A DNA stretch of 64,000 nt from Clostridium ljungdahlii DSM 13528 (GTDB lineage: Bacteria; Bacillota; Clostridia; Clostridiales; Clostridiaceae), in assembly GCF_000143685.1 (NCBI RefSeq), contig NC_014328.1, positions 558,001-622,000 of the forward strand, written 5' to 3'. Every line of letters begins with the position of its first letter. Position 1 is the stretch's first letter. The notes under the pieces are model-generated. The model was not told where the DNA came from. It did not search any database and saw only the letters and a list, made by a program, of their open reading frames with translations. Position numbers and translations under genes: made by a program. Shown here piece after piece: positions 1 through 64,000 of this stretch.

Positions 1-76
1 TAAGTTTGGATTATATTAGAAACAAATTTGGATTATAAAGTTTTAATTTACATCAATTAAATAAAATTTTTTTGTA

Positions 77-131
77 AATAAGTTATCTTTAAATATGTTA
101 TAATAGGTGATGTATTTAAGGATAACTTATT
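77..131 (+). promoter_or_regulatory. Promoter with flanking inverted repeat
   Basis: An extended -10 element (TG, one base, then TATAAT) lies at 96-104 without a good -35. It is bracketed by a perfect 11-bp inverted repeat, AATAAGTTATC at 77-87 and GATAACTTATT at 121-131. Transcription would start near 111, so one arm is in the -35 region and the other in the early transcript. This could be a repressor operator. It would drive the operon of the YpmS-like gene and the EPS control genes. Confidence 0.5.
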
Positions 132-162
132 AAATCATTTTTAAATTTTAGGAGAAAATAGT

Positions 163-1209
163 ATGGGTAAATTGAAAAGTAGAAAAAAACCGGTGATTTT
201 AATTATAATTGCCTTATTGGTTGTGGCAGTAGCAGTCTTTGCTAAACTTGTTTTTTGGAATTCATCTTACAGTTCGCCTAAATACAAGTTTTCGGCGGAT
301 CTTTTGACAAAAGTATTAAAAGCTCAGGAGAGCGGTGGAACTGTAGAACTTTCAAAAGATGAGGTAAATGGCGTTATATCCCTTTATTTTAAGCAATATA
401 AAACTAGTGACCTTGTAGTAAAGTCGGTGGAAGCAGATTTTGAAGATGATAAGATGGTATTTTTGATACCTATTACCTATAAAAATTTTAATCTGTTGTT
501 GTCATCTCAAGGCGATGTTTCTTTTCAAAAGGGAAAGATAATATATAACCCTGAATATTTTAAATTAGGTAAGATTACTTTACCAAAGTCCTATGTATTA
601 AAGAAATTACAACCTAAGTTGAAAAATGGAATGGCTCTTGAAGGAGATTCTATAACTGTTAGTACTAGTGGACTTCCAATAAGCATTAAGAATATAAGTG
701 TAAAAGACCAGAAACTTTTAGTCACCCTTGAAAAGAAACAGCTTAATATTGAAGATATGCTTAAAGGAAAAATAAGTAGTTCGTTACAAAATTTTATAAA
801 AGATTTTTCTAATATAAAGAAATTAGACCCTTCTACGAAAACTAATGGTGAGAGCACAGGTGCAAAATCAAATGATAATGGTACTCCATCTGTCAGCAAT
901 ACTCAGTCAAGTAGCAGCAAAACTCCCGTATCACAGGAAAGACAACAGGCATTAAATAGGTTATCAAGTGGTCTTAATGCTGCTTCAGGCGCTGTAAGTA
1001 CGGGAGGCCAACAAGCAGTTATATCACAGTTGATATCTATCGTAAATAATATGAAAGATTCTTCATATAATCCATCTTCAGCAGAGGGAAGTGTTAGGGC
1101 TGCCTATGATAAATTGTCTGCTGAAGAAAAGGCAGGACTAAGATCTGCCGTACTTTCTAATGTCAATTCATCTGATGCAGGTACGTTAGGTATAATAATG
1201 GGAAATTAG
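163..1209 (+). CDS. YpmS/DUF2140-like membrane-anchored protein
   Basis: A 348-aa protein with a short basic N-terminus, one membrane segment at about residues 11-31, and an extracytoplasmic part. Residues about 40-200 resemble the YpmS (DUF2140) family, including the 'ELSKDEVNGVI' stretch near the start of the domain. A Ser/Thr/Asn-rich linker (about 228-258) leads to a small helical C-terminal domain (about 260-348) that I do not recognise. The start ATG has AGGAGA at 150-155. It is the first gene of the operon that continues with the EPS control genes. The function of YpmS-type proteins is not established; a cell-envelope role is an inference from topology and neighbours. Confidence 0.65.
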   Translation: MGKLKSRKKPVILIIIALLVVAVAVFAKLVFWNSSYSSPKYKFSADLLTKVLKAQESGGTVELSKDEVNGVISLYFKQYKTSDLVVKSVEADFEDDKMVFLIPITYKNFNLLLSSQGDVSFQKGKIIYNPEYFKLGKITLPKSYVLKKLQPKLKNGMALEGDSITVSTSGLPISIKNISVKDQKLLVTLEKKQLNIEDMLKGKISSSLQNFIKDFSNIKKLDPSTKTNGESTGAKSNDNGTPSVSNTQSSSSKTPVSQERQQALNRLSSGLNAASGAVSTGGQQAVISQLISIVNNMKDSSYNPSSAEGSVRAAYDKLSAEEKAGLRSAVLSNVNSSDAGTLGIIMGN

Positions 1210-1239
1210 TTTGTGTAAAATTCAAGGAGGATTGTTTTA

Positions 1240-1923
1240 ATGGAAGAAGAAACAACACTAGATCTTAGAGACTTTTATTATATATTGAAAAAGAGACTTA
1301 AACTTATAGTTATAGTAACATTAGCGTGTACTTTGCTGGCTGGTATTTTAAGCTTTTTTGTAATAAAACCAACCTATGAAGCAGGTACTACTATAATAGT
1401 TGGAAAACCTCAAAACAGCCAAAAGTCTAATACTCAATATAATGATGTTATGATGTACCAAAACTTGGTAAAAACTTATGCACAAATTGCAGGATCAAAT
1501 GCTGTTATGGAGGGTGCTTCTAATAAGATGAATGGCTCTGTAAGTGCAGGCCAACTTCAAAAGATTATTACAGTTACACCACAGCAAGGTACACAAATTT
1601 TAGAAATAAAAGGACAGAGCAAAGATCCAGCTCAGGCTGTAAACATGGTAAATGCAGTATCAAATTCTTTTATAACTGAATCCAAAAGAGTATTTCCAAC
1701 AGGCGGAGACATACAGGTTATGGATACACCTCAGTTTCCGAATAAACCAGTAAAGCCTAAAAAAGTGCTTAATATGGCAATTGCGTTCTTTGTTGGACTT
1801 ATGGCATCTGTTGGTTTTTCATTTATGTTGGAGTACATGGACAATACTATAAAGACAGAAGAAGATGTAAACAAAATTTTGGGAATACCTGTAATAGGAA
1901 TAATACCAAAAGGCAACATGTAA
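1240..1923 (+). CDS. Wzz/YveK-type polysaccharide chain-length protein
   Basis: A 227-aa polysaccharide co-polymerase of the Gram-positive CpsC/YveK/CapA type. It has a short cytoplasmic N-terminus ('LDLRDFYYILKKR'), a first membrane segment at about 19-40, an extracytoplasmic domain, the typical proline-rich stretch ('NKPVKPKKVLN') and a second membrane segment at about 175-195. The short cytoplasmic tail is the part that activates the partner BY-kinase in this family. The kinase is encoded separately two genes downstream, as in Bacillus and streptococci. A good AGGAGG site precedes the ATG. It would set polymer length for the EPS clusters to the right. Confidence 0.85.
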   Translation: MEEETTLDLRDFYYILKKRLKLIVIVTLACTLLAGILSFFVIKPTYEAGTTIIVGKPQNSQKSNTQYNDVMMYQNLVKTYAQIAGSNAVMEGASNKMNGSVSAGQLQKIITVTPQQGTQILEIKGQSKDPAQAVNMVNAVSNSFITESKRVFPTGGDIQVMDTPQFPNKPVKPKKVLNMAIAFFVGLMASVGFSFMLEYMDNTIKTEEDVNKILGIPVIGIIPKGNM

Positions 1924-1990
1924 ATAGCTAAGAATTAGTAGTTAATAGTTAGTTGAGAATTGAGAGTTGAGAGTTGAAAAGAGGTATAGC

Positions 1991-2758
1991 ATGATAGATA
2001 TACACAGTCATATACTTCCAGGTATAGATGATGGATCAAAATCCATGGAAGATACTATAAAGATGCTGAGGCTCACAGAAGAAGATGGAGTGGAAACTAT
2101 AGTGGCAACCCCCCATTTTTATAAAGAATATTATGAAAACAGCTATGAAGATGTGATTGAATTGGTAGATAAGGTGAGGAATGAAGCTAAGCAGGAAAAT
2201 ATATGTGTAAATATTGTTTCAGCCCAGGAAGTGTTTTTGGACAGACATACTGTTGAAAATTTTAAGTCAGGTAAAATAGGATGTATTGAAGGAACTAATT
2301 ATATGCTAGTAGAACTTCCAATGATGAATGTACCCAAAGATGCCCTGGATATTATATATGAACTTGAAATAAGAGGTGTGCATCCAATTTTGGCTCATCC
2401 TGAAAGGTATAAGTACATTATAGACACACCTTCTAAAATAAATGAATTTATGAATGAAAAATGTTTACTTCAAATAAATACGGGAAGTGTTTTAGGTATC
2501 TTTGGGAAAAAAGTAAAAAAAACTGCAGAACTTCTTATAGAAAGCGGAGTATGCAGCTTTATAGCTTCAGATGCCCATTCCACAGGAGGAAGGTGTCCGG
2601 GTATCAGTAAAGCTTTAGAAGAAGCTTTACAATTTAACAAGGATATAGAAGTACAAGTACTAGATAATTGCAAAAAAATGCTGAAAAATGAAATAATACA
2701 GCTGCCAGGGGAAAGAATAAAAGACAGAAAGGGTATTTTTAGTTTTTTAAGAAAATAG
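1991..2758 (+). CDS. CpsB/YwqE-type PHP protein-tyrosine phosphatase
   Basis: A 255-aa metal-dependent tyrosine phosphatase of the PHP superfamily, which dephosphorylates the partner BY-kinase. The metal-binding motifs are visible: 'DIHSHILPGIDDG' at the N-terminus, 'ATPHFY', 'LAHPERY' and 'ASDAHS'. I chose the ATG at 1991 because GAGGT lies 6-10 bases upstream and homologues begin at M-I-D-I-H-S-H; an in-frame TTG at 1967 lies in repetitive AT-rich DNA. It sits between the Wzz-like gene and the kinase gene, completing the regulatory triad. The 60 bp upstream consist of degenerate repeats of AGTTGAGA. Confidence 0.9.
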   Translation: MIDIHSHILPGIDDGSKSMEDTIKMLRLTEEDGVETIVATPHFYKEYYENSYEDVIELVDKVRNEAKQENICVNIVSAQEVFLDRHTVENFKSGKIGCIEGTNYMLVELPMMNVPKDALDIIYELEIRGVHPILAHPERYKYIIDTPSKINEFMNEKCLLQINTGSVLGIFGKKVKKTAELLIESGVCSFIASDAHSTGGRCPGISKALEEALQFNKDIEVQVLDNCKKMLKNEIIQLPGERIKDRKGIFSFLRK

Positions 2759-2796
2759 ATAAAAGTATCATCTGAGAGATAAATGGAGTGAAGACA

Positions 2797-3516
2797 ATGG
2801 AAAAACCAGATATAATTACTGTAAAAAATCCTAAAGATCCTATTGCTGAAGCTTATAGGACACTTAGAACCAATATTCAGTTTTCTTCTTTTGACAAGAA
2901 GATACAGACTATAATGCTCACAAGTTCCGGTCCTGGAGAAGGAAAGTCAACTACCTGCTCAAATTTGGCAGTGGTTATGGCAGAGTCCGGATCAAAGACA
3001 ATCCTAATAGATTGTGATCAGAGAAAGCCAAGGCTTCATAAGATATTTTTGACTACAAATGAAGTTGGATTATCGGATGTTTTGGTTGGTAAAGTTAAAT
3101 TTGAAGAGGCTGTAAAAGAAACAGGTATAGAAAATCTTAATTTGTTAACCTCCGGTACTAGACCGCCAAATCCATCAGAGCTTTTGGCATCAAAGAAGAT
3201 GGAAAATTTTTTGCAGGACTTAAAGGAGAAATATGAATACATAATAATAGATACGCCTCCTGTAGTTGCAGTAACAGATGCCCAGCTTTTGTCCCGTTAT
3301 GCAGATGGATGTCTGCTTGTAATAGCATCTTCCCAGGTAGAAAAGGAAGCAGCAGTAAAGGCTAAGGAACTACTTGTAAAGGTAAATGCCAATATAGTAG
3401 GAGTAGTTTTAAATAAGTTGGAGATAAAGGAAAAGGGTTACTATGGCTATTACTACCATTATTATTATGGCAGTGATGGAACTAAAATTAAAAAGAAAGA
3501 AAAAAGAAAAAAGTAA
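2797..3516 (+). CDS. Bacterial tyrosine (BY) kinase, CpsD/YwqD type
   Basis: A 239-aa cytoplasmic kinase that autophosphorylates on C-terminal tyrosines to control polysaccharide polymerisation. It has Walker A ('SSGPGEGKST'), Walker A' ('ILIDCDQRKPRLH') and Walker B ('YIIIDTPPVV'). Near the C-terminus is a tyrosine cluster (YYGYYYHYYYG) followed by a lysine-rich tail. The ATG at 2797 has a GGAGTG site at suitable distance; an alternative GTG at 2788 would add three residues. It is the last gene of the operon starting at 163. The transmembrane activator domain is provided by the separate Wzz-like protein. Confidence 0.9.
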   Translation: MEKPDIITVKNPKDPIAEAYRTLRTNIQFSSFDKKIQTIMLTSSGPGEGKSTTCSNLAVVMAESGSKTILIDCDQRKPRLHKIFLTTNEVGLSDVLVGKVKFEEAVKETGIENLNLLTSGTRPPNPSELLASKKMENFLQDLKEKYEYIIIDTPPVVAVTDAQLLSRYADGCLLVIASSQVEKEAAVKAKELLVKVNANIVGVVLNKLEIKEKGYYGYYYHYYYGSDGTKIKKKEKRKK

Positions 3517-3637
3517 CATATTTTTAAAAAGTGGTTGGAATTCGAAATTAGATATTCTGACCTCTTTTATTTTTTTGAAAAAATTTTGCCTCTTTTTTAA
3601 AAGGTGCATATATATTACCTGAAAGGGGTTGATAAAC

Positions 3638-3865
3638 ATGGCTGTAAAGTCAACAACATTACAAACTTCATTAATACTAAAGTATAAGGATGGTTTAGAT
3701 GCCAAAGGGAAAGAGGTAATTAAACAACAGAGGTTTTCAAACATCAAGACAACTGCTGCAGATCAGGATATCTACGATGTTGCAAAGGAAATAGAAAAGC
3801 TTCTTGGAAAAACATTAAATGAACTTGTAAAACAAGATCAGAATGCCATAACAGTAACTGCTTAA
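3638..3865 (+). CDS. DUF1659 family small protein
   Basis: A 75-aa protein beginning M-A-V-K-S-T, matching the DUF1659 family common in clostridia and bacilli. It has no membrane segment or signal peptide. The ATG at 3638 has AAAGGGG upstream; the in-frame TTG at 3629 would overlap the spacer. It is followed 38 bp later by a DUF2922 gene, and the two families usually occur as a pair. Their function is unknown. Confidence 0.75.
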   Translation: MAVKSTTLQTSLILKYKDGLDAKGKEVIKQQRFSNIKTTAADQDIYDVAKEIEKLLGKTLNELVKQDQNAITVTA

Positions 3866-3903
3866 ACTTAAAATTGTAAATTGAAAAGAAGGGTGGGAAA
3901 GAT

Positions 3904-4122
3904 ATGAGTAAATCATTAGTTATGAGTTTTTTTAATGAGCAAGGCAAAAAAACTTCCATAAAAGTTGAAAATGTAAAAGAGGGTATCACAGATCTGGAAG
4001 TAAAAAATGCTATGACTGCAATTATTGCAAAAAACGTATTTACTTCAAAAAGTGGAGATTTGAAATCCATAGATGCAGCACATATTTTAGATAGTTCAAC
4101 TACAGAACTTCAAGTAAAATAG
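3904..4122 (+). CDS. DUF2922 family small protein
   Basis: A 72-aa protein of the DUF2922 family, starting at an ATG with GGGTGGG upstream. Its central segment ('VEN.KEGITDLEV.NAMTAIIAKNVF') fits the family pattern of a short beta-rich protein whose C-terminus ends in a beta strand. It is encoded directly after the DUF1659 partner, probably in the same transcript. The function is unknown. A perfect 13-bp stem hairpin follows 19 bp after the stop. Confidence 0.75.
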   Translation: MSKSLVMSFFNEQGKKTSIKVENVKEGITDLEVKNAMTAIIAKNVFTSKSGDLKSIDAAHILDSSTTELQVK

Positions 4123-4141
4123 GCATAAGTAAGTAAAAAGC

Positions 4142-4174
4142 AGCGGATTTAGACTAGTATTGTCTAAATCCGCT
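4142..4174 (+). repeat. Perfect 13-bp stem hairpin
   Basis: AGCGGATTTAGAC at 4142-4154 is followed by a 7-base loop and its exact complement at 4162-4174. No T-tract follows, so it is not a standard intrinsic terminator, though it may stabilise the 3' end of the DUF2922 transcript. It directly abuts the omega-RNA-like element at 4178, so it could also be the left subterminal palindrome of a non-autonomous IS200/IS605-type element. That reading is an inference. Confidence 0.6.
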
Positions 4175-4177
4175 AGG

Positions 4178-4305
4178 TTTATCTGATGGCTATCTACTGT
4201 AACACTCCCACTTCTATCAAAATGGGAGATAACAGTAGCTACGCCCCTAGATAACTCATCTAAACTTATTGGGAGAAACAAAGTCCCACTAAGTAAGATT
4301 CATTG
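4178..4305 (+). ncRNA. Omega-RNA-like structured element, copy A
   Basis: This segment aligns along its length with the reverse complement of 54144-54272. Shared blocks are TTTATC-GATG-CTA, a C/G-rich hairpin (CTCCCA 4205-4210 with TGGGAG 4223-4228, extended by CTACTGT/ACAGTAG), the string TAGCTACGCCCCTAGATAAC, and a second hairpin (ACTTATTGGGA 4264-4274 with TCCCACTAAGT 4284-4294). Changes between copies largely keep pairing. The layout resembles the 3' end and guide-RNA scaffold of IS200/IS605 TnpB elements or clostridial IStrons, but no tnpB is present. Family assignment is inference; the conserved structure is seen directly. Confidence 0.45.
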
Positions 4306-4311
4306 ATAAGT

Positions 4312-4439
4312 AAAAAATCAACTTATATTTTGGATATTTTTTACAAACTTCAGCTCGTTAAATATTTTGATAAGGCTAAGCAAAATATTTGAAAGAACTT
4401 CATCATTGTAAAAATATTCCTACATATAAGTTGATTTTT
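4312..4439. repeat. Long palindromic repeat, internally deleted copy (P1)
   Basis: About 128 bp with complementary ends (AAAAATCAACTTATA at left, TATAAGTTGATTTTT at right). Both arms match the element at 51683-51912: the left arm shares TTACAAACTTCAGCTC and TTAAATATTTTGATAAG with that element's right arm in reverse complement, and the right arm matches its left arm. The central part with the conserved loop is missing. It lies in the 551-bp gap between the DUF2922 gene and the first sigma-like gene. Confidence 0.8.
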
Positions 4440-4587
4440 AAGTTAGAAAGTCTAAAATTTGGTGCTCTCAAAGTCTCTAATTGTATTTTTTTAGTTTTAT
4501 TACAAAAAGTTCGATAAAAAGTGTTACTTTTATGAATAAAATGTGGTCTTATATAGTAAAAGGTATATATTTTCAAATTTAGCTTAA

Positions 4588-4615
4588 TTTACATAGTACA
4601 CATTTCAATTATAAA
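4588..4615 (+). promoter_or_regulatory. Candidate sigmaA promoter of the sigma-factor pair
   Basis: TTTACA at 4588-4593 and TATAAA at 4610-4615 with a 16-bp spacer. This would start transcription about 50 bp before the first sigma-like gene. The sequence fit is moderate and there is no second line of evidence. Confidence 0.4.
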
Positions 4616-4673
4616 TGGTATAGAGGTTACATTGTAAAGATTACTTTAAAGATACTGTATTGGGGGAATGGCT

Positions 4674-5297
4674 ATGGAAAATGACATCCACCTGAAGGAG
4701 CTTATAAAGGGAGTTAAAAATGGAGAATCTTACTGGATAGCTAGACTAGAAACACACTTTATAAAAATTATAAAAGCACTTTATTATAAAAAGATGTTTA
4801 AACACTGTGGAAGTATTTATGAGGAAGATGTGAAAAATAAATGTCTTCACAAAATGATTGTATCCTGTAAAAAATTCAGGGGAAGTACCTGGAGTGAATT
4901 TACAAGCTACAACATAAAGATAATAAGCAGTGTAATAGTAAATGCTATAAATAGTACTTCTAAAGTAAAAAATATTACTCTAAATTTAGAAAACGATCTC
5001 AACCAAGAAAATGCAATGGACTATATGCGTATTAGGCATAAAGGAAGTATGACTATGGAAGATGAGATATTGAATAGAATTATTTTAGAGGAAATGTTTG
5101 AATATTTTAATGGAAAGCTAAGTGAAAAAGAAAGAAAAACTATGCACCTAATTATTCACTATGACAATTTGAAGGAATATTCTAGAAAAAGCAATTGCAA
5201 TTATGATGCACTTAAGCAGAGAGTGTATAGGCTCAGGAAAAAGTTGAACAAGCTTAGAAAAAACTATTACTTAAAAATCGGACTTGATGAAATTTAA
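4674..5297 (+). CDS. Sigma-70-like factor, first of tandem pair
   Basis: A 207-aa basic protein with the layout of a small sigma factor: a helical region 2-like N-terminal half (about 20-100, with 'YEEDVKNKCLHKMI' and 'WSEFTSYNIKIISS') and a region 4-like helix-turn-helix at the C-terminus (about 150-195, 'LSEKERKTMHLII' and 'YDALKQRVYRLRKKL'). Region 2 is divergent. It is most like the UviA/TcdR/BotR group or regulatory sigma-like proteins, but I cannot assign it to one. ATG 4674 is preferred over 4668 because the GGGGG site is 7 bases from it. It is probably cotranscribed with the next gene. Confidence 0.6.
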   Translation: MENDIHLKELIKGVKNGESYWIARLETHFIKIIKALYYKKMFKHCGSIYEEDVKNKCLHKMIVSCKKFRGSTWSEFTSYNIKIISSVIVNAINSTSKVKNITLNLENDLNQENAMDYMRIRHKGSMTMEDEILNRIILEEMFEYFNGKLSEKERKTMHLIIHYDNLKEYSRKSNCNYDALKQRVYRLRKKLNKLRKNYYLKIGLDEI

Positions 5298-5315
5298 AAA
5301 TAGGAGGATAAGAGT

Positions 5316-5882
5316 ATGGAAAATCTACAGCTTGAAATTTTACTTGAAAGAGCCCAAAGTGGAGACAAAAATGCAGTAGAGAGTATATGCATCAAATTCA
5401 ATGGTATGGTAATTAATATGGCAAAATGCACCTACATAAAAGGATATGATATGGAGGACTTGATTCAGGAAGGGCGGTATTCTGTGATAAAGGCAATTGG
5501 AATGTATGATATAAATTCCAAATATCCATTTGCTGCCTATGTGAAAAGTTCTGTTAAAAAGAACTTCTATAATATGATAAGAACCAATATAAAGAAGGTA
5601 AGCTGCTGCAGCCTCTACAGCAAAAATGAGGAAGGGTGCGAGTTCATAAATATGATAGCTTCAGATGAAAATATTGAAGAGGATTTGATAAAAAGAAAGC
5701 TTATAATTCAGCTGAATAAATCTATAGACAAGCTTTCCGAGGATAAAAGAAATTTAATAGATTGGTACTATATTCAAAATAGAAGTTTAAATGAGTATGC
5801 TGAAAAAGAGGGGATCTCTTATAGGACTGCGGTATATAGAAAGAGAAAAGCCCTGGAGAGTTTAAAGAGCTTTCTAGTTTGA
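5316..5882 (+). CDS. Sigma-70 family factor (UviA/TcdR-like), second of pair
   Basis: A 188-aa small sigma factor. Region 2 is clear at about residues 10-80 (core-binding motif 'YDMEDLIQEGRYSVIKAI', then 'YPFAAYVKSSVKKN'). Region 4 is at about 130-185 ('LSEDKRNLIDWYYI', 'EYAEKEGISYRTAVYRKRKA'). There is no region 3. The size and order fit clostridial group 5 / ECF-like sigma factors that switch on toxins, bacteriocins or surface genes. AGGAGG at 5302-5307 precedes the ATG, 18 bp after the upstream gene. The target promoters are not identifiable here; EPS cluster 1 is the next gene set downstream. Confidence 0.75.
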   Translation: MENLQLEILLERAQSGDKNAVESICIKFNGMVINMAKCTYIKGYDMEDLIQEGRYSVIKAIGMYDINSKYPFAAYVKSSVKKNFYNMIRTNIKKVSCCSLYSKNEEGCEFINMIASDENIEEDLIKRKLIIQLNKSIDKLSEDKRNLIDWYYIQNRSLNEYAEKEGISYRTAVYRKRKALESLKSFLV

Positions 5883-6112
5883 AAGTTGACTTATACCAGC
5901 CATATACTAACAAAATTCATCACACTAAAAACTTTTTATAAGTCTAAAGTTGGGTATTTTGAAAATCTAAAGAAGCTTATATAAACTCGTACCTCAGACA
6001 TATATAAGATTCTAAGGTTTTCTAAAATACCTCACTAAGACTTATGCAAAAAGTTTTTAAATGTGCTTTCAATTTTGTTAGTATATTTTGTGGATAAGCT
6101 CAAATTTCAATT
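5880..6112. repeat. Long palindromic repeat P2 with conserved loop
   Basis: An imperfect inverted repeat of about 230 bp. It closely matches 51287-51520 along its whole length and matches the half-copy at 27436-27535 in reverse complement. The apex (5983-5999) reads AAACTCGTACCTCAGAC, a loop sequence that is kept in P3 and, on the opposite strand, in P4. It starts at the stop codon of the second sigma-like gene. Confidence 0.85.
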
Positions 6113-6135
6113 AGAAAGTCTAAAAGAAAAGTTGA

Positions 6136-6167
6136 AGCGTCTGGCAAATCTAGACGCTATTTTTTTA
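6136..6167 (+). terminator. Intrinsic terminator after sigma pair
   Basis: The stem AGCGTCT (6136-6142) pairs with AGACGCT (6152-6158), followed by ATTTTTTTA. It ends the sigma-factor transcript after the palindromic repeat. Confidence 0.85.
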
Positions 6168-6320
6168 CTTTGAAATGAAAATTATGTTTAAAAAGAGAGG
6201 ATAATGTAACAAGATTTTTAAAAAATAATGAATTAAAAATTGTCCATTTTTAATTCCAGTAAAGTTAAGATTAAAGATAAATTTTTTTATTAAATTTTAT
6301 AAATGAGTTATATTTAAAGG

Positions 6321-6349
6321 TTGTCTATGCTTAAGTAGAGTACTATAAT
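6321..6349 (+). promoter_or_regulatory. sigmaA promoter of EPS cluster 1
   Basis: TTGTCT (6321-6326), a 17-bp spacer and TATAAT (6344-6349). Transcription from about 6356 would give a leader of about 330 nt before the priming transferase. Sequence just after it (GGGG, then CTAATTGGTGAAAAA and GTGG) resembles the region before the cluster 2 priming gene, so the two upstream regions are related. The leader holds no intact gene. Confidence 0.7.
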
Positions 6350-6443
6350 TAAAAAAGGGGACGGTATATTAATCTAATTGGTGAAAAATGTGGATAACTT
6401 GGTTAACATATATGATTTTTTACATAAAGTTGAATAAGATATA

Positions 6444-6512
6444 AACGAAGATACTAATGTAGAATTAATAGACTTCAGATCAGATGAAAGACTTTATGAG
6501 AAGTTTAGCTGA
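6444..6512 (+). pseudogene. Possible MNT-type nucleotidyltransferase fragment
   Basis: A 22-codon open stretch reading 'NEDTNVELIDFRSDERLYEKFS' (shown in parts: VELIDFRSDERLYEKF) ends in a stop. It resembles the C-terminal half of minimal nucleotidyltransferases (MntA-type antitoxins), which have an acidic-hydrophobic 'VDLIDFR' motif followed by an amphipathic helix. No start, no upstream GSxxxG motif and no partner HepT gene remain. It lies inside the EPS leader. A short remnant is plausible but a chance match is possible. Confidence 0.25.
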
Positions 6513-6690
6513 AGTGAATTTCTCATAAGGCGCTTGATGTTGGGTTTATTTTTTGTAATGATTAAAATTGATGACGTTAATATAATATATAAAATTAGTT
6601 CCAGATTTGAAGAAAGTGTCATATAGATATAAAGATTTTGTTTGAAAAATGTTATGCAAGTTTGCTTATTGTATAAGTAGGGGGGATTAT

Positions 6691-7359
6691 ATGACAGAGA
6701 TGCAAAGCAGACCTATAGAAGTAACAGTAGAGAATATGGAAAAGTATGAAAAAAGTGATACTTATTACTTTATTAAAAGATGTATAGATTTAATTTTGTC
6801 TTTTATAGGTATTATTGTATTTTCTCCTATTATGCTCATAGTGACTGCTGCGATTAAACTGGATTCCAAGGGATCTGTTATATTTTCTCAAATGAGAGTT
6901 GGAAAAAACGGAAAACTATTTAAAATGTATAAATTTCGCTCTATGGTAGATGATGCAGAAGAACTTTTGGACAACCTTCGAAGTAAAAATGAAATGACTG
7001 GACCTATGTTTAAGATAAAAGAAGATCCTAGAATTACAAGGGTTGGTAAGTTTATAAGAAGAACCAGCATTGATGAGCTTCCTCAATTGTTTAATGTAAT
7101 TAAAGGGGATATGTCACTTGTTGGTCCAAGACCTAACCTTCCACATGAGGTAGCAAAGTTTACTGAATGTCAAAAGGCTAAGCTTCTTGTAAAGCCTGGA
7201 CTTACGTGCTACTGGCAGGTAATGGGCAGAAGTAATATTGATTTTGAACATTGGATGAAGCTTGATATTAAGTACATAGAAGATAGAAATACATTGCTTG
7301 ATTTAAAGCTAATATTTAAGACTTTTTGGGTATTTTTTGGAGATGACGGAGCTGCATAG
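6691..7359 (+). CDS. Priming undecaprenyl-phosphate sugar phosphotransferase, copy 1
   Basis: A 222-aa membrane enzyme that transfers sugar-1-phosphate from a nucleotide sugar to undecaprenyl phosphate, the first step of EPS repeat-unit assembly. It has only the catalytic domain of the WbaP/PglC class. One membrane or re-entrant helix lies at about 30-55, then 'KFRSMVDDAEE', 'DPRITRVGKFIRRTSIDELPQ' (in two parts: DPRITRVGKFIRR and SIDELPQ), 'SLVGPRPNLP', and 'PGLTCYWQVMGRS'. ATG 6691 has GGGGGGA at 6680-6686. It closely matches the gene at 27761, the first gene of EPS cluster 2. Specificity (glucose, galactose or other) cannot be read from sequence. Confidence 0.88.
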   Translation: MTEMQSRPIEVTVENMEKYEKSDTYYFIKRCIDLILSFIGIIVFSPIMLIVTAAIKLDSKGSVIFSQMRVGKNGKLFKMYKFRSMVDDAEELLDNLRSKNEMTGPMFKIKEDPRITRVGKFIRRTSIDELPQLFNVIKGDMSLVGPRPNLPHEVAKFTECQKAKLLVKPGLTCYWQVMGRSNIDFEHWMKLDIKYIEDRNTLLDLKLIFKTFWVFFGDDGAA

Positions 7360-7477
7360 ATATAAAGTATGTGTAATTCTATAATACAAAGCAAAAGACA
7401 AAATAGTAGGTATTTTATATGATGTGTACGATTTATATGAAAAATAAAGAAGAATAGGATTAAATGAGGTATTTTTA

Positions 7478-8596
7478 ATGAAAGTAGCATTAGTACATGA
7501 TTGGCTTACTAATATGGGTGGAGCAGAGAGAGTAGTTATAAACTTTAAACAAATTTATAAAAATGCTCCAATATATACAACTATATATAATCCAGATAAT
7601 TTAGATGATGAATTGAAGAATATAGATGTACGAACATCTTTTTTGCAAAATAAAAAGGGAGCAAAGAAAAATCACCAAAAATATTTTCCATTTATGCCTG
7701 CAGCATTTGAAAGTTTTGACTTAAATGAATATGATATAGTGCTAAGCAGCAGTTCATCCTGTGCTAAGGGGGTTATAACAAATCCAAATGCTATGCATGT
7801 GTGTTATTGTCATTCACCAATGAGGTATGGATGGGAATTTTATTATGAATATGCTAATAATTCCAATATGAAGAAACTTAAGAAGAATCTTTTAAAGTAT
7901 TTTATGGATTATATGAGAGTTTGGGATAATGTTTCATCTAATAGAGTGGATTATTTTATAGCTAACTCTGAAAATGTGGCTAGAAGAATATGGGAACATT
8001 ATAGACGTGAAAGTGTGGTTATCCATCCACCTGTAAGGTGTAGCTTGTTTAATATAAGCAATGAAGATCAGGATTATTTTTTAATTGTATCAAGACTTGT
8101 AGAGTATAAAAGAATTGATTTGGCTGTAGAGGCTTTTAATGAATTAGGTTTACCATTAGTTATCATAGGTGATGGTGCTGAACGGCAAAAATTAGAGTTA
8201 AAAGCTAAAGATAATATAAAGTTTTTGGGTAGACAGCCTGATGAGGTCATAAAAGAATATTATTCCAAATGCAGAGCTTTTGTATTTCCAGGAGAAGAGG
8301 ATTTTGGAATAACTCCACTAGAAGCTCAGGCAAGTGGAAGACCTGTTATAGCTTTTGGAAAGGGTGGGGCACTTGAAACTGTAGTGAGTGAAAAAACTGG
8401 AGTTTTTTTTGAAGAGCAAACTGTTGAAGCTTTGAAAAATGCAGTAAAGGTATTTGAAAGCTTGAGTTTTGATAAGGAACTTATAAGAAAACATGCAGAA
8501 GAGTTTGATGAGGAAATATTTAAAGGAAAAATAAGAAATTTTGTTGATGAAAAATATGATGAATTTTTAGGTACTAAGAAGTGGAAGGTATTATAG
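7478..8596 (+). CDS. GT4 glycosyltransferase (WbaZ-like)
   Basis: A 372-aa GT-B fold, family 4 glycosyltransferase. The N-terminus ('ALVHDWLTNMGGAERVV') has the glycine loop of the acceptor domain. The C-terminal donor domain shows 'IVSRLVEYKRIDLAV', 'IIGDGAER', and the E-x7-E motif in 'GEEDFGITPLEAQ'. Proteins like this often transfer mannose in O-antigen or EPS pathways, which fits the manC gene at the end of the cluster, but the donor is an inference. It is preceded by GAGGT and followed with no gap by another GT4 gene. Confidence 0.8.
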   Translation: MKVALVHDWLTNMGGAERVVINFKQIYKNAPIYTTIYNPDNLDDELKNIDVRTSFLQNKKGAKKNHQKYFPFMPAAFESFDLNEYDIVLSSSSSCAKGVITNPNAMHVCYCHSPMRYGWEFYYEYANNSNMKKLKKNLLKYFMDYMRVWDNVSSNRVDYFIANSENVARRIWEHYRRESVVIHPPVRCSLFNISNEDQDYFLIVSRLVEYKRIDLAVEAFNELGLPLVIIGDGAERQKLELKAKDNIKFLGRQPDEVIKEYYSKCRAFVFPGEEDFGITPLEAQASGRPVIAFGKGGALETVVSEKTGVFFEEQTVEALKNAVKVFESLSFDKELIRKHAEEFDEEIFKGKIRNFVDEKYDEFLGTKKWKVL

Positions 8597-9706
8597 ATGA
8601 GTCAAGTAGTATTTAATGCTCTACAAACATCTTTAAGTGGAGGAATAGGAAGGTATTGCTATGAAGTATCAAAAGCTATATATAAACAACATAAGATTGA
8701 CTTTAAAATTGTCATAAGAGAAGAAGATAAAGGTTTATTTAGTTTTGCGGACATAGAAGACTTAATAATTGTTGAAGGTATAAAAAATGCTAAACAGAGA
8801 AATTTTTATGAACAATTTAAATTGCCGAAATTAATTTATAAAAAATATCCTGATGCAATTATACATTATCCTGACACTATGGCTCCAATTTTTGCAAAGA
8901 ATAAGGTAATTATAACAGTACACGATTTAGCTTTTAAAAGTCTTAAAGACGCATTTACATGGAAAACAACCTTGTGGAAGAATTTTATTACAGATTTATC
9001 TATAAAGAAAGCACATAAGATAATAGCTATAACTGAATTTGCTAAGAATGAAATATTAAAGTATTATCCTATGGTTAATGATAAGATAAGTGTTGTTTAT
9101 AATGGATTTAATAATTTTTCTAAAGAACCTATTGATGTTAGTAATATTAATCAAAAAATTTTAGATTTAAAAAATGGCAAGTATATTTTGACAGTTAGTA
9201 CTATATCACCACGAAAAAATATAGATGGACTTATAAAGGCATTTGGTTTAATAAAGGATAAAATTTGTGATTACAAATTAGTTATAGCAGGAAAAAATGG
9301 TTGGTTATATGAAAATGTTTATAAAGTGGTTAGCAATTTAGGATTGAATGATAGGATTATATTTACTGGCAGCATAAACGATGATGAGTTAAAGTTTTTA
9401 TATAAAAATGCCAGCTTATTTGTATATCCGTCATTTTATGAAGGGTTTGGATTGCCGCCACTTGAGGCAATGAGTTATGGCATACCATGTGTAGTTTCAA
9501 ACAGAACATCCATTCCTGAAGTTGTAGGTGATGCTGCCATTAAAGTTAATCCTGATAATTTAAATGAATTGGGTAATAAGATTTTTAAAGTTATTAGTAA
9601 TGGAAAACTATGTGATTTTTTGAGAGCAAATTCTAATAAAAGATTAGAATGTTTTTCTTGGAAAAAATCTGGTCAAGATACAATAAAAGTTTATTATCAT
9701 TTATGA
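8597..9706 (+). CDS. GT4 glycosyltransferase
   Basis: A 369-aa GT-B enzyme. It has the N-terminal 'SLSGGIGRYCYEVSKAI' loop, a 'TVHDLAF' segment and a donor domain with 'VSTISPRKNIDGLI', 'AGKNGWL', and the family motif 'SFYEGFGLPPLEAMSYG'. The start ATG directly follows the stop of the previous gene, with GGAAGG inside that gene as ribosome site, so the two are translationally coupled. It resembles mannosyl- or rhamnosyl-transferases of EPS clusters and is similar in layout to the gene at 29700. The donor sugar is unknown. Confidence 0.8.
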   Translation: MSQVVFNALQTSLSGGIGRYCYEVSKAIYKQHKIDFKIVIREEDKGLFSFADIEDLIIVEGIKNAKQRNFYEQFKLPKLIYKKYPDAIIHYPDTMAPIFAKNKVIITVHDLAFKSLKDAFTWKTTLWKNFITDLSIKKAHKIIAITEFAKNEILKYYPMVNDKISVVYNGFNNFSKEPIDVSNINQKILDLKNGKYILTVSTISPRKNIDGLIKAFGLIKDKICDYKLVIAGKNGWLYENVYKVVSNLGLNDRIIFTGSINDDELKFLYKNASLFVYPSFYEGFGLPPLEAMSYGIPCVVSNRTSIPEVVGDAAIKVNPDNLNELGNKIFKVISNGKLCDFLRANSNKRLECFSWKKSGQDTIKVYYHL

Positions 9707-10419
9707 AGTAAATAATCGAAAATGACATTTAAGAGAATATTAAGACAAATCTAAATGAGATTGTTTTTTATTTGATTTAAAAAAATTATTTTTAAATTAG
9801 TTGTAATTAGTAAGAAATATGTGTTAATGAAACTATTTTAATATACAAATATTATTAATATTTAGTTTTTGTATTCAAATGCTATTAATAAATTTATATA
9901 AATTCGCCTTGTAAAACCATCAATTCAGGCTTAAAAACCACCTTTTTTGACAAGAATTATTGAAGAAACTCGTAGTTGTTTTCGTCAAAATACATTAATG
10001 TATAAAATATCCATTTAACAAATTTTACCGCGACAATCCTGCATTTCTTTGAGTCTTACAAGATTGTGTCATATTATCTAAAATCGATCAATGGCAAGTC
10101 TTCCAGGTACTATCATATCATTGACATATTTTGGATAATATGATTTAGGTAATTAAGGCTCAAAGAATATTGCATACTAATAGTATATGAATTTTATTTT
10201 CAATAATTTAGTTATGTATATTTGGTATATACTAGGTCGCCAAATTATGCAGTTTATAATTGCCGAAAACAGGGCGGTGCTTATAAGTGAATAGGTGGTT
10301 TCTTTATTGTGAACCAATAGTTTCAATAATATGAACCTACGGTTCTAATGGAGCGTAATATTCACTTAAAAAATAATTAGTAATGTAATATACATAAATA
10401 GAGTATAAAGTGAGGTAAA
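9707..10419. other. 713-bp gene-free gap inside EPS cluster 1
   Basis: No open frame of note on either strand. Besides AT-rich DNA it holds the imperfect palindrome at 10041-10172 and a 10-bp inverted repeat, TAAGTGAATA (10284-10293) with TATTCACTTA (10359-10368). I see no clear terminator or promoter. It may mark a join between two modules of the cluster. Confidence 0.6.
10041..10172. repeat. Imperfect palindrome, about 130 bp
   Basis: The left arm (10041-10084, from GCATTTCTTTGAGTCTTA to CATATTATCTAAAAT) pairs with the right arm (10128-10172) with a few mismatches and gaps. A small inner stem TCAATG/CATTGA lies in the loop. Its sequence differs from the other long palindromes in the window. 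Confidence 0.65.
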
Positions 10420-11748
10420 GTGTTGATTATTCTTATTTGTTTAATTTTAATTATAGCCTTTTTAATAGCTTTTTTTATAAGTGATGAATTTGCAATTGGA
10501 TCACTTATATTAAGTTTTCCATTTGAAAAAACTTCATGGTATTTAGGTTTTTTTACACTAAAGCCTACAATTATTTTAATTATTTTATTATATTTAAAAA
10601 TAATATTTAAAGCGTTAAAAGTATATAAAATTAAAAGTAAAAATATTAAATTCATATTTATAAATTTAATTAGTATGATAATTATAAATATAATTTCAAG
10701 TGTAATGGCGGTAAATCCATTAAAAAGTTTTTCGAGAATCATACAAAATTTAACACTTTATGGTTTATTGTTTTCATTTTGTCTATTAAATTATAATAAA
10801 ATAAAAATTGAAAAATTAATTAATTATTATCTACTATCTGGCATAATTATATTGGCTTATGGATACTTTCAGATAATAGGTTATTACTTAGGTATAGATA
10901 CATATTCATTACTAAGTAAATTTAATAATCCTAATTTTTATTATGGAACATGGGTGGTTGAGATAAATGGAAATGTATTTCCTAGGATGAATAGCTTTTT
11001 TGGAGATCCTTCAATGTTATGCGGCTTTTTAACTATAATATGTATGTTTATTTTATATAAAATAATAAATGAAAAAAAATATGTTTTTTTACTATATCTA
11101 TTATTTTCGGTAATAGCATTAGGATTTACTTTTTCAAGAAGTGGTTGGATAGGTTTTATATTTATGTTAATGGTATATAGTCTGTTTAATATAAAAAAAC
11201 ATATAAAAGAAATATCAATTGGTATATTGCTTTGTTTAACACTTATTGTTGTTATGCAAAATTCAGGTGTTATAAAGTTAGATGTTTTATTAAATAGAAT
11301 GAATCAAACTTTTGATTCAACAAATATTTCAACAAGTGGACATGAAAATTTTGCAAAATTAGCAATACAAGGCTTTAAAACAAGTCCAATAATTGGAATT
11401 GGATTAGGAAATTTTAGCGATTTCGTAGAAGAATATGGAATGACTCATAGTATGTATTTAAGTTTAATTTGCGAAACTGGTATATTAGGTACATTGCTAT
11501 TTTTTAATATAATCAAAAAGCTATTAATGGACGGTATTAAGTTAAAAAGTAGTATTCAAAGTGTTGTTCCATGTGTATATTCTATAATTGGATTTTTAGT
11601 AAGCAATATAGCATATGACTATTCGAATCAATATTATTTTTGGGGCGTTTTAGCAATGTTGTTATATATTGAAAATATGTATGATAAAAAAGATTGCGTA
11701 AGCCAACACATTTCAGTACATATTAAAAAATTAGATAAGTCAACATGA
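10420..11748 (+). CDS. Wzy-like O-antigen/EPS polymerase
   Basis: A 442-aa integral membrane protein with about ten to twelve predicted hydrophobic helices. The central-to-late part has the Wzy/ligase signature: a large extracellular loop with 'RMNSFFGDPSMLCGFL', then 'FSRSGWIGF' and 'SPIIGIGLGNF'. These proteins polymerise lipid-linked repeat units outside the membrane. The start is GTG 10420 or TTG 10423, with TGAGGT at 10411-10416. Very high A+T is normal for wzy genes. It is the only polymerase candidate in cluster 1. Confidence 0.75.
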   Translation: MLIILICLILIIAFLIAFFISDEFAIGSLILSFPFEKTSWYLGFFTLKPTIILIILLYLKIIFKALKVYKIKSKNIKFIFINLISMIIINIISSVMAVNPLKSFSRIIQNLTLYGLLFSFCLLNYNKIKIEKLINYYLLSGIIILAYGYFQIIGYYLGIDTYSLLSKFNNPNFYYGTWVVEINGNVFPRMNSFFGDPSMLCGFLTIICMFILYKIINEKKYVFLLYLLFSVIALGFTFSRSGWIGFIFMLMVYSLFNIKKHIKEISIGILLCLTLIVVMQNSGVIKLDVLLNRMNQTFDSTNISTSGHENFAKLAIQGFKTSPIIGIGLGNFSDFVEEYGMTHSMYLSLICETGILGTLLFFNIIKKLLMDGIKLKSSIQSVVPCVYSIIGFLVSNIAYDYSNQYYFWGVLAMLLYIENMYDKKDCVSQHISVHIKKLDKST

Positions 11749-11858
11749 ATGCAATTTAAAAATAAATTTTGAGATAGTCTTGGAAATGTATGAACATTTT
11801 TATATGTTAAAAATTAATCTTTATTATGAAAATATAGTTTTATAAAAGGATGATGAAG

Positions 11859-12749
11859 ATGATCCAACCTCTAATATATATAATTTTGGTTAACTATAAT
11901 GGATACAAAGATACAATAGAATGTGTAAATAGCTTAATAAAGTTAAATTATTCCAATTACAAAATAGTAATAGTTGATAATGCATCGTCTGACGATTCAG
12001 TTAAAATTTTGAAAGAAGAATTAAATGATTGTAAAATTATAGAATCGAACAAAAACTTAGGATTTGCATATGGAAATAATTTAGGAATTAAATATGCGCT
12101 TGATAATAAAGCAGATTATGTATTATTGCTAAATAATGATACTTTAGTAGAAACAAGTTTTTTAACTAATATGATTAATTCATTTAATGTAAATAAAAGT
12201 ATAGGGTTAGTTGGATGCAAAATAATGTACTATCCTCAAAAGAATATTATTTGGTATGGCGGAGGATATATAAATTGGTTCAAATTTATAGGAATTCATT
12301 ATGGTGCAAAGCAAATTGATAAAGGTCAGTATGATCAAGAAAAAGAAATAGATTTTATGACAGGTTGCTGTATGCTTATAAAAAGAGAAGTTTTTGATAA
12401 GACAGGGTTTTTATCTGAAGATTATTTTATGTATCTTGAAGATGTAGATTTTTGTGTAAAGGTAAAAGATGCTGGTTATAAGATATGGTACAACCCTAAA
12501 GCTATTATTTATCATAAGGTTGGATTTTCTTCAGGTGGTGAAGAATCTGCCTTTTCTATTAAATGGAGTACTAGAAATAGACTTTTGTTTATGAAAAAGT
12601 ATAAGAATAGAGTAAATAAATTAAGCTTTGCACTTACAAATATTTTATTTTATGTTACCCGGTGTATAAGGTATATTCAATACAAAGTAAGAGGACAAGA
12701 TGATAAAGCAAATGCTATTATTAAAGCATTTCAAAAAAATAAATTTTGA
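11859..12749 (+). CDS. GT2 glycosyltransferase (rhamnosyltransferase-like)
   Basis: A 296-aa family 2 glycosyltransferase with a GT-A fold. Visible motifs are 'IILVNYNGYKDTIEC', 'IVIVDNASSDDS', 'NKNLGFAYGNNLGIK', the metal-binding region 'LLLNNDT', and 'FFMYLEDVDFCVK'-like 'FMYLEDVDFCVKVKD'. This layout is typical of WbbL-type dTDP-rhamnosyltransferases, and the cluster encodes dTDP-rhamnose synthesis. ATG 11859 is chosen among three in-frame ATGs because AAAGGA lies 8 bases upstream. It is similar to the gene at 17313. Confidence 0.8.
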   Translation: MIQPLIYIILVNYNGYKDTIECVNSLIKLNYSNYKIVIVDNASSDDSVKILKEELNDCKIIESNKNLGFAYGNNLGIKYALDNKADYVLLLNNDTLVETSFLTNMINSFNVNKSIGLVGCKIMYYPQKNIIWYGGGYINWFKFIGIHYGAKQIDKGQYDQEKEIDFMTGCCMLIKREVFDKTGFLSEDYFMYLEDVDFCVKVKDAGYKIWYNPKAIIYHKVGFSSGGEESAFSIKWSTRNRLLFMKKYKNRVNKLSFALTNILFYVTRCIRYIQYKVRGQDDKANAIIKAFQKNKF

Positions 12750-12780
12750 AATAATTTATAAGAAGGGGGGTTATGATAAT

Positions 12781-13601
12781 ATGAAAATTTCTTCAAATAC
12801 ATTAGTATTAAATGAAAAAGGATATATAGATGGATTAATTAAAAATTTGATTGATGCAAAAATTGATGAAATAATATTTTTGGATGGTGGAAGTACTGAT
12901 GGAACTTATGAAAAATTGTTGATGTATGAAAAAATTTATCCTCAGATTGTATTAGTTAAATGGAATCAGCCTATATCTTCACAATATAGGCAAGGATGGA
13001 GAGAAAAAGATAGACGAAATTTAATGTTAGGTATTAGTACAGGTGATTATATATTATTTATTGATGCGGATGAAAGAATTGATATTAATATTAAAAAAGT
13101 TGTATCTCTAATAGATGTAGATGGGATAATTACATATACATATCATTTTTGGAGAAGTAATAAAACTGTTAGGGTTAATAATATTAATGATATGGTATGG
13201 TCAAATCAAGCACAGTTAAGAATCATTAAAAGAAATGATTTGGTAAAATTTAATACGGTAGATAAAAATGGGTTACATTGCTATTTACAAAAAAAAGGCT
13301 AAAAATACATTTGGGTGCTAGCCAAAGTAAAATAAAAAATATTATAACAAAATTGTATATGAATGTTATTGAAAACTTTAAGTTATTACAATGTTCTGAG
13401 ATTAGAATTTATCATTTACATTATATGAATTTAGAAAAAATGAAAATAAATGATTTAAGGAGTAATGAAAAAGACCGTAAATATATAATAGTAAAAAATT
13501 TTGAAGATGGATTGAAATATAATTATTATGAGGATAATGTTATTTGCCTGAAAGAAACGGATATTTTTCCAAATATACAAAAATATGTACGGAAGTATTA
13601 A
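12781..13601 (+). pseudogene. GT2 glycosyltransferase, frameshifted at an A8 run
   Basis: The first frame (12781-13302) encodes a GT2 N-terminus: 'SSNTLVLNEKGYIDGLI', 'IIFLDGGSTDGT', 'YILFIDADERID'. It stops just after eight A's at 13289-13296. The -1 frame continues without interruption to 13601, and the join in that run would read about Q-K-K-R-L-K. Both halves together give about 273 aa, normal for this type. One extra A, or -1 slippage on the A8 run, restores the protein. ATG 12781 follows AAGGGGGG. It may be a real loss, a sequencing error, or slippage-controlled expression. Confidence 0.7.
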
Positions 13602-13615
13602 TGGGAGGATTTAAA

Positions 13616-14779
13616 TTGAAAAATATATTATATATATCGTTAATAGATTGGTTTTGGATAAAGCAAAGACCTCAACATATTTCTGAATTTTTAAGTAGAA
13701 ATAATAAGATTACATATGTTTCAATAAGAAGCTGGAGAAATAATACTAATGTAAATATAGCACATTCTAAAAATGATTATAATATAAATAAAAGTAACTT
13801 TAATGTAAATCCAAATATGAATATAATAAGAAAGAGACTTATTCCTAAAGAAAATAGTTGTAAATATATAAAAAATATTAATGATAAAATTATGTCAAAT
13901 ATTTTAAAGAGGTTAGATAAAGAAAATAATTATGATGTTATAATAATAACCCATCCTAAGCAATATGATATAATACCTAAAAATTTTTTTAATAGTAAAC
14001 TATTTATATATGATTGTATGGATAATTACAAATGTTGGCCTAATTTCAATAAGAATAAGTTAATTAATAATGAAAAGAAGATAGTAGAGAGTAGTAAATA
14101 TGTAATTACTACTAGTCAAGATTTGTATAATGAAATTATTAAATGTAATCCACATTTAATATCAAAAATTCATGTTGTAAACAATGGTGTAGATATTGAA
14201 ACTTTCGATATTAATAAAATTAACAAGGTTGATGATGTTGATATATTTAAACAAAATAATAAAAAAAAAGTTGGATATATAGGAACTATAAGTATATGGA
14301 TGGATTTAGATTTAATTAAAAATGTTGCTTTAAAAAATAGTAATATAGATTTTTATATAATAGGACCAGTGGAAAAAGGAACTAATTTAGAGAAATATTC
14401 TGATATAGAAAATATTATATTTACTGGTTCACAGCCATATTATAGTATTCCCAATATATTAAATGATCTAGATGTTTGCATTATGCCCTTTAAGAAAACT
14501 GATTTAGTTAAATCGGTAAATCCAGTAAAGATATATGAATATTTGGCTATGGGGAAACCTGTTATAGCTTTAAGATACGATGAAACTGAAAAATTTGGTG
14601 ATTTAATTTATACGTATGAAACTCAAAAAGAATTTGAAAATTGTTTAAATAAAATATTACATCAGCAAGAAGAAAAATCAGTAATGGATAAAAGAAAAAG
14701 ATTTGCAAAACAAAATAGTTGGAAATGTAGAACGAATCAAATAGAAAAATTTATAAATGAAGGTATGAAAAATAAATGA
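13616..14779 (+). CDS. GT4 glycosyltransferase
   Basis: A 387-aa GT-B enzyme starting at TTG 13616, with GGGAGGA at 13603-13609. The N-terminus 'NILYISLIDWFWIKQRPQH' matches a group of EPS glycosyltransferases that begin with a 'W-x(3)-QRPQ' motif. The donor domain shows 'VGYIGTISIWMD', 'FYIIGP', and 'SVNPVKIYEYLAMGKPVIA'. It overlaps the next gene by four bases (ATGA), showing translational coupling with the flippase. The donor and acceptor are unknown. Confidence 0.75.
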   Translation: MKNILYISLIDWFWIKQRPQHISEFLSRNNKITYVSIRSWRNNTNVNIAHSKNDYNINKSNFNVNPNMNIIRKRLIPKENSCKYIKNINDKIMSNILKRLDKENNYDVIIITHPKQYDIIPKNFFNSKLFIYDCMDNYKCWPNFNKNKLINNEKKIVESSKYVITTSQDLYNEIIKCNPHLISKIHVVNNGVDIETFDINKINKVDDVDIFKQNNKKKVGYIGTISIWMDLDLIKNVALKNSNIDFYIIGPVEKGTNLEKYSDIENIIFTGSQPYYSIPNILNDLDVCIMPFKKTDLVKSVNPVKIYEYLAMGKPVIALRYDETEKFGDLIYTYETQKEFENCLNKILHQQEEKSVMDKRKRFAKQNSWKCRTNQIEKFINEGMKNK

Positions 14780-16200
14780 ATAAAATTGTAAAAAATTTCA
14801 ACTTTATGCTATTCGGAAATGTTTTTAGTAGAATAATCGGAGTCTTGTTAACAGTTTATTTAGCAAGAAAATTTGGACCAAGCTATTTTGGAATTATAAA
14901 TTTTTCAAATGCATTTATAACTTATTTTTCAATGATTGCAAGTATGGGGCTGCAGTCATTAGGAATAGTAAAAATAGCAAAAGATAAAGAAAATATGAAA
15001 AAAGATGTTGATATCATATTAAGTCTTAGAACAATTCTATCAATAATAGCTTTTATTGTTTTATTAATAGTAACAATTTGCATAAATAAAGATATTAATA
15101 CAAAAAAAATGATAGTTATTACGGGTATTTCAATATTAATAAATTCATTCTGTTTAGATTGGGTTTTTAACGCTTTACAAGAGATGAAATACATATCATA
15201 TTCTATAATGATTAGTAGTTTTTTATCTTTTATACTTGTATTTATTCCTTTATACTTAAATATGTATACTAAAATATATATTGTTCCAATTGCATCAGCA
15301 ATATCATCTATAATATCGAATATTTATTTAATAAATATTTATAAGAAAAAGGGAAAACATAAGATAAATTTTGTGGTTGATTTTGAGCAGTATAAAGATC
15401 TAATAAGTGCTGCCTGGCCTTTTTTCTTTTCAGGTATATTTGCAACAATAAATTGTAATATTGATACTTTAATGTTGGGATTTATGAGAAATAACTATGA
15501 AGTTGGATTATATAATTCTGTTTATAAATTGGTAAATGTTTTAACATTATTTGTTAGTTTTATTTTTGTACCTTTATATCCAGTATTCATAGAATATTAT
15601 AACAATAAAAAATTTGATGACATTAGTATTGTTATAAATAAAGTAAGAAAATTAATGTATATAATTGCAATACCAATATTAGTAGTTGCGTTTACACTTA
15701 ATCAAGAAACTATTAGAATATTATATGGGAATAAATATATAGGAGCATCTAAAGTTTTCACTATTTTAATTGCTTATGTGTCTATTTTTTATATAAGAGA
15801 GATATATGGATATGAGTTAACAGCGTGGGGACTTCAAAAAAAATATATGAAAATAGTATTAATCTCCTCAATGTTTAATGTAATATCTAATTTAATTTTT
15901 ATACCTAAATATGGTATTAATGGTGCTGCCATAAACACACTTATAAGCGAGGTTATTAATATTGTACTTATGTATAGATTAAGTAGAAAAACCTTACATA
16001 TCAAATATGACAATAAATATATATTTCATATAATTATATCGGCAATATTTATGGCAATTATAATTTATGTTACGAAAATTGCTGCTACTAACATATTTGT
16101 ACTTATTATTACTGCTGGAATTGTGTATTGTATTTCTATATTAAAACTTAAAGTTGTTACAATACAGGAAATCAAAGGCTTAATAGGAGGCAAAAAATGA
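14776..16200 (+). CDS. Wzx-type lipid-linked repeat-unit flippase, cluster 1
   Basis: A 474-aa integral membrane protein of the polysaccharide transporter (PST/MOP) family, which moves undecaprenyl-linked repeat units across the membrane. It has about 12-14 hydrophobic helices. The N-terminus 'NFNFMLFGNVFSRIIGVL' and 'YLARKFGPSYFGIINF' are typical, and a charged loop near 'NCNIDTLMLGFM' fits the family. Start and stop overlap the flanking glycosyltransferase genes by four bases each. Similarity to the flippase of cluster 2 (41514) is limited, so the two clusters export different units. Confidence 0.85.
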   Translation: MNKIVKNFNFMLFGNVFSRIIGVLLTVYLARKFGPSYFGIINFSNAFITYFSMIASMGLQSLGIVKIAKDKENMKKDVDIILSLRTILSIIAFIVLLIVTICINKDINTKKMIVITGISILINSFCLDWVFNALQEMKYISYSIMISSFLSFILVFIPLYLNMYTKIYIVPIASAISSIISNIYLINIYKKKGKHKINFVVDFEQYKDLISAAWPFFFSGIFATINCNIDTLMLGFMRNNYEVGLYNSVYKLVNVLTLFVSFIFVPLYPVFIEYYNNKKFDDISIVINKVRKLMYIIAIPILVVAFTLNQETIRILYGNKYIGASKVFTILIAYVSIFYIREIYGYELTAWGLQKKYMKIVLISSMFNVISNLIFIPKYGINGAAINTLISEVINIVLMYRLSRKTLHIKYDNKYIFHIIISAIFMAIIIYVTKIAATNIFVLIITAGIVYCISILKLKVVTIQEIKGLIGGKK

Positions 16201-17303
16201 ATTTTGTAACAATTTTTCCAGAAACAGAAAACTTTCATTTAACGAAAGATGTAGGGATGATAGGGTATATTTTGTACAGGTATTATGGGTATAATTCTAA
16301 AATAGTTTGCTATAAAAATAGTGAAAGCTATGATTATTTGGATAATGAAGTAAAAGGATTAAAAATTGATTTTATAAAAAAGATAACAGGTAGTCCAACC
16401 AAAGATGTGCTGATATATCTAATAAAAAATGCGAAAAAAATAGATATATTACACATGTTTCATATAACATCTAATAGAAATTTTTATTGGATATTAATTT
16501 ATAAACTTTTAAATCCCAAGGGAAGAGTTTACTTAAAGCTTGATGCAGATTATAGAATAAAGAAATTTGATTTTAATAAAAAAGGTTTAAAGGGATTTAT
16601 AAAAAGATGGTTGATAAAAAAATGTAAATTAGTAAGTATAGAAACAAAAGTTTTATATGAATATGTAAATAATAACTGGGGAATTAATATTGAGTATATT
16701 CCTAATGGGTTTTATGATAATGGCATAAGAAATAAAGTTAGTTATAATGAAAAAGAAAATATTATTTGCACAGTTGGAAGAATAGGTACTAATCAAAAGG
16801 CAACAGAAGTTTTATTAGAAGGCTTCAAAATGGCTGCTAGTAAAATAGGGGGATGGAAATTAAAGATTATTGGACCTATAGAAGCTGAATTTAAAAATTA
16901 TATAAATAAATTTTATGAGAACAATCTTGACTTAAAAGAAAAAGTAATATTTACAGGACCTATTTATGACAAAAAAGTGTTAGAAAGTGAATATAGAAAA
17001 TCAAAAATATTTTGCTTAACATCAAGGTATGAGGGTTTTCCATTAGTATTTTTAGAAGCAATTAAAAATGGTTGCTATATTATTTCTTCTGATTTTGAAG
17101 CATCATTTGATATAACAAATAATAAAAAGTATGGAGATATATTTTCTATAGATAATGCATTTGAATTGACACAATGCTTTTCTAAAATGTGTACTTATGA
17201 AAATAAAATTAAAGAAAATTGTGATAAGGTTCAAAATTATGCTTATGAAAAATTTTATTGGCCAACTATATGTAAGCAAATAGATATATTACTTAGAAGA
17301 TAG
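16197..17303 (+). CDS. GT4 glycosyltransferase
   Basis: A 368-aa GT-B glycosyltransferase. The N-terminal half includes 'HMFHITSNRNFYW' and 'VYLKLDADYRI'. The donor domain has 'ICTVGRIGTNQKATEVLL', 'IIGPIEAEF', and 'SRYEGFPLVFLEAIKNG', which holds the E-x7-E motif. AGGAGG lies inside the end of the flippase gene, and the start overlaps its stop by four bases. The sugar specificity cannot be told. Confidence 0.78.
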   Translation: MNFVTIFPETENFHLTKDVGMIGYILYRYYGYNSKIVCYKNSESYDYLDNEVKGLKIDFIKKITGSPTKDVLIYLIKNAKKIDILHMFHITSNRNFYWILIYKLLNPKGRVYLKLDADYRIKKFDFNKKGLKGFIKRWLIKKCKLVSIETKVLYEYVNNNWGINIEYIPNGFYDNGIRNKVSYNEKENIICTVGRIGTNQKATEVLLEGFKMAASKIGGWKLKIIGPIEAEFKNYINKFYENNLDLKEKVIFTGPIYDKKVLESEYRKSKIFCLTSRYEGFPLVFLEAIKNGCYIISSDFEASFDITNNKKYGDIFSIDNAFELTQCFSKMCTYENKIKENCDKVQNYAYEKFYWPTICKQIDILLRR

Positions 17304-17312
17304 GGTGAAAAA

Positions 17313-18227
17313 ATGGAGATTGAACCGTTAGTTTATATAATCATATTAAATTATAATGGATATAAAGATACCATTGAGTGTGTTAACAGTTTAAAAAAAA
17401 TAAATTATAAAAATTATAAGATTGTAATAGTTGATAATAATTCCACTGATGAATCAGAGAAGATATTAAAAGAAAAGTTTAATCAATGTATAATTATACA
17501 AACTGGAAAAAATCTAGGTTATGCTGGTGGTAATAATGTTGGTATAAGGTATGCAGTAAAAAATAATTCTGATTATATATGTATTTTAAATAATGATGTT
17601 ATAGTTGAGAAGTGCTTTTTAGAAGAACTTGTTAAATATTTGTATAGCAATCATAATACAGCTATGGTTGGACCAATGATTTGTGAATATAGTAATAAAA
17701 GAGTTATTCAATCTACAGGTGCTATAGTTAATCTTTATAAGGGGAGTGTACCATCTTTAAATTCTGGTAAGATGGAAGATGTGGTAAATCAAAAAGTAAT
17801 AAAATGCGATTATATAGGTGGGGCATGTATTTTAGTTAGAAAAGAAATATTAGATGAAATAGGATTAATTCCTGAGAATTATTTTCTATTTTTTGAAGAG
17901 ACTGAATGGTGCCTAAAAGCAAAAAAAATGGGCTATGATATTGTATGTTATTGTAATGCAAAGGTTAATCATAAAGGATCAGCATCAATTAATAAAGTAT
18001 CAGGTTTAAGTGAATATTTTATGCATAGAAATAGAGTTGTTTTTGAAAAAAGAAATGCTAATTTAATTCAGTTAATTTGCTTTTATGTATATTTATTTTT
18101 ACAAACAATATATAAAATTGTATTAAAAAAGCAAAGCTTAAATATTTTAAAATATTATATAGATGGTTTATTAAATAGGGTTGATGAAAGATACAGTTTT
18201 GTTCATATAGGAAAAATAATGAGGTAG
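17313..18227 (+). CDS. GT2 glycosyltransferase (rhamnosyltransferase-like)
   Basis: A 304-aa GT-A enzyme with 'IIILNYNGYKDTIEC', 'IVIVDNNSTDES', 'GKNLGYAGGNNVGI', 'ICILNNDVIVE', 'GGACILVRKEI' and 'FFEETEWCLKAKK'. The pattern is that of dTDP-rhamnosyltransferases (WbbL-like). It is clearly related to the gene at 11859, so the repeat unit may carry more than one rhamnose. It is the last glycosyltransferase of cluster 1. A 267-bp AT-rich spacer separates it from manC; I see no clear regulatory signal there apart from a TATAAT without a good -35. Confidence 0.8.
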   Translation: MEIEPLVYIIILNYNGYKDTIECVNSLKKINYKNYKIVIVDNNSTDESEKILKEKFNQCIIIQTGKNLGYAGGNNVGIRYAVKNNSDYICILNNDVIVEKCFLEELVKYLYSNHNTAMVGPMICEYSNKRVIQSTGAIVNLYKGSVPSLNSGKMEDVVNQKVIKCDYIGGACILVRKEILDEIGLIPENYFLFFEETEWCLKAKKMGYDIVCYCNAKVNHKGSASINKVSGLSEYFMHRNRVVFEKRNANLIQLICFYVYLFLQTIYKIVLKKQSLNILKYYIDGLLNRVDERYSFVHIGKIMR

Positions 18228-18494
18228 AATAAAATTATAAGTTTTAGTAGCTTCAATTTTATTCAAAAATCTATTGATCACGTGAATACTGCTCTTAAAT
18301 TACATTATATTTGATAAATACATATCAACTAAATGCAATAAGTTATATAAGGGAGATAAAAATGTAATATAACAGTTAAAGGATAGCTAAATAATTTAGA
18401 GCTAGTGTTGTAGAAATTGCATTAGAATGAGTCAGATTTTTAATCACTACATGTGTATAATAATCCCATTATAAAAGATTAGAGGGTGAAACAA

Positions 18495-19874
18495 ATGAAA
18501 ATAATAATTCTAGCAGGTGGAAGTGGGACAAGGCTGTGGCCCCTTAGTCGTGATAGATATCCAAAACAATTTATTAAATTGCAAGGTGATAAGCCATCCT
18601 TGTTTCAGGAAACCTTTAAGAGAAGTTTATTATTAGCACAATTGAATGATATATATATAGTAACAAACGAAAAGTATAAATTTTTAGTAATGGGTTCTGT
18701 TGAAGAACTAGGTTATGAATATAGTAAAACTAACATCATTGTTGAACCTGAAGCTAAAAATACTCTGCCTGCAATTTATGCAGGTGTTTATGAAATAGCT
18801 AAAAAGAGTAGTGATACAGTAGTTGTTTTTCCTTCTGACCATATGATTACAAAAGGTCAGGAATTTGCAAATATTATTAAAAATTCAGAACCGTTAACCA
18901 TTGATTCAATTATAACCTTTGGCATTAAACCTGATAATCCAAACACTGGCTATGGATACATTGCACCGGGAAATCAAAAATTAAATGGCTATGAAGTAAA
19001 AGAATTTAAAGAAAAACCGGAAGCTGAAATTGCTGCAACCTATGTGGATGAAGGGTATTATTGGAATGCAGGAATATTTATGTTTAACACTGAGATTTTT
19101 ATAAACGAAGTAAAGCATTATGCTCCAAACATATACAATGCTTTTGACAGCAGCAATAATGTAAAAGAAGCTTTTAGTAAAATAGATGAAAAAATTTCAA
19201 TAGACTATGGTATTATGGAAAAAAGTAAAAATGTTGCTGTTGCACCTGTGGATATAGGTTGGAATGATCTTGGCAGCTTTGATTCCTTTTATGAAGTCTT
19301 TGATAAAGATGAAAATAATAACATATCCGATGGTGATAATGTACTCATTGATTCAAAGGACAATTACATATATTCAGAAAAAGGCAAGCTAGTAACAGCA
19401 GTAGGTGTCAATGATTTAATTGTAGTAGATAATAGGGATGCTTTGCTCATTTGCAAAAAAGACCAGTCACAAAAGGTAAAGAAAATTGTACAAACCTTAA
19501 AAGAGAGAAATGATAGTAGAGTAGAATATCATGTTCAAGATTATAGGCCTTGGGGTAGTTATAAAGTTCTAGAGGAAGAGAAAAATTCCTTTAAAATCAA
19601 GAGAATCAAAGTGAGTCAGGGTAAAAAGTTAAGCTATCAGATGCATTATCATAGAAGTGAGCATTGGATAGTTGTTAAAGGAATGGCCAAAATGACAATA
19701 GATGATGTAGAAAGGCTGGTACCTGCAGGAGAAAGTATTTTCATAAAACCTGGTCAAAAGCACAGACTTGAGAATCCAGGGAAGGTACCTCTTGAGATTA
19801 TTGAAGTTCAGATGGGCAACTATCTAGAGGAAGATGATATTGTAAGATTTGAAGATGATTATGGAAGAAAATAA
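18495..19874 (+). CDS. manC: Mannose-1-P guanylyltransferase / mannose-6-P isomerase, copy 1
   Basis: A 459-aa bifunctional type II PMI/GMP enzyme making GDP-mannose. The N-terminal nucleotidyltransferase has '[14 protein letters not shown]' with 'RYPKQFIKL', and 'FPSDHMI'. The C-terminal cupin isomerase (about 345-459) has 'QMHYHRSEHWIVVKG' with both histidines of the HxH metal motif (His384, His386) and 'KPGQKHRLENPG'. ATG 18495 is preferred over GTG 18486, which lies in the ribosome site. It starts the first manC-rmlBADC cassette; a second near-copy is at 42997. It supplies mannose for the EPS. Confidence 0.9.
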   Translation: MKIIILAGGSGTRLWPLSRDRYPKQFIKLQGDKPSLFQETFKRSLLLAQLNDIYIVTNEKYKFLVMGSVEELGYEYSKTNIIVEPEAKNTLPAIYAGVYEIAKKSSDTVVVFPSDHMITKGQEFANIIKNSEPLTIDSIITFGIKPDNPNTGYGYIAPGNQKLNGYEVKEFKEKPEAEIAATYVDEGYYWNAGIFMFNTEIFINEVKHYAPNIYNAFDSSNNVKEAFSKIDEKISIDYGIMEKSKNVAVAPVDIGWNDLGSFDSFYEVFDKDENNNISDGDNVLIDSKDNYIYSEKGKLVTAVGVNDLIVVDNRDALLICKKDQSQKVKKIVQTLKERNDSRVEYHVQDYRPWGSYKVLEEEKNSFKIKRIKVSQGKKLSYQMHYHRSEHWIVVKGMAKMTIDDVERLVPAGESIFIKPGQKHRLENPGKVPLEIIEVQMGNYLEEDDIVRFEDDYGRK

Positions 19875-19933
19875 GTTTGATTATATGATGAATTAATTAT
19901 ATAACTTATACGGAAAAAGAGAGGTATGCCAAT

Positions 19934-20989
19934 ATGAAAACATATTTAGTAACGGGAGGAGCAGGCTTTATTGGCTCCAACTTTATTCACTATATGCTTA
20001 AAAAGTATTCAGATATAAAAATAATAAACTATGACAAGCTAACCTATGCAGGTAATCTTGAAAACTTAAAATCTATATCTAAAAACTCTAACTATATCTT
20101 CATTCAAGGAGACATATGTGACAGGGAAAAACTTCAACAGCTATTTCAAAAATATGATATAGATTATGTAATAAATTTTGCAGCAGAATCTCATGTAGAC
20201 AGGAGCATAAGAGATCCTGAAGTATTTGTAAAAACAAATGTTCTAGGTACTGTGGCACTTTTAGATACTGCTAAAAATGCGTGGACTGTAGAAGATGGTT
20301 TTAAAGAAGGTAAAAAATATCTTCAGGTTTCTACAGATGAAGTCTATGGTTCCCTTGGGAAAGAAGGATATTTTACGGAAAAAACCCCTCTTGATTCTCA
20401 CAGCCCTTATTCTTCAAGCAAAGCTTCTGCTGATTTGATGGTAAAGGCATATTTCGACACCTATAAAATGCCTGTAAATATAACCAGGTGCTCCAATAAC
20501 TATGGTGCCTATCAATTCCCAGAAAAACTCATTCCCCTTGTTATAAATAACTGCTTAAATAAAAGAGATATTCCCGTGTACGGTGATGGACTTAACATAA
20601 GAGATTGGCTTTATGTAGAAGATCACTGCAAAGCTATAGACATGGTTATAAATAGTGGCCAGTGCGGTGAAGTTTATAACATAGGCGGACATAATGAGAG
20701 AACAAACATTCATATAGTTAAAACAATAATTTCATATATACATGACAATGTAGATTCTTCTGTAGGTGAAAATCTTATAAAGTATGTAGAAGATAGAAAA
20801 GGACATGACAGGAGATATGGCATTGATCCTACAAAGATTAAGGATGAACTTGGTTGGTATCCTGAAACTAAATTTGAAGATGGTATAGTGAAAACTATAA
20901 AGTGGTATTTGGATAATAAAGATTGGATGGATAATGTAACCTCTGGAGATTATAAGAAATACTATGAGAAAATGTATAAAAACAAATAA
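19934..20989 (+). CDS. rmlB: dTDP-glucose 4,6-dehydratase, copy 1
   Basis: A 351-aa extended short-chain dehydrogenase, the second step of dTDP-L-rhamnose synthesis. It shows the NAD-binding 'VTGGAGFIGSNF', 'NFAAESHVDRSI', 'VSTDEVYGSL', the catalytic Tyr-x3-Lys in 'SPYSSSKASADLMV', and 'RCSNNYGAYQFPEK'. GAGGT precedes the ATG. It is nearly identical to the gene at 44418, with scattered substitutions. The 138-bp gap after it holds repeat R1. Confidence 0.93.
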   Translation: MKTYLVTGGAGFIGSNFIHYMLKKYSDIKIINYDKLTYAGNLENLKSISKNSNYIFIQGDICDREKLQQLFQKYDIDYVINFAAESHVDRSIRDPEVFVKTNVLGTVALLDTAKNAWTVEDGFKEGKKYLQVSTDEVYGSLGKEGYFTEKTPLDSHSPYSSSKASADLMVKAYFDTYKMPVNITRCSNNYGAYQFPEKLIPLVINNCLNKRDIPVYGDGLNIRDWLYVEDHCKAIDMVINSGQCGEVYNIGGHNERTNIHIVKTIISYIHDNVDSSVGENLIKYVEDRKGHDRRYGIDPTKIKDELGWYPETKFEDGIVKTIKWYLDNKDWMDNVTSGDYKKYYEKMYKNK

Positions 20990-21108
20990 CAAAGATCAAA
21001 TATCAAAGAACAAATAGTGAAATTTTGCCATAGGAAAAATAAATATAATGATTTTCTGACGCAGGAAGAAAATTTTCCTAATTTGATATTTGTTATCTGA
21101 ACTTTAAA
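20990..21108. repeat. Intergenic repeat R1 (about 120 bp)
   Basis: Starts with AAAGATCAAATATCAAAGAAC and ends with AATTTGATATTTGTTA, so the ends are inverted copies of ATTTGATATTTG. It matches R2 (22913-23030) and R3 (47681-47805) through its length, including a shared core around ATTTTCTGAC. It lies between rmlB and rmlA of the first cassette. Confidence 0.8.
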
Positions 21109-21127
21109 TTGAGGTGAATTGTTAATT

Positions 21128-22006
21128 ATGAGAAAAGGTATAATACTGGCGGGAGGATCTGGAACCAGGCTTTATCCTATGACTAAGGCAATATCAAAAC
21201 AGATTGTTCCAATATATGATAAACCTATGATTTATTATCCACTTTCTGTGCTTATGCTAGCAGGAATACGTGATATACTTATTATATCAACACCAAGGGA
21301 TATGGGTACATTTAAAGAACTTTTTGGTGATGGAAGTCAGCTTGGACTTCACTTTCAGTATGAAGTGCAGTATGAGCCAAAAGGACTTGCGGAAGCATTT
21401 ATAGTTGGAGAAAAATTTATTGGAAATGACGATGTAGTTCTTGTTTTAGGGGATAATGTATTTCATGGATATGGCTTTACTGAAAGATTGAAGGCTGCTT
21501 CAGACAGGCAGGATTGTTCAACTATTTTTGGATATCATGTAAGCAATCCTAAAGATTTTGGTGTAGTGGAATTTGATAAAGATTTTAATGTTATTTCCAT
21601 AGAGGAAAAACCTTCAAAGCCAAAATCCGATTATGCAGTGCCGGGACTCTATTTCTACAATAATGATGTGGTGGATATAGCAAAGAATATAGAGCCTTCT
21701 CCAAGGGGAGAACTTGAAATTACAGATGTAAATAATGAGTATTTAAAAAGAGGTAAACTTAAAGTAGAACTCTTTGGAAGAGGAATGGCCTGGCTTGATA
21801 CTGGAACTCCCCAGGGACTTTTAAATGCTGCTAATTTTGTGGAAGCTGTTCAGACAAGACAGGGACTTTACATAGCTTGCATAGAGGAAATTGCATATAG
21901 ACAAGGATACATAGATGATAAGCAGCTGATAAAGCTGGCAGAGCCTCTTAAAAAAGTTGCTTACGGAAAATATATTTTAAGTTTACTTGATAGAAAACAT
22001 TATTGA
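21128..22006 (+). CDS. rmlA: Glucose-1-phosphate thymidylyltransferase, copy 1
   Basis: A 292-aa enzyme for the first step of dTDP-rhamnose synthesis. It shows '[18 protein letters not shown]', '[16 protein letters not shown]', '[11 protein letters not shown]', '[16 protein letters not shown]' and '[11 protein letters not shown]'. I chose ATG 21128, which matches the start of the second copy; TTG 21119 is possible because GAGGTG ends only four bases before it. It ends at a TGA 20 bp before rmlD, whereas the second copy has lost this stop. Confidence 0.92.
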
Positions 22007-22026
22007 TATTTTAGGAGTGAATACAA

Positions 22027-22914
22027 TTGAAAGTATTGATTACAGGAGGAAAAGGTCAGCTTGCTGGGCAGCTTCGAAAAATTTTGGTTAGTGGAAAATC
22101 TGAAATAGGAGCACTTGATAAAGTTTATTCTGATGCTGAAGTGCGATTTCCCAACAAGAGAGAATTGGATATAACTAAATTAGCTGATGTCAGAAATTTT
22201 GTAACTGATTATGCACCGAGCATAATTATAAATTGTGCTGCCTATACCAATGTGGATAAGTGCGAAACTGATTTTGAAAGTGCCCTTAAGGTGAATTCTT
22301 TAGGAGCTAGAAATTTAGCATTAGCTTCACAGAATACAAAAATAAGACTTATACATATTTCTACTGATTATGTTTTTAACGGCAGAGGTACTGTTCCTTT
22401 TAGGGAATACGATCTACCTGATCCTGTTAGTGTTTACGGAAAGACTAAACTTTTGGGGGAGCAGTATATTAAAGAAAATTGCAGCAGGTATTTTATAGTA
22501 AGGACGTCCTGGCTATATGGCTTATATGGGAAAAATTTTGTATACACTATATTAAAAGCTGCAAAAGAAAGAGGACATTTAGATGTGGTAAATGACCAGA
22601 GAGGTAATCCTACTAATGCTGAAGATTTAGCCTACCACATTTTAAAGCTTGCTCTTACTGATGAATATGGTGTATATCACTGCACTGGTAATGGGGAGTG
22701 CAGCTGGTATGATTTTGCCTGTAAAATTGTGGACTATGCTGGTATAGACTGCACTGTATCTCCTATGACTTCGGAGAATCTCAATAGAGCAGCTAAAAGA
22801 CCGGAATTTTCTTCACTTGATAATATGATGCTCCGATGTACTATTGGTGATAACATGAGGCACTGGAAAGATGCACTTAAATCATTTATACAAAAATTGT
22901 ATAAGAATGAATAA
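22027..22914 (+). CDS. rmlD: dTDP-4-dehydrorhamnose reductase, copy 1
   Basis: A 295-aa reductase, the final step of dTDP-L-rhamnose synthesis. It has an N-terminal '[13 protein letters not shown]' nucleotide-binding motif, '[12 protein letters not shown]', 'ISTDYVFNG' and the catalytic '[12 protein letters not shown]'. It starts at TTG 22027 with AGGAGTG upstream. The copy at 46795 is nearly the same. Repeat R2 follows it. Confidence 0.92.
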   Translation: MKVLITGGKGQLAGQLRKILVSGKSEIGALDKVYSDAEVRFPNKRELDITKLADVRNFVTDYAPSIIINCAAYTNVDKCETDFESALKVNSLGARNLALASQNTKIRLIHISTDYVFNGRGTVPFREYDLPDPVSVYGKTKLLGEQYIKENCSRYFIVRTSWLYGLYGKNFVYTILKAAKERGHLDVVNDQRGNPTNAEDLAYHILKLALTDEYGVYHCTGNGECSWYDFACKIVDYAGIDCTVSPMTSENLNRAAKRPEFSSLDNMMLRCTIGDNMRHWKDALKSFIQKLYKNE

Positions 22915-23030
22915 CAAAAATCAAATATCAAAGAACAAATAATGAGATTTTGCAATAGGCGAAATGAATATAATTATTTTCTGACACAGAAAGAAGATTT
23001 TGCACATTTGATATTTGTTATTTGAACTTT
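22913..23030. repeat. Intergenic repeat R2 (about 120 bp)
   Basis: The same element as R1, with AACAAAAATCAAATATCAAA at the left and ATTTGATATTTGTTA at the right end. It lies between rmlD and rmlC of the first cassette, at the same place as R3 in the second cassette. Confidence 0.8.
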
Positions 23031-23090
23031 AAACTTTAATTTATATTGATAACTATAAATTTTGCATTGTGAATTGAAATATGAAGGGAC

Positions 23091-23648
23091 ATGATTAAAA
23101 TAGGTAAATTTAATTTCGTAAAAACAGAAATAAAGGGAGTATATGTAATAGAAACAGGAATTTTTGGAGATAACCGCGGCTATTTTATGGAAACATATAA
23201 TTATAATGAATTTAAGGCATCAGGTCTTGATATGGTCTTTGTCCAAGATAATCAGTCCAAATCAAAAAAAGGGGTTTTAAGAGGACTTCATTTCCAAAAG
23301 AATTATTCTCAGGGAAAATTGGTGAGAGTGGTAAAAGGAAAGGTATTTGATGTTGCTGTAGATTTACGAGATGGATCTAGTACCTATGGAAAGTGGGTAG
23401 GAGTTACACTGTCTGAGGAAAATAAGAAACAGTTTTACATTCCAAAGGGATTTGCCCACGGTTTTTTGGTACTTTCAGATGAAGCGGAATTTTGCTATAA
23501 ATGCACTGAGTTTTATCATCCTGAAGATGAGGGGGGCATTATATGGAATGATACTGACATAAACATAAAATGGCCTCTTGAAGGAATTGATAATATTATT
23601 TTCTCTGAAAAGGATAAGTTGTGGCCTACACTTAAAGAGTATAAGTAG
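23091..23648 (+). CDS. rmlC: dTDP-4-dehydrorhamnose 3,5-epimerase, copy 1
   Basis: A 185-aa cupin epimerase, third step of dTDP-rhamnose synthesis. It shows 'GDNRGYFMETYNYNEF', 'VQDNQSKSKKGVLRGLHFQ' (catalytic His in GLHFQ), 'KVFDVAVDLRDGSSTYG' and 'IPKGFAHGFLVLSDEAEF'. The C-terminus is six residues shorter than copy 2 (47858). Weak GAAGGG ribosome site. It is the last gene of EPS cluster 1. Confidence 0.92.
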   Translation: MIKIGKFNFVKTEIKGVYVIETGIFGDNRGYFMETYNYNEFKASGLDMVFVQDNQSKSKKGVLRGLHFQKNYSQGKLVRVVKGKVFDVAVDLRDGSSTYGKWVGVTLSEENKKQFYIPKGFAHGFLVLSDEAEFCYKCTEFYHPEDEGGIIWNDTDINIKWPLEGIDNIIFSEKDKLWPTLKEYK

Positions 23649-23665
23649 GTAGTCATCGGATAAAA
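23647..23665 (-). repeat. 19-bp fragment of the omega-RNA-like element
   Basis: AGGTAGTCATCGGATAAAA is identical to 54254-54272, the 5' end (on the minus strand) of omega-RNA-like copy B. The rest of the element is missing here. It overlaps the rmlC stop codon, so a truncated or mobilised copy may have shaped the end of cluster 1. Confidence 0.55.
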
Positions 23666-23666
23666 T

Positions 23667-23708
23667 AAAAAAGTAGCCCACCCACGCAATTGGTATAGCT
23701 ACTTTTTT
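23667..23708. terminator. Bidirectional terminator after rmlC copy 1
   Basis: AAAAAAGTAGC (23667-23677) pairs with GCTACTTTTTT (23698-23708) around a 20-base loop. The A- and T-tracts allow it to work in both directions: for cluster 1 on the + strand and the toxin remnant on the - strand. Confidence 0.8.
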
Positions 23709-23772
23709 AAATAACTAATTGCCTAAACAACTAGAATTGATAACAACTGAAGATAAATGCCCAAAGTTATTT

Positions 23773-24038
23773 TTACCCATTTATTTCTTTAATTAGTTCT
23801 TTTTCTATTTGTAGTACATTAGGGAAAATTAATTTTATTCCTTTATTGATTTAAATTTTGACACTCGTGAAGAGAATGGAATTAACCAATATAAAGAAGT
23901 AGAATCATCATAAAAAGCATAAAAACAATGGCGATCATGTGAAACACCTTGTACCATTTCTTTATTCCCCATTAGTTTATCATCTGGAAAGTCAGCAAAA
24001 TAATCGTTTCTTAAAAAGTAAAAGTTTCCTGGCTTCAT
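23773..24038 (-). pseudogene. Type III toxin (CptN/ToxN-like) remnant
   Basis: The minus strand from 24038 encodes 67 aa ('KPGNFYFLRNDYFADF', 'HDRHCFYAFYDDSTSLYW', 'IPFSSRVSKFKSI') that match the N-terminus of CptIN/ToxN-family endoribonuclease toxins. Further down, 23817-23773 encodes 'VLQIEKELIKEING' and a stop, like the C-terminal helix of those toxins. The middle (roughly half of a normal toxin of about 160 aa) is missing, so it should be inactive. A terminator hairpin lies just upstream, as expected for type III systems. Family assignment is by motif recall and is moderately sure. Confidence 0.5.
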
Positions 24039-24064
24039 TTTTACTATGTCCCCCTATAAAATAA

Positions 24065-24155
24065 AAGCTCCATCCTATAGGACAGAGCTTAAAAAACATT
24101 TGAACTCGACCTTTTATTAGTCGCATATCGAGTAGCGACAAATATTTGAGATAGT
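24065..24155 (-). ncRNA. Type III antitoxin RNA remnant with attenuating hairpin
   Basis: On the minus strand, AAGCTCTGTCC-TATA-GGATGGAGCTT (24090-24065) followed by TTTTATTTTATAG forms a terminator directly before the toxin remnant. Type III toxin-antitoxin loci have exactly such a terminator between RNA repeats and toxin. Upstream of it (24155-24091), short repeated pieces (TCAAATATTTG / TTCAAATG and GTCGC-TACTCGATATGCGAC) could be what is left of the antitoxin repeat. The number of repeats cannot be decided. Confidence 0.4.
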
Positions 24156-24173
24156 TAACTATCTGATAATTAA

Positions 24174-24894
24174 GATGGAGATAATTATGAAAAGGTTCGT
24201 TCTTTTAACCAGGATTTGATATTTCAATATGCAGCTAATGAAATTCTCTGATCAATGTGTACATTCTATAAAAATTGCTTACTTTGAAGGTTCGGATAAA
24301 AGTGTTTTTAAAGACCGTAGAGAATATTATGGTTCATTGTTAAAGCAGCTCTCTGATTCCTATGAATATATTGATTTATTGAATAAAACAAAGGCAACTT
24401 TTGTAGGATTAGATAGAATTGATAAAAGAGATTATCCACCAGGAGCTATCCGTGAGGCCTTGTTAAATAGTATTGTACATAGAGAGTACTCATTTAGTGG
24501 AAGTACGCTTATTAATATTTATGATGATCGTATGGAATTTATATCTCTTGGAGGACTTGTTCCTGGATTATCAATTGAATCCATCATGCTTGGTGTGTCA
24601 CAACCTAGAAATGAAAAACTTGCAAATTTATTTTACCGCTTAAAACTCATCGAGGCATATGGTACAGGTATTGCTAAAATAGTATCAAGCTATAAAGAGA
24701 GCAATATTCAGCCTACAATTAGAGCAGCAGATGGTGCATTTCAAGTTATGCTTCCCAATTTAAATTATACATCTAATAAAGATAATATTGAGAAAGGGGC
24801 CGGAGCTTCCAATTCTTATAATCCTCAGTTTCAAGCAATATTAGATGTGATGAGAAATCAGGGGAGCATTACCAGACGTCAAGCACTAAATATA
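24174..24894 (+). pseudogene. AlbA/Schlafen-type ATP-binding regulator, truncated by IS66
   Basis: The longest frame (from 24229) encodes 'DQCVHSIKIAYFEGSDKSVFKD' type sequence (split: DQCVHSIKIAYFEG, SDKSVFKD), then 'REALLNSIVHREYSFSG' and 'EAYGTGIAKI'. This is the GHKL-like ATP-binding part of putative DNA-binding/RecG-like regulators. Another frame just upstream (24174-24239) encodes 'EKVRSFNQDLIFQYAANE', the end of the N-terminal domain, so at least one frameshift or deletion separates the two. The AlbA_2 domain is missing. The coding sequence ends at 24894, where the IS66 end begins; the last residues of the frame come from the transposon. Confidence 0.7.
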
Positions 24895-24964
24895 GTAAGC
24901 GATAAACTACCCGGTGTATAAGCATAAAAAATAAACGACCATTCATTAAAATGGTCGTAATTTA

Positions 24965-26506
24965 TTATGCTTTCTTTTTGCATGAAGATTGAACCCATTG
25001 GTCCCATGGCAGGTATTCATCCAGGAATTCTGGATGTGCTTCAAATTGAACACCTGGTAAATTTTTAAACAAAAACTTGAGATAACTATAGGGCTCAAGG
25101 CCGTTAGCTTTAGCAGTTTCAATTATACTATAAACTGCTGCACTGGCTTCAGCTCCCCTTGGACTTCCACTGAAAAGCCAGTTTTTTCTTCCTATCGTAA
25201 ATGGTCTTATGCTATTTTCTGATAGGTTGTTTGAAATAGCACAATTTCCATCCATCAGATAGTTCATAAATCCTTCTTTATTCTTTACTGCATAATCTAC
25301 TGCCTTACCGAGCCTTGATTTTGGAAGACAGCTCTGTTTTATAGAATTAGCCCAGCTCCAAAAGGCCTCAAGAATCGGTTTTTCCGTTTCAAGACGCTTC
25401 GTTTTTCGCTCCTCAGGTGTAAGATTCACAAGTAGTTTTTCTTCTGAAAAGAGTTTATTGCAAAAGTCAATTCCTATTGCCGGAAGTGTAGCTTCTGGAC
25501 TTTTTATGTCTTTCGGAAGTGCTTCAACAAAATACCTTCTAAGATGTGTCCAGCACAGGCATCTTATTACTTCAGGTACTTTATTGTACCCACTATAACA
25601 GTCGGTATGAAGGTATCCTTTAAAACCTTTTAAAAATTTTTGTGGACAATTTCCACTTCTTGAAGGCTTGTAATCAAACAACCTTATAGGTGTCTGACTA
25701 CCTGCATACGTACTGTATACCCACATATAGGATTCAGATGCGTTTTTCCTTCCAGGTTCCATAAGTACCTGTACAGGTGTCTCATCTGCATGCACATATT
25801 TTTCTTCAATAAGTTTCTGGTGCATCAATTTTGTAAGTGGTATCAGCCAATCTCTAGCTGCAACCATAATCCAGTTACTCATTGTTGCACGGCTTAGCTT
25901 TACCCCCAGTGACTCCCATTCTTTCTCCTGACGGTATAGTGGAAGGGCATCTACAAATTTCTCATACATGATATGGGCAACCGTAGATGGTGAAGCCATT
26001 GAATGCTGTACTACAGGGTACGGCATTGGTGATTTCTCTATATAAGGCAATCCTTCTTTTCTGCATTTCCTACATTCGTAAGATTCCCGGTAATAGTCAA
26101 TAACACGAACTTTTGCTGGAATAAATTCTAATTCTGTGCGAATAAATTCGCTGCCAATGCTTACTAGAGATGTTCCACATTTTTCACAGAAACGTTCGTC
26201 TTCTTCAAGACCACAAATTACTGTATCATGGGGAATATCTTTTAGAAGTTCTGCCCGTTGTCCATTGAATTTCTTACGTCGGTAGTTTGCTACTTCTTGT
26301 AATGTTGGTTCTGGCGCAGACGGCTTGCTTTCTGTTTCTACTTCATTAAAAAGGTTTATCTGACCTGCAATTACAGATGTTTTTTCACTGCTCCTGCCAA
26401 ATAACTTGTGTGTTAAAAATTCAACTGTCTCATGGAGAGTTTTATTCTCCTTCTCCAGTTGTATTATGCGATTTTTAAGCTCTAAAATTTCATTTTTGGT
26501 ATACAT
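24965..26506 (-). CDS. tnpC: IS66 transposase TnpC (DDE)
   Basis: A 513-aa transposase. It has an N-terminal coiled helix ('EILELKNRIIQLEKENKTL'), a zinc-binding segment ('CEKCGTSLV', 'YECRKCRKEG'), and the DDE catalytic core with 'HADETPVQV', 'HTDCYSGYN' and 'NNLSENSIRPFTIGRKNW'. The C-terminal 'LPWDQWVQSSC' fits the family. The length is typical, without interruption, so the element may be active. Confidence 0.93.
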   Translation of the reverse strand: MYTKNEILELKNRIIQLEKENKTLHETVEFLTHKLFGRSSEKTSVIAGQINLFNEVETESKPSAPEPTLQEVANYRRKKFNGQRAELLKDIPHDTVICGLEEDERFCEKCGTSLVSIGSEFIRTELEFIPAKVRVIDYYRESYECRKCRKEGLPYIEKSPMPYPVVQHSMASPSTVAHIMYEKFVDALPLYRQEKEWESLGVKLSRATMSNWIMVAARDWLIPLTKLMHQKLIEEKYVHADETPVQVLMEPGRKNASESYMWVYSTYAGSQTPIRLFDYKPSRSGNCPQKFLKGFKGYLHTDCYSGYNKVPEVIRCLCWTHLRRYFVEALPKDIKSPEATLPAIGIDFCNKLFSEEKLLVNLTPEERKTKRLETEKPILEAFWSWANSIKQSCLPKSRLGKAVDYAVKNKEGFMNYLMDGNCAISNNLSENSIRPFTIGRKNWLFSGSPRGAEASAAVYSIIETAKANGLEPYSYLKFLFKNLPGVQFEAHPEFLDEYLPWDQWVQSSCKKKA

Positions 26507-26593
26507 AATTGAGACAGTTCCTTTACTATTTTTTATATCTATTATTATACCATGAATTTCTATAAAACCGCATGATTTCAGATTTCTCTGACA

Positions 26594-26950
26594 CTAGAGG
26601 GCATTTTGTACATCTACCTTTTTTACAGCCTTCGGCTGATTCAATGACAGTCCTTCCAGGAGCCACCGAAATTCCCGGGGAGTTATGCATTTTACTGCCT
26701 GTGCATCCTGGGGCCACTGAAAACGTCCATTTTCTAATCTTTTATAAAGAAGTACAAAGCCATCACCCTCCCAATATAATGCCTTCATTCTGTCTCTTTT
26801 CCGACCACAGAACAAAAATAAGCTATTTTGGAATGGATTCAGCTCAAAATTCTGCTGTACAATTGCAGCAAGTCCATCAATGGATTTTCTCATATCTGTA
26901 TATCCAGTTGCAATATATACCTTCTCTGCTTTTGAAATATCACCCAACAT
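26594..26950 (-). CDS. tnpB: IS66 accessory protein TnpB
   Basis: A 118-aa IS66 Orf2 protein. Recognisable motifs are 'YIATGYTDMRKSIDGLAAIV', 'LFLFCGRKRDRMKALYWEGDG' (split: LFLFCGRKRDRMK, ALYWEGDG) and 'FRWLLEGLSL'. It is required with TnpA for transposition in this family. It overlaps the end of tnpA by 11 bp. Confidence 0.92.
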   Translation of the reverse strand: MLGDISKAEKVYIATGYTDMRKSIDGLAAIVQQNFELNPFQNSLFLFCGRKRDRMKALYWEGDGFVLLYKRLENGRFQWPQDAQAVKCITPREFRWLLEGLSLNQPKAVKKVDVQNAL

Positions 26951-27320
26951 TTTTGAGCACCTTTATAACATTCTGAATTAAACTCTCCGAGGCACTGTTG
27001 TGAATTTCAAGTACTGCAGAGCCTAAATGGACAATAACATCAGCTTGAGATGTTTCTGAAGAAACATAATCTGTATCTGTAGAGATGGCATTAGATATTT
27101 TGGACATATCCATTGGAACTATTTGTTCCTGATGGTTTATTGAAGGCAGTGCTTTACAGGCAGCCGCACGTATTTTCCTTAACCAGTAGTAATAACTGTT
27201 TGTCTTAATTCCATTATTCCTGCACCAAGAAGATACATTTTCTCCACTGTCCATGCATTCACGTATAGTCTTAATCCATTTATTCATTCTATAATCCTGT
27301 GTTGTTTTTTGTACATCCAT
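26940..27320 (-). CDS. tnpA: IS66 accessory protein TnpA
   Basis: A 126-aa IS66 Orf1 protein with an N-terminal helix-turn-helix region ('WIKTIRECMDSGENVSSWC', 'NGIKTNSYYYWLRKIR') and a C-terminal 'VIVHLGSAVLEIHNSAS' segment typical of the family. It is the first gene of the element on the minus strand. Confidence 0.88.
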   Translation of the reverse strand: MDVQKTTQDYRMNKWIKTIRECMDSGENVSSWCRNNGIKTNSYYYWLRKIRAAACKALPSINHQEQIVPMDMSKISNAISTDTDYVSSETSQADVIVHLGSAVLEIHNSASESLIQNVIKVLKNVG

Positions 27321-27435
27321 TTAAAATCTCCTATTAAAGTTTTTCAAGTTAACTTTAAAAACTTTAAAACTTATTTTAGAAGATTATCTCACATTTTTTA
27401 AACACTTTCTATCCAACTTCTTATTTGACGCTTAC

Positions 27436-27535
27436 CTTAGATTTTGGAAATACCGAGCTTTAGACTTATTAAAGTTTTTAAGGTGATGAAATTTGTTAGT
27501 ATATGGCTTATATAAGTTGATTTTTTGTTTAGAAT
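27436..27535. repeat. Half copy of the long palindrome family
   Basis: In reverse complement this stretch reads like the left arm of P2 at 5880: AAATCAACTTATA, then GCCATATACTAACAAA, then AAGTCTAAAGCTCGGTATTT. It begins exactly at the right end of the IS66 element; the loop and the other arm are absent. The remaining DNA to 27676 is AT-rich with nothing recognised. Confidence 0.8.
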
Positions 27536-27676
27536 TACTGCTAATTGGTGGTTATTTTTTGCCTAAGATTTCATACTTTTCTAGACAAATTGCAGTATAT
27601 ATCTACCCCAATTTGACAAAAAATCATAGTTTAGTATTTTTTCATTAAACTTGACAAAACTGCTTATATTTTAAAC

Positions 27677-27705
27677 TTGTTTATACTCAAATATCACATT
27701 ATTAT
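27677..27705 (+). promoter_or_regulatory. sigmaA promoter of EPS cluster 2
   Basis: TTGTTT (27677-27682), a 17-bp spacer and TATTAT (27700-27705). The sequence just after it (GAGGGGG, CCTAATTAGTAAAAAAA, GGTGGGGA) parallels the sequence after the cluster 1 promoter, which supports the call. The leader is only about 50 nt here. Confidence 0.6.
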
Positions 27706-27760
27706 TAGATATGAGGGGGTTATGTAGACCTAATTAGTAAAAAAAGGTGGGGATTTTCCA

Positions 27761-28429
27761 TTGAATGGGCTGCAAATCGAATCTATTAAAATAATGGTGA
27801 AAAGTATGGAGAAATATGAAAAAAGTGCTGGCTATCATTTTCTTAAGAGAATTATGGATATAATTTTGTCTTTTATTGGAATTATTGCCTTTTTTCCTAT
27901 TATGTTTGTAGTGGCAGTTACAATTAAGCTTGATTCTAAAGGCCCTATTATATTTTCACAGGCTAGGGTGGGAAAAAACGGTAAAATTTTCAAAATGTAC
28001 AAGCTAAGGTCTATGACCCATGATGCAGAACAACTTTTGGACAACCTTCAACATAAGAATGAAATGACAGGACCTATATTTAAAATAAAACAAGATCCAA
28101 GGATTACAAGAGTGGGAAGGTTTATAAGAAAAACCAGTATTGATGAGCTTCCACAGTTGTTTAATGTGATAAAAGGTGAAATGTCACTGGTAGGTCCGAG
28201 ACCTAATCTTCCGAAAGAAGTTGCAAAATTTACTTCTCAGCAGAAAATTAAACTTTTAGCAAAGCCAGGTCTTACATGTTACTGGCAAGTTATGGGCAGA
28301 AGCAGCATTGATTTTGATGAATGGATGAAACTAGATTTGAAATACATAAAGGACAGGAGCACGCTTTTAGATATAAAGTTAATATTTAAAACTTTAGGTG
28401 TATTTTTTGGAGATAAAAATGCAAGTTAA
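27761..28429 (+). CDS. Priming undecaprenyl-phosphate sugar phosphotransferase, copy 2
   Basis: A 222-aa paralogue of the gene at 6691, with the same motifs ('KMYKLRSMTHDAEQLLDNL', 'DPRITRVGRFIRK', 'SIDELPQLFNVIKGEMSL', 'PGLTCYWQVMGRSSIDF'). The N-terminus differs, and the body shows scattered substitutions. It starts at TTG 27761 with AGGTGGGGA at 27746-27754. As first gene of cluster 2 it would start assembly of a second repeat unit, or back up the first copy. Sugar specificity is unknown. Confidence 0.88.
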   Translation: MNGLQIESIKIMVKSMEKYEKSAGYHFLKRIMDIILSFIGIIAFFPIMFVVAVTIKLDSKGPIIFSQARVGKNGKIFKMYKLRSMTHDAEQLLDNLQHKNEMTGPIFKIKQDPRITRVGRFIRKTSIDELPQLFNVIKGEMSLVGPRPNLPKEVAKFTSQQKIKLLAKPGLTCYWQVMGRSSIDFDEWMKLDLKYIKDRSTLLDIKLIFKTLGVFFGDKNAS

Positions 28430-28474
28430 GAACTAAAAATATTAGATAAAATTTGCTAAGGTGGATACAAAAAA

Positions 28475-29629
28475 ATGAAAAATATTTTTATTATAGGTTC
28501 AAAAGGCATACCTGCAAGATATGGTGGTTTTGAGACATTTGTTGATAAACTTACTTTTCATAAAAAAAATATTGATATTAAGTATCATGTAGCATGTTTG
28601 GCAGAAGATGAAAAAGAGTTTGAATATAATAATGCACGATGCTTCAATGTTAAAGTAAAGAATATAGGAAGTGCTAGGGCCGTTCTATATGATATAAAGG
28701 CATTAAAAATGGCTGAAAAATATATAAAGAAAAATAATTTAAAAGATTCTATTATTTATATACTAGCTTGTAGAATAGGTCCCTTTTTAGCTTTTTATAA
28801 AAAAAAATTAGAGAAGCAGGGCATTAAAGTATATGTTAATCCTGATGGACATGAATGGAAAAGGAGCAAGTGGAACAAAGCAGTAAAAGCATACTGGAAA
28901 TATTCTGAAAGACTAATGGTAAGGCATGCAGATTTTTTAGTATGTGATTCACTTGGAATTGAAGAATATGTAAAGGAAGAGTATAAAGAGTATAATCCTA
29001 ATACTACATTTATAGCTTATGGTGCAGATATCAAAAAATCAACTTTACCAGATGGTGATCCAAAGCTATTAAATTGGTTTTATAAAAATGGTATTAAATC
29101 TAAACAATACTATTTGATTGTTGGAAGATTTGTTCCTGAAAATAATTATGAAGTTATGATTAGAGAAATTATGGCATCAAAAACTGATAAAGATTTAGTT
29201 ATTATAACTAATGTTGAAAAAAATAAGTTTTATGATGAGTTATTATTAAAAACCCACTTTGATAAAGATAAACGTATAAAGTTTGTTGGTACAGTTTATG
29301 ATCAGGAGTTAATTAAAAAAATCAGAGAAAATGCCTATGCTTATATACACGGCCATGAAGTAGGGGGAACAAATCCTTCCTTATTAGAAGCTTTAGCAAG
29401 TACTCAGTTAAATTTACTTGTAGATGTTAATTTTAATAGGGAAGTTGGCAGGGATGGAGCTATTTACTTTAAGAAAAGTAGGGGTGACTTGTCAACCTTA
29501 ATTAAAGAAATAGATAAATTGGATATAAGTAATATTAATAAATTATCTGAAAATGCTAAAAATAGAATAATTAGTAGTTACTCATGGAATAAGATTGTAA
29601 ACGACTATGAAGAATTATTTGGTATTTAG
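28475..29629 (+). CDS. Rhamnosyltransferase-like GT4 (DUF1972)
   Basis: A 384-aa glycosyltransferase with an N-terminal DUF1972 domain: 'IIGSKGIPARYGGFETFVDKL', written in parts as IIGSKGIPARYGG and FETFVDKL. It continues with 'NPDGHEWKRSKWN' and a GT4 donor domain ('IVGRFVPENNYEVMI', 'HGHEVGGTNPSLLEALAS'). This type (WchF/Cps2T-like) usually transfers rhamnose from dTDP-rhamnose as the second sugar, which fits the position right after the priming gene and the rml genes of the cluster. Confidence 0.8.
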   Translation: MKNIFIIGSKGIPARYGGFETFVDKLTFHKKNIDIKYHVACLAEDEKEFEYNNARCFNVKVKNIGSARAVLYDIKALKMAEKYIKKNNLKDSIIYILACRIGPFLAFYKKKLEKQGIKVYVNPDGHEWKRSKWNKAVKAYWKYSERLMVRHADFLVCDSLGIEEYVKEEYKEYNPNTTFIAYGADIKKSTLPDGDPKLLNWFYKNGIKSKQYYLIVGRFVPENNYEVMIREIMASKTDKDLVIITNVEKNKFYDELLLKTHFDKDKRIKFVGTVYDQELIKKIRENAYAYIHGHEVGGTNPSLLEALASTQLNLLVDVNFNREVGRDGAIYFKKSRGDLSTLIKEIDKLDISNINKLSENAKNRIISSYSWNKIVNDYEELFGI

Positions 29630-29699
29630 GCATTTGAAAGAAAGTAGGCTAGCATATTGACTAGTTATTTCTTTGAAAATGTCTTATTAGGGGGAATTT

Positions 29700-30815
29700 A
29701 TGAAAATAGGAATTGATGCACATGTTATAGGTGATAAATCCGGAGGTAATGAAACATATTATAGAAATTTGATAGAGCAAATAACTAAATTAATTACAGA
29801 TGAAGAAATTTATTTATATTTCAATGATTTAAAAAAATCATCACTTATTAATATTGACAATGAAAATAATATTAAAATAAAAAGTTTTAAGACTTCTAAT
29901 GCAGTTAAGAGATATATGAAGTATTTACCGGATTATGTGCAAAAGGATAAACTTGATGTACTTCACTTACAGTATTTTCCGGCAATAAGGAAAAAGTGCA
30001 AGATTATAGGCACTATACATGATATTTCTTTTGAACATTATCCACAGTATTTTACTAAAAAAAATTTATTGATGAATAAGATTTTGATACCTGCTTTGGC
30101 AAAACAGGCTGATAAAATTTTAACTGTTTCCAATTTTTCAAAGCAGGATATTAGCAATAAATATGGAATTGATCCTGATAAAATTGTTGTTACGTATTTA
30201 GCTGCCAGTGAAAAATATAAGGTTATAAAGAATTATGAATTATTATCACAAGTCAGGAAAAAATTCAACATTAATGGAGAATTTCTTTTAACTGTAGGAA
30301 ATCTTCAGCCAAGAAAAAATTTAAGCAGATTATTTACTGCTTATATCAACTTGAGAAATAAAAAAATGATTGATGAAAAACTTGTTGTTGTTGGTAAAAA
30401 AGCCTGGTTATTTAACGATATTTTCAAGTTTGTCAATGAATCAAAATATAAGGATGATATAATTTTTACGGATTATGTGTCAGAAGAAGATTTAGCATTA
30501 CTTTATAATGCAGCTAAATTATTTGTATATCCGTCTGTATTCGAAGGCTTTGGACTGCCGCCTTTAGAAGCAATGTCATGTGGAACCCCTGTTGTTACTT
30601 CAAATATTACTTCTATACCTGAAGTAACAGGAAATGCAGCAGTTTTATTTAATCCATGGAATGTGGAAGATATGGAAGAAAAAATTGTTACTACAATAAA
30701 TAATAAGGATATGATCAATAAATTAAGTGAACTGGGATTAAAAAGATCACTGGATTTTTCTTGGAAAAAAACTGCCCAAATAACATTGGAGGCATACCAT
30801 GGAATGGTTACTTAG
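29700..30815 (+). CDS. GT4 glycosyltransferase
   Basis: A 371-aa GT-B enzyme: 'IGIDAHVIGDKSGGNETYY', 'GTIHDISFEHYPQYF', 'TVGNLQPRKNLSRLF', 'VVGKKAWLF', 'PSVFEGFGLPPLEAMSCG'. The pattern is that of mannosyltransferases in EPS clusters, consistent with GDP-mannose made by the manC copies; the donor remains inferred. AGGGGGAATTT precedes the ATG. The gene end overlaps the polymerase gene by 17 bp. Confidence 0.8.
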   Translation: MKIGIDAHVIGDKSGGNETYYRNLIEQITKLITDEEIYLYFNDLKKSSLINIDNENNIKIKSFKTSNAVKRYMKYLPDYVQKDKLDVLHLQYFPAIRKKCKIIGTIHDISFEHYPQYFTKKNLLMNKILIPALAKQADKILTVSNFSKQDISNKYGIDPDKIVVTYLAASEKYKVIKNYELLSQVRKKFNINGEFLLTVGNLQPRKNLSRLFTAYINLRNKKMIDEKLVVVGKKAWLFNDIFKFVNESKYKDDIIFTDYVSEEDLALLYNAAKLFVYPSVFEGFGLPPLEAMSCGTPVVTSNITSIPEVTGNAAVLFNPWNVEDMEEKIVTTINNKDMINKLSELGLKRSLDFSWKKTAQITLEAYHGMVT

Positions 30816-31947
30816 TATTTTATTTGTTACACATCAATTTTTCGGGGGTAATTTTGACCTCTTTTATATAATGGCTTCGTTATTGATATTAAAAGATATC
30901 CTTTTTTTTAGATATCGTAATATATCAACTACATTTATATTTTTACTGCCCATAATCATTATATATATACTCCAAATTCTTATGCTGCATGATTTGAATG
31001 TTGAAAAAGGAATAGCATCTGTAGGTAAGATGTTCTTATGTTTATATTTATTAAATACAGTAAAAAATAATTTTAGCAGAATTGATGTTACTAAACTATA
31101 TAAATATGCTGTGTTACTATTGATGTTACTATTTGTTATCAGCTTATTTGTGAAAACAGATGTTTTTTGGATATTTAATGATTTAACTAATAAATTCCTT
31201 ACAACCAGATTAAAACTTTTATATATAGAGCCTAGTGAATTATCATTTCATGCTGCAGTTTTAGCCTTATTTATCTTATTTTACAATAATAATTGCGAGA
31301 AGCTTTTTATAAACTATGAGAATTTATTATATTTAGTTATCCTTTTAGTAATTATGGCATATTCAGGTGGTTTAGGTGGAATTGTACTAGTTTTATTTAC
31401 AGTTATATTTATATTGGGTCGTGATAATTTAAAAAAATCTACAGTTGGAAGAAAAATTATATATATATATGTAATCCTATGTATGATTCCAATAATTTTT
31501 ATTTTCGTTAACTATTTTCAGAGTTCTATAGTATTAAGGCTTCAAGCTATTATGAGCGGATCGGATTCTTCTTTTAACTATAGGGTATTTAAAGGATTTA
31601 ATGGAATGAAAGCATGTTTAGAGTCTAATCCATTTTTAGGAATTGGCTTTGGAAATCTAAACACGGATTATTATGAATATATGTTGCTTTCATATGGATT
31701 AGTAAGTAAGATAGCGAACTCCTTTATGTATGCAATAGCAGAAGGAGGATTATTACTTTTATTTTATCTGGGCTGCCTTTTTGTTTATATGTGGAAACAT
31801 ATTAATAAGGATACTTTTAAATATGCACTATTAATATTCATATTTTTATATCAAATAGGAGGAGGATATTTTACCAATCCAATTAATTGGATTATTTATG
31901 GAGTAATATTAAGTAATAGTGCTAAAGAAAGATCAGAGGTGTCATGA
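30799..31947 (+). CDS. Wzy-like EPS polymerase, cluster 2
   Basis: A 382-aa membrane protein with about ten hydrophobic helices. It contains 'YIEPSELSFHAAVLALF' and, late in the protein, the Wzy/O-antigen ligase motif 'NPFLGIGFGNLNTDYYEYM'. TTGGAGG at 30784-30790 supports ATG 30799, so it overlaps the preceding glycosyltransferase gene by 17 bp in another frame. It is unlike the polymerase of cluster 1, so the linkage formed should differ. Confidence 0.72.
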   Translation: MEWLLSILFVTHQFFGGNFDLFYIMASLLILKDILFFRYRNISTTFIFLLPIIIIYILQILMLHDLNVEKGIASVGKMFLCLYLLNTVKNNFSRIDVTKLYKYAVLLLMLLFVISLFVKTDVFWIFNDLTNKFLTTRLKLLYIEPSELSFHAAVLALFILFYNNNCEKLFINYENLLYLVILLVIMAYSGGLGGIVLVLFTVIFILGRDNLKKSTVGRKIIYIYVILCMIPIIFIFVNYFQSSIVLRLQAIMSGSDSSFNYRVFKGFNGMKACLESNPFLGIGFGNLNTDYYEYMLLSYGLVSKIANSFMYAIAEGGLLLLFYLGCLFVYMWKHINKDTFKYALLIFIFLYQIGGGYFTNPINWIIYGVILSNSAKERSEVS

Positions 31948-32675
31948 TGAAAATAAAAAATTTCTTATTAATGCTTGTTCCAATAAGTAGGCTAAAAATA
32001 TATTTATACAATAAATTATTGCATTATAAAATAGATAAAAGCTGCAAAATTGGATTTTCTTATATTGATGCTGTTTATTTTGAATTAGGAAGAGGAAGTG
32101 TTATAGGAAACTTCAATTTAATTAAGAATTGCAGCAGAATAGTAATCAAAGAAAACTCTACAATATTGAAGTATAATTTTTTCAAAAGTTGTAAGAATGT
32201 AATTGTTGGAAGTAATACAGTAATTGTAAGAGATAATAAATTCTTACACAATAATAATGTAGGACTTGGATTTGGGGGCAATATTGTTATTGGAAGTTTT
32301 ACTACTATTGTTAATAAGCATTATTTTGACTTAACAGATGATATTTATATTGGTGATAAGTGCACAATTGCAGGTAATGGCACTGAATTTTGGACACATG
32401 GATTTGATCTGGAAAATAATAGAGTTCAAGGTGAAATTAAGTTACTGAACAATATATATATTGGGGCAGGTGTAAAATTTAACTTTGGCTTAAAAGTAAA
32501 TAGTAACAATGTTGTAGGAATGGGCAGTATATTAACTAAATCAATTAATTGTGAAGGATATTTAATAGGTGGCATTCCGGCAAAACCAATATCAAAATTG
32601 AATAATGACAAAATTGGTTACAAAGAAATAGGCACTATTAATAATAAGAAGGTATATAGAAAAATAGTTGATTAA
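31944..32675 (+). CDS. Left-handed beta-helix acyltransferase (hexapeptide)
   Basis: A 243-aa protein with repeated hexapeptide units ('VIGNFNLIKNCSRIVI', 'NIVIGSFTTIVN', 'DIYIGDKCTIAGNGTEF', 'NIYIGAGVKFNFGL', 'NVVGMGSILTKS', 'LIGGIPAKPISK'). These form the beta-helix of LbH O- or N-acetyltransferases. The conserved 'GNGTEFWTHGFD' likely holds the catalytic histidine. It would acetylate a sugar of the EPS. Start overlaps the polymerase stop (ATGA), with GAGGTG upstream. Confidence 0.8.
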   Translation: MMKIKNFLLMLVPISRLKIYLYNKLLHYKIDKSCKIGFSYIDAVYFELGRGSVIGNFNLIKNCSRIVIKENSTILKYNFFKSCKNVIVGSNTVIVRDNKFLHNNNVGLGFGGNIVIGSFTTIVNKHYFDLTDDIYIGDKCTIAGNGTEFWTHGFDLENNRVQGEIKLLNNIYIGAGVKFNFGLKVNSNNVVGMGSILTKSINCEGYLIGGIPAKPISKLNNDKIGYKEIGTINNKKVYRKIVD

Positions 32676-32688
32676 TGGAGGAGATAAC

Positions 32689-34485
32689 TTGGATATAGGA
32701 TTACAGGATAATTTATTTTTTCTAAATTCTTATGATAGTAATGTAGAGTTAAATGGCAAATTTATTGGAGAGCAATATAATTTTAGTAATATAAAAAAAG
32801 ATAGGTACAATATATATTTCACTAAAACAGTTGAATATTTTAAACATAAGGATAGATATGAAATCCTGTTTTTTTCCAAGAGCAAGTATGATATAAGAAA
32901 ATTATTTGAAAATTTAAGCTTTATAGATATTAGTGTCTGCAAAGAGTTATTTAATTATTTATTATATAAAGTTGACTATGCAATTATTATTATAGATAAA
33001 GTAGAAGATAAAATATATAGTTTCAGAACACCAAATGGTGTTGTACCTATGTATTATTTTTATAAAGATGGCACATTGGTTATGTCAATGCATGTTCATA
33101 GTATTGCAAAAGCTATTAAAAAGGTTGAAATTAGTAATTTTGCAATTGAACAGCTGTATGTGATGGACTGTTTAATGGAGCCATATACGTTATACGAAGG
33201 TGTTTATGAAATAGGCAGAGTATATATTTATGAATTTAACTTAAATAACAATTCTTTAAAAAAAGAAAAAGTGTATAGTTTCAAGTATGAAATTAACAAT
33301 AATATGAGTTTGGAAGAATCAATATCAACTTTAAAAAATAAAATAATAAAATCTCATCAAAAACGAGTAGGTTCAATTAATGGAATAATGTTGTCAGGTG
33401 GTATAGATTCTAATGTTATGTGTTATGCCTTAAAAAATTGCACAACCAGTTCGCTGGAATCATTTAATGTATCAGTGAAAAACCAAAAAAATAGTGAAGC
33501 TCCATATGCGAAAAAAGTGGCAGATTATTTTGGATTAAAGCATAGGGAAGTGTTAATAGATCCATCTGATATTAATGAAAAAATATTGGAAGATATAATA
33601 AACCTGAATTTTCCTTACTGGGGTGTGATGTATATAGGAAGTATTTTCAAATCATTAAAGCTAAATGGATACAATATATTTACAGGTCAGGACACAAGGC
33701 TGCACACTCCATACGTTAATATTTTAGATGATATGATATTTAGAAATAAAATTAGTTCTAAAGTACTTCCTTTTTTAGGTAAAAAGCTTGCAGCTTTAAA
33801 GTTCAATAAAAAAATTACAAGAGCTCTGGAGAGATGTAAGGATGCTGAACATATGGAGAAATATTTGATTAAATATTTTTTACATTGTTCAATAGATAAC
33901 AATAATGTAAACAGCATGTTAAAACAAGAGATAAAAGAGAATATAGAATATGAAAAGTTAAGCTATCAAGAGTTATTTAATGAAATTACATGGTTAAGAT
34001 GGGGTCAGCAGTACACAGATGACATTAAATATATGGATAGTCTATGCAATCACTACTATAATACATGCCAATTTCCCTTTTATGATATTAAGTTGGCAGA
34101 AGTCAGTGCTTCCATACCATTTAAATATTCCAACAAGAGATATATTGGCAAATCAGGGTTCGGAAATGGATTTACAATAAATAATAAATATTTACTGATG
34201 AGAATGTTAAAAGATGAAAATGTACCTATTAATTTAGCAGGAAGAAAAAAAGCAGTTTCCAGTACAATTCATTTATATTTTAACGATCAATTTGGAAAGA
34301 TAGTAAAAGGTAGGTTAAATGATAGCACACTATTAAATAATTCGACAATCATCAATTTAGGACTAGATAAATTAATAAATCAATTTTGTAGTGAAAATAG
34401 GATTTATGGTGATATGGATTATAGCTATTTGATAAAAATATATAATGTATTTGTTTTAGATGTTTTGAAAAGTTATATAGAATAG
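32689..34485 (+). CDS. Asparagine-synthase-like PP-loop amidotransferase
   Basis: A 598-aa protein of the asparagine synthetase B class. The synthetase domain has the PP-loop 'GIMLSGGIDSNVMCYAL' and, later, 'GQDTRLHTPYVN' and 'CQFPFYDIKLAEV'. The N-terminal third looks like a remodelled glutamine amidotransferase ('IIDKVEDKIYSFRTPNGVVP'), but the protein begins M-D-I-G-L, with no Cys at position 2, so glutamine hydrolysis should be lost. TTG 32689 is chosen for GGAGGAGA at 32676-32683. In a polysaccharide cluster it may amidate a uronic acid (compare WbpS); the substrate is inferred. Confidence 0.75.
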   Translation: MDIGLQDNLFFLNSYDSNVELNGKFIGEQYNFSNIKKDRYNIYFTKTVEYFKHKDRYEILFFSKSKYDIRKLFENLSFIDISVCKELFNYLLYKVDYAIIIIDKVEDKIYSFRTPNGVVPMYYFYKDGTLVMSMHVHSIAKAIKKVEISNFAIEQLYVMDCLMEPYTLYEGVYEIGRVYIYEFNLNNNSLKKEKVYSFKYEINNNMSLEESISTLKNKIIKSHQKRVGSINGIMLSGGIDSNVMCYALKNCTTSSLESFNVSVKNQKNSEAPYAKKVADYFGLKHREVLIDPSDINEKILEDIINLNFPYWGVMYIGSIFKSLKLNGYNIFTGQDTRLHTPYVNILDDMIFRNKISSKVLPFLGKKLAALKFNKKITRALERCKDAEHMEKYLIKYFLHCSIDNNNVNSMLKQEIKENIEYEKLSYQELFNEITWLRWGQQYTDDIKYMDSLCNHYYNTCQFPFYDIKLAEVSASIPFKYSNKRYIGKSGFGNGFTINNKYLLMRMLKDENVPINLAGRKKAVSSTIHLYFNDQFGKIVKGRLNDSTLLNNSTIINLGLDKLINQFCSENRIYGDMDYSYLIKIYNVFVLDVLKSYIE

Positions 34486-35955
34486 ATGGATGTGAGTAAA
34501 TTGAAAATTTTATATTTAACTAAGCAGGCACCCAAAAGAGAATACACTATTTCTAAAGAAATATTGTCTGATAATGAGAACAGCTTTGCTGACAGTTGTG
34601 TGTTTAGTTACCGCAACTATTTAGATGTTTATGAATTAAATAAGAAAGAAAAGGTATTTAGAAACATATATGACTTTACGGAATTTTGTAAGACATCCAT
34701 AGGGGAAAGTGTAAATATAGATGATGAACTGTATAAATTTGAATTAAATTATAATTTACCAGTAAATAAGATTTTATATGCAGATAGGCTTGTGATAAAT
34801 TACAGTGAAAATCATAGAAAACAAATTATATATATGCTTGTTAAGTTTTCTTTAATGCTGCTTGAAAAAACACAATACGATGTTATTATAGGTGAGCTGT
34901 CTAGTTCAAGTGATTTGATATTTTACTATCTTAGTAAGCATTTTAAAATAAAGTACCTGTTTTTTTGGCATGGCAGAATCAGTAACAAGATGGAATTTTC
35001 AGATGTATTGGGCAGACGTCATGGATTGAAAGAGCTTTATATTAATTATAAAAAGAATGGCTTTTCACAAGAGGAAAGAGAATATCTTAATAAATATTTG
35101 GAGAAATTTAAAAAACAAGCTGCACCTGATTACATGAAATTTAGCAAACAAACTAAGTTCAAAAATTTGTTTAGAAAGTTATATATGCAAAGTTTTGTAA
35201 TTAGATTAAAAAAATATATGAAGTCCTATCACATAGATTTAAAATATTCAGCAGATCAATCTCCCAAAATATCTGAAAAAATAAACAAAAAACTTAAGAA
35301 AGTTGTGTTTCCAATAAAGTCACTATTGCTTAAGAGATACTACGATAATGTGAACTTAAATAAAAGATATTATTTAACACCACTGCATTATCAACCTGAA
35401 TCCTCCACAATGACTTTTGCACCATACTATTTAAATCAGCTTGCATTTATAGAAAATCTAGCCAAGTCCATACCTGGTGGAACTTATATTTACGTCAAAG
35501 AACATCCTGCAATGTTTGCAAATAGGAAATTGTCATTTTACAAGGAGCTAAAAAAAGTACCTAATATAAAGTTAGTTCATCCTGAATTCAGTATGAATGC
35601 GTTAATAGAAAAATCTATGGGAGTAGTAACCTTGACCAATACAACAGGATATGAGGCTATAGTGAAAGATAAGCCGGTGTTTGTATTTGGAAATGTGTTT
35701 TATAATGAATACGATTACAGTTTTAAATGTAATAATTTTGAGGAATTTAGAGATAATATAATAACTGCATTAAGAGATTGGGATAGATGCGAGGGTGAGA
35801 GAATAAATAATAGAAATTGTTTTATATTAGCTTGTATAAGAAGCTTAAGAAAAGGGAATTTAAATAGCCACTTGCTTGATAAAAACTTTTTTAAAGATGA
35901 AAACATTAAAAATATAGTTAACAGCATAAAAGATGAAATAATAGGAGGACAATAA
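34486..35955 (+). CDS. KpsC/KpsS-like capsule transferase
   Basis: A 489-aa protein. The second half carries the capsule polysaccharide synthesis pattern: 'YYLTPLHYQPESSTMTFAPYY' (split: YYLTPLHYQPESS, TMTFAPYY), 'GGTYIYVKEHPAMF' and 'GVVTLTNTTGYEAIV'. This family includes CMP-Kdo transferases and proteins that transfer CMP-activated nonulosonic acids. The next five genes make CMP-pseudaminic acid, so it is the best candidate pseudaminyltransferase. It begins at the stop of the previous gene; TTG 34501, with GATGTGAG before it, is an alternative start. It has no membrane segment. Confidence 0.7.
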   Translation: MDVSKLKILYLTKQAPKREYTISKEILSDNENSFADSCVFSYRNYLDVYELNKKEKVFRNIYDFTEFCKTSIGESVNIDDELYKFELNYNLPVNKILYADRLVINYSENHRKQIIYMLVKFSLMLLEKTQYDVIIGELSSSSDLIFYYLSKHFKIKYLFFWHGRISNKMEFSDVLGRRHGLKELYINYKKNGFSQEEREYLNKYLEKFKKQAAPDYMKFSKQTKFKNLFRKLYMQSFVIRLKKYMKSYHIDLKYSADQSPKISEKINKKLKKVVFPIKSLLLKRYYDNVNLNKRYYLTPLHYQPESSTMTFAPYYLNQLAFIENLAKSIPGGTYIYVKEHPAMFANRKLSFYKELKKVPNIKLVHPEFSMNALIEKSMGVVTLTNTTGYEAIVKDKPVFVFGNVFYNEYDYSFKCNNFEEFRDNIITALRDWDRCEGERINNRNCFILACIRSLRKGNLNSHLLDKNFFKDENIKNIVNSIKDEIIGGQ

Positions 35956-37014
35956 ATGCTTAATGATAAATCCATTTTAATTACTGGAGGAACTGGTTCT
36001 TTTGGAAAAAAGTTTACTGAGATGATTTTAAAAAGATATAATCCTAAGAAAATAATTATTTACTCAAGAGACGAATTTAAGCAAGATTTAATGAAAAAGG
36101 ATTTTATGCTAAGGTGCCCTGATAAAATAAATAAGATTAGGTTTTTTATAGGTGATATTAGAGATAGAGATAGGCTTTATAGAGCATTTAATGGTGTAGA
36201 CTATGTTATACATGCTGCAGCAATGAAGCAAGTTCCGGCTTGTGAATACAATCCTTTCGAAGCAATAAAAACTAATATTGATGGAGCACAAAATATAATA
36301 GATGCAGCTTTAGACAGAGGGGTTCAGAAGGTAGTTGCACTTTCAACAGATAAGGCTGTTAATCCCATTAATTTATATGGAGGTACGAAACTTGTTTCAG
36401 ATAAGTTATTTATTTCTGCCAATGCTTATTCAGGAGGAAATGAGACTGTATTTTCTGTAGTTAGATATGGTAATGTAGCAGGAAGCAGAGGTTCAGTTAT
36501 CCCTTTCTTTCAGTCTTTAATTGAAAAAGGGATAAAAGAATTACCTATAACTGATTGCAGAATGACGAGATTCTGGATAACCTTAGAGGAGGGTGTTGAA
36601 TTAGTATTTAAGGCATTAGATGAATCAAAAGGTGGAGAAACTTATATATCTAAGATACCTTCTTTCACTATAACTGACTTAGCTAAAGCAATGCTTGATG
36701 ATGTTGTTATAAAAGAAATAGGAATTAGAGAAGGCGAAAAGCTGCATGAAATTATGATAACAAGAGATGATTCAAGAACTACTTATGAATATGAAAAACA
36801 TTATATTATCTATCCTCATTTTGATTGGTGGAGTTTTGATAAACACTTTACATCTGGTGGAAAGCTAATAGAAGAAGGATTTGAATATAATTCTGGGAAT
36901 AACACGCAGTGGCTTACAGTAAATGAGCTAAGACAGGAAATGTATAGATTAGGTATATTTGATGCATATAAAGTTAATGATATACATTATGATGAAGTAA
37001 TGCCCACTAAATAG
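35956..37014 (+). CDS. pseB: UDP-GlcNAc 4,6-dehydratase (inverting)
   Basis: A 352-aa SDR enzyme, first step of pseudaminic acid synthesis. It has 'ILITGGTGSFGKKFTEMIL', 'FIGDIRDRDRLYRAF', 'HAAAMKQVPACEYNPFEA' with the catalytic region typical of PseB/FlaA1, 'STDKAVNPINLYGGTKL' and 'YGNVAGSRGSVIPFF'. AGGAGG at 35944-35949. It starts a block of five Pse genes arranged head to tail with short gaps. Confidence 0.9.
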   Translation: MLNDKSILITGGTGSFGKKFTEMILKRYNPKKIIIYSRDEFKQDLMKKDFMLRCPDKINKIRFFIGDIRDRDRLYRAFNGVDYVIHAAAMKQVPACEYNPFEAIKTNIDGAQNIIDAALDRGVQKVVALSTDKAVNPINLYGGTKLVSDKLFISANAYSGGNETVFSVVRYGNVAGSRGSVIPFFQSLIEKGIKELPITDCRMTRFWITLEEGVELVFKALDESKGGETYISKIPSFTITDLAKAMLDDVVIKEIGIREGEKLHEIMITRDDSRTTYEYEKHYIIYPHFDWWSFDKHFTSGGKLIEEGFEYNSGNNTQWLTVNELRQEMYRLGIFDAYKVNDIHYDEVMPTK

Positions 37015-37030
37015 AAAGGGAAGATAATTA

Positions 37031-38221
37031 ATGAATGAATTGGCAATCAATGGTGGAAGACCAATAAGGAAAACATATTTATCTTATGGAAGGCAGGATA
37101 TAGATGAAGAAGATATAGAATCAGTAGTAAAAGTTCTAAAAGGTGATTTTCTAACCACTGGTCCTTCTGTGAGAGAGTTTGAAAAAAAAGTTTCAGACTA
37201 TGTAGGGGCAAAGCATGCGGTGGCAGTTGCTAGTGGTACTGCAGCACTGCATATGGCTTGTTTTGCAGCAGGAATAAAAGAAGGTGATGAAGTAATAGTA
37301 TCACCTATAACTTTTGCAGCTTCAGCTAATTGTGTTCTATATTGTGGAGGTACACCTGTATTTGCAGATATAGATCCTAAGACATATAACATAGATCCAA
37401 AAGAAATTGAAAAGAAAGTAACAAGTAAAACTAAAGCAATAATTCCAGTAGATTTTACAGGACAATCTGTTGATATAGATGAAATAAGAAGAATAGCAGG
37501 TAAAAATAATCTCATAATAATAGAAGATTCTGCGCATGCCTTAGGAAGTGAATATAAAGGTAAAAAAGTAGGTACAAAGGCACAAATGACAGAATTCAGT
37601 TTTCATCCGGTAAAACCTGTAACCAGCGGCGAAGGTGGTATGGTAGTTACGGATGATGATGAATTGTATAAAAAAATGATTCTTTTTAGAAGTCATGGAA
37701 TAACCAGAGATAAAGATTTGATAACTCATAATGAAGGTCCATGGTACTATGAACAGATAGACTTAGGTTATAACTATAGAATTACGGATATTCAATGTGC
37801 TTTAGGTGCAAGTCAGATGAATAAAATAGATAAATTCATAAGCAGAAGAAGAGACATAGCTAAAACATATAATGAAGCTTTTAAAGATGTAGCTGAAATT
37901 ACTACTCCTTGTGAAGCTGAATTTTCTAACTCAGGGTGGCATCTATATGTAATTAAGTTGAACTTGGAAAAATTAACTTGTACAAGAAAAGAAATTTTTG
38001 AAGCCTTGCAGGCTGAAAATATAGGAGTGAATGTACATTACCTTCCCGTATACTTACATCCTTATTACCAAAAGCTAGGCTATCAAAAGGGCCTGTGCAA
38101 AAATGCAGAAGAATTATATGAAAGAATGATAACTATACCGCTATTTCCTAAGATGACAGATGAAGATGTATCAGATGTTATAGATGGAGTTAAAAAAGTA
38201 ATAAACTATTATAAGAGGTAG
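37031..38221 (+). CDS. pseC: UDP-4-amino-4,6-dideoxy-N-acetyl-altrosamine transaminase
   Basis: A 396-aa PLP-dependent aminotransferase of the DegT/DnrJ/EryC1 family, second step of pseudaminic acid synthesis. It has 'AVASGTAALHMACFAAG', 'IIEDSAHALGSEYKGKKVG', and the PLP lysine in 'FSFHPVKPVTSGEGGMV'. It ends within GAGGTAG, which also serves as the ribosome site for the next gene. Assignment to PseC rather than another aminosugar transaminase rests on the 'HPVKP' motif and the flanking pseB, pseF and pseI. Confidence 0.9.
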   Translation: MNELAINGGRPIRKTYLSYGRQDIDEEDIESVVKVLKGDFLTTGPSVREFEKKVSDYVGAKHAVAVASGTAALHMACFAAGIKEGDEVIVSPITFAASANCVLYCGGTPVFADIDPKTYNIDPKEIEKKVTSKTKAIIPVDFTGQSVDIDEIRRIAGKNNLIIIEDSAHALGSEYKGKKVGTKAQMTEFSFHPVKPVTSGEGGMVVTDDDELYKKMILFRSHGITRDKDLITHNEGPWYYEQIDLGYNYRITDIQCALGASQMNKIDKFISRRRDIAKTYNEAFKDVAEITTPCEAEFSNSGWHLYVIKLNLEKLTCTRKEIFEALQAENIGVNVHYLPVYLHPYYQKLGYQKGLCKNAEELYERMITIPLFPKMTDEDVSDVIDGVKKVINYYKR

Positions 38222-38229
38222 TGACTGAA

Positions 38230-39414
38230 ATGAAGGTAGTTTGTATTGTACAGGCAAGGATTAGTTCTACAAGGTTTCCAGGGAAAGTATTAAAAGAGAT
38301 TTGTGGTAAAACTGTTCTGGAGCACGATGTAGATAGATTAAGAAGAATAAAAAATGTAGATGAAATAGTAATAGCTACAACCACATTAGAAAAGGATAAT
38401 GTTATTGTAAAAGAATGTGAAAAATTAAAGATAAAATGTTTTAGGGGTTCGGAGGATGATGTACTATCTAGATATTATTATGCTGCTAAAGAAAATAGTG
38501 CGGATGTGGTTGTTAGGGTTACATCTGACTGCCCGCTCATAGATAGTGAAGTTACTGAAAGTATAATTCAGTGCTATATGGAAAATAGAGAAAAATACGA
38601 TTATTTAAGCAATACTATAGACAGGACTTATCCAAGAGGATTAGATACGGAGGTATTTAGTTTTTGCGCATTGGAGAAAGCTTTTAATGAATCAACATCT
38701 CAAAGAGACAGGGAACATGTAACACCCTATATTTGGGATAACGATAATATTTTCAATATTTTTCAATATAAAAATAAAATAGATTATTCAGATTTAAGAT
38801 GGACACTAGATACAGAAGAGGATTTTAAGTTAATATCAATAATATATGAACAGTTTGAAGATAGAGATTATTTTGGTATGAATGAAATAGTAAAATTTTT
38901 AGAGAAAAACCCTGAAGTAAAAGAAATCAATAAGTATATAGAACAGAAAAAAATTGATGACAGCTTATTTTTGATACCTGCTGGTGAAGGCCATTGTGAT
39001 TTAATATATGAATGGGTAAATGAGGATGAGGTAAGAAAAAATTCTTTTAATAATAGTGAAATACCATATGAGGAGCATGTAAATTGGTATTTTAAGAAAT
39101 TGAAGGATCCGGATTGTTTTATCTATTTATTGGCCGATTCCAATAAAAACATAGGAATAGTTAGAGTTGAGAAAAAGGGAAATGAAAATGTAGTAAGTTA
39201 TAGCATATCAAAGCAATTTCGTGGAAAAGGTTATGGATATAAGATTTTGGAAAAGCTTCAGGATAAGCTTATGAAAGAAAACAAGAATATTATACTGACA
39301 GCTTATGTTAAAAAAGAAAACATATACTCTGTAAAAATATTTGAAAAGTTACATTATAATTTGGTAGAAAATGATGATTATAATATGAAGTTTGAGAAAA
39401 ATTTAAGTAGGTGA
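38230..39414 (+). CDS. pseF: CMP-pseudaminate synthase fused to PseH-like acetyltransferase
   Basis: A 394-aa two-domain enzyme. Residues about 1-245 are a SpsF/PseF cytidylyltransferase ('VCIVQARISSTRFPGKVL', 'RVTSDCPLIDSEV', 'YDYLSNTIDRTYPRGLDTE'). Residues about 250-394 are a GNAT N-acetyltransferase ('YEWVNEDEVRKNSF', 'IGIVRVEK', and acetyl-CoA motif 'QFRGKGYGYKILEKL'), matching PseH. The two steps (N-acetylation of UDP-amino-sugar and activation of the final acid with CTP) are normally separate proteins. No other pseH is present, so the fusion completes the pathway. ATG 38230 is preferred over GTG 38221, which touches the ribosome site. Confidence 0.85.
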   Translation: MKVVCIVQARISSTRFPGKVLKEICGKTVLEHDVDRLRRIKNVDEIVIATTTLEKDNVIVKECEKLKIKCFRGSEDDVLSRYYYAAKENSADVVVRVTSDCPLIDSEVTESIIQCYMENREKYDYLSNTIDRTYPRGLDTEVFSFCALEKAFNESTSQRDREHVTPYIWDNDNIFNIFQYKNKIDYSDLRWTLDTEEDFKLISIIYEQFEDRDYFGMNEIVKFLEKNPEVKEINKYIEQKKIDDSLFLIPAGEGHCDLIYEWVNEDEVRKNSFNNSEIPYEEHVNWYFKKLKDPDCFIYLLADSNKNIGIVRVEKKGNENVVSYSISKQFRGKGYGYKILEKLQDKLMKENKNIILTAYVKKENIYSVKIFEKLHYNLVENDDYNMKFEKNLSR

Positions 39415-39421
39415 GATTTTA

Positions 39422-40474
39422 ATGAACAAAAATATAAAAATTAAAAATTTTGAAATTAATGAAACTAGTAAAACATTTATTATAGGAGAAATCTCAGCTA
39501 ATCATAATGGCAGTTTTGATAATGCAGTAAAGCTTATACATGCTGCAAAAGATGCAGGAGCAGATGCTGTCAAATTGCAGACATATACTGCAGACACTAT
39601 AACTATAGATTGTTATAATAAATATTTTCAAATAAAACAGGGTACTTTATGGGATGGAAAAACTCTCCATGACCTGTACGAAGAGGCATATATGCCCTGG
39701 AAATGGCAGCCTGAATTAAAGAAAATAGCCGAAGAAAATGGTCTTGCTTGCTTTTCTTCACCATTTGATAAAACAGCAGTAGATTTTTTGGAAGATATGG
39801 ATGTACCGGCATATAAAGTAGCTTCTTTTGAAATCACTGATATACCATTGATTACATATATGGCTTCCAAGGGAAAACCTATGATAATAGCAGCAGGTAT
39901 AGCAGAAATCTCAGATATTCAATTAGCTATAGATGCATGTAAAAAAGTTGGCAATGATCAGATAATTCTTCTTAAATGTACTAGTGCCTATCCTGCTCCA
40001 TTTGAAGAAGTTAATTTAAAAACTATTCCTAATATGAGAGAAACTTTTGACGTAATAGCAGGCCTTTCCGACCATACATTAGGAATAGAAGTTCCTATAT
40101 CAGCTGTAACACTTGGAGCAAAAGTTATTGAAAAACACATAACACTCTCAAGGGCAGATGGAGGACCGGATGCTGCATTTTCTTTAGAACCACATGAATT
40201 AAAAAGTATGGTTCAATCAATTCGAAATACTGAGAAAGCTATTGGAAAAGTTAGCTATGAACTAACAGAAAAGCAGATGAAAAACAGAGCATTCACCAGA
40301 TCTTTATTTGCAGTAAAAGATATTAAAGCAGGGGAAATTTTTACAGAGGAAAATGTTAGATCAATAAGACCGGGATTTGGATTACCTCCTAAATACATAG
40401 ATAATATTTTAGGAAGAACTGCTGGTGAAAATTTACTAAAAGGTACTCCACTGCATTGGAAATATGTTAAATAG
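39422..40474 (+). CDS. pseI: Pseudaminic acid synthase
   Basis: A 350-aa NeuB-family synthase that condenses the 6-deoxy aminosugar with phosphoenolpyruvate. It has 'FIIGEISANHNGSFDNAV', 'AVKLQTYTADTITID', 'FSSPFDKTAVDFLE', 'GLSDHTLGIEVP' and 'GAKVIEKHITLSRADGGPD'. A C-terminal SAF (antifreeze-like) domain (about 285-350) includes 'RSLFAVKDIKAGEIFTEENV' and 'RPGFGLPPKY'. It lies 8 bp after the pseF-pseH gene. Confidence 0.92.
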   Translation: MNKNIKIKNFEINETSKTFIIGEISANHNGSFDNAVKLIHAAKDAGADAVKLQTYTADTITIDCYNKYFQIKQGTLWDGKTLHDLYEEAYMPWKWQPELKKIAEENGLACFSSPFDKTAVDFLEDMDVPAYKVASFEITDIPLITYMASKGKPMIIAAGIAEISDIQLAIDACKKVGNDQIILLKCTSAYPAPFEEVNLKTIPNMRETFDVIAGLSDHTLGIEVPISAVTLGAKVIEKHITLSRADGGPDAAFSLEPHELKSMVQSIRNTEKAIGKVSYELTEKQMKNRAFTRSLFAVKDIKAGEIFTEENVRSIRPGFGLPPKYIDNILGRTAGENLLKGTPLHWKYVK

Positions 40475-40483
40475 GGTGATTAT

Positions 40484-41488
40484 ATGGCTACAATTGCAAT
40501 AAGAGCGGATGGTGGCTCTCAAATAGGCATGGGGCATATTATGAGAACATTGGTTTTAGCTAAGGAACTGGCGAAAACTAATGATGTTTTTTATTTATGC
40601 AGAATAGATAAACCCTTAAGTGGCAGGTATAGTTATGGCATAGAAAAAGTTAAAAATGAAGGCTTTAAAGTAATTACTATAGATGAAAATAATGTATTAG
40701 GGGAATTAGAAAGGATTCAGTGTGATTGTCTGATAACAGACAGTTATGATGTAGATGAACATTATTTTACTAAAACAAAAGAGTTATTTAAAAAGACCGG
40801 ATATTTTGATGATATGAATTTATATCATTTTGATGTGGATTTTATAATAAATCAAAATATAAATGCAGAAGATTTAAATTATAATACTGACAAAAGGACA
40901 ATATTATTTTTAGGACCTGGTTTTGCTTTATTGAGAGATGAATTTAGAAAATCAAAAATTAAGAAGGTAAATGAAGTTGTAAAAGATATTTTAATAACTC
41001 TAGGGGGGGCAGATTTTAATAATTATACAGCAAAAATTTTACAACTTATAAAAGAATTAAGATACAATTTTCATGTTGTAGTTGGACCATCTTTCAAATA
41101 TATAGATGAGCTTAGTAACTATGAGAAAATGAACAGTAACATTAAATTACATTTTAACACAAATATGAAAGCTTTAATGGATAGGTGTGATATAGCTATA
41201 TCAGCTTGTGGGAGCACGCTGTATGAATTGGCAGCCTGCGGAGTGCCTGCATTAGGATTGATAATTGCAGAAAACCAAAAGGAAATAGCTAAAAAAATGG
41301 AACAAGAAAAATTAATAATCAATTTAGGTCCTATAGATAAATTAAATAAGGAAAAGTTAGTAAATACAGTAGAAGAATTGTGCAGTGACTTAAATAGGAG
41401 AGAACAGATGAATTATAACCAGAGTATAGTTATTGATAAAAATGGAGCTGAAAAGCTTTGTAAAAATATTATGGTAGCAATCGGATAA
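40484..41488 (+). CDS. pseG: UDP-sugar hydrolase of pseudaminic acid pathway
   Basis: A 334-aa GT-B-like hydrolase that removes UDP from 2,4-diacetamido-2,4,6-trideoxy-altrose. It has the N-terminal 'IRADGGSQIGMGHIMRTLV' with the catalytic His in G-M-G-H, 'DCLITDSYDVDEHYF', 'ILITLGGADFNN', and 'AISACGSTLYELAACGVP'. It is the last gene of the Pse block, directly before the flippase. AAATAGGGTG provides a weak ribosome site inside the end of pseI. Confidence 0.9.
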   Translation: MATIAIRADGGSQIGMGHIMRTLVLAKELAKTNDVFYLCRIDKPLSGRYSYGIEKVKNEGFKVITIDENNVLGELERIQCDCLITDSYDVDEHYFTKTKELFKKTGYFDDMNLYHFDVDFIINQNINAEDLNYNTDKRTILFLGPGFALLRDEFRKSKIKKVNEVVKDILITLGGADFNNYTAKILQLIKELRYNFHVVVGPSFKYIDELSNYEKMNSNIKLHFNTNMKALMDRCDIAISACGSTLYELAACGVPALGLIIAENQKEIAKKMEQEKLIINLGPIDKLNKEKLVNTVEELCSDLNRREQMNYNQSIVIDKNGAEKLCKNIMVAIG

Positions 41489-41513
41489 AATAGTTAAGGC
41501 GGTATATATAGTA

Positions 41514-42944
41514 ATGAAACTTAAGAAAATTTTTAGTAATGGTAGAATAAATATCTTATTAAAGTATTCTTCTATTAAATATATAGCATTAATTATTGCA
41601 TTTTTAAAAGGAATAATTAATGCTGGGGCACTTGGACCTGAATTATTAGGTGTACTTGGCAATCTGCTGCTTGTTTTAAGCTATCTATCCTATTCTAATC
41701 TGGGAATATTGTATTCCATGAATAGAGAATATGTTATATATGAATCAACTGATGAGAAAGATAAAGCGGGTAAAGTTATTAGTACATCTTTTACGGCATT
41801 ATTCATATTGTCAATATTATTAATAGCAGCTGGTATAATTGCTAAATTCATATATAAAGATAATTTAGGCAATTATATTTTGTTGGTTTTTATTATAGGA
41901 ATTTTGGAGCAGTATAGAAGTTTCTATATTAATTATTATAGATTGGTTAATAAGGTTAGAAAGATAAATTTTATAGAGCTTATCAATAATGTATTATCAT
42001 TTGTGTTAATAATCATATCTATAAAATATTTTAAAATATATTCTGTATTAATAGCTATGTTCATAGCGGATATTATAGTTTTTATCTATGGTTATAAAAA
42101 TAGTGAAAGGATTAAACTGAGTATAGATAAAAAAGTTTTAAAAGATTTAATAATAGTTGGGGTTCCATTACTTATATATAATTTGGGATTTTATATTCTA
42201 ACAACAGTTGATAGGTTGATGACAATTAATTTTTTAGGATACAGGGATTTAGGATACTACACATTTTCAAATCAGCTTGTGAATGGGACTATGGTATTCA
42301 TATCTTCGGTTTTGTTTTTATATTATCCTAAAGTCATAAAGAACTTGTACATTAATGGAAATAATGACAGAAGGCAAATTTTAAAAAGAATAGAACAGTA
42401 TACTAGGTATGTAGAAGTCTTAGGAGTAGTTTTATGTTTAGCAGGTATAATATTAATAAAACCTTTTACCAATATGATTTTACCTAAATATTCTGTAAGT
42501 ATTGATATATATCGAATATTAGTTTTTGGTGGAGTTTTCAGCGAAATATCCTATTTTGCCAATGTTTTTACCGTATCAAATAAAAAACAGATATATTCAG
42601 TGTATCTGCAATGTTTAGCAACTGCAGCAGCAGTCATTCTTAATTATATTTTCATTAAATCAGGCATGGGGATAATTGGAGTTTCCTTAGCAACCTTGAT
42701 GACCAATATATTGTATTCCATAATGCAGCATTTGATATATCTGAGGATATTAAACTTAAAAATAAGCTTCATAAGGAATACCCTAAAGGTATATCTAAAA
42801 TTTACATCATTTACAGTTATATGTATAGCTCTTGGCTTTATAAATATAAATTTTATATTATATATTGTGATTCTTAGTATTATAACGTTTATTTTATATT
42901 ATAGTAATTTAAGAAATATGATAATTGATATGGGAAAGTTATAG
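41514..42944 (+). CDS. Wzx-type flippase, cluster 2
   Basis: A 476-aa polysaccharide transporter family membrane protein with about 12-14 helices. 'KGIINAGALGPELLGVLG' near the N-terminus, 'TTVDRLMTINFLGYRDLGYY' and 'MGIIGVSLATLMTN' fit PST flippases. It would export the cluster 2 repeat unit, which probably carries pseudaminic acid. It differs clearly from the flippase at 14776. Confidence 0.83.
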   Translation: MKLKKIFSNGRINILLKYSSIKYIALIIAFLKGIINAGALGPELLGVLGNLLLVLSYLSYSNLGILYSMNREYVIYESTDEKDKAGKVISTSFTALFILSILLIAAGIIAKFIYKDNLGNYILLVFIIGILEQYRSFYINYYRLVNKVRKINFIELINNVLSFVLIIISIKYFKIYSVLIAMFIADIIVFIYGYKNSERIKLSIDKKVLKDLIIVGVPLLIYNLGFYILTTVDRLMTINFLGYRDLGYYTFSNQLVNGTMVFISSVLFLYYPKVIKNLYINGNNDRRQILKRIEQYTRYVEVLGVVLCLAGIILIKPFTNMILPKYSVSIDIYRILVFGGVFSEISYFANVFTVSNKKQIYSVYLQCLATAAAVILNYIFIKSGMGIIGVSLATLMTNILYSIMQHLIYLRILNLKISFIRNTLKVYLKFTSFTVICIALGFININFILYIVILSIITFILYYSNLRNMIIDMGKL

Positions 42945-42996
42945 TAGTAACAAATGTATTAGATTAAGCAGCTGAATTAAAGGGAGGGTTGATGTA

Positions 42997-44364
42997 ATGA
43001 AAGTAATAATCCTGGCAGGTGGAAGTGGAACAAGACTATGGCCGCTGAGCCGCAGCAGATATCCAAAACAATTTATTAAATTGCAAGGTAGTAAACCATC
43101 CTTATTTCAGGAAACCTTTAAGAGAAGCTTATTATTGGCAGGCTTAGATGATATATATGTAGTAACGAATGAAAAGTATAAATTTTTAGTAATGGGTGAA
43201 GTTGAAGAATTAGATTATAAATATAATGAATATAATATAATTGTTGAACCTGAAGTTAAAAATACTCTCCCTGCAATTTACGCAGGTGTTCATGAAATAG
43301 CTAAAAAGGGTAATGATACAGTAGTTGTTTTTCCTTCTGATCATATGATTATAAAAGGTCAGGAATTTGCAAATATTATTAAAAGTTCAGAAGCGTTAAC
43401 TAAAGATTCAATTATAACTTTTGGAATTAAACCGAATAGTCCGAATACCGGATATGGGTACATTGCGCCGGGAAATAAAAAACTAAATGGATATGAAATA
43501 AAAGAGTTTAAAGAAAAACCCGATTATGAGACAGCTGTTACATATGTTAATGGGGGATATTATTGGAATGCAGGAATATTTATGTTTAATACTGAGATAT
43601 TTATAAATGAAGTAAAGCTTTATGCTGAGAATATATATAATGCTTTTAAAAGTAGTAATACCATAAAGGAAGCTTTTAGCAAAATAGATGAAAAAATTTC
43701 AATGGACTATGGCATTATGGAAAAAAGTAAAAATATTGCGGTTAAACCCGTAGATATAGGTTGGAATGATCTTGGAAGTTTTGATTCTTTTTATGAAGTT
43801 TTTGATAAAGATGAAAATAGTAACATATCTCATGCTGATAGTATAATTATTGATTCAAAGGATAATTACATATATTCGGGAAAAGGCAAGTTAGTTGCAG
43901 CTGTAGGCATTAATGATTTAATTGTAGTTGATAATAGAGATGCCTTGCTTATTTGTAAAAAAGACAAGTCACAAAAGGTAAAGAAAATTGTAGAAACTTT
44001 AAAAGAAAGAAATGATAGTAGGGTAGAATATCATGTTCAAGATTACAGACCCTGGGGGAACTATAAAGTTCTAGAAGAAGAGAAAAATTCATTTAAAATT
44101 AAAAGGATTAAATTAAGTCAGGGTAAAAAGTTAAGTTATCAGATGCATTATTATAGAAGTGAGCATTGGATAGTTGTTAAGGGTATGGCAAAAGTTACAA
44201 TAGATGATATAGAAAAGTTGGTATCTGCAGGAGAAAGTATTTTTATAAAACCTGGACAAAAACACAGACTTGAGAATCCAGGGAAGATACCTCTTGAAAT
44301 TATTGAAGTTCAGATGGGTGATTATTTAGAAGAAGATGATATTGTAAGATTTGATGATGACTAA
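42997..44364 (+). CDS. manC: ManC-like GDP-mannose enzyme, copy 2 (isomerase site altered)
   Basis: A 455-aa near-copy of the gene at 18495. The guanylyltransferase half is intact ('[21 protein letters not shown]', split as [14 protein letters not shown] and RYPKQF). In the cupin isomerase half the conserved stretch reads 'QMHYYRSEHWIVVKG': codon TAT at 44152-44154 puts Tyr at residue 386, where copy 1 has His. This is the second His of the HxH metal motif, so the isomerase is predicted to be weak or dead, while GDP-mannose formation from mannose-1-P should remain. GGGAGGG precedes the ATG. It starts the second manC-rmlBADC cassette. Confidence 0.88.
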   Translation: MKVIILAGGSGTRLWPLSRSRYPKQFIKLQGSKPSLFQETFKRSLLLAGLDDIYVVTNEKYKFLVMGEVEELDYKYNEYNIIVEPEVKNTLPAIYAGVHEIAKKGNDTVVVFPSDHMIIKGQEFANIIKSSEALTKDSIITFGIKPNSPNTGYGYIAPGNKKLNGYEIKEFKEKPDYETAVTYVNGGYYWNAGIFMFNTEIFINEVKLYAENIYNAFKSSNTIKEAFSKIDEKISMDYGIMEKSKNIAVKPVDIGWNDLGSFDSFYEVFDKDENSNISHADSIIIDSKDNYIYSGKGKLVAAVGINDLIVVDNRDALLICKKDKSQKVKKIVETLKERNDSRVEYHVQDYRPWGNYKVLEEEKNSFKIKRIKLSQGKKLSYQMHYYRSEHWIVVKGMAKVTIDDIEKLVSAGESIFIKPGQKHRLENPGKIPLEIIEVQMGDYLEEDDIVRFDDD

Positions 44365-44417
44365 ATTTGATATTTGAACTTTGTACTTTGTTCTTTAAAA
44401 AAGTGAGGGATACCTAT

Positions 44418-45473
44418 ATGAAAACATATCTGGTAACAGGAGGAGCAGGCTTTATTGGCTCTAACTTTATTCATTACATGTTAAAAAAATACTTAAATAT
44501 AAAAATAATAAACTACGACAAACTAACCTATGCAGGTAACCTTGAAAACTTAAAGTTTATATCTAAAAATCCTAACTACATCTTCGTCCAGGGAGACATA
44601 TGTGACAGAGAAAAACTTCAACAGCTATTTGAAAAATATGATATAGACTATGTGATAAACTTTGCAGCAGAATCTCATGTAGACAGGAGCATAAGAGATC
44701 CTGAAGTATTTGTAAAGACAAATGTTCTGGGCACTGTGGCACTTTTAGATACTGCAAAAAATGCATGGACTTTAGAAGGTGAATTTAAACAGGGCAAAAA
44801 ATATCTTCAAGTTTCCACAGATGAGGTTTATGGGTCACTTGGGAAAGAAGGATATTTTACGGAAAAAACTCCACTGGATTCTCACAGCCCTTATTCTTCA
44901 AGTAAAGCGTCTGCTGATTTGATGGTAAAGGCATATTTTGATACTTATAAAATGCCTGTAAATATAACCCGCTGTTCAAACAATTATGGTCCCTATCAAT
45001 TTCCTGAAAAACTTATTCCACTTGTCATAAACAATTGTGCAAATAAAAGAGATATTCCAGTATACGGTGATGGACTTAACATAAGAGATTGGCTTTATGT
45101 AGAAGATCACTGTAAAGCTATAGACATGGTTATCAATAATGGGAAACTAGGAGAGGCTTATAACATAGGTGGGCATAATGAGAGAACAAACATCTATATA
45201 GTTAAAACAATAATTTCATATATACACGACAATGTAGATCCTTATGTAGATGAAAATCTTATAAAATATGTCGAAGACCGAAAAGGACATGATAGGAGAT
45301 ATGGCATTGATCCTACAAAGATCAAAGACGAACTTGGATGGTATCCTGAAACAGAATTTGAGGATGGCATAATAAAAACTATAAAGTGGTACTTAGATAA
45401 TAAAGATTGGATGAATAATGTGACTTCTGGGGATTATAAGAAGTACTATGACAGAATGTACAAAAACAAATAA
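44418..45473 (+). CDS. rmlB: dTDP-glucose 4,6-dehydratase, copy 2
   Basis: 351 aa, the same length as copy 1 and nearly identical; all catalytic motifs are kept ('VTGGAGFIGSNF', 'VSTDEVYGSL', 'SPYSSSKAS', 'NNYGPYQFPEK', where copy 1 has NNYGAYQF). I chose ATG 44418, with GTGAGGGA upstream, by alignment with copy 1. The 50 bp before it hold a fragment of the R repeat (TTTGATATTTGAACTTTG). Confidence 0.92.
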   Translation: MKTYLVTGGAGFIGSNFIHYMLKKYLNIKIINYDKLTYAGNLENLKFISKNPNYIFVQGDICDREKLQQLFEKYDIDYVINFAAESHVDRSIRDPEVFVKTNVLGTVALLDTAKNAWTLEGEFKQGKKYLQVSTDEVYGSLGKEGYFTEKTPLDSHSPYSSSKASADLMVKAYFDTYKMPVNITRCSNNYGPYQFPEKLIPLVINNCANKRDIPVYGDGLNIRDWLYVEDHCKAIDMVINNGKLGEAYNIGGHNERTNIYIVKTIISYIHDNVDPYVDENLIKYVEDRKGHDRRYGIDPTKIKDELGWYPETEFEDGIIKTIKWYLDNKDWMNNVTSGDYKKYYDRMYKNK

Positions 45474-45513
45474 CAAAGAACAAATAATAGAATTTTGATT
45501 TAATATAAGAAAA

Positions 45514-45828
45514 TTGCGAAGCACTTTTTATAGGACAATTGACAATTGACAGAGGACAGAGGACAGAGGACAATGAAGGTGAGCTTTCCTCCTTACGTCA
45601 GAAAACTAATTTATTTTTAAGCGATGTTTTTCATTAGCAAAACATCGCTTAAGCAGGCTCTAAAATCTGTGATTTTCAGATAATTGCTTGCTCAGAAAGT
45701 ACTTCTTAGGAACAAAAAAACGTAAGTTTCTTTTAAATTAAAGATTTTTCGTAGTGTAGCGGAGAAAAATATTCCTTCATTGTCCTCTGTCAATTGTCCT
45801 CTGTCCTCTTAAAAATATTGCTTCGCAA
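45514..45828. repeat. 315-bp MITE-like element between rmlB and rmlA
   Basis: Ends are inverted: TTGCGAAGCA (45514-45523) with TGCTTCGCAA (45819-45828), extended inward by runs of GAGGACA / TGTCCTC and CAATTGAC / GTCAATTG. The interior has a perfect hairpin, TAAGCGATGTTTT (45618-45630) with AAAACATCGCTTA (45639-45651), and no gene. It interrupts the rmlB-rmlA gap of cassette 2, where cassette 1 has repeat R1; a fragment of R precedes it at 45474-45493. Confidence 0.75.
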
Positions 45829-45895
45829 AGTTTTTAAACTGCGAAAGTAGAACTCTTAACTATTAATTCTCAACTAAAAAAAGGAGGTGTTAACT

Positions 45896-46798
45896 TTGAG
45901 AAAGGGCGTAATACTGGCTGGTGGTTCTGGAACCAGGCTTTACCCAATGACTAAGGCAATATCTAAGCAGATTGTTCCAATATATGATAAACCTATGATT
46001 TATTATCCAATTTCTGTACTTATGCTAGCTGGGATACGCAATATTCTTATTATATCCACACCAAGGGATACAGGTGCTTTTAAAGAACTTTTTGGTGATG
46101 GAAGTCAGCTTGGACTTCACTTTCAGTACGAAGTTCAATATGAGCCAAAGGGACTTGCTGAGGCTTTTATAGTTGGAGAAAAATTTATTGGAAATGACGA
46201 TGTAGTTCTTGTTTTAGGAGATAATATATTTCATGGATATGGTTTTACGGAAAGGTTAAGGGCCGCTTCAGACAGGCATAACTGTTCAACCATTTTTGGA
46301 TATCATGTAAGCAACCCTGAGAATTTTGGCGTAGTGGAGTTTGATGAGAATTTTAATGTTATTTCCATAGAGGAAAAACCTTCAAAGCCAAAATCACATT
46401 ATGCAGTACCGGGACTTTACTTTTACACAAATGATGTGGTGGACATAGCAAAGAATATAAAACCTTCTTCAAGGGGAGAACTTGAAATTACAGATATAAA
46501 TAATGAGTATTTAAAAAGAGGCAAACTTAAAGTAGAGCTCTTTGGAAGAGGAATGGCCTGGCTTGATACTGGAACCCCCCAGGGACTTTTAAATGCCGCT
46601 AATTTTGTAGAGGCTGTTCAGACAAGGCAGGGACTTTATATAGCTTGTATAGAGGAAATTGCTTATAGAGAAGGATATATAGATGACAATCAACTGATAA
46701 AGTTGGCAGAGCCTCTTAAAAAAGTTGCTTATGGGAAATATATTTTAGGCTTACTTGATAAAAATCATCATTCATATTTTAGGAGTGAATACAATTGA
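45896..46798 (+). CDS. rmlA: Glucose-1-phosphate thymidylyltransferase, copy 2
   Basis: A 300-aa near-copy of the gene at 21128. It starts at TTG 45896, with AGGAGGTG at 45882-45889. Catalytic motifs are intact ('[13 protein letters not shown]', '[11 protein letters not shown]', '[11 protein letters not shown]'). The C-terminus is eight residues longer: the stop of copy 1 (TGA) is TCA here, so translation runs through the former spacer and ends at TGA 46796-46798. As a result it overlaps rmlD by four bases. Confidence 0.92.
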
Positions 46799-47679
46799 AG
46801 ATATTGATTACAGGAGGAAAAGGACAGCTTGCTGGGCAGCTCCGAGAAATTTTGGTTATGGGAAAATCTAAAATAAGAGCACTTGATAAAATTTACTCTG
46901 ATGCTGAAGTAAAATTCACCAGTAGGGAAGAATTGGACATAACCAAATTAAATGATGTCAGAGACTTTATGGCTGATTATACACCAGATATAATTGTAAA
47001 TTGTGCTGCCTACACAAATGTGGATAAGTGCGAAATTGATTTTGAAAATGCTTTTAAGGTAAATTCCCTAGGAGCTAGAAATTTAGCATTAGCTTCGCAA
47101 AATACAAAAACAAAACTTGTACATATTTCTACTGATTATGTTTTTAACGGCAGAGGTGCTATACCTTTTAGGGAATGTGACTTGCCTGATCCTATTAGTG
47201 TTTACGGAAAGACTAAACTTTTAGGAGAACAGTATATTAGAGAAAATTGCAGCAGGTATTTTATAGTAAGGACGTCCTGGCTATATGGTTTATACGGTAA
47301 AAATTTTGTATACACTATATTGAAAGTTGCAAAGGAAAAAGGGCATTTAGATGTGGTAAATGATCAGAGAGGTAATCCTACTAATGCAGAGGATCTGGCC
47401 TACCATCTTTTAAAGCTTGCTCTTACTTGTGAATATGGTATATACCACTGCAGTGGTAAGGGCGAATGCAGCTGGTATGATTTTGCTTGCAAGATTGTGG
47501 AATATGCGGGCATAGACTGCACTGTATCTCCTATGACTTCGGAAAAACTCAACAGGGCAGCTAAAAGACCGGAATTTTCTTCTCTTGATAATATGATGCT
47601 CCGATGTACTATTGGTGATAACATGAGGCACTGGAAAGATGCACTTAAATCCTTTATTAAAAAACTGAACAAAAAATAA
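46795..47679 (+). CDS. rmlD: dTDP-4-dehydrorhamnose reductase, copy 2
   Basis: 294 aa, nearly the same as copy 1, with '[13 protein letters not shown]', '[12 protein letters not shown]', 'ISTDYVFNG' and '[12 protein letters not shown]'. TTG 46795 overlaps the extended rmlA stop (TTGA); AGGAGTG lies within rmlA. The C-terminus differs slightly from copy 1 (KKLNKK). Repeat R3 follows. Confidence 0.92.
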
Positions 47680-47680
47680 A

Positions 47681-47805
47681 TAACAAAGATGAAATATCAA
47701 ATAACAAATAATGAAATTTTGCCATAGGCAAAATCAATATAATTATTTTCTGACACAGGAAGAAAATTTTCCTAATTTGATATTTGTTATTTGAACTTTA
47801 AGCTT
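47681..47805. repeat. Intergenic repeat R3 (about 120 bp)
   Basis: Third full copy of the R repeat (left AACAAAGATGAAATATCAAA, right AATTTGATATTTGTTA), between rmlD and rmlC of cassette 2. Its position matches R2 in cassette 1, so it was present before or moved with the cassette duplication. Confidence 0.8.
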
Positions 47806-47857
47806 TAATTTATATTTGAACTTTCAATTGTGCATTGTGAATTGAATAGGAAGGGAC

Positions 47858-48433
47858 ATGATTAAAATGGGTAAGTTTAATTTCGTAAAAACAGAAATAG
47901 AGGGAGTATACATAATAGAAACAGGTATTTTTGGAGATAACCGTGGGTACTTCATGGAAACTTATAATTATAGTGATTTTAAGGCAGTGGGACTTGATAT
48001 GGTATTTGTCCAGGATAATCAGTCCAAATCAAAAAAAGGAGTCTTAAGAGGACTTCACTTTCAAAAAAACTATTCTCAAGGAAAACTGGTGAGAGTGGTA
48101 AAAGGTAAGGTATTTGATGTTGCCGTGGATTTAAGAGATGGATCCAGTACCTATGGAAAATGGATAGGGGTTACACTATCTGAAGAAAACAGGAAACAAT
48201 TTTATATTCCAAAGGGATTTGCCCATGGATTTCTAGTTATTTCAGACGAGGCAGAATTTTGTTATAAATGTACGGAGTTTTATCATCCTGAAGATGAAGG
48301 TGGTATTATATGGAATGATCCTGATATAAATATAAAATGGCCTCTTGAGGGAATTGACAATATTATTTTTTCTGAAAGAGATAAGTTATGGCCTACACTA
48401 AAGGAGTGCAAAAATAATATAAAAAAGTGTTGA
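47858..48433 (+). CDS. rmlC: dTDP-4-dehydrorhamnose 3,5-epimerase, copy 2
   Basis: A 191-aa near-copy of the gene at 23091 with all active-site motifs ('GVLRGLHFQ', 'VFDVAVDLRDG', 'KGFAHGFLVISDEAEF'). After the shared 'WPTLKE' the C-terminus continues with a different tail (CKNNIKKC). Its stop codon (48431-48433) overlaps the -35 box of the promoter for the candidate ncRNA. It is the last gene of EPS cluster 2. Confidence 0.92.
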   Translation: MIKMGKFNFVKTEIEGVYIIETGIFGDNRGYFMETYNYSDFKAVGLDMVFVQDNQSKSKKGVLRGLHFQKNYSQGKLVRVVKGKVFDVAVDLRDGSSTYGKWIGVTLSEENRKQFYIPKGFAHGFLVISDEAEFCYKCTEFYHPEDEGGIIWNDPDINIKWPLEGIDNIIFSERDKLWPTLKECKNNIKKC

Positions 48434-48458
48434 CTTATATAAACGTTTACTATATAAT
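48430..48458 (+). promoter_or_regulatory. Strong sigmaA promoter with palindromic operator in spacer
   Basis: TTGACT (48430-48435), a 17-bp spacer and TATAAT (48453-48458), near consensus. The spacer contains the perfect palindrome TAAACGTTTA (48440-48449), which resembles a CcpA cre site or another LacI-family operator. A repressor bound there would block the promoter. No protein gene follows for about 690 bp, so the likely product is the RNA at 48465. Confidence 0.75.
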
Positions 48459-48464
48459 AAAGTC

Positions 48465-48948
48465 AAGAAGAAAGATATAACTTCTTCTAGCAATCCTAAC
48501 TCAAAGAGAGTACTAAGGAAATTGTTTTAAAGGAGTAGAAAGTTTAAAAAATCAGATATTAATACACTTATTTAGAACGAAAGTAAATATGATTAAATAT
48601 TCACTGGAGTAAGTTATAAGGAATATCTGAAAAATACTTGTGAATATTTAATTTGTAAGAATGTTCAACAAGAATGTATGAAATTTGGTAAGTTTAAATT
48701 AAAGTGTTATGTAATAAAGAAGTGTAGTTTTAAAGGTAAGTATTTTGTTAGAAAGTTAATTGAAGTTTTTAAAAAGTGTGTTTGAAGAAAAATAATAAAT
48801 TAAATTTTTATAGTGTATTAATACATTGTAATGGTAATTGAAAAAGGGTGATGAATATTCAGGTAAGATCAAAGTACTCAAAAGAGTTAGGATTTGCTTA
48901 ACCACCAGTTAGTTATATGATAGCTAATTGGTGGTTTTAATTTTATTT
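48465..48948 (+). ncRNA. Candidate large structured non-coding RNA
   Basis: About 480 nt bounded by a strong promoter and a terminator. Long-range complementary segments nest: 48489-48502 with 48884-48898 and GAGTACT 48508-48514 with AGTACTC 48873-48879 (outer stem); TATTAATACACT 48557-48568 with AGTGTATTAATA 48812-48823; ATTAAATATTCAC 48592-48604 with GTGAATATTTAAT 48640-48652. A small hairpin (48466-48488) starts the transcript. The only open frame of note is a 35-codon one (48678-48785) without a ribosome site. I do not recognise a known family; a MITE with terminal inverted repeats is the main alternative. Confidence 0.6.
48899..48948 (+). terminator. Intrinsic terminator of the candidate ncRNA
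   Basis: AACCACCAGTTAG pairs with CTAATTGGTGGTT (12 of 13 positions) around a 10-base loop, followed by TTAATTTTATTT. It directly follows the outer stem of the candidate RNA. Confidence 0.85.
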
Positions 48949-49020
48949 AGAAAAGTTGAAAATATATTTAAATAATCACTTTAAAGCTGTGAGTTAATTT
49001 TATACAATTATCCTATTAAT

Positions 49021-49049
49021 TTGAATTTAAGTTGAAATTATGATATAAT
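49021..49049 (+). promoter_or_regulatory. sigmaA promoter of the EAL-domain gene
   Basis: TTGAAT (49021-49026), a 17-bp spacer and TATAAT (49044-49049) with an extended -10 TG at 49041-49042. It lies about 75 bp before the start codon. Confidence 0.7.
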
Positions 49050-49127
49050 GAATTATTAAAATATTTAATCTTCATATATAATTTGTTATATTCTATAATA
49101 TTTATCAAAATATAGGAGTGGTGAGAC

Positions 49128-50441
49128 ATGCCAATAAAAAAAGATTGTTATGCGTATGATTTCAATTATTCTATCCACAATTTTGATGAATTTATGCATA
49201 AGTATGTAAAGGAAAAAGATAGTTTTGCAATATGTTTTCTCAATATGACTAATTTGGGGTTATGCAATTATATATTAGAGTATAAATATGGGAATGTCTT
49301 ATTACATAATGTTATAAATAAAGTAAGATACTGTATCAATCAAAAGGCATATATTTATAAATTTGGTGGAGATGTTTTGCTGCTTATAATACCTAATATA
49401 AAGTGCAGAGATAATGCTGTGAAGATTATTAAAAGAATAATAAGTATAAATAATGATATATTTCTATTGGCTGGTAAAAAAATTAGGATAGAGATAAAAC
49501 TTGGTGTAGCCCTGTATCCCTATGACAATGTTGAATTACATGATGTATTTAAATATGCAAGTATAGCTTTAAATTGTGTAAATAAGAAATGTGGTAGTAC
49601 ATATGAGTTTTTTAATGCTAATATGTATGAAAATAATGCTATGGAAGAAAAAATTGGAACTGATATACAGGATGCTTTCATTAATCATGAGTTCATATTG
49701 TATTATCAACCACAGGTAAACGTTGACAGCGGTAAGGTGTATGGAGTTGAAGCTCTTATTAGGTGGAATCATCCAGAGTTTGGGATACTAACACCGTCAT
49801 ATTTTATTGATGGAATAGAGAGAAGCGGCGAAATAAAGAAAGTAGGCAGAATTGTCTTTTATATGGCGTGTCTTGAGGCAAAAAGGCTTCATAAACTTGG
49901 ATACTCTGATTTAATTATGTCTGTCAATTTATCTATAAGACAATTTGAAGATGATTTTTTTATTACTTTTATTAAAAATATATTGGAAATAACGCAGGTT
50001 AAGCCTGAATATATTAATTTTGAAATAACTGAGAGGACGGCTATTAATTCTACTGAAAAAATCACATCTGCCTTGAGAAATATAAAAGATATAGGAATAA
50101 AAATATTTGTAGATGATTTTGGAACTCAATATTCTTTTTTAAATTATCTATATACCGTACCTATAGATGGTATAAAAATAGATAGATCTTTTATTAATGG
50201 CATAGATAGATGTGAAAAAAAATTTATTATTGTAAAAAATCTTATTAAACTTGCAAATGACTTAAATTTGGAGGTAGTGGCAGAAGGAATGGAAACAGTG
50301 GAACAGTTGAGATACTTAGAGAGAGCTAATTGCAGAAATGTGCAGGGATTCCTCTTTGGAAAACCACTTAATCCAAATGAACTTACAAGTTTTATGAAAA
50401 CAGCAAAGTTTGAAACAAGCAGGGTAATAGCCTCCCTTTAA
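49128..50441 (+). CDS. EAL c-di-GMP phosphodiesterase with degenerate GGDEF domain
   Basis: A 437-aa cytoplasmic protein. Residues about 20-165 are a GGDEF-like domain whose active site reads 'KFGGDVLLLII', so cyclase activity is not expected; such domains can bind GTP as a sensor. Residues about 180-425 are an EAL domain with the catalytic set: 'GVEALIRWNHPE', 'MSVNLSIRQ', 'FEITERTA', 'FVDDFGTQYSFLNYL', 'IKIDRSF', 'VAEGMET', 'QGFLFGKPL'. It should hydrolyse cyclic di-GMP. Its position between EPS cluster 2 and a prepilin peptidase gene fits control of matrix and surface appendages, which is an inference. Confidence 0.88.
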   Translation: MPIKKDCYAYDFNYSIHNFDEFMHKYVKEKDSFAICFLNMTNLGLCNYILEYKYGNVLLHNVINKVRYCINQKAYIYKFGGDVLLLIIPNIKCRDNAVKIIKRIISINNDIFLLAGKKIRIEIKLGVALYPYDNVELHDVFKYASIALNCVNKKCGSTYEFFNANMYENNAMEEKIGTDIQDAFINHEFILYYQPQVNVDSGKVYGVEALIRWNHPEFGILTPSYFIDGIERSGEIKKVGRIVFYMACLEAKRLHKLGYSDLIMSVNLSIRQFEDDFFITFIKNILEITQVKPEYINFEITERTAINSTEKITSALRNIKDIGIKIFVDDFGTQYSFLNYLYTVPIDGIKIDRSFINGIDRCEKKFIIVKNLIKLANDLNLEVVAEGMETVEQLRYLERANCRNVQGFLFGKPLNPNELTSFMKTAKFETSRVIASL

Positions 50442-50479
50442 AAATAAGGTTTAATTTTACCCTAAAAAATGGAGTTTAT

Positions 50480-51229
50480 ATGTATATTTATTATGGTATT
50501 ATTATTTTTATTTTTGGAACTATAATAGGAAGTTTTTTAAATGTATGCATATATAGAATACCAATGCAGGAATCTATTGTGTATCCATCTTCCCATTGTA
50601 CAAATTGCGGCAATAGAATTAAATGGTATGATTTAATTCCTATAGTGAGTTATGTTATTTTAAGGGGAAAGTGTAGAAATTGTGGAGAAAAGATATCTAA
50701 AAAATATCCTATTGTGGAATTTATTACGGGTTTATTGTATCTTATGCTTTATATTAAGTTTGGAATTAGTATAGATATTGTGAAGTATGTTGTATTTATA
50801 AGTATTTTGATTGTCATAGGAATAATAGATTTTGATACAACAGACATTTATTTTAAGACTACAATAGTAGGTTTGATTTCAGCATTTGTATTTTTAGGAA
50901 TATATTATTATAATGGACTGCCTATAAGGACTTATATTTACGGAGGTATAGCAGGCGGTGGACTTTTAGTACTTATTATTCTCATAACAAAAGGTGGTAT
51001 GGGATGGGGAGATGCGGAAATTTGTCTTATATGCGGCTTGTTTCTTGGACTTAAGTTCACTTTTGTAATGCTATTTTTATCTTTTATTATAGGGGCAATT
51101 ATAGGAGTAATACTTATTTTGTCGGGAAAGAAATCAAAAAAAGATTATATACCTTTTGGTCCATTTATTACAGCAGCATCTGTTATTACAGTATTTTGTG
51201 GACAAAATATTTTAAGTTGGTATTTATAA
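50480..51229 (+). CDS. Type IV prepilin peptidase (A24)
   Basis: A 249-aa membrane aspartic peptidase and probable N-methyltransferase. The N-terminal part has 'IGSFLNVCIYRIP' and two C-x2-C pairs ('HCTNCGNRIKWYDLIPI', 'GKCRNCGEKISKKYP'). The peptidase part has the first Asp in 'IGIIDFDTTDIY' and the second in 'GGMGWGDAEICL'. About eight membrane helices are seen. No pilin genes are in the window, so its substrates are encoded elsewhere. Weak ribosome site (AATGGAG). Confidence 0.9.
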   Translation: MYIYYGIIIFIFGTIIGSFLNVCIYRIPMQESIVYPSSHCTNCGNRIKWYDLIPIVSYVILRGKCRNCGEKISKKYPIVEFITGLLYLMLYIKFGISIDIVKYVVFISILIVIGIIDFDTTDIYFKTTIVGLISAFVFLGIYYYNGLPIRTYIYGGIAGGGLLVLIILITKGGMGWGDAEICLICGLFLGLKFTFVMLFLSFIIGAIIGVILILSGKKSKKDYIPFGPFITAASVITVFCGQNILSWYL

Positions 51230-51286
51230 CAAGTATACGTATTATACAATAAATTCTAGGCAAGTAGAAGACTGATTAGAGTTTCA

Positions 51287-51520
51287 ATATAGAAAGTTAA
51301 CTTATACAGGCCATGTAATGACAAATTTCAACACCATAAAAACTTTTGACAAGTCTAGAGCTCGGTATTTTGAAAATCTAAGAAGCTTAGCTAAACTCGT
51401 GCCTCAAACAGTATCTAAGCCCCTAAGATTTTCTAAAATACCTCACTAAGACTTATGGAAAAGTTTTTGAAGGTGTTTTCAATTTTGTCATTACATTTTA
51501 TGCATAAGCTTAAGTTTCAA
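51287..51520. repeat. Long palindromic repeat P3 with conserved loop
   Basis: About 230 bp, closely matching P2 (5880-6112) along its length: AAAGTTAACTTATACAGGCC at the left, GTATTTTGAAAATCTAA before the loop, TCTAAAATACCTCACTAAG after it. The apex at 51393-51409 reads AAACTCGTGCCTCAAAC. It follows the prepilin peptidase gene. Confidence 0.85.
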
Positions 51521-51575
51521 TTGAAAATCCTATAGATTGTAAAGTTTAAAACTAAATCTATAATCACTTAAAATT

Positions 51576-51614
51576 GCTAAAGGTATAAATCTTGGTTGAA
51601 TTTATACCTTTAGC
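51576..51614. repeat. Perfect 15-bp stem hairpin
   Basis: GCTAAAGGTATAAAT (51576-51590) pairs exactly with ATTTATACCTTTAGC (51600-51614), flanked by AAATT and ATTTAAA. There is no real T-tract; it may act as a weak terminator between two palindromic elements. Confidence 0.6.
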
Positions 51615-51682
51615 ATTTAAATCAAACTGACAATTTGGATAAGTTTAATTGTAGAGTTAACTATCTATATATAGGGTTTCTA

Positions 51683-51912
51683 ACTTAAAAATCAACTTAT
51701 ACGCAGGCATATTTTTACAATAATGAAGCTCTTTTAAATATTTTGTATATAAGTCTTAGAAAAAAATTCGTAAAAACTTAGAACTTTTGAATTGTTTGAG
51801 GTACGAGTTTTCAAAAGTTCTTAGCTTTTTTAGAATTTTTTACTTAGACTTATCAAAATATTTAATGAGCTGAAGTTTGTAAGAAATATACGGAGAATAA
51901 GTTGATTTTTTG
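51683..51912. repeat. Long palindromic repeat P4 with conserved loop (opposite strand)
   Basis: About 230 bp with ends AACTTAAAAATCAACTTAT and ATAAGTTGATTTTT. Its arms match P1 at 4312. The apex at 51794-51810 is GTTTGAGGTACGAGTTT, the reverse complement of the P2/P3 loop. Together with P3 it fills most of the 777-bp gap before the MgtC gene. Confidence 0.82.
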
Positions 51913-52006
51913 TTTACAAATGCTATAAAAGTTTTTATAAAAATATGTATTTTATTTGCCATATATATTATAATTAAATCTATAATGTTAAAAGCGGAGG
52001 GATACT

Positions 52007-52669
52007 ATGGGAGAATGGGAAATGTTACTCAGGCTAGTACTCTCGGGAGTACTTGGGGCTTTAATAGGATTTGAAAGAAGAAGCCACTCTAAGCAAGCAG
52101 GACTTAGAACTCATTTTGTCGTAGCAGTTGGAAGTGCCCTTATTATGCTTGTGTCTAAATATGGATTTTGGGATTTAGTTGGTATGAATTCGGTTTCACT
52201 AGATCCAAGTAGGGTAGCTGCTCAGGTTGTAAGTGGTGTTGGTTTCTTGGGAGCAGGAACTATTATTGTGGAGCACCAGTTTGTAAGAGGACTGACTACT
52301 GCAGCTGGATTGTGGGCTACAGCAGGTATTGGTATAGCAATTGGTGCAGGCATGTATATACCTGGTGTGGGAGCTACAGTGCTTATAGTTATAGGACTTG
52401 AAATATTCAACAAACTTCAAAAAAACGAGGTATATTCTATAGGAAGGGCAAATTTATCAGAAGAAGGTATTAATTCTGCACTGGATATATTAAAAAATTC
52501 AAAAATGAAAATATCTAATATTCAGGTTAATAGGCATCATAATAAAAGTAATAAGGATTTAGAAGTGAGGATTACCTTTAAAGTTTATACCAGAAATCAA
52601 AATGAAATAAAGGATATGATGGTAAATCTTCTGAAAATTCCTTACGTAAGGGACGTAAACATAGAATAA
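52007..52669 (+). CDS. MgtC/SapB family membrane protein
   Basis: A 220-aa membrane protein. The N-terminal hydrophobic part (about 1-145, four to five helices) has the family motifs 'LGALIGFERRSHSKQAGLRTH' (split: LGALIGFERR, SKQAGLRTH), 'VVSGVGFLGAGTIIV', and 'RGLTTAAGLWATAGIGIAIG'. The C-terminal about 75 residues form an ACT-like soluble domain ('SEEGINSALDILKNSKM'). Members are linked to growth at low Mg2+ and to membrane energetics; the role here is not clear. GCGGAGGG precedes the ATG. No Mg2+ riboswitch is seen in the short leader. Confidence 0.88.
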   Translation: MGEWEMLLRLVLSGVLGALIGFERRSHSKQAGLRTHFVVAVGSALIMLVSKYGFWDLVGMNSVSLDPSRVAAQVVSGVGFLGAGTIIVEHQFVRGLTTAAGLWATAGIGIAIGAGMYIPGVGATVLIVIGLEIFNKLQKNEVYSIGRANLSEEGINSALDILKNSKMKISNIQVNRHHNKSNKDLEVRITFKVYTRNQNEIKDMMVNLLKIPYVRDVNIE

Positions 52670-52750
52670 ATTTTTTTATATTAAGTCAAAATTTTATATG
52701 TGAGGAAGTTGAGCATTAGCAAACTATAATATAATATTGGAGGAAAACAT

Positions 52751-54142
52751 ATGAAAAAAATATTTAAACTGGCTTTAGGGCAAGCAATAATTTTAGGACT
52801 CGCTTTCCCTGGAACTGTATCTGCTGCTTCCAGCCATAATGTGAGCAGAATTTACGGATCAAGTAGATACCAAACCTCAATAAATATTTGTAACAACTTT
52901 AGCAGCGGGAAAGTACAAAATGTTATTGTAACCAGTGGAAACAATTTCCCCGACGCCTTAGCTGGTAGTGTGCTTTCAAAACAATTAAATGCCCCTATTC
53001 TTTTGGTAGACAAGTCTTTAAGTGACAGTCAGGATTCTATTAATTATATAAAAGATCATTTGGATGCAAGTGGAACTGTATACGTTCTAGGTGGATATGC
53101 TTCTGTAAGTGATGAATATATAAATTATATTAAATCTTTAGGGTTTAACAATATTAAAAGGCTTGGCGGAAAAAATAGATTTGACACTAATAAAGTAATA
53201 GTAGAAAATATGAATGTAGGTAAGGGAACGCCTCTAGTTATAGTTAATGGCAGTAATTTTCCTGATGCACTGAGTATATCAAGCATAGCAGGTATGAAAG
53301 GTTATCCAATAATTTTAAGTAATACAGATACACTGCCGGATGAAGTAAAGGAAAAGATAAGCGAAATAAGCCCTTCTTCTGTTTACATAATAGGAGGACA
53401 AGGTGCATTAAGTGATAATATTATTTCTGAAATAAAGAAATTGGACACAACTATAGAGGATGGAAATATTATAAGAATATGGGGAAAGAATAGATATGAA
53501 ACCTCATTAAACATATGTAAATATTTTAATTTGGACAGCAGTACTGTAGTTATTGCAAATGGAGAAAATTTCCCGGATGCTTTATCTGGAAGTGCTTTAG
53601 CAGCAAAACTTCAAGCGCCTATTTTACTTACTGATGGAAAGAATATTTCAACTCAAAAAGAGTATATAGATACCACAAAGTATACAGATGAAATTATACT
53701 TGGGGGAAGTGGTGCTGTAAGCGAAGATGCGGAGAATGAGTTAAAAGGAATAGAAAAGAAGCTGTTTGAAGTAACTAATGAGTATGTAGGTGAAGATGGA
53801 AAGTATTATATAGAAGGTAATTATTTAAAATATGTTACAGATATAAATGAAGCTTTAGATTATGTAAAAAGAACGGGAGATAGCAGTGTAGTTGAAGAAG
53901 ATAATGGACAGTGGTTTATATTAGATGATGGCTTTGACATGACCATAAGCGATAAGGTAAAATTAGAGGTAGATAGTGATGTGAGTATAAAACTAATTCA
54001 TTTTGATAGTGATGGAAATATATCCTATAATCAACCTAATTTCACTGATATGGTCAATGGTAAATATGAAGATAGGCCTGTATTTAATTTATTCATTAAA
54101 GATGGTAAAGTAATGAAAATGGATCAGCAGTTTAGACCATAA
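52751..54142 (+). CDS. Cell-wall-binding repeat 2 (CWB2) surface protein
   Basis: A 463-aa secreted protein. It has a signal peptide (residues 1-about 26, ending FPGTVSAASS) and three CWB2 (PF04122) repeats at about 30-130, 130-235 and 235-335, each with an R-x-x-G/W-x-x-R-Y/F-D/Q/E-T motif, a '(N/D)FPDAL' segment and an 'ILGG.GAVS'-like end ('RIYGSSRYQTSINIC', 'RLGGKNRFDTNKVIV', 'RIWGKNRYETSLNIC'). These repeats anchor proteins to anionic cell-wall polymers. The C-terminal about 125 residues are acidic and not recognised. TTGGAGG precedes the ATG. Confidence 0.9.
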   Translation: MKKIFKLALGQAIILGLAFPGTVSAASSHNVSRIYGSSRYQTSINICNNFSSGKVQNVIVTSGNNFPDALAGSVLSKQLNAPILLVDKSLSDSQDSINYIKDHLDASGTVYVLGGYASVSDEYINYIKSLGFNNIKRLGGKNRFDTNKVIVENMNVGKGTPLVIVNGSNFPDALSISSIAGMKGYPIILSNTDTLPDEVKEKISEISPSSVYIIGGQGALSDNIISEIKKLDTTIEDGNIIRIWGKNRYETSLNICKYFNLDSSTVVIANGENFPDALSGSALAAKLQAPILLTDGKNISTQKEYIDTTKYTDEIILGGSGAVSEDAENELKGIEKKLFEVTNEYVGEDGKYYIEGNYLKYVTDINEALDYVKRTGDSSVVEEDNGQWFILDDGFDMTISDKVKLEVDSDVSIKLIHFDSDGNISYNQPNFTDMVNGKYEDRPVFNLFIKDGKVMKMDQQFRP

Positions 54143-54143
54143 A

Positions 54144-54272
54144 CAGAGTTCTTGGCATCAGATGGAGTTTTGACTCCACCTGATACTTAGAAATCGTTAT
54201 CCAGGGACGTAGCTGCTTTTTACTCCAACTTGGAAAAGTTGGAGTATTAGAGCAGGTAGTCATCGGATAAAA
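54144..54272 (-). ncRNA. Omega-RNA-like structured element, copy B
   Basis: On the minus strand it begins TTTTATCCGATGACTACCT, then a hairpin (ACTCCAACTTTTCCAAGTTGGAGT, written in parts: ACTCCAACTT and AAGTTGGAGT), the string GCAGCTACGTCCCTGGATAAC (split: GCAGCTACG, TCCCTGGATAAC), and a long hairpin (TATCAGGTGGAGTC with GACTCCATCTGATG). It aligns with copy A at 4178 with compensating differences. It resembles IS200/IS605 right ends that encode TnpB guide RNA. No tnpB or tnpA remains nearby. It lies 2 bp after the CWB2 gene, antisense to its 3' region. Confidence 0.45.
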
Positions 54273-54309
54273 GAAGAATAGGGCTATGTGTAATTATTAA
54301 TTTGCAAAT

Positions 54310-54362
54310 AGAACCTTCTTAATGTATGAAATTGGTTTTATATGTTAGGAAGGTTCTTTATA
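54310..54362 (+). terminator. Terminator-like hairpin
   Basis: AGAACCTTC (54310-54318) pairs with GAAGGTTCT (54349-54357), followed by TTATATAATTTT. The 30-base loop is long. It separates the CWB2 gene from the hydrolase gene. A second small stem, TTTAGCAG (54404-54411) with CTGCTAAA (54432-54439), ends just 7 bases before the next start codon. Confidence 0.55.
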
Positions 54363-54446
54363 TAATTTTGAATGAAAAATATCATAAAGAAGGGAAGCGA
54401 ACATTTAGCAGTTTCATGTTAAGTAATTTTGCTGCTAAAATAGCAT

Positions 54447-55373
54447 ATGGAAATAAAAAATATAAAGGGAAATACATTTTGTATTGATACTAAAATGGCA
54501 TGCATACCTTTTTATAAGATCAATTATAGAGAAATAATTATGATGGATTCTGGATGGCCAAGAGGAGGAGAAAGGGAAGGTATAGCTGAAGTTTTAAAAA
54601 CGAATAATTTAAAAGTAACTGCTATAATATGCACTCATGCTCATATGGATCATATAGGTAATGCTGAATATTTGAAAGAAAAGTATAATTGTATTATTGC
54701 TATGCCGGAATGTGAAGCTGTTACTTGCAGTTCAATTATTAACTTGAAATTTTATCATAATAATTATAACATGGCTGAAATTGCAAAACATTTTGGACAG
54801 ATGGTTTGTAAAACAGATATTATGATTACACCTGATCAAGAAAGTATATATGTTTGTGGTGTCAAATTTAAAATTATTCATACACCAGGACATAGTGCTG
54901 CCCATATATGTGTCATTACTCCTGATGATGTGGCATATTTAGGGGATGCCCTTGTTGGATATGAATTAATGGAGCAAGCTAAAATGCCTTATTCCTATTC
55001 TCTGACGGATGATTTGAAAAGCAAAGAGAAACTTTATGACTTAAATTGTAGTAAATATATTGTGGCACATAAAGACATATATGATGATATTACAAAGCTC
55101 ATAAAGGATAATATAAAATTTTATAAAGATACGGCAAATAGCATATATGATGTAATAGATAAAAATGGAAGCATGACAATGGAAGAAATTTTTAGATCAG
55201 TAACTAAAAATTTTAACATTAGTCTGGATAACAGGGTAAAATATGGATTAACAGAAACAATTTTAGTATCCTATGTGAGATATCTTAATGAAAAAGGTAT
55301 GCTGGATTTAAGTATGGAGAATGGACTTTATAAATATTTAAAAAAGGCACCTATTTGTACTAACGTTTATTAA
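54447..55373 (+). CDS. Metallo-beta-lactamase-fold hydrolase
   Basis: A 308-aa MBL-fold protein. The metal motif is 'CTHAHMDHIGNAEYL' (H-x-H-x-D-H), followed by 'IHTPGHSAAHICVI' and 'AYLGDALVGYEL' (second His and bridging Asp), and a later 'VAHKDIYDD'. The C-terminal about 80 residues look like a winged-helix or helical cap ('SMTMEEIFRSVTKNF'). It resembles glyoxalase II-like or quinolinate-signal-type hydrolases; the substrate is unknown. No clear ribosome site: a small stem ends just before the ATG. It is unrelated in sequence to the ABC genes downstream. Confidence 0.82.
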   Translation: MEIKNIKGNTFCIDTKMACIPFYKINYREIIMMDSGWPRGGEREGIAEVLKTNNLKVTAIICTHAHMDHIGNAEYLKEKYNCIIAMPECEAVTCSSIINLKFYHNNYNMAEIAKHFGQMVCKTDIMITPDQESIYVCGVKFKIIHTPGHSAAHICVITPDDVAYLGDALVGYELMEQAKMPYSYSLTDDLKSKEKLYDLNCSKYIVAHKDIYDDITKLIKDNIKFYKDTANSIYDVIDKNGSMTMEEIFRSVTKNFNISLDNRVKYGLTETILVSYVRYLNEKGMLDLSMENGLYKYLKKAPICTNVY

Positions 55374-55464
55374 TTATATAGAAAGCAATAATTATCTTGT
55401 CTTTAATAAAAATTAGTAATAATATAAAATTTATGAATAATATGTTCTAAGGAGGAGATAGTTA

Positions 55465-56619
55465 TTGTTTATATCATCAAAAGTAGCTCTTCAGTTTTTA
55501 AAACACAGTAAATTGCAAACCTTTGTCATAATACTGGGAATTGCAGTAGGAGTTTCTGTGCAAATATTTATAGGGCTTTTAAGCAGTGGACTTGAAAATA
55601 CTATTTTAAATAAAATTGCAGGAAATTCAGCTCAGGTTACGGTTTATTCTAATAACGGCAGCATAGAAAATTGGAGTGATATAAAAAATAAGATTGTAAA
55701 AGAAGATAAAAATGTGAAAGCTACGGCACCTGTAGTTGATTCCCAGGTATTTATTAAATTAAAGGATACTAACCAACCTGTTCAGATTAGAGGATTTATG
55801 CCTGAAGATGTAAATTCACTTTATAACATAAAAGGCAGTATATATGAAGGAAAAATGTATGAAAATAGTGGACAAGTTATTATAGGAAAGGACTTGAAGA
55901 AGAAGCTTGACTTAAAACTTGGAGATAATATAGATTTGTTTACCATGGGCGGGAAAAAGTTGACTTTAAACATAGTTGGCTTCTTTGATCTTGGAGCTGC
56001 TAAAGTAAATGGAGCCTGGGTTATTACGGATTTAGGTGATGTTCAAAATTTAATTGATTTTGGCAATAAGGCTACTTCTATAGAAATTGCAGTTAAGGAT
56101 ATATATAATGCGGACTTGGAAGGAAAGAAAGTAACTAAAATAATTTCTGATAATAGTCTTAATGTGCAGAATTGGAAAGATCAGAATAAATTTTTAGCCA
56201 GTGGGATGGTTGGAGAAAAAATTTGTACAATAATAATTCAGTTTTTTGTACTTCTTGCAGCAGTCCTCAGTATCATAAGTATACTTGGTATAAGTGTAGT
56301 TCAAAAATATAAACAGATAGGTATATTAAAGGCCATGGGTATAAAAGATGGAAGTGCAGCTTTTATATTTTTTGTACAAGCTTTTATACTTGGAGTATTG
56401 GGAACGGCTTTGGGATTGCTTTTTACATGGTTGTACATAAAAGGGTTTAATAGATATATAGTTAATTCCGAAGGATTGCCTCTAGTTAATATAGTTGTGA
56501 ACCATAAATTTATTTTAGCATCATCTATTATTGATGTAGCTGCGTCAACTTTTGCGGCACTCTTTCCAGCATTTAAGTCATTTAGACTTAATCCTGTGGA
56601 GGTAATAAAAAATGGATAA
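55465..56619 (+). CDS. ABC transporter permease, MacB/LolCE (FtsX) type
   Basis: A 384-aa permease with an N-terminal membrane helix (about 18-40), a large extracytoplasmic MacB-like periplasmic-core domain (about 45-245), and an FtsX domain with three helices at the C-terminus ('AAVLSIISILGISVVQKYKQ' and 'GILKAMGIKDG' between the helices). TTG 55465 has AAGGAGGAGAT. It overlaps the ATPase gene by 8 bp, so both subunits are coupled. This type works in mechanotransmission or export of lipoproteins, peptides or antibiotics; the substrate is unknown. Confidence 0.87.
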   Translation: MFISSKVALQFLKHSKLQTFVIILGIAVGVSVQIFIGLLSSGLENTILNKIAGNSAQVTVYSNNGSIENWSDIKNKIVKEDKNVKATAPVVDSQVFIKLKDTNQPVQIRGFMPEDVNSLYNIKGSIYEGKMYENSGQVIIGKDLKKKLDLKLGDNIDLFTMGGKKLTLNIVGFFDLGAAKVNGAWVITDLGDVQNLIDFGNKATSIEIAVKDIYNADLEGKKVTKIISDNSLNVQNWKDQNKFLASGMVGEKICTIIIQFFVLLAAVLSIISILGISVVQKYKQIGILKAMGIKDGSAAFIFFVQAFILGVLGTALGLLFTWLYIKGFNRYIVNSEGLPLVNIVVNHKFILASSIIDVAASTFAALFPAFKSFRLNPVEVIKNG

Positions 56620-57286
56620 TATCATTCAACTTGAAAACGTGAATAAGATATATGGAAGAAGAGTTAAAAATAAGGTTTTATCGGAAGTAAATATATCCGT
56701 AGAAAAAGGATCTTTTAATTCCATTATAGGGGCATCGGGAAGTGGAAAGACCACTCTTTTAAATATAATGGGGATGTTGGATAAGCCAACAACAGGAGAA
56801 GTGTACATACAGGGTAAAAGTATAAAAAGTATAGGGAGAAATTCAAGAGCTGCAGTGAGAAATAAAAGCATAGGATTTGTTTTTCAGTTTCATTATCTTC
56901 TACCCGAGTTTAATGCAATACAAAATGTACTTATGCCTTACAGAATAAAGCATTTTTTTTGCGGTAGAAGTGCTAAGAGAAAGGCAGAAGAACTTTTGGA
57001 ACTAGTTGGACTTTCTGAGTGCAAGAAAAAGAAGGTATATGACTTATCAGGGGGACAGCAGCAAAGAATTGCTATAGCTAGGGCACTTATGAACGATCCC
57101 AGCATAGTTCTTGCGGACGAGCCCACTGGAAATCTTGATTCTACAAATGCAGAGAGTATTTATAAACTCTTTCGACAAATAAATGATAAGTTTAGTACTA
57201 CCTTTATTATTGTAACTCACGATGTAAATATAGCTAATAAAACTGATAGGATAATACAGATAAAAGATGGACAAGTGCGGGATTAA
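56612..57286 (+). CDS. ABC transporter ATPase, LolD/MacB type
   Basis: A 224-aa ATPase. Walker A 'IIGASGSGKTTLL', Q-loop 'VFQFHYLLPEF', signature 'YDLSGGQQQRIAIARAL', Walker B 'IVLADEPTGNLDS', and H-loop 'FIIVTHDVN' are all intact. It pairs with the preceding permease. A terminator overlaps its stop codon. Confidence 0.93.
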   Translation: MDNIIQLENVNKIYGRRVKNKVLSEVNISVEKGSFNSIIGASGSGKTTLLNIMGMLDKPTTGEVYIQGKSIKSIGRNSRAAVRNKSIGFVFQFHYLLPEFNAIQNVLMPYRIKHFFCGRSAKRKAEELLELVGLSECKKKKVYDLSGGQQQRIAIARALMNDPSIVLADEPTGNLDSTNAESIYKLFRQINDKFSTTFIIVTHDVNIANKTDRIIQIKDGQVRD

Positions 57287-57310
57287 CCTTCACTTGTTCT
57301 TTTATATTTA
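57269..57310 (+). terminator. Intrinsic terminator of the ABC operon
   Basis: GGACAAGTG (57269-57277) pairs with CACTTGTTC (57291-57299), followed by TTTTATATTT. The stop codon of the ATPase gene lies in the loop. It separates this operon from the GTPase operon. Confidence 0.8.
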
Positions 57311-57323
57311 CAAAATTTTAATT

Positions 57324-57351
57324 TTGAACTCCTAATACAATGGTATATACT
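57324..57351 (+). promoter_or_regulatory. sigmaA promoter of the GTPase/tubulin-like operon
   Basis: TTGAAC (57324-57329), a 16-bp spacer and TATACT (57346-57351). Transcription would begin near 57358, directly before the ribosome site GAAGGGAG. It follows a terminator, so the five downstream genes form their own operon. Confidence 0.6.
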
Positions 57352-57375
57352 AATATTGAAGGGAGTATGAGTAAA

Positions 57376-58419
57376 ATGGACGAAAAAAAGGAGAGAGAAA
57401 TGGAAGAATTAGCTGAGGAAATTGACATAATATTTTCAGTTAAAGATAATATTTCTCAGAGTGAAATAAATAACTTCCTAAATAAATTTACTGAGTTATC
57501 GGAAGATGATATACGAAAAAAAATATCAGAAATTACTGGAGATAATTCCTATATAGAAAATTCGTCTTCAGATCAAAACGATAAAAACTCCACAGAGAAT
57601 ATAGATTCTGAAAGCTGCAGTGAAGTAAAGGTTGAAGATTCTCCAGAAGAGCTGGATGAAGATAAAATTGAAAATGTAAATGATGATTTACAATTACATA
57701 TAGATGAATTACCTGAGAAATCAGAGGATAATAAAATTAAACCTATTTTTGATGATGGAAACATTCCGGATGTACCCTTTGTAAGAGCAGAAATAAAATA
57801 TGGGCAACTGTCTCTGGAATGGGGATGGCCAGAAGGTATAGACAAAGTACTTTTATGCTGCAGGATGGATAGATTTCCAGAGTCACCTTCAGATTCCAGT
57901 GCTTCTCATGCAATTATAGAGAGAGAGGAAGATTTTGAAACAGGAGATTACACCATAAGTAAAATAGAAGAAGGAAATTATTATTTCTGTATTTATACTG
58001 TGGTGGAATATGAAAACAAGACGTTATATTCTGAAGGTCAGAGAAGGCTTGTAGTAAATAAAGTACCCCAGGAAATATTTTATGAAATAGACTTAAAAAG
58101 AAGTCTCTTGGGTAAATTAAAATCTGCTAGGATAAGCTTATCTTCAGCATCTTCTAAATCTTTTTCAAAGGGAGAAATAGAATTGCCACAGCTTGTTTTA
58201 ATCAGTAAGATAGGAAATATGCCTGTCCAAAAATCTGATGGAGAAATTTTGTTTAATATAGATTATGAAACCTTAAAAAATGATGAAATCATGGACTTTG
58301 ATTTGCCTATTGAAAATATAAGAAAAAATATGTATGTGAAATTATTTTTTGTAGATGACTCTAACAGCAAGTTATACAGGATAGTTTCGCCAGCTAAGGA
58401 AAAACTGTACTTTAAGTAA
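57376..58419 (+). CDS. Acidic protein with beta-sandwich domain, GTPase operon
   Basis: A 347-aa protein I do not recognise by name. The N-terminus is a charged helix ('EREMEELAEEIDIIF') followed by a low-complexity acidic stretch (about 60-130). Residues about 135-225 look like a fibronectin III-type beta-sandwich ('GQLSLEWGWPEGIDKVLLCC', 'GDYTISKIEEGNYYFCIYT'), then a further beta-rich region. There is no signal peptide or membrane segment. ATG 57376 fits the spacing to GGGAG; ATG 57367 is possible. As first gene of the operon it is probably an adaptor for the GTPase/GAP1 proteins; this is an inference. Confidence 0.6.
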   Translation: MDEKKEREMEELAEEIDIIFSVKDNISQSEINNFLNKFTELSEDDIRKKISEITGDNSYIENSSSDQNDKNSTENIDSESCSEVKVEDSPEELDEDKIENVNDDLQLHIDELPEKSEDNKIKPIFDDGNIPDVPFVRAEIKYGQLSLEWGWPEGIDKVLLCCRMDRFPESPSDSSASHAIIEREEDFETGDYTISKIEEGNYYFCIYTVVEYENKTLYSEGQRRLVVNKVPQEIFYEIDLKRSLLGKLKSARISLSSASSKSFSKGEIELPQLVLISKIGNMPVQKSDGEILFNIDYETLKNDEIMDFDLPIENIRKNMYVKLFFVDDSNSKLYRIVSPAKEKLYFK

Positions 58420-58436
58420 AGAGGGGAGGATTAACT

Positions 58437-59615
58437 GTGAAACTTAACTTTAGAAAAAAAGATGATTATATATGTCCCTATTGTTTTTCTAAACATGCTT
58501 TAAATGAAGTGAATTTTATATGCAGAAATGATCCTGATTTATGTGAAAATGCAAGAAACCTAACGCCCATAAAGCCAAAGAACGTTGAGGACAAAAATGA
58601 AATGCCGGATTATGTGTTTTGCAATGAGTGTGGACAGAAAACCAATATAAAAGTATGTCCAACCTGTAATCAGGAACTCCCATATTCAATTGGAGAATAT
58701 GATAATTTAATATTTGCAGTAATTGGTGCAAAGGAGGCAGGAAAAAGCCATTATATTGCAGTTTTGATTCAAAAGATAATGAACGAGATAGCTTCAGCCT
58801 TCAATTATAGTCTTTCAGCAGTTGATGATGCTACTATGAATAGATATAGAAATGATTTTTATAATCCTATTTTTAAGAGAAATGAAATTATAGGAGTAAC
58901 TCATTCTGCTAAAACTGATGCTTCTGTAAAGCAGCCTCTTATATATAATCTTGTTTTTAAGGATAACGGAATATTTGGAAGCTTTTTAAAAAGTAAGAAG
59001 ATAAGCAATGCAGTTACTATTGCTTTTTTTGATACTGCAGGTGAGGATTTAGATTCTGAAAATACTATGAAAACTGTAAATAAGTACATATATAATTCTT
59101 CAGGTATAATATTTTTGCTTGACCCTCTTCAGCTGGAGGAAGTCAGGAGAAAGCTGCCTAAAAATATTAAATTGCCGCAGCAAAATACAGAAATAGAAGA
59201 CTTGCTTTCTAGAACGGCAAACCTTATTAGAAAAGCAAATGATATAGGAATGGATAAGCTTATAGACATACCTGTGGCTGTGGCTTTTTCAAAAATTGAT
59301 GCAGTGGAATCACTGATTGATCCATCAAGCTGCATAAATTATCCAAGCAGCCATGTAAGTAAGGGATATTTTGATTTGGCAGATTTTGAGGATGTAAATG
59401 GAACAATGGAATCTTTAGTCAGGAACTGGGGTGGAGAAAATTTTGCAAATCAGCTTAGTTCAAATTTTAAAGAGTACGCTTATTTTGGATTGACAGCTCT
59501 TGGATGTAATCCTGAAAGTAACAGGATAGCTAAGCTTAGACCACATAGGGTAGAAGATCCTTTTTTGTGGCTTCTCTATAAATACAAATTTATTAAGGGA
59601 GAAAAGAGGAAGTGA
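58437..59615 (+). CDS. Zinc-ribbon TRAFAC-like GTPase (DO-GTPase2-like)
   Basis: A 392-aa protein. Two zinc ribbons lead: C13-x2-C16 with C29 and C36, and C62-x2-C65 with C74-x2-C77. The GTPase domain follows with Walker A 'GAKEAGKS' (97-104), a switch II-like 'AFFDTAGED' (about 200) and a base-specificity motif 'AFSKIDA' (about 285). This matches the double-zinc-ribbon GTPases found next to GAP1 proteins in predicted conflict systems. It starts at GTG 58437 with GGGGAGGA. It is 6 bp before the GAP1 gene. No experimental function is known to me. Confidence 0.75.
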   Translation: MKLNFRKKDDYICPYCFSKHALNEVNFICRNDPDLCENARNLTPIKPKNVEDKNEMPDYVFCNECGQKTNIKVCPTCNQELPYSIGEYDNLIFAVIGAKEAGKSHYIAVLIQKIMNEIASAFNYSLSAVDDATMNRYRNDFYNPIFKRNEIIGVTHSAKTDASVKQPLIYNLVFKDNGIFGSFLKSKKISNAVTIAFFDTAGEDLDSENTMKTVNKYIYNSSGIIFLLDPLQLEEVRRKLPKNIKLPQQNTEIEDLLSRTANLIRKANDIGMDKLIDIPVAVAFSKIDAVESLIDPSSCINYPSSHVSKGYFDLADFEDVNGTMESLVRNWGGENFANQLSSNFKEYAYFGLTALGCNPESNRIAKLRPHRVEDPFLWLLYKYKFIKGEKRK

Positions 59616-59621
59616 TAGATA

Positions 59622-62228
59622 ATGGCAGTTCAGCAGCTTTTTTATACGTCCTGTAAAAAGGGCTTGTCCTCTGGAATGGGATTTCAAACTTATTCCATGT
59701 CAAAAGGTATTACAGACAAAGAGAGAATGGAAATAGAAAGCCACTGCATATACATACCGCCTTCTAATCTTCCAACACAACCTACCAAAGAAGAGATAGA
59801 CAGGTTGTTTCCTATATCTTTTTCTTATTTTAGACTTGAAAGTGGAAAGTACTGTATTTCACAAATTAAATATGTGGGAAAAGATTATTCAGAGAGATAT
59901 GGAAATTACTTTTGCCATGTACTTATATCGAATAATGCTTGGGAGTTTTATCCTATAGAGCTTTATGAATCGCCTGTTTTTAGAGATTGTTTGAGTGAAG
60001 AAGAAAAAAATGCTGTTGAAATAGATTATCTTCCTGAAATTACGGAGATTCCACTAGGAAATGTAGTTGATTTTGATGAAATAAGTAATTTTTTAAAAGG
60101 CAGTGGAGGAGATAGGGGTAAGAAATTTACAAGTCTTTTAGAACGTGTTGTGACGTATAATAGTTCCAAAAAAAGAATTATACTTGCAGATGTAAAAGAA
60201 AACATTCCTTTTTGGATTGGGTCAGTTTGTATGTCACTACCTAAAAAGCTGGCACTGCAATTTAGTTTTACTACTTACAGCTATAACCCAGATAATACAG
60301 ACTATATACTCTGCGGTATAAGTAAAAATGGTAGCAAATTTAATTTTGCAGACAATCGAAAGATGTATGAGTACAGTGCTATGAATTTTTCAGAAGATTG
60401 TCCAAGGAGCAAAAGCAGTTTTTCAAAGCGGGCTGAAGTAGGATACACTGTTTCAAAAGAAGTGTTCCTGCCTTTTCTAAAATTTTTAGATCAGTTTGAG
60501 TACAATAAACTGGATGAAGAAGTGGATAATTGTGTAACCCTTTATAATATAGTAAAAAAGGGACTTGAAAAATGCAGTATAGAAGATGTGAAAAAAGCCC
60601 TCAGCTTTGCAATTAAATATAAATCGGAAGAGGCCTATGAGGAACTCTTTCATCAGATTGATGCAAGACTTGAAAAGATAAGTACACAGGTGGATGTCCA
60701 GCTTTGCTATATGATAACTACATTTTTACTTAAAGTGTCTAGAGACATAGGTGATGATAATTATATAGTAAAGGCTTATAAATTTTTCTTTGACTCTCTT
60801 GATTATATTGCAGTTTATAGCAAAGATACGGATATTTATGAAATGTTGAATTTGCGTAAAAGAATGGCACAGGATGAAATGGATAATATGGGTCAATTTT
60901 TAGAAGCTTCGCTGAGTCCAGATAGAATAAAAAGTATTCAAAAGGATATTAAAGAAAATCCAGTTTATTATTCAATTTCTACAATATCAGATATAATTTA
61001 CTCCGGGTACACTTTTAAAGATAAAAATGTTACTTTGCTTTTAAATAACTGTATAAAATTTTTAATAGCATCTGAAGACAACACTTTATATGTGCTCAAT
61101 TATTTTAAAAATGATTGTGAGTGTATCTCAAAAATTATTATTAGAATTTACTGCATAAACTATTATTTAGGTAGAAACGAAACTATTTTGGATTTGCTTG
61201 CGAAATTTGTTGTAGATGAGGGAAACAGGGATGGTAATTGGAAGAAAAAAGTCTATTCAAATATGTACAACCTTCCAAACTCCTATAATTTTTTATTTTC
61301 TCTATATGTTTTTCAGTTAAAGAAAAATATTGAAAATCAGGACTTTTTTACAAATTACTGCAGTGAAATATTCAACTCTTTTGAAGAGTACAGAAGTGAA
61401 AAATTTTCAGATGCTTTTAAATTGTATTTGGAATTTTATCATGGAGATGACGCAGCCCTTGAAAGTTACAAGGGAATATTGAATTATATAATTGATAACT
61501 TAAATATGCACATTGTGGATAAAAAAGTAATGGAGAAGTTTATAACGGATGTAGAAGAAAAATTAAGTATAGATAATGCAGTAGAAGAAAATGGACTTAT
61601 TGAAACAATTTTAAAATTAAAAAGAAAGTATAATATTACAACTATCTGTAATATATCAGAACTTTTGTATATTGGTAAGAGAATTGAAAATCCAGATATG
61701 GACTACAATGAAAAACTTCTTAAGAAGGTTAAATATAACTTTTCACATATGAGTGAGGAAAAGTATAGAGAATACTTAAGCTGGCTTTTACCTAATATAT
61801 TAGTGCAGTCTTCTGGCTCTGCAGGCCATATAAAGGTAAAAAAGACTTTTTTTTGTTCCAAATATGAAGATACCTTTTACGATGTATATGTTAATGGTAT
61901 AGAGGATATACTTTTTACAAAAAAATATAAAAACTTAATGGGTTCTCGATACAATGATAGGTATAAAATATTTTTAGATTTTTTCATAACCTTATATAAA
62001 AATAAGAAAAATTTAAGTGAAGAAAGGGAAAATATTATATATAATAGAGTAATAGAAATACTTATAAAAATTTCTCAAAAAAAGTTAAAAGAGTATACTG
62101 CCTATATTGTTGATAAGACGAGTAAATTAAAAAATCAAGTTTACATTAGAGAAAAGTGGCTTGAAATTGAAAAAGAAGCAGAGGAAAAGGGCAAGAAAAA
62201 GGGTATACTTGATCTTTTTAAAAAATGA
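59622..62228 (+). CDS. GTPase-associated protein 1 (GAP1)-like
   Basis: An 868-aa cytoplasmic protein. Its N-terminal about 150 residues ('QQLFYTSCKKGLSSGMGFQT', 'FRLESGKYCISQIKYVG', 'SERYGNYFCHVLI') match the GAP1-N domain that accompanies the double-zinc-ribbon GTPases. The middle (about 170-300) has 'WIGSVCMSLPKKLALQFSFTT' (split: WIGSVCMSLPKK, LALQFSFTT). The rest is a long alpha-helical region, perhaps a helical-repeat scaffold, ending in a lysine-rich tail. Such proteins are predicted partners of the GTPase; whether they act as activators is not shown. 'GAP1' is a family name, not proof of GTPase activation. Confidence 0.7.
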   Translation: MAVQQLFYTSCKKGLSSGMGFQTYSMSKGITDKERMEIESHCIYIPPSNLPTQPTKEEIDRLFPISFSYFRLESGKYCISQIKYVGKDYSERYGNYFCHVLISNNAWEFYPIELYESPVFRDCLSEEEKNAVEIDYLPEITEIPLGNVVDFDEISNFLKGSGGDRGKKFTSLLERVVTYNSSKKRIILADVKENIPFWIGSVCMSLPKKLALQFSFTTYSYNPDNTDYILCGISKNGSKFNFADNRKMYEYSAMNFSEDCPRSKSSFSKRAEVGYTVSKEVFLPFLKFLDQFEYNKLDEEVDNCVTLYNIVKKGLEKCSIEDVKKALSFAIKYKSEEAYEELFHQIDARLEKISTQVDVQLCYMITTFLLKVSRDIGDDNYIVKAYKFFFDSLDYIAVYSKDTDIYEMLNLRKRMAQDEMDNMGQFLEASLSPDRIKSIQKDIKENPVYYSISTISDIIYSGYTFKDKNVTLLLNNCIKFLIASEDNTLYVLNYFKNDCECISKIIIRIYCINYYLGRNETILDLLAKFVVDEGNRDGNWKKKVYSNMYNLPNSYNFLFSLYVFQLKKNIENQDFFTNYCSEIFNSFEEYRSEKFSDAFKLYLEFYHGDDAALESYKGILNYIIDNLNMHIVDKKVMEKFITDVEEKLSIDNAVEENGLIETILKLKRKYNITTICNISELLYIGKRIENPDMDYNEKLLKKVKYNFSHMSEEKYREYLSWLLPNILVQSSGSAGHIKVKKTFFCSKYEDTFYDVYVNGIEDILFTKKYKNLMGSRYNDRYKIFLDFFITLYKNKKNLSEERENIIYNRVIEILIKISQKKLKEYTAYIVDKTSKLKNQVYIREKWLEIEKEAEEKGKKKGILDLFKK

Positions 62229-62249
62229 TTTAGAGAGGTGTTATTTACT

Positions 62250-63704
62250 GTGAAAACTAGAGCTAAGATGGTTCTCATTGCAGTTTTTGTGTATGTTCTC
62301 CAATTGGGTTTTATACCTTCACAAAAGGTATATGCCAGTACATCATCTCCAAATGTAGATGTAGTTTTTGTGCTTGATTCAAGTGGGTCTATGAAACAAA
62401 GTGATCCAGAGGAGATAAGGACAGAAGCTATAAAGATGTTTTTGGATATGGGACAGGTACAGGGAAACAAGGCAGGACTTGTGGCTTATTCAGATACTAT
62501 AATAAAAGAACATAACCTGGATGCAATAAATTCTGAATCGGATAAAGAGAGAATAGAGGAAATGGCTTCTAATATACCTCTTGGGCAGAAAACCGATATT
62601 GGAAGAGGTCTTTTGGAAGGTGCAAAGGTATTAGATAGTGGACATGACAGCAATAATAGACCACTTATAATACTGCTGTCCGATGGCAAAAATGATTCTC
62701 AAAGGAGTGCCAGTGAATCTTTAAAGGATTTAAATAGTGCAATAAGCACATGCAAAAGCAAAGGTTATCCTGTGTATACTATAGGACTCAACTATGATGG
62801 AACTGTAGATAAAGCACAGTTAACTCAAATAGCCAGTGAAACAAAGGGAAAAAACTACATAACCAATAAGGCATCAGACCTTACAGATATACTAAAGGAT
62901 ATATATGGAGACAGTGCAAATGTAAAAGTTCAGGATCAGGGAAATATTGTGGCTGATGGAACCTTTCAGGATTTTAAAATAAATGTACCAGGGTCAAATG
63001 TTTTGGAAGCCAATATATCTATGGTTACAGACAACCCTTTAGAATTAAAGCTTATAAACCCTTCAGGTAAGGAAATACAGATACCTTCAAGTGATGTGGT
63101 TTTTACAAAATCAAAGAAGTATTCAGTACTTAAGATTGTAAAACCTGCGAGCGGTCAGTGGAATCTAAAGGTGAAAGGTGTAAGCGGAAGTAATATAAAG
63201 ATAAGTTATGTATTTAACTATAAAAATCAGGGAAACCAAAGTTCTGTAGATAAAAACATTCAAGGCGATAAGTCTGTATTTAAAAGTCCAAAGGTCATAG
63301 GAGCAGCTGCGGCTGCAGCACTAATTATTATAGGTCTTGCAGCCTTTGTACTGATGAAGAAAAGACGTGTACAGGGATTTGGAAGACTAGAAATTCACAT
63401 TAAGGATGAAAGTACTAGTGAGGTTCTTTCACCTCAATTTAGAAATTTGGATAATTACAGCGGAAGTTTTACACTTTTTGAAGTCTTAGGATTAAAAGAA
63501 GAGTATGCAGAAACAGAAAATATAAAATTCATATTTAAAGAAGATGACAGCATAGAACTTGTAAATAAGTCAGGCTGTGTACTGCAAAAGTCTGGTAGAA
63601 AGCTTGAGGAGGGTTCTAAGCTACTCCTTTATAACAGGGATAAAGTAACAGTGTTTTTAAATAAAGTAACAAAGAGTATAACATTAGAATTTCACTCAAA
63701 ATAG
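62250..63704 (+). CDS. Membrane-anchored von Willebrand factor A protein
   Basis: A 484-aa secreted/membrane protein. Signal peptide at 1-about 30 (ending SQKVYAS), then a vWA domain (about 35-220) with an intact MIDAS: 'VVFVLDSSGSMKQSD', a Thr in 'LGQKTDIGRG' and 'IILLSDGKNDS'. A beta-sandwich (about 230-335) follows, then a membrane helix (about 344-366) and a cytoplasmic C-terminal domain (about 370-484) of FHA/ubiquitin-like size. GTG 62250 is chosen because the upstream GTG 62238 overlaps the GAGGTG ribosome site. It could link an extracellular signal to the GTPase and tubulin-like proteins inside. Confidence 0.82.
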   Translation: MKTRAKMVLIAVFVYVLQLGFIPSQKVYASTSSPNVDVVFVLDSSGSMKQSDPEEIRTEAIKMFLDMGQVQGNKAGLVAYSDTIIKEHNLDAINSESDKERIEEMASNIPLGQKTDIGRGLLEGAKVLDSGHDSNNRPLIILLSDGKNDSQRSASESLKDLNSAISTCKSKGYPVYTIGLNYDGTVDKAQLTQIASETKGKNYITNKASDLTDILKDIYGDSANVKVQDQGNIVADGTFQDFKINVPGSNVLEANISMVTDNPLELKLINPSGKEIQIPSSDVVFTKSKKYSVLKIVKPASGQWNLKVKGVSGSNIKISYVFNYKNQGNQSSVDKNIQGDKSVFKSPKVIGAAAAAALIIIGLAAFVLMKKRRVQGFGRLEIHIKDESTSEVLSPQFRNLDNYSGSFTLFEVLGLKEEYAETENIKFIFKEDDSIELVNKSGCVLQKSGRKLEEGSKLLLYNRDKVTVFLNKVTKSITLEFHSK

Positions 63705-63723
63705 TGTCAAAGGGAGGTAGAAT

Positions 63724-64000
63724 ATGAATACTAGAGTTAGGGAACACCTGGAAGACCTTGAAGTTAGCAAAGGTGGAGGAATAATAAGTGATAAGATACG
63801 TATAGAAACCATACCTAATCCAGTTCTTGTAATAGGACTTGGAGGAACAGGTATAGATGCTATGCTGAGATTAAAATATCAAATAAATAAAAGATTTGTG
63901 CTAGAACAGGACAGTATTTCAAATACAAGAAAAGATAAACCCAAGAAAGTTGAGTTCTTAGGTTTTGAAACAAATCAGGGAGAAAAAAATAAAAGATATC
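63724..64000 (+). CDS. Tubulin/FtsZ-like GTPase, N-terminal part
   Basis: The first 92 codons of a gene that runs off the window. After a short lead ('NTRVREHLEDLEVSKGGGI') comes 'PNPVLVIGLGGTGIDAMLRLK', here split as PNPVLVIG and LGGTGIDAMLRLK, a glycine loop like that of the tubulin-like family (Tubulin_2). GGGAGGT lies before the ATG. These large proteins are often encoded next to vWA and zinc-ribbon GTPase genes. The tubulin signature (G-box) and length cannot be checked here. Confidence 0.65.
   Translation, partial: MNTRVREHLEDLEVSKGGGIISDKIRIETIPNPVLVIGLGGTGIDAMLRLKYQINKRFVLEQDSISNTRKDKPKKVEFLGFETNQGEKNKRY

Follow-up and report, generated by a model that had tools for sequence, protein, structure and literature searches.

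Among the genes of Clostridium ljungdahlii DSM 13528 is a run that combines a zinc-ribbon GTPase, a GAP1-type protein, a membrane vWA protein and a tubulin-like protein, which raises the question of what such a set could do for the cell. The original prediction was that an envelope signal sensed by the vWA protein is passed to a GTPase-controlled filament, in a system worth testing for phage defence or envelope stress. Acetogens, some of which carry the family, are used for gas fermentation. The family was also present in 56 of 118 sampled Paenibacillaceae, and two computational predictions compete to explain it, a conflict system and a membrane-remodelling system.

Layout of the locus and its published class

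The window, that is, the whole 64,000-nucleotide stretch analysed here, spans positions 558,001–622,000 of a 4,630,065-bp single-contig genome. Its tubulin is 99% identical to those of C. ljungdahlii ERI-2 and C. ragsdalei P11, the closest among named records. Features are given in window numbering (window position = L002 position + 57,000), also where they lie beyond the window:

57,266–57,312, + strand: hairpin resembling a Rho-independent terminator, overlapping the 3′ end of the upstream LolD-like ABC gene and then followed by TTCTTTTAT
57,324–57,351, + strand: sigma-70-like promoter match, TTGAAC-16-TATACT, 9 of 12 positions
57,376–58,419, + strand: fn1, acidic N-terminal part and conserved FnIII-like β sandwich (the ORF opens at 57,340)
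58,437–59,615, + strand: gtp1, DO-GTPase with CxxC zinc-ribbon pairs, P-loop GAKEAGKS and SKID (Pfam DO-GTPase2)
59,622–62,228, + strand: gap1L, GTPase-associated protein 1 of type N2, 868 aa (Pfam GAP1-N2, GAP1-M)
62,238–63,704, + strand: vwa1, signal peptide, extracellular vWA, β sandwich, one TM segment and tail (Pfam VWA, topology)
63,724–64,000, + strand: tub, Tubulin_2/FtsZl1, 1,135 aa, first 92 codons (whole gene L002:6724-10131)
67,149–69,509, beyond the window: part, 786 aa, predicted tubulin fold without the GTP-loop motif
70,056–71,315, beyond the window: vwa2, vWA with six TM segments
71,328–71,990 (L002:14328-14990), beyond the window: fn2, FnIII-like
74,547–75,821, beyond the window: gtp2, DO-GTPase
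75,824–76,879, beyond the window: gap1S, GAP1-N2, 351 aa
76,893–77,675, beyond the window: zinc-ribbon/TM/YARHG protein

Four complete ORFs and an open fifth lie where the original prediction placed its five adjacent genes, separated by 17, 6, 9 and 19 bp, but the cluster is larger and extends ~13.7 kb past the window end. The first run comprises six genes, to 69,509; after a 546-bp gap between part and vwa2 come vwa2-fn2, then unrelated insertions, and then gtp2-gap1S-zinc-ribbon/YARHG to 77,675. Reading past 64,000, as had been proposed, indeed yielded further members (part, vwa2, fn2, gtp2, gap1S and the zinc-ribbon/TM/YARHG protein), and the most unusual part of the locus, the second tubulin without a GTP-loop motif, is among them. 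Four paralogous pairs are apparent: fn1/fn2, gtp1/gtp2, gap1L/gap1S and vwa1/vwa2. The 2.6-kb fn2–gtp2 interval holds three unrelated small genes. In the two closest relatives, by gene names compared by eye, this gap contains overlapping but different gene sets, and in one of them a TnpB-like insertion separates fn1 from gtp1, so we conclude that insertions split the operon in the C. ljungdahlii group.

Ahead of the run, where a terminator and a promoter had been proposed, lies a strong terminator-like hairpin: it has a folding energy of −15.2 kcal/mol (z = −5.1) that none of 200 shuffles equalled, and it was absent from the output of a generic terminator scan. The promoter match is weak evidence because such sites are little above chance in this region (127 observed 9/12 sites in a 20-kb scan against 100.7 expected, sd 10). 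The first gene encodes an acidic, probably β-sandwich-like protein, but from the sequence its start looks better placed at ATG 57,376, likely the true one, than at ATG 57,340, which falls within the promoter match.

All the domains expected from the original prediction (DO-GTPase2, GAP1-N2 with GAP1-M, VWA and Tubulin_2) were recovered by Pfam. The GTPases lie just over the DO-GTPase2 cut-off of 27 bits (gtp1, 27.6, with a sub-threshold double zinc ribbon; gtp2, 30.6), while gap1L (GAP1-N2, 130 bits; GAP1-M, 58 bits), gap1S (131 and 60 bits), vwa1 (VWA, 81 bits) and tub (Tubulin_2, 288 bits over residues 35–388 of 1,135) score higher. No Pfam match of any kind was obtained for fn1, and none to FN3 for either fn1 or fn2; both are conserved, β-rich by eye and mutually related (25% identity, E = 6e-8; profile-profile probability 98%).

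The cluster belongs to the GAP1-N2 systems, as an example of their firmicutes tubulin theme, a class already published in 2010 and 2020. The original prediction was right about its survey context: GAP1-N2-type DO-GTPase systems have been grouped with conflict systems and associated with a multicellular habit, in 601 of 904 organisms (Kaur et al. 2020, eLife, PMC7159879). The systems include an FNIII-repeat protein, and the theme as set out there comprises two tubulin genes, in which the coiled coil follows the tubulin domain on its C-terminal side, one multi-TM vWA protein, a second vWA protein with YtkA, and a GAP1 protein with a highly polar C-terminal extension. Shared with the present locus are the zinc-ribbon DO-GTPase, GAP1-N2, both tubulins and a pair of vWA proteins of which one is multi-TM; fn1 and fn2 are candidates for the FnIII protein. 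The locus departs from that description in four respects: Clostridium loci add an upstream GTPase/GAP1/FnIII module, vwa1 of C. ljungdahlii has no YtkA-like region, a GTP-loop motif is missing from the second tubulin, and the models put the coiled coil within the tubulin fold rather than C-terminal to it (the tub model being of moderate confidence). What we add to this class is a near-fixed seven-gene core, the Clostridium-only upstream module, a second tubulin without the GTP-loop motif and, in predicted models, arms inside the fold.

Conservation, distribution and selection

To describe the gene set we used the best 80 of 254 loci found with patterns from this tubulin, a sample biased to close relatives, with counts taken from a stop-to-stop recount as the gene caller missed some genes in G+C-rich loci. 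Vwa1-tub-part was present in 80 of 80, the same seven genes in the same order (vwa1-tub-part-vwa2-fn2-gtp2-gap1) in 76, and exactly these in 65. Twelve loci, all the Clostridium ones in the list, carry fn1-gtp1-gap1L upstream, and this second GTPase module was confined to them; ten of the twelve also have gtp3. Of the four loci outside the 76, three end at contig ends and one, Clostridium L090, is without gap1S as its fetched flank stops. Seven of 12 separately compared clostridial loci recur among the 80; three C. kluyveri-clade genomes, in which vwa2 is missing, do not.

Lack of conserved co-occurrence in other genomes had been named as grounds for doubt; in both family samples co-occurrence is strong. 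GAP1-N2 was found in 11 of 116 Clostridiaceae and 55 of 118 Paenibacillaceae genomes, all of which also have Tubulin_2 over the cut-off (21 and 56 genomes in total), and by our own reading of the tables the two share a contig in 10/11 and 54/55 cases. Tubulin_2 exceeded the cut-off in 6 of 13 genomes of the genus. In a phylum-wide sample (n = 299), GAP1-N2 occurred in seven genomes, Tubulin_2 in nine and both in five, two of the seven GAP1-N2 genomes being without Tubulin_2 over the cut-off. Given this patchy distribution, the system is dispensable. Ten of the 21 Clostridiaceae genomes with Tubulin_2 are without GAP1-N2, and the six examined have a short vWA–tubulin–712-aa run, indicating that a vWA–tubulin core can exist without the GTPase layer. 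Homology of the 712-aa partner to the 786-aa part protein found no support, and a search for a second GAP1-N2 elsewhere in Paenibacillaceae returned one match per genome in 55 genomes.

Selection was estimated by comparing C. ljungdahlii with two close species, in two pairwise comparisons per gene. Omega was 0.04 for tub, 0.02–0.07 for the GTPases, 0.10–0.17 for part, vwa1 and vwa2, and 0.11–0.29 for fn1, fn2, gap1L, gap1S and YARHG; eight flanking genes gave 0.05–0.28. All ten core and upstream-module genes are open, with omega of 0.02–0.29. This selection test speaks against a decaying relic in C. ljungdahlii, a reading we consider very improbable even though gtp3 was not found in the whole genome (it is missing from all three loci of the C. 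ljungdahlii group), vwa1 has lost its YtkA-like ectodomain region and the fn2–gtp2 gap has gathered insertions.

These data also bear on the conflict reading, in which GAP1 and FnIII-like proteins would sense an invader, the DO-GTPase would set a threshold and tubulin assembly would disable the cell or the invader. Its domain set is that of the GAP1-N2 tubulin theme with its multicellular association (PMC7159879), its distribution is patchy, and tub and the GTPases are slower-evolving than the FnIII-like and GAP1 genes. Against it, the same seven genes recur in nearly all of the best 80 loci, none of them recognisable as a variable effector, omega is well under 1 in all genes tested, and 61 of 67 Bacilli loci keep the same family of divergent gene upstream, a zinc-ribbon/TM protein by eye in examples. 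PADLOC gave no convincing match for ten proteins (one weak, LmuB, 15.9 bits, E = 1e-3), on which ground membership of a known defence family was rejected, and no NCBIfam match reached its curated cut-off. Among 72,556 plasmid records, three (Thermaceae) contained a relative of tub, as did one among 50,697 phage records, and all of these relatives are distant (25–27% identity). Near-constant gene content, the lack of a recognised variable effector, purifying selection, the PADLOC result and near-absence from phages and plasmids make phage defence the less favoured reading; a conflict role is unlikely. Low omega, plasmid and phage near-absence and the constant divergent neighbour in Bacilli suggest a resident system, gained or lost as a block, more than a roaming defence module.

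Tubulins, membrane vWA proteins and the GTPase layer

The two tubulins differ in their nucleotide-binding motif. The GTP loop of tub reads SGGTGSG, with the first G replaced by S, and GGTG[ST]G was present in 44 of 45 aligned relatives (from 120 listed among 1,133 found). By contrast, it was found in none of 58 aligned relatives of part, one of 59 (P0040, 514 aa) having been left out. In its model, part is predicted to adopt a complete tubulin fold in which the GTP-loop motif is absent; it is apparently GTP-binding-deficient, and by eye in profile alignments its T7 loop may be lost as well. Sequence profiles link tub and part weakly (probability 40–59%, E 3e-4 to 9e-5), and by sequence neither has a relative of solved structure, with one chance-level row each. 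With Foldseek alone, no PDB entry matched at E ≤ 0.001, and the best hits (1.7e-3) were microtubule/tubulin entries.

In both predicted models a long helical arm sits within the tubulin fold. In tub, whose model is of moderate confidence (pLDDT 72.4), a C-terminal tubulin-like part follows a helical insert of ~350 residues; the models are of single chains, in which no complex or polymer is visible. We know of no dedicated GTPase/GAP1/vWA operon for CetZ or the Asgard and bacterial tubulins. Those proteins (3zid, 9f6v, 7quq) share the overall predicted fold but are about half as long and are without the inserted helical arm.

Of the two vWA proteins, both with an intact MIDAS-type metal-binding motif, vwa2 has a vWA domain plus six hydrophobic segments. 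The topology of vwa1 agrees with the signal peptide and cytoplasmic tail foreseen for it: signal peptide, vWA (DSSGS motif), β sandwich, one TM segment and a tail of ~115 aa. The YtkA-like region is absent from vwa1 of the C. ljungdahlii group and present in relatives, although YtkA itself scores 18.8 bits in C. thailandense, under the cut-off of 25.9, and is unlisted for a Paenibacillus protein. With the window protein as reference, identity to 11 other Clostridium and 11 Bacilli sequences, respectively, was 72% and 44% in the vWA domain, 58% and 46% in the β sandwich, 22% and 16% in the TM stretch, and 61% and 36% in the tail. Judged from these alignments, the tail is retained behind a divergent TM stretch, with conservation no better than that of the ectodomains. 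It may bind a partner in the cytoplasm, for which the tubulin pair is the simplest candidate; given its level of conservation, this docking is something we infer.

P-loop, [ST]KxD and CxxC pairs were present in 12/12 gtp1 and 12/12 gtp2 clostridial orthologues, and both GAP1 genes adjoin a GTPase gene. In gtp3 the P-loop pattern was found in 9/9 proteins and [NTS]KxD in 7/9, two further copies being without the P-loop pattern; from this motif loss, some species may carry a gtp3 that is non-catalytic or is losing its GTPase function. In the tree, where long-branch warnings apply to gtp3, gtp1 and gap1L form deep clades separated by long branches from gtp2 and gap1S, with which the Bacilli genes group. 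The upstream module is therefore an old paralogue and not a recent tandem copy; recent duplication of the downstream GTPase/GAP1 module inside Clostridium is unsupported. By eye, charged residues are abundant at the C-terminal end of gap1L. GAP1 has a TM-like segment in one Paenibacillus protein (L107), and so does the gap1S of one Clostridium (G072); neither C. ljungdahlii copy has one.

A proposed envelope-linked scaffold and related readings

Gene content, linkage, motifs, predicted folds, topology and selection were computed; from them we infer docking, polymerisation, a switch, ligand binding and a job in organising or reinforcing the membrane or wall, or in adhesion. We give an even chance to a tubulin scaffold that is linked to the envelope and switched by GTPases. 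Outside the cell, the two membrane vWA proteins would bind a wall or surface ligand through their MIDAS-type motifs; inside, the vwa1 tail would dock a tubulin-superfamily pair in which one subunit keeps the GTP-binding loop and the other the fold alone. The inserted helical arms could space or cross-link the assembly. Its on/off switching at the membrane would fall to the zinc-ribbon DO-GTPases together with their cognate GAP1 proteins, and the FnIII-like proteins would be possible adaptors. The originally predicted link, from a vWA sensor on the outside to a tubulin polymer under GTPase control, would fit this anatomy. The more specific proposal of an obligate tubulin pair, one member GTP-dead, with helical arms and a receptor-tail link to MIDAS-type vWA domains, gated by dedicated G proteins, is tentative; no description of a transmembrane receptor-to-tubulin linkage of this kind was found in the literature searched.

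We favour the scaffold over phage defence because the gene composition is nearly constant, selection is purifying and the system is almost absent from plasmids and phages. Several observations count against the scaffold: the patchy distribution, the loose phylum-level link between GAP1-N2 and Tubulin_2, the ten Clostridiaceae genomes that have Tubulin_2 without GAP1-N2, the absence of vwa2 in the C. kluyveri clade, a vwa1 tail no more conserved than the ectodomains, the weak tub/part profile match, the moderate tub model, single-chain models in which no complex or polymer appears, the lack of a Foldseek match at the cut-off, the interruption of the operon by unrelated genes in the C. ljungdahlii group, and the placement of the class with conflict systems (PMC7159879).

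A narrower form of the scaffold, whose chances overlap with it, is membrane remodelling or vesicle biogenesis, in which tubulin filaments would bend or pinch the membrane. FtsZl1 with a vWA protein and a diverged GTPase was predicted to be such a system by Makarova and Koonin (2010, PMC2875224), whose alignment legend includes C. kluyveri and Brevibacillus brevis and gives no family. The locus shares with FtsZl1 a tubulin-like domain with a coiled coil, the vWA neighbour, the diverged GTPase and a GGGTG(S/T)G-type GTP loop in the N-terminal tubulin domain. In their analysis, T6-H7 was unplaceable and the C-terminal part without similarity to FtsZ/tubulin C-domains, whereas our models recover a C-terminal tubulin-like part; unlike the published family, the proteins scanned here have no OmpA or kinase domain over the Pfam cut-off. 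Several TM-bearing partners would suit remodelling. The same scan returned no ESCRT-, dynamin- or coat-like domain over the cut-off, and the model needs no tubulin without a GTP loop; we consider remodelling rather improbable.

A second narrower form, again overlapping in its chances, is an integrin-like sensor of surface adhesion or aggregation, whose vWA/Ig-like ectodomains would bind neighbours or matrix while the tubulin pair anchors the contact. It draws on the intact MIDAS-type motif beside β-sandwich domains and on a Methanoculleus vWA/tubulin-like operon up-regulated under motion relative to static culture (PMC12008871), though its tubulin-like protein is annotated there as CetZ rather than Tubulin_2. 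The C. ljungdahlii group, however, lost one vwa1 ectodomain region, and the C. kluyveri clade is without vwa2, with the rest kept in both; we consider adhesion a doubtful reading. Among the literature matches listed, drawn from the main text of open-access papers, we found no experiment on a Bacillota Tubulin_2/GAP1 operon. The near-fixed seven-gene core, the second tubulin without a GTP-loop motif and the retained receptor tail offer handles for tests, and tub and part together would be a natural example of tubulin function in which the partner apparently carries no nucleotide.

Gene content between fn2 and gtp2

Within the cluster, the second FnIII-like gene (fn2) and the second DO-GTPase gene (gtp2) are separated by the following interval:

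L002 (C. ljungdahlii locus) 14990-17547, fn2-gtp2 gap; an equivalent gap is present in the close relatives G006 and G008

The gap is filled by unrelated genes, in sets that overlap but differ among these close relatives; by eye, they encode NUDIX-like, SGNH-like, epimerase-like and small TM proteins. It is an insertion-prone site within the cluster.

Divergent genes upstream of vwa1 in Bacilli

Upstream of the membrane vWA gene (vwa1), 61 of the 67 Bacilli loci among L102-L169 carry a divergent minus-strand gene whose product of ~310 aa appeared by eye to be of the zinc-ribbon/TM type. It is accompanied in 44 Bacilli loci by an additional minus-strand ORF of ~595 aa, TM-anchored in the examples inspected. 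One example of each protein gave no Pfam match above cut-off. Both divergent proteins are likely extra system members in Bacilli.

Shorter runs and distant relatives

Six Clostridiaceae genomes (L083-L088), all lacking GAP1-N2, bear a shorter run encoding a vWA protein (~765 aa), a Tubulin_2 protein (~930-960 aa) and a 712-aa protein, the last of which does not resemble the 786-aa partner (part) in profile comparison. In five of the six, the next gene encodes a 353-386 aa TM protein of transglutaminase-like appearance (by eye).

Genome G072, which carries the full locus, also encodes another GAP1-N2 protein (L089, contig C28; 883 aa, 28% identity to gap1L); no DO-GTPase was recognised near its gene within the fetched 13.8-kb stretch.

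Distant Tubulin_2 proteins are encoded on Thermaceae plasmids (NZ_CP021131.1, NC_019387.1 and NC_014213.1). Public databases list two Paenibacillus relatives of the second tubulin, P0048 and P0052, under the apparently mistaken name 'transcription initiation factor TFIID'.
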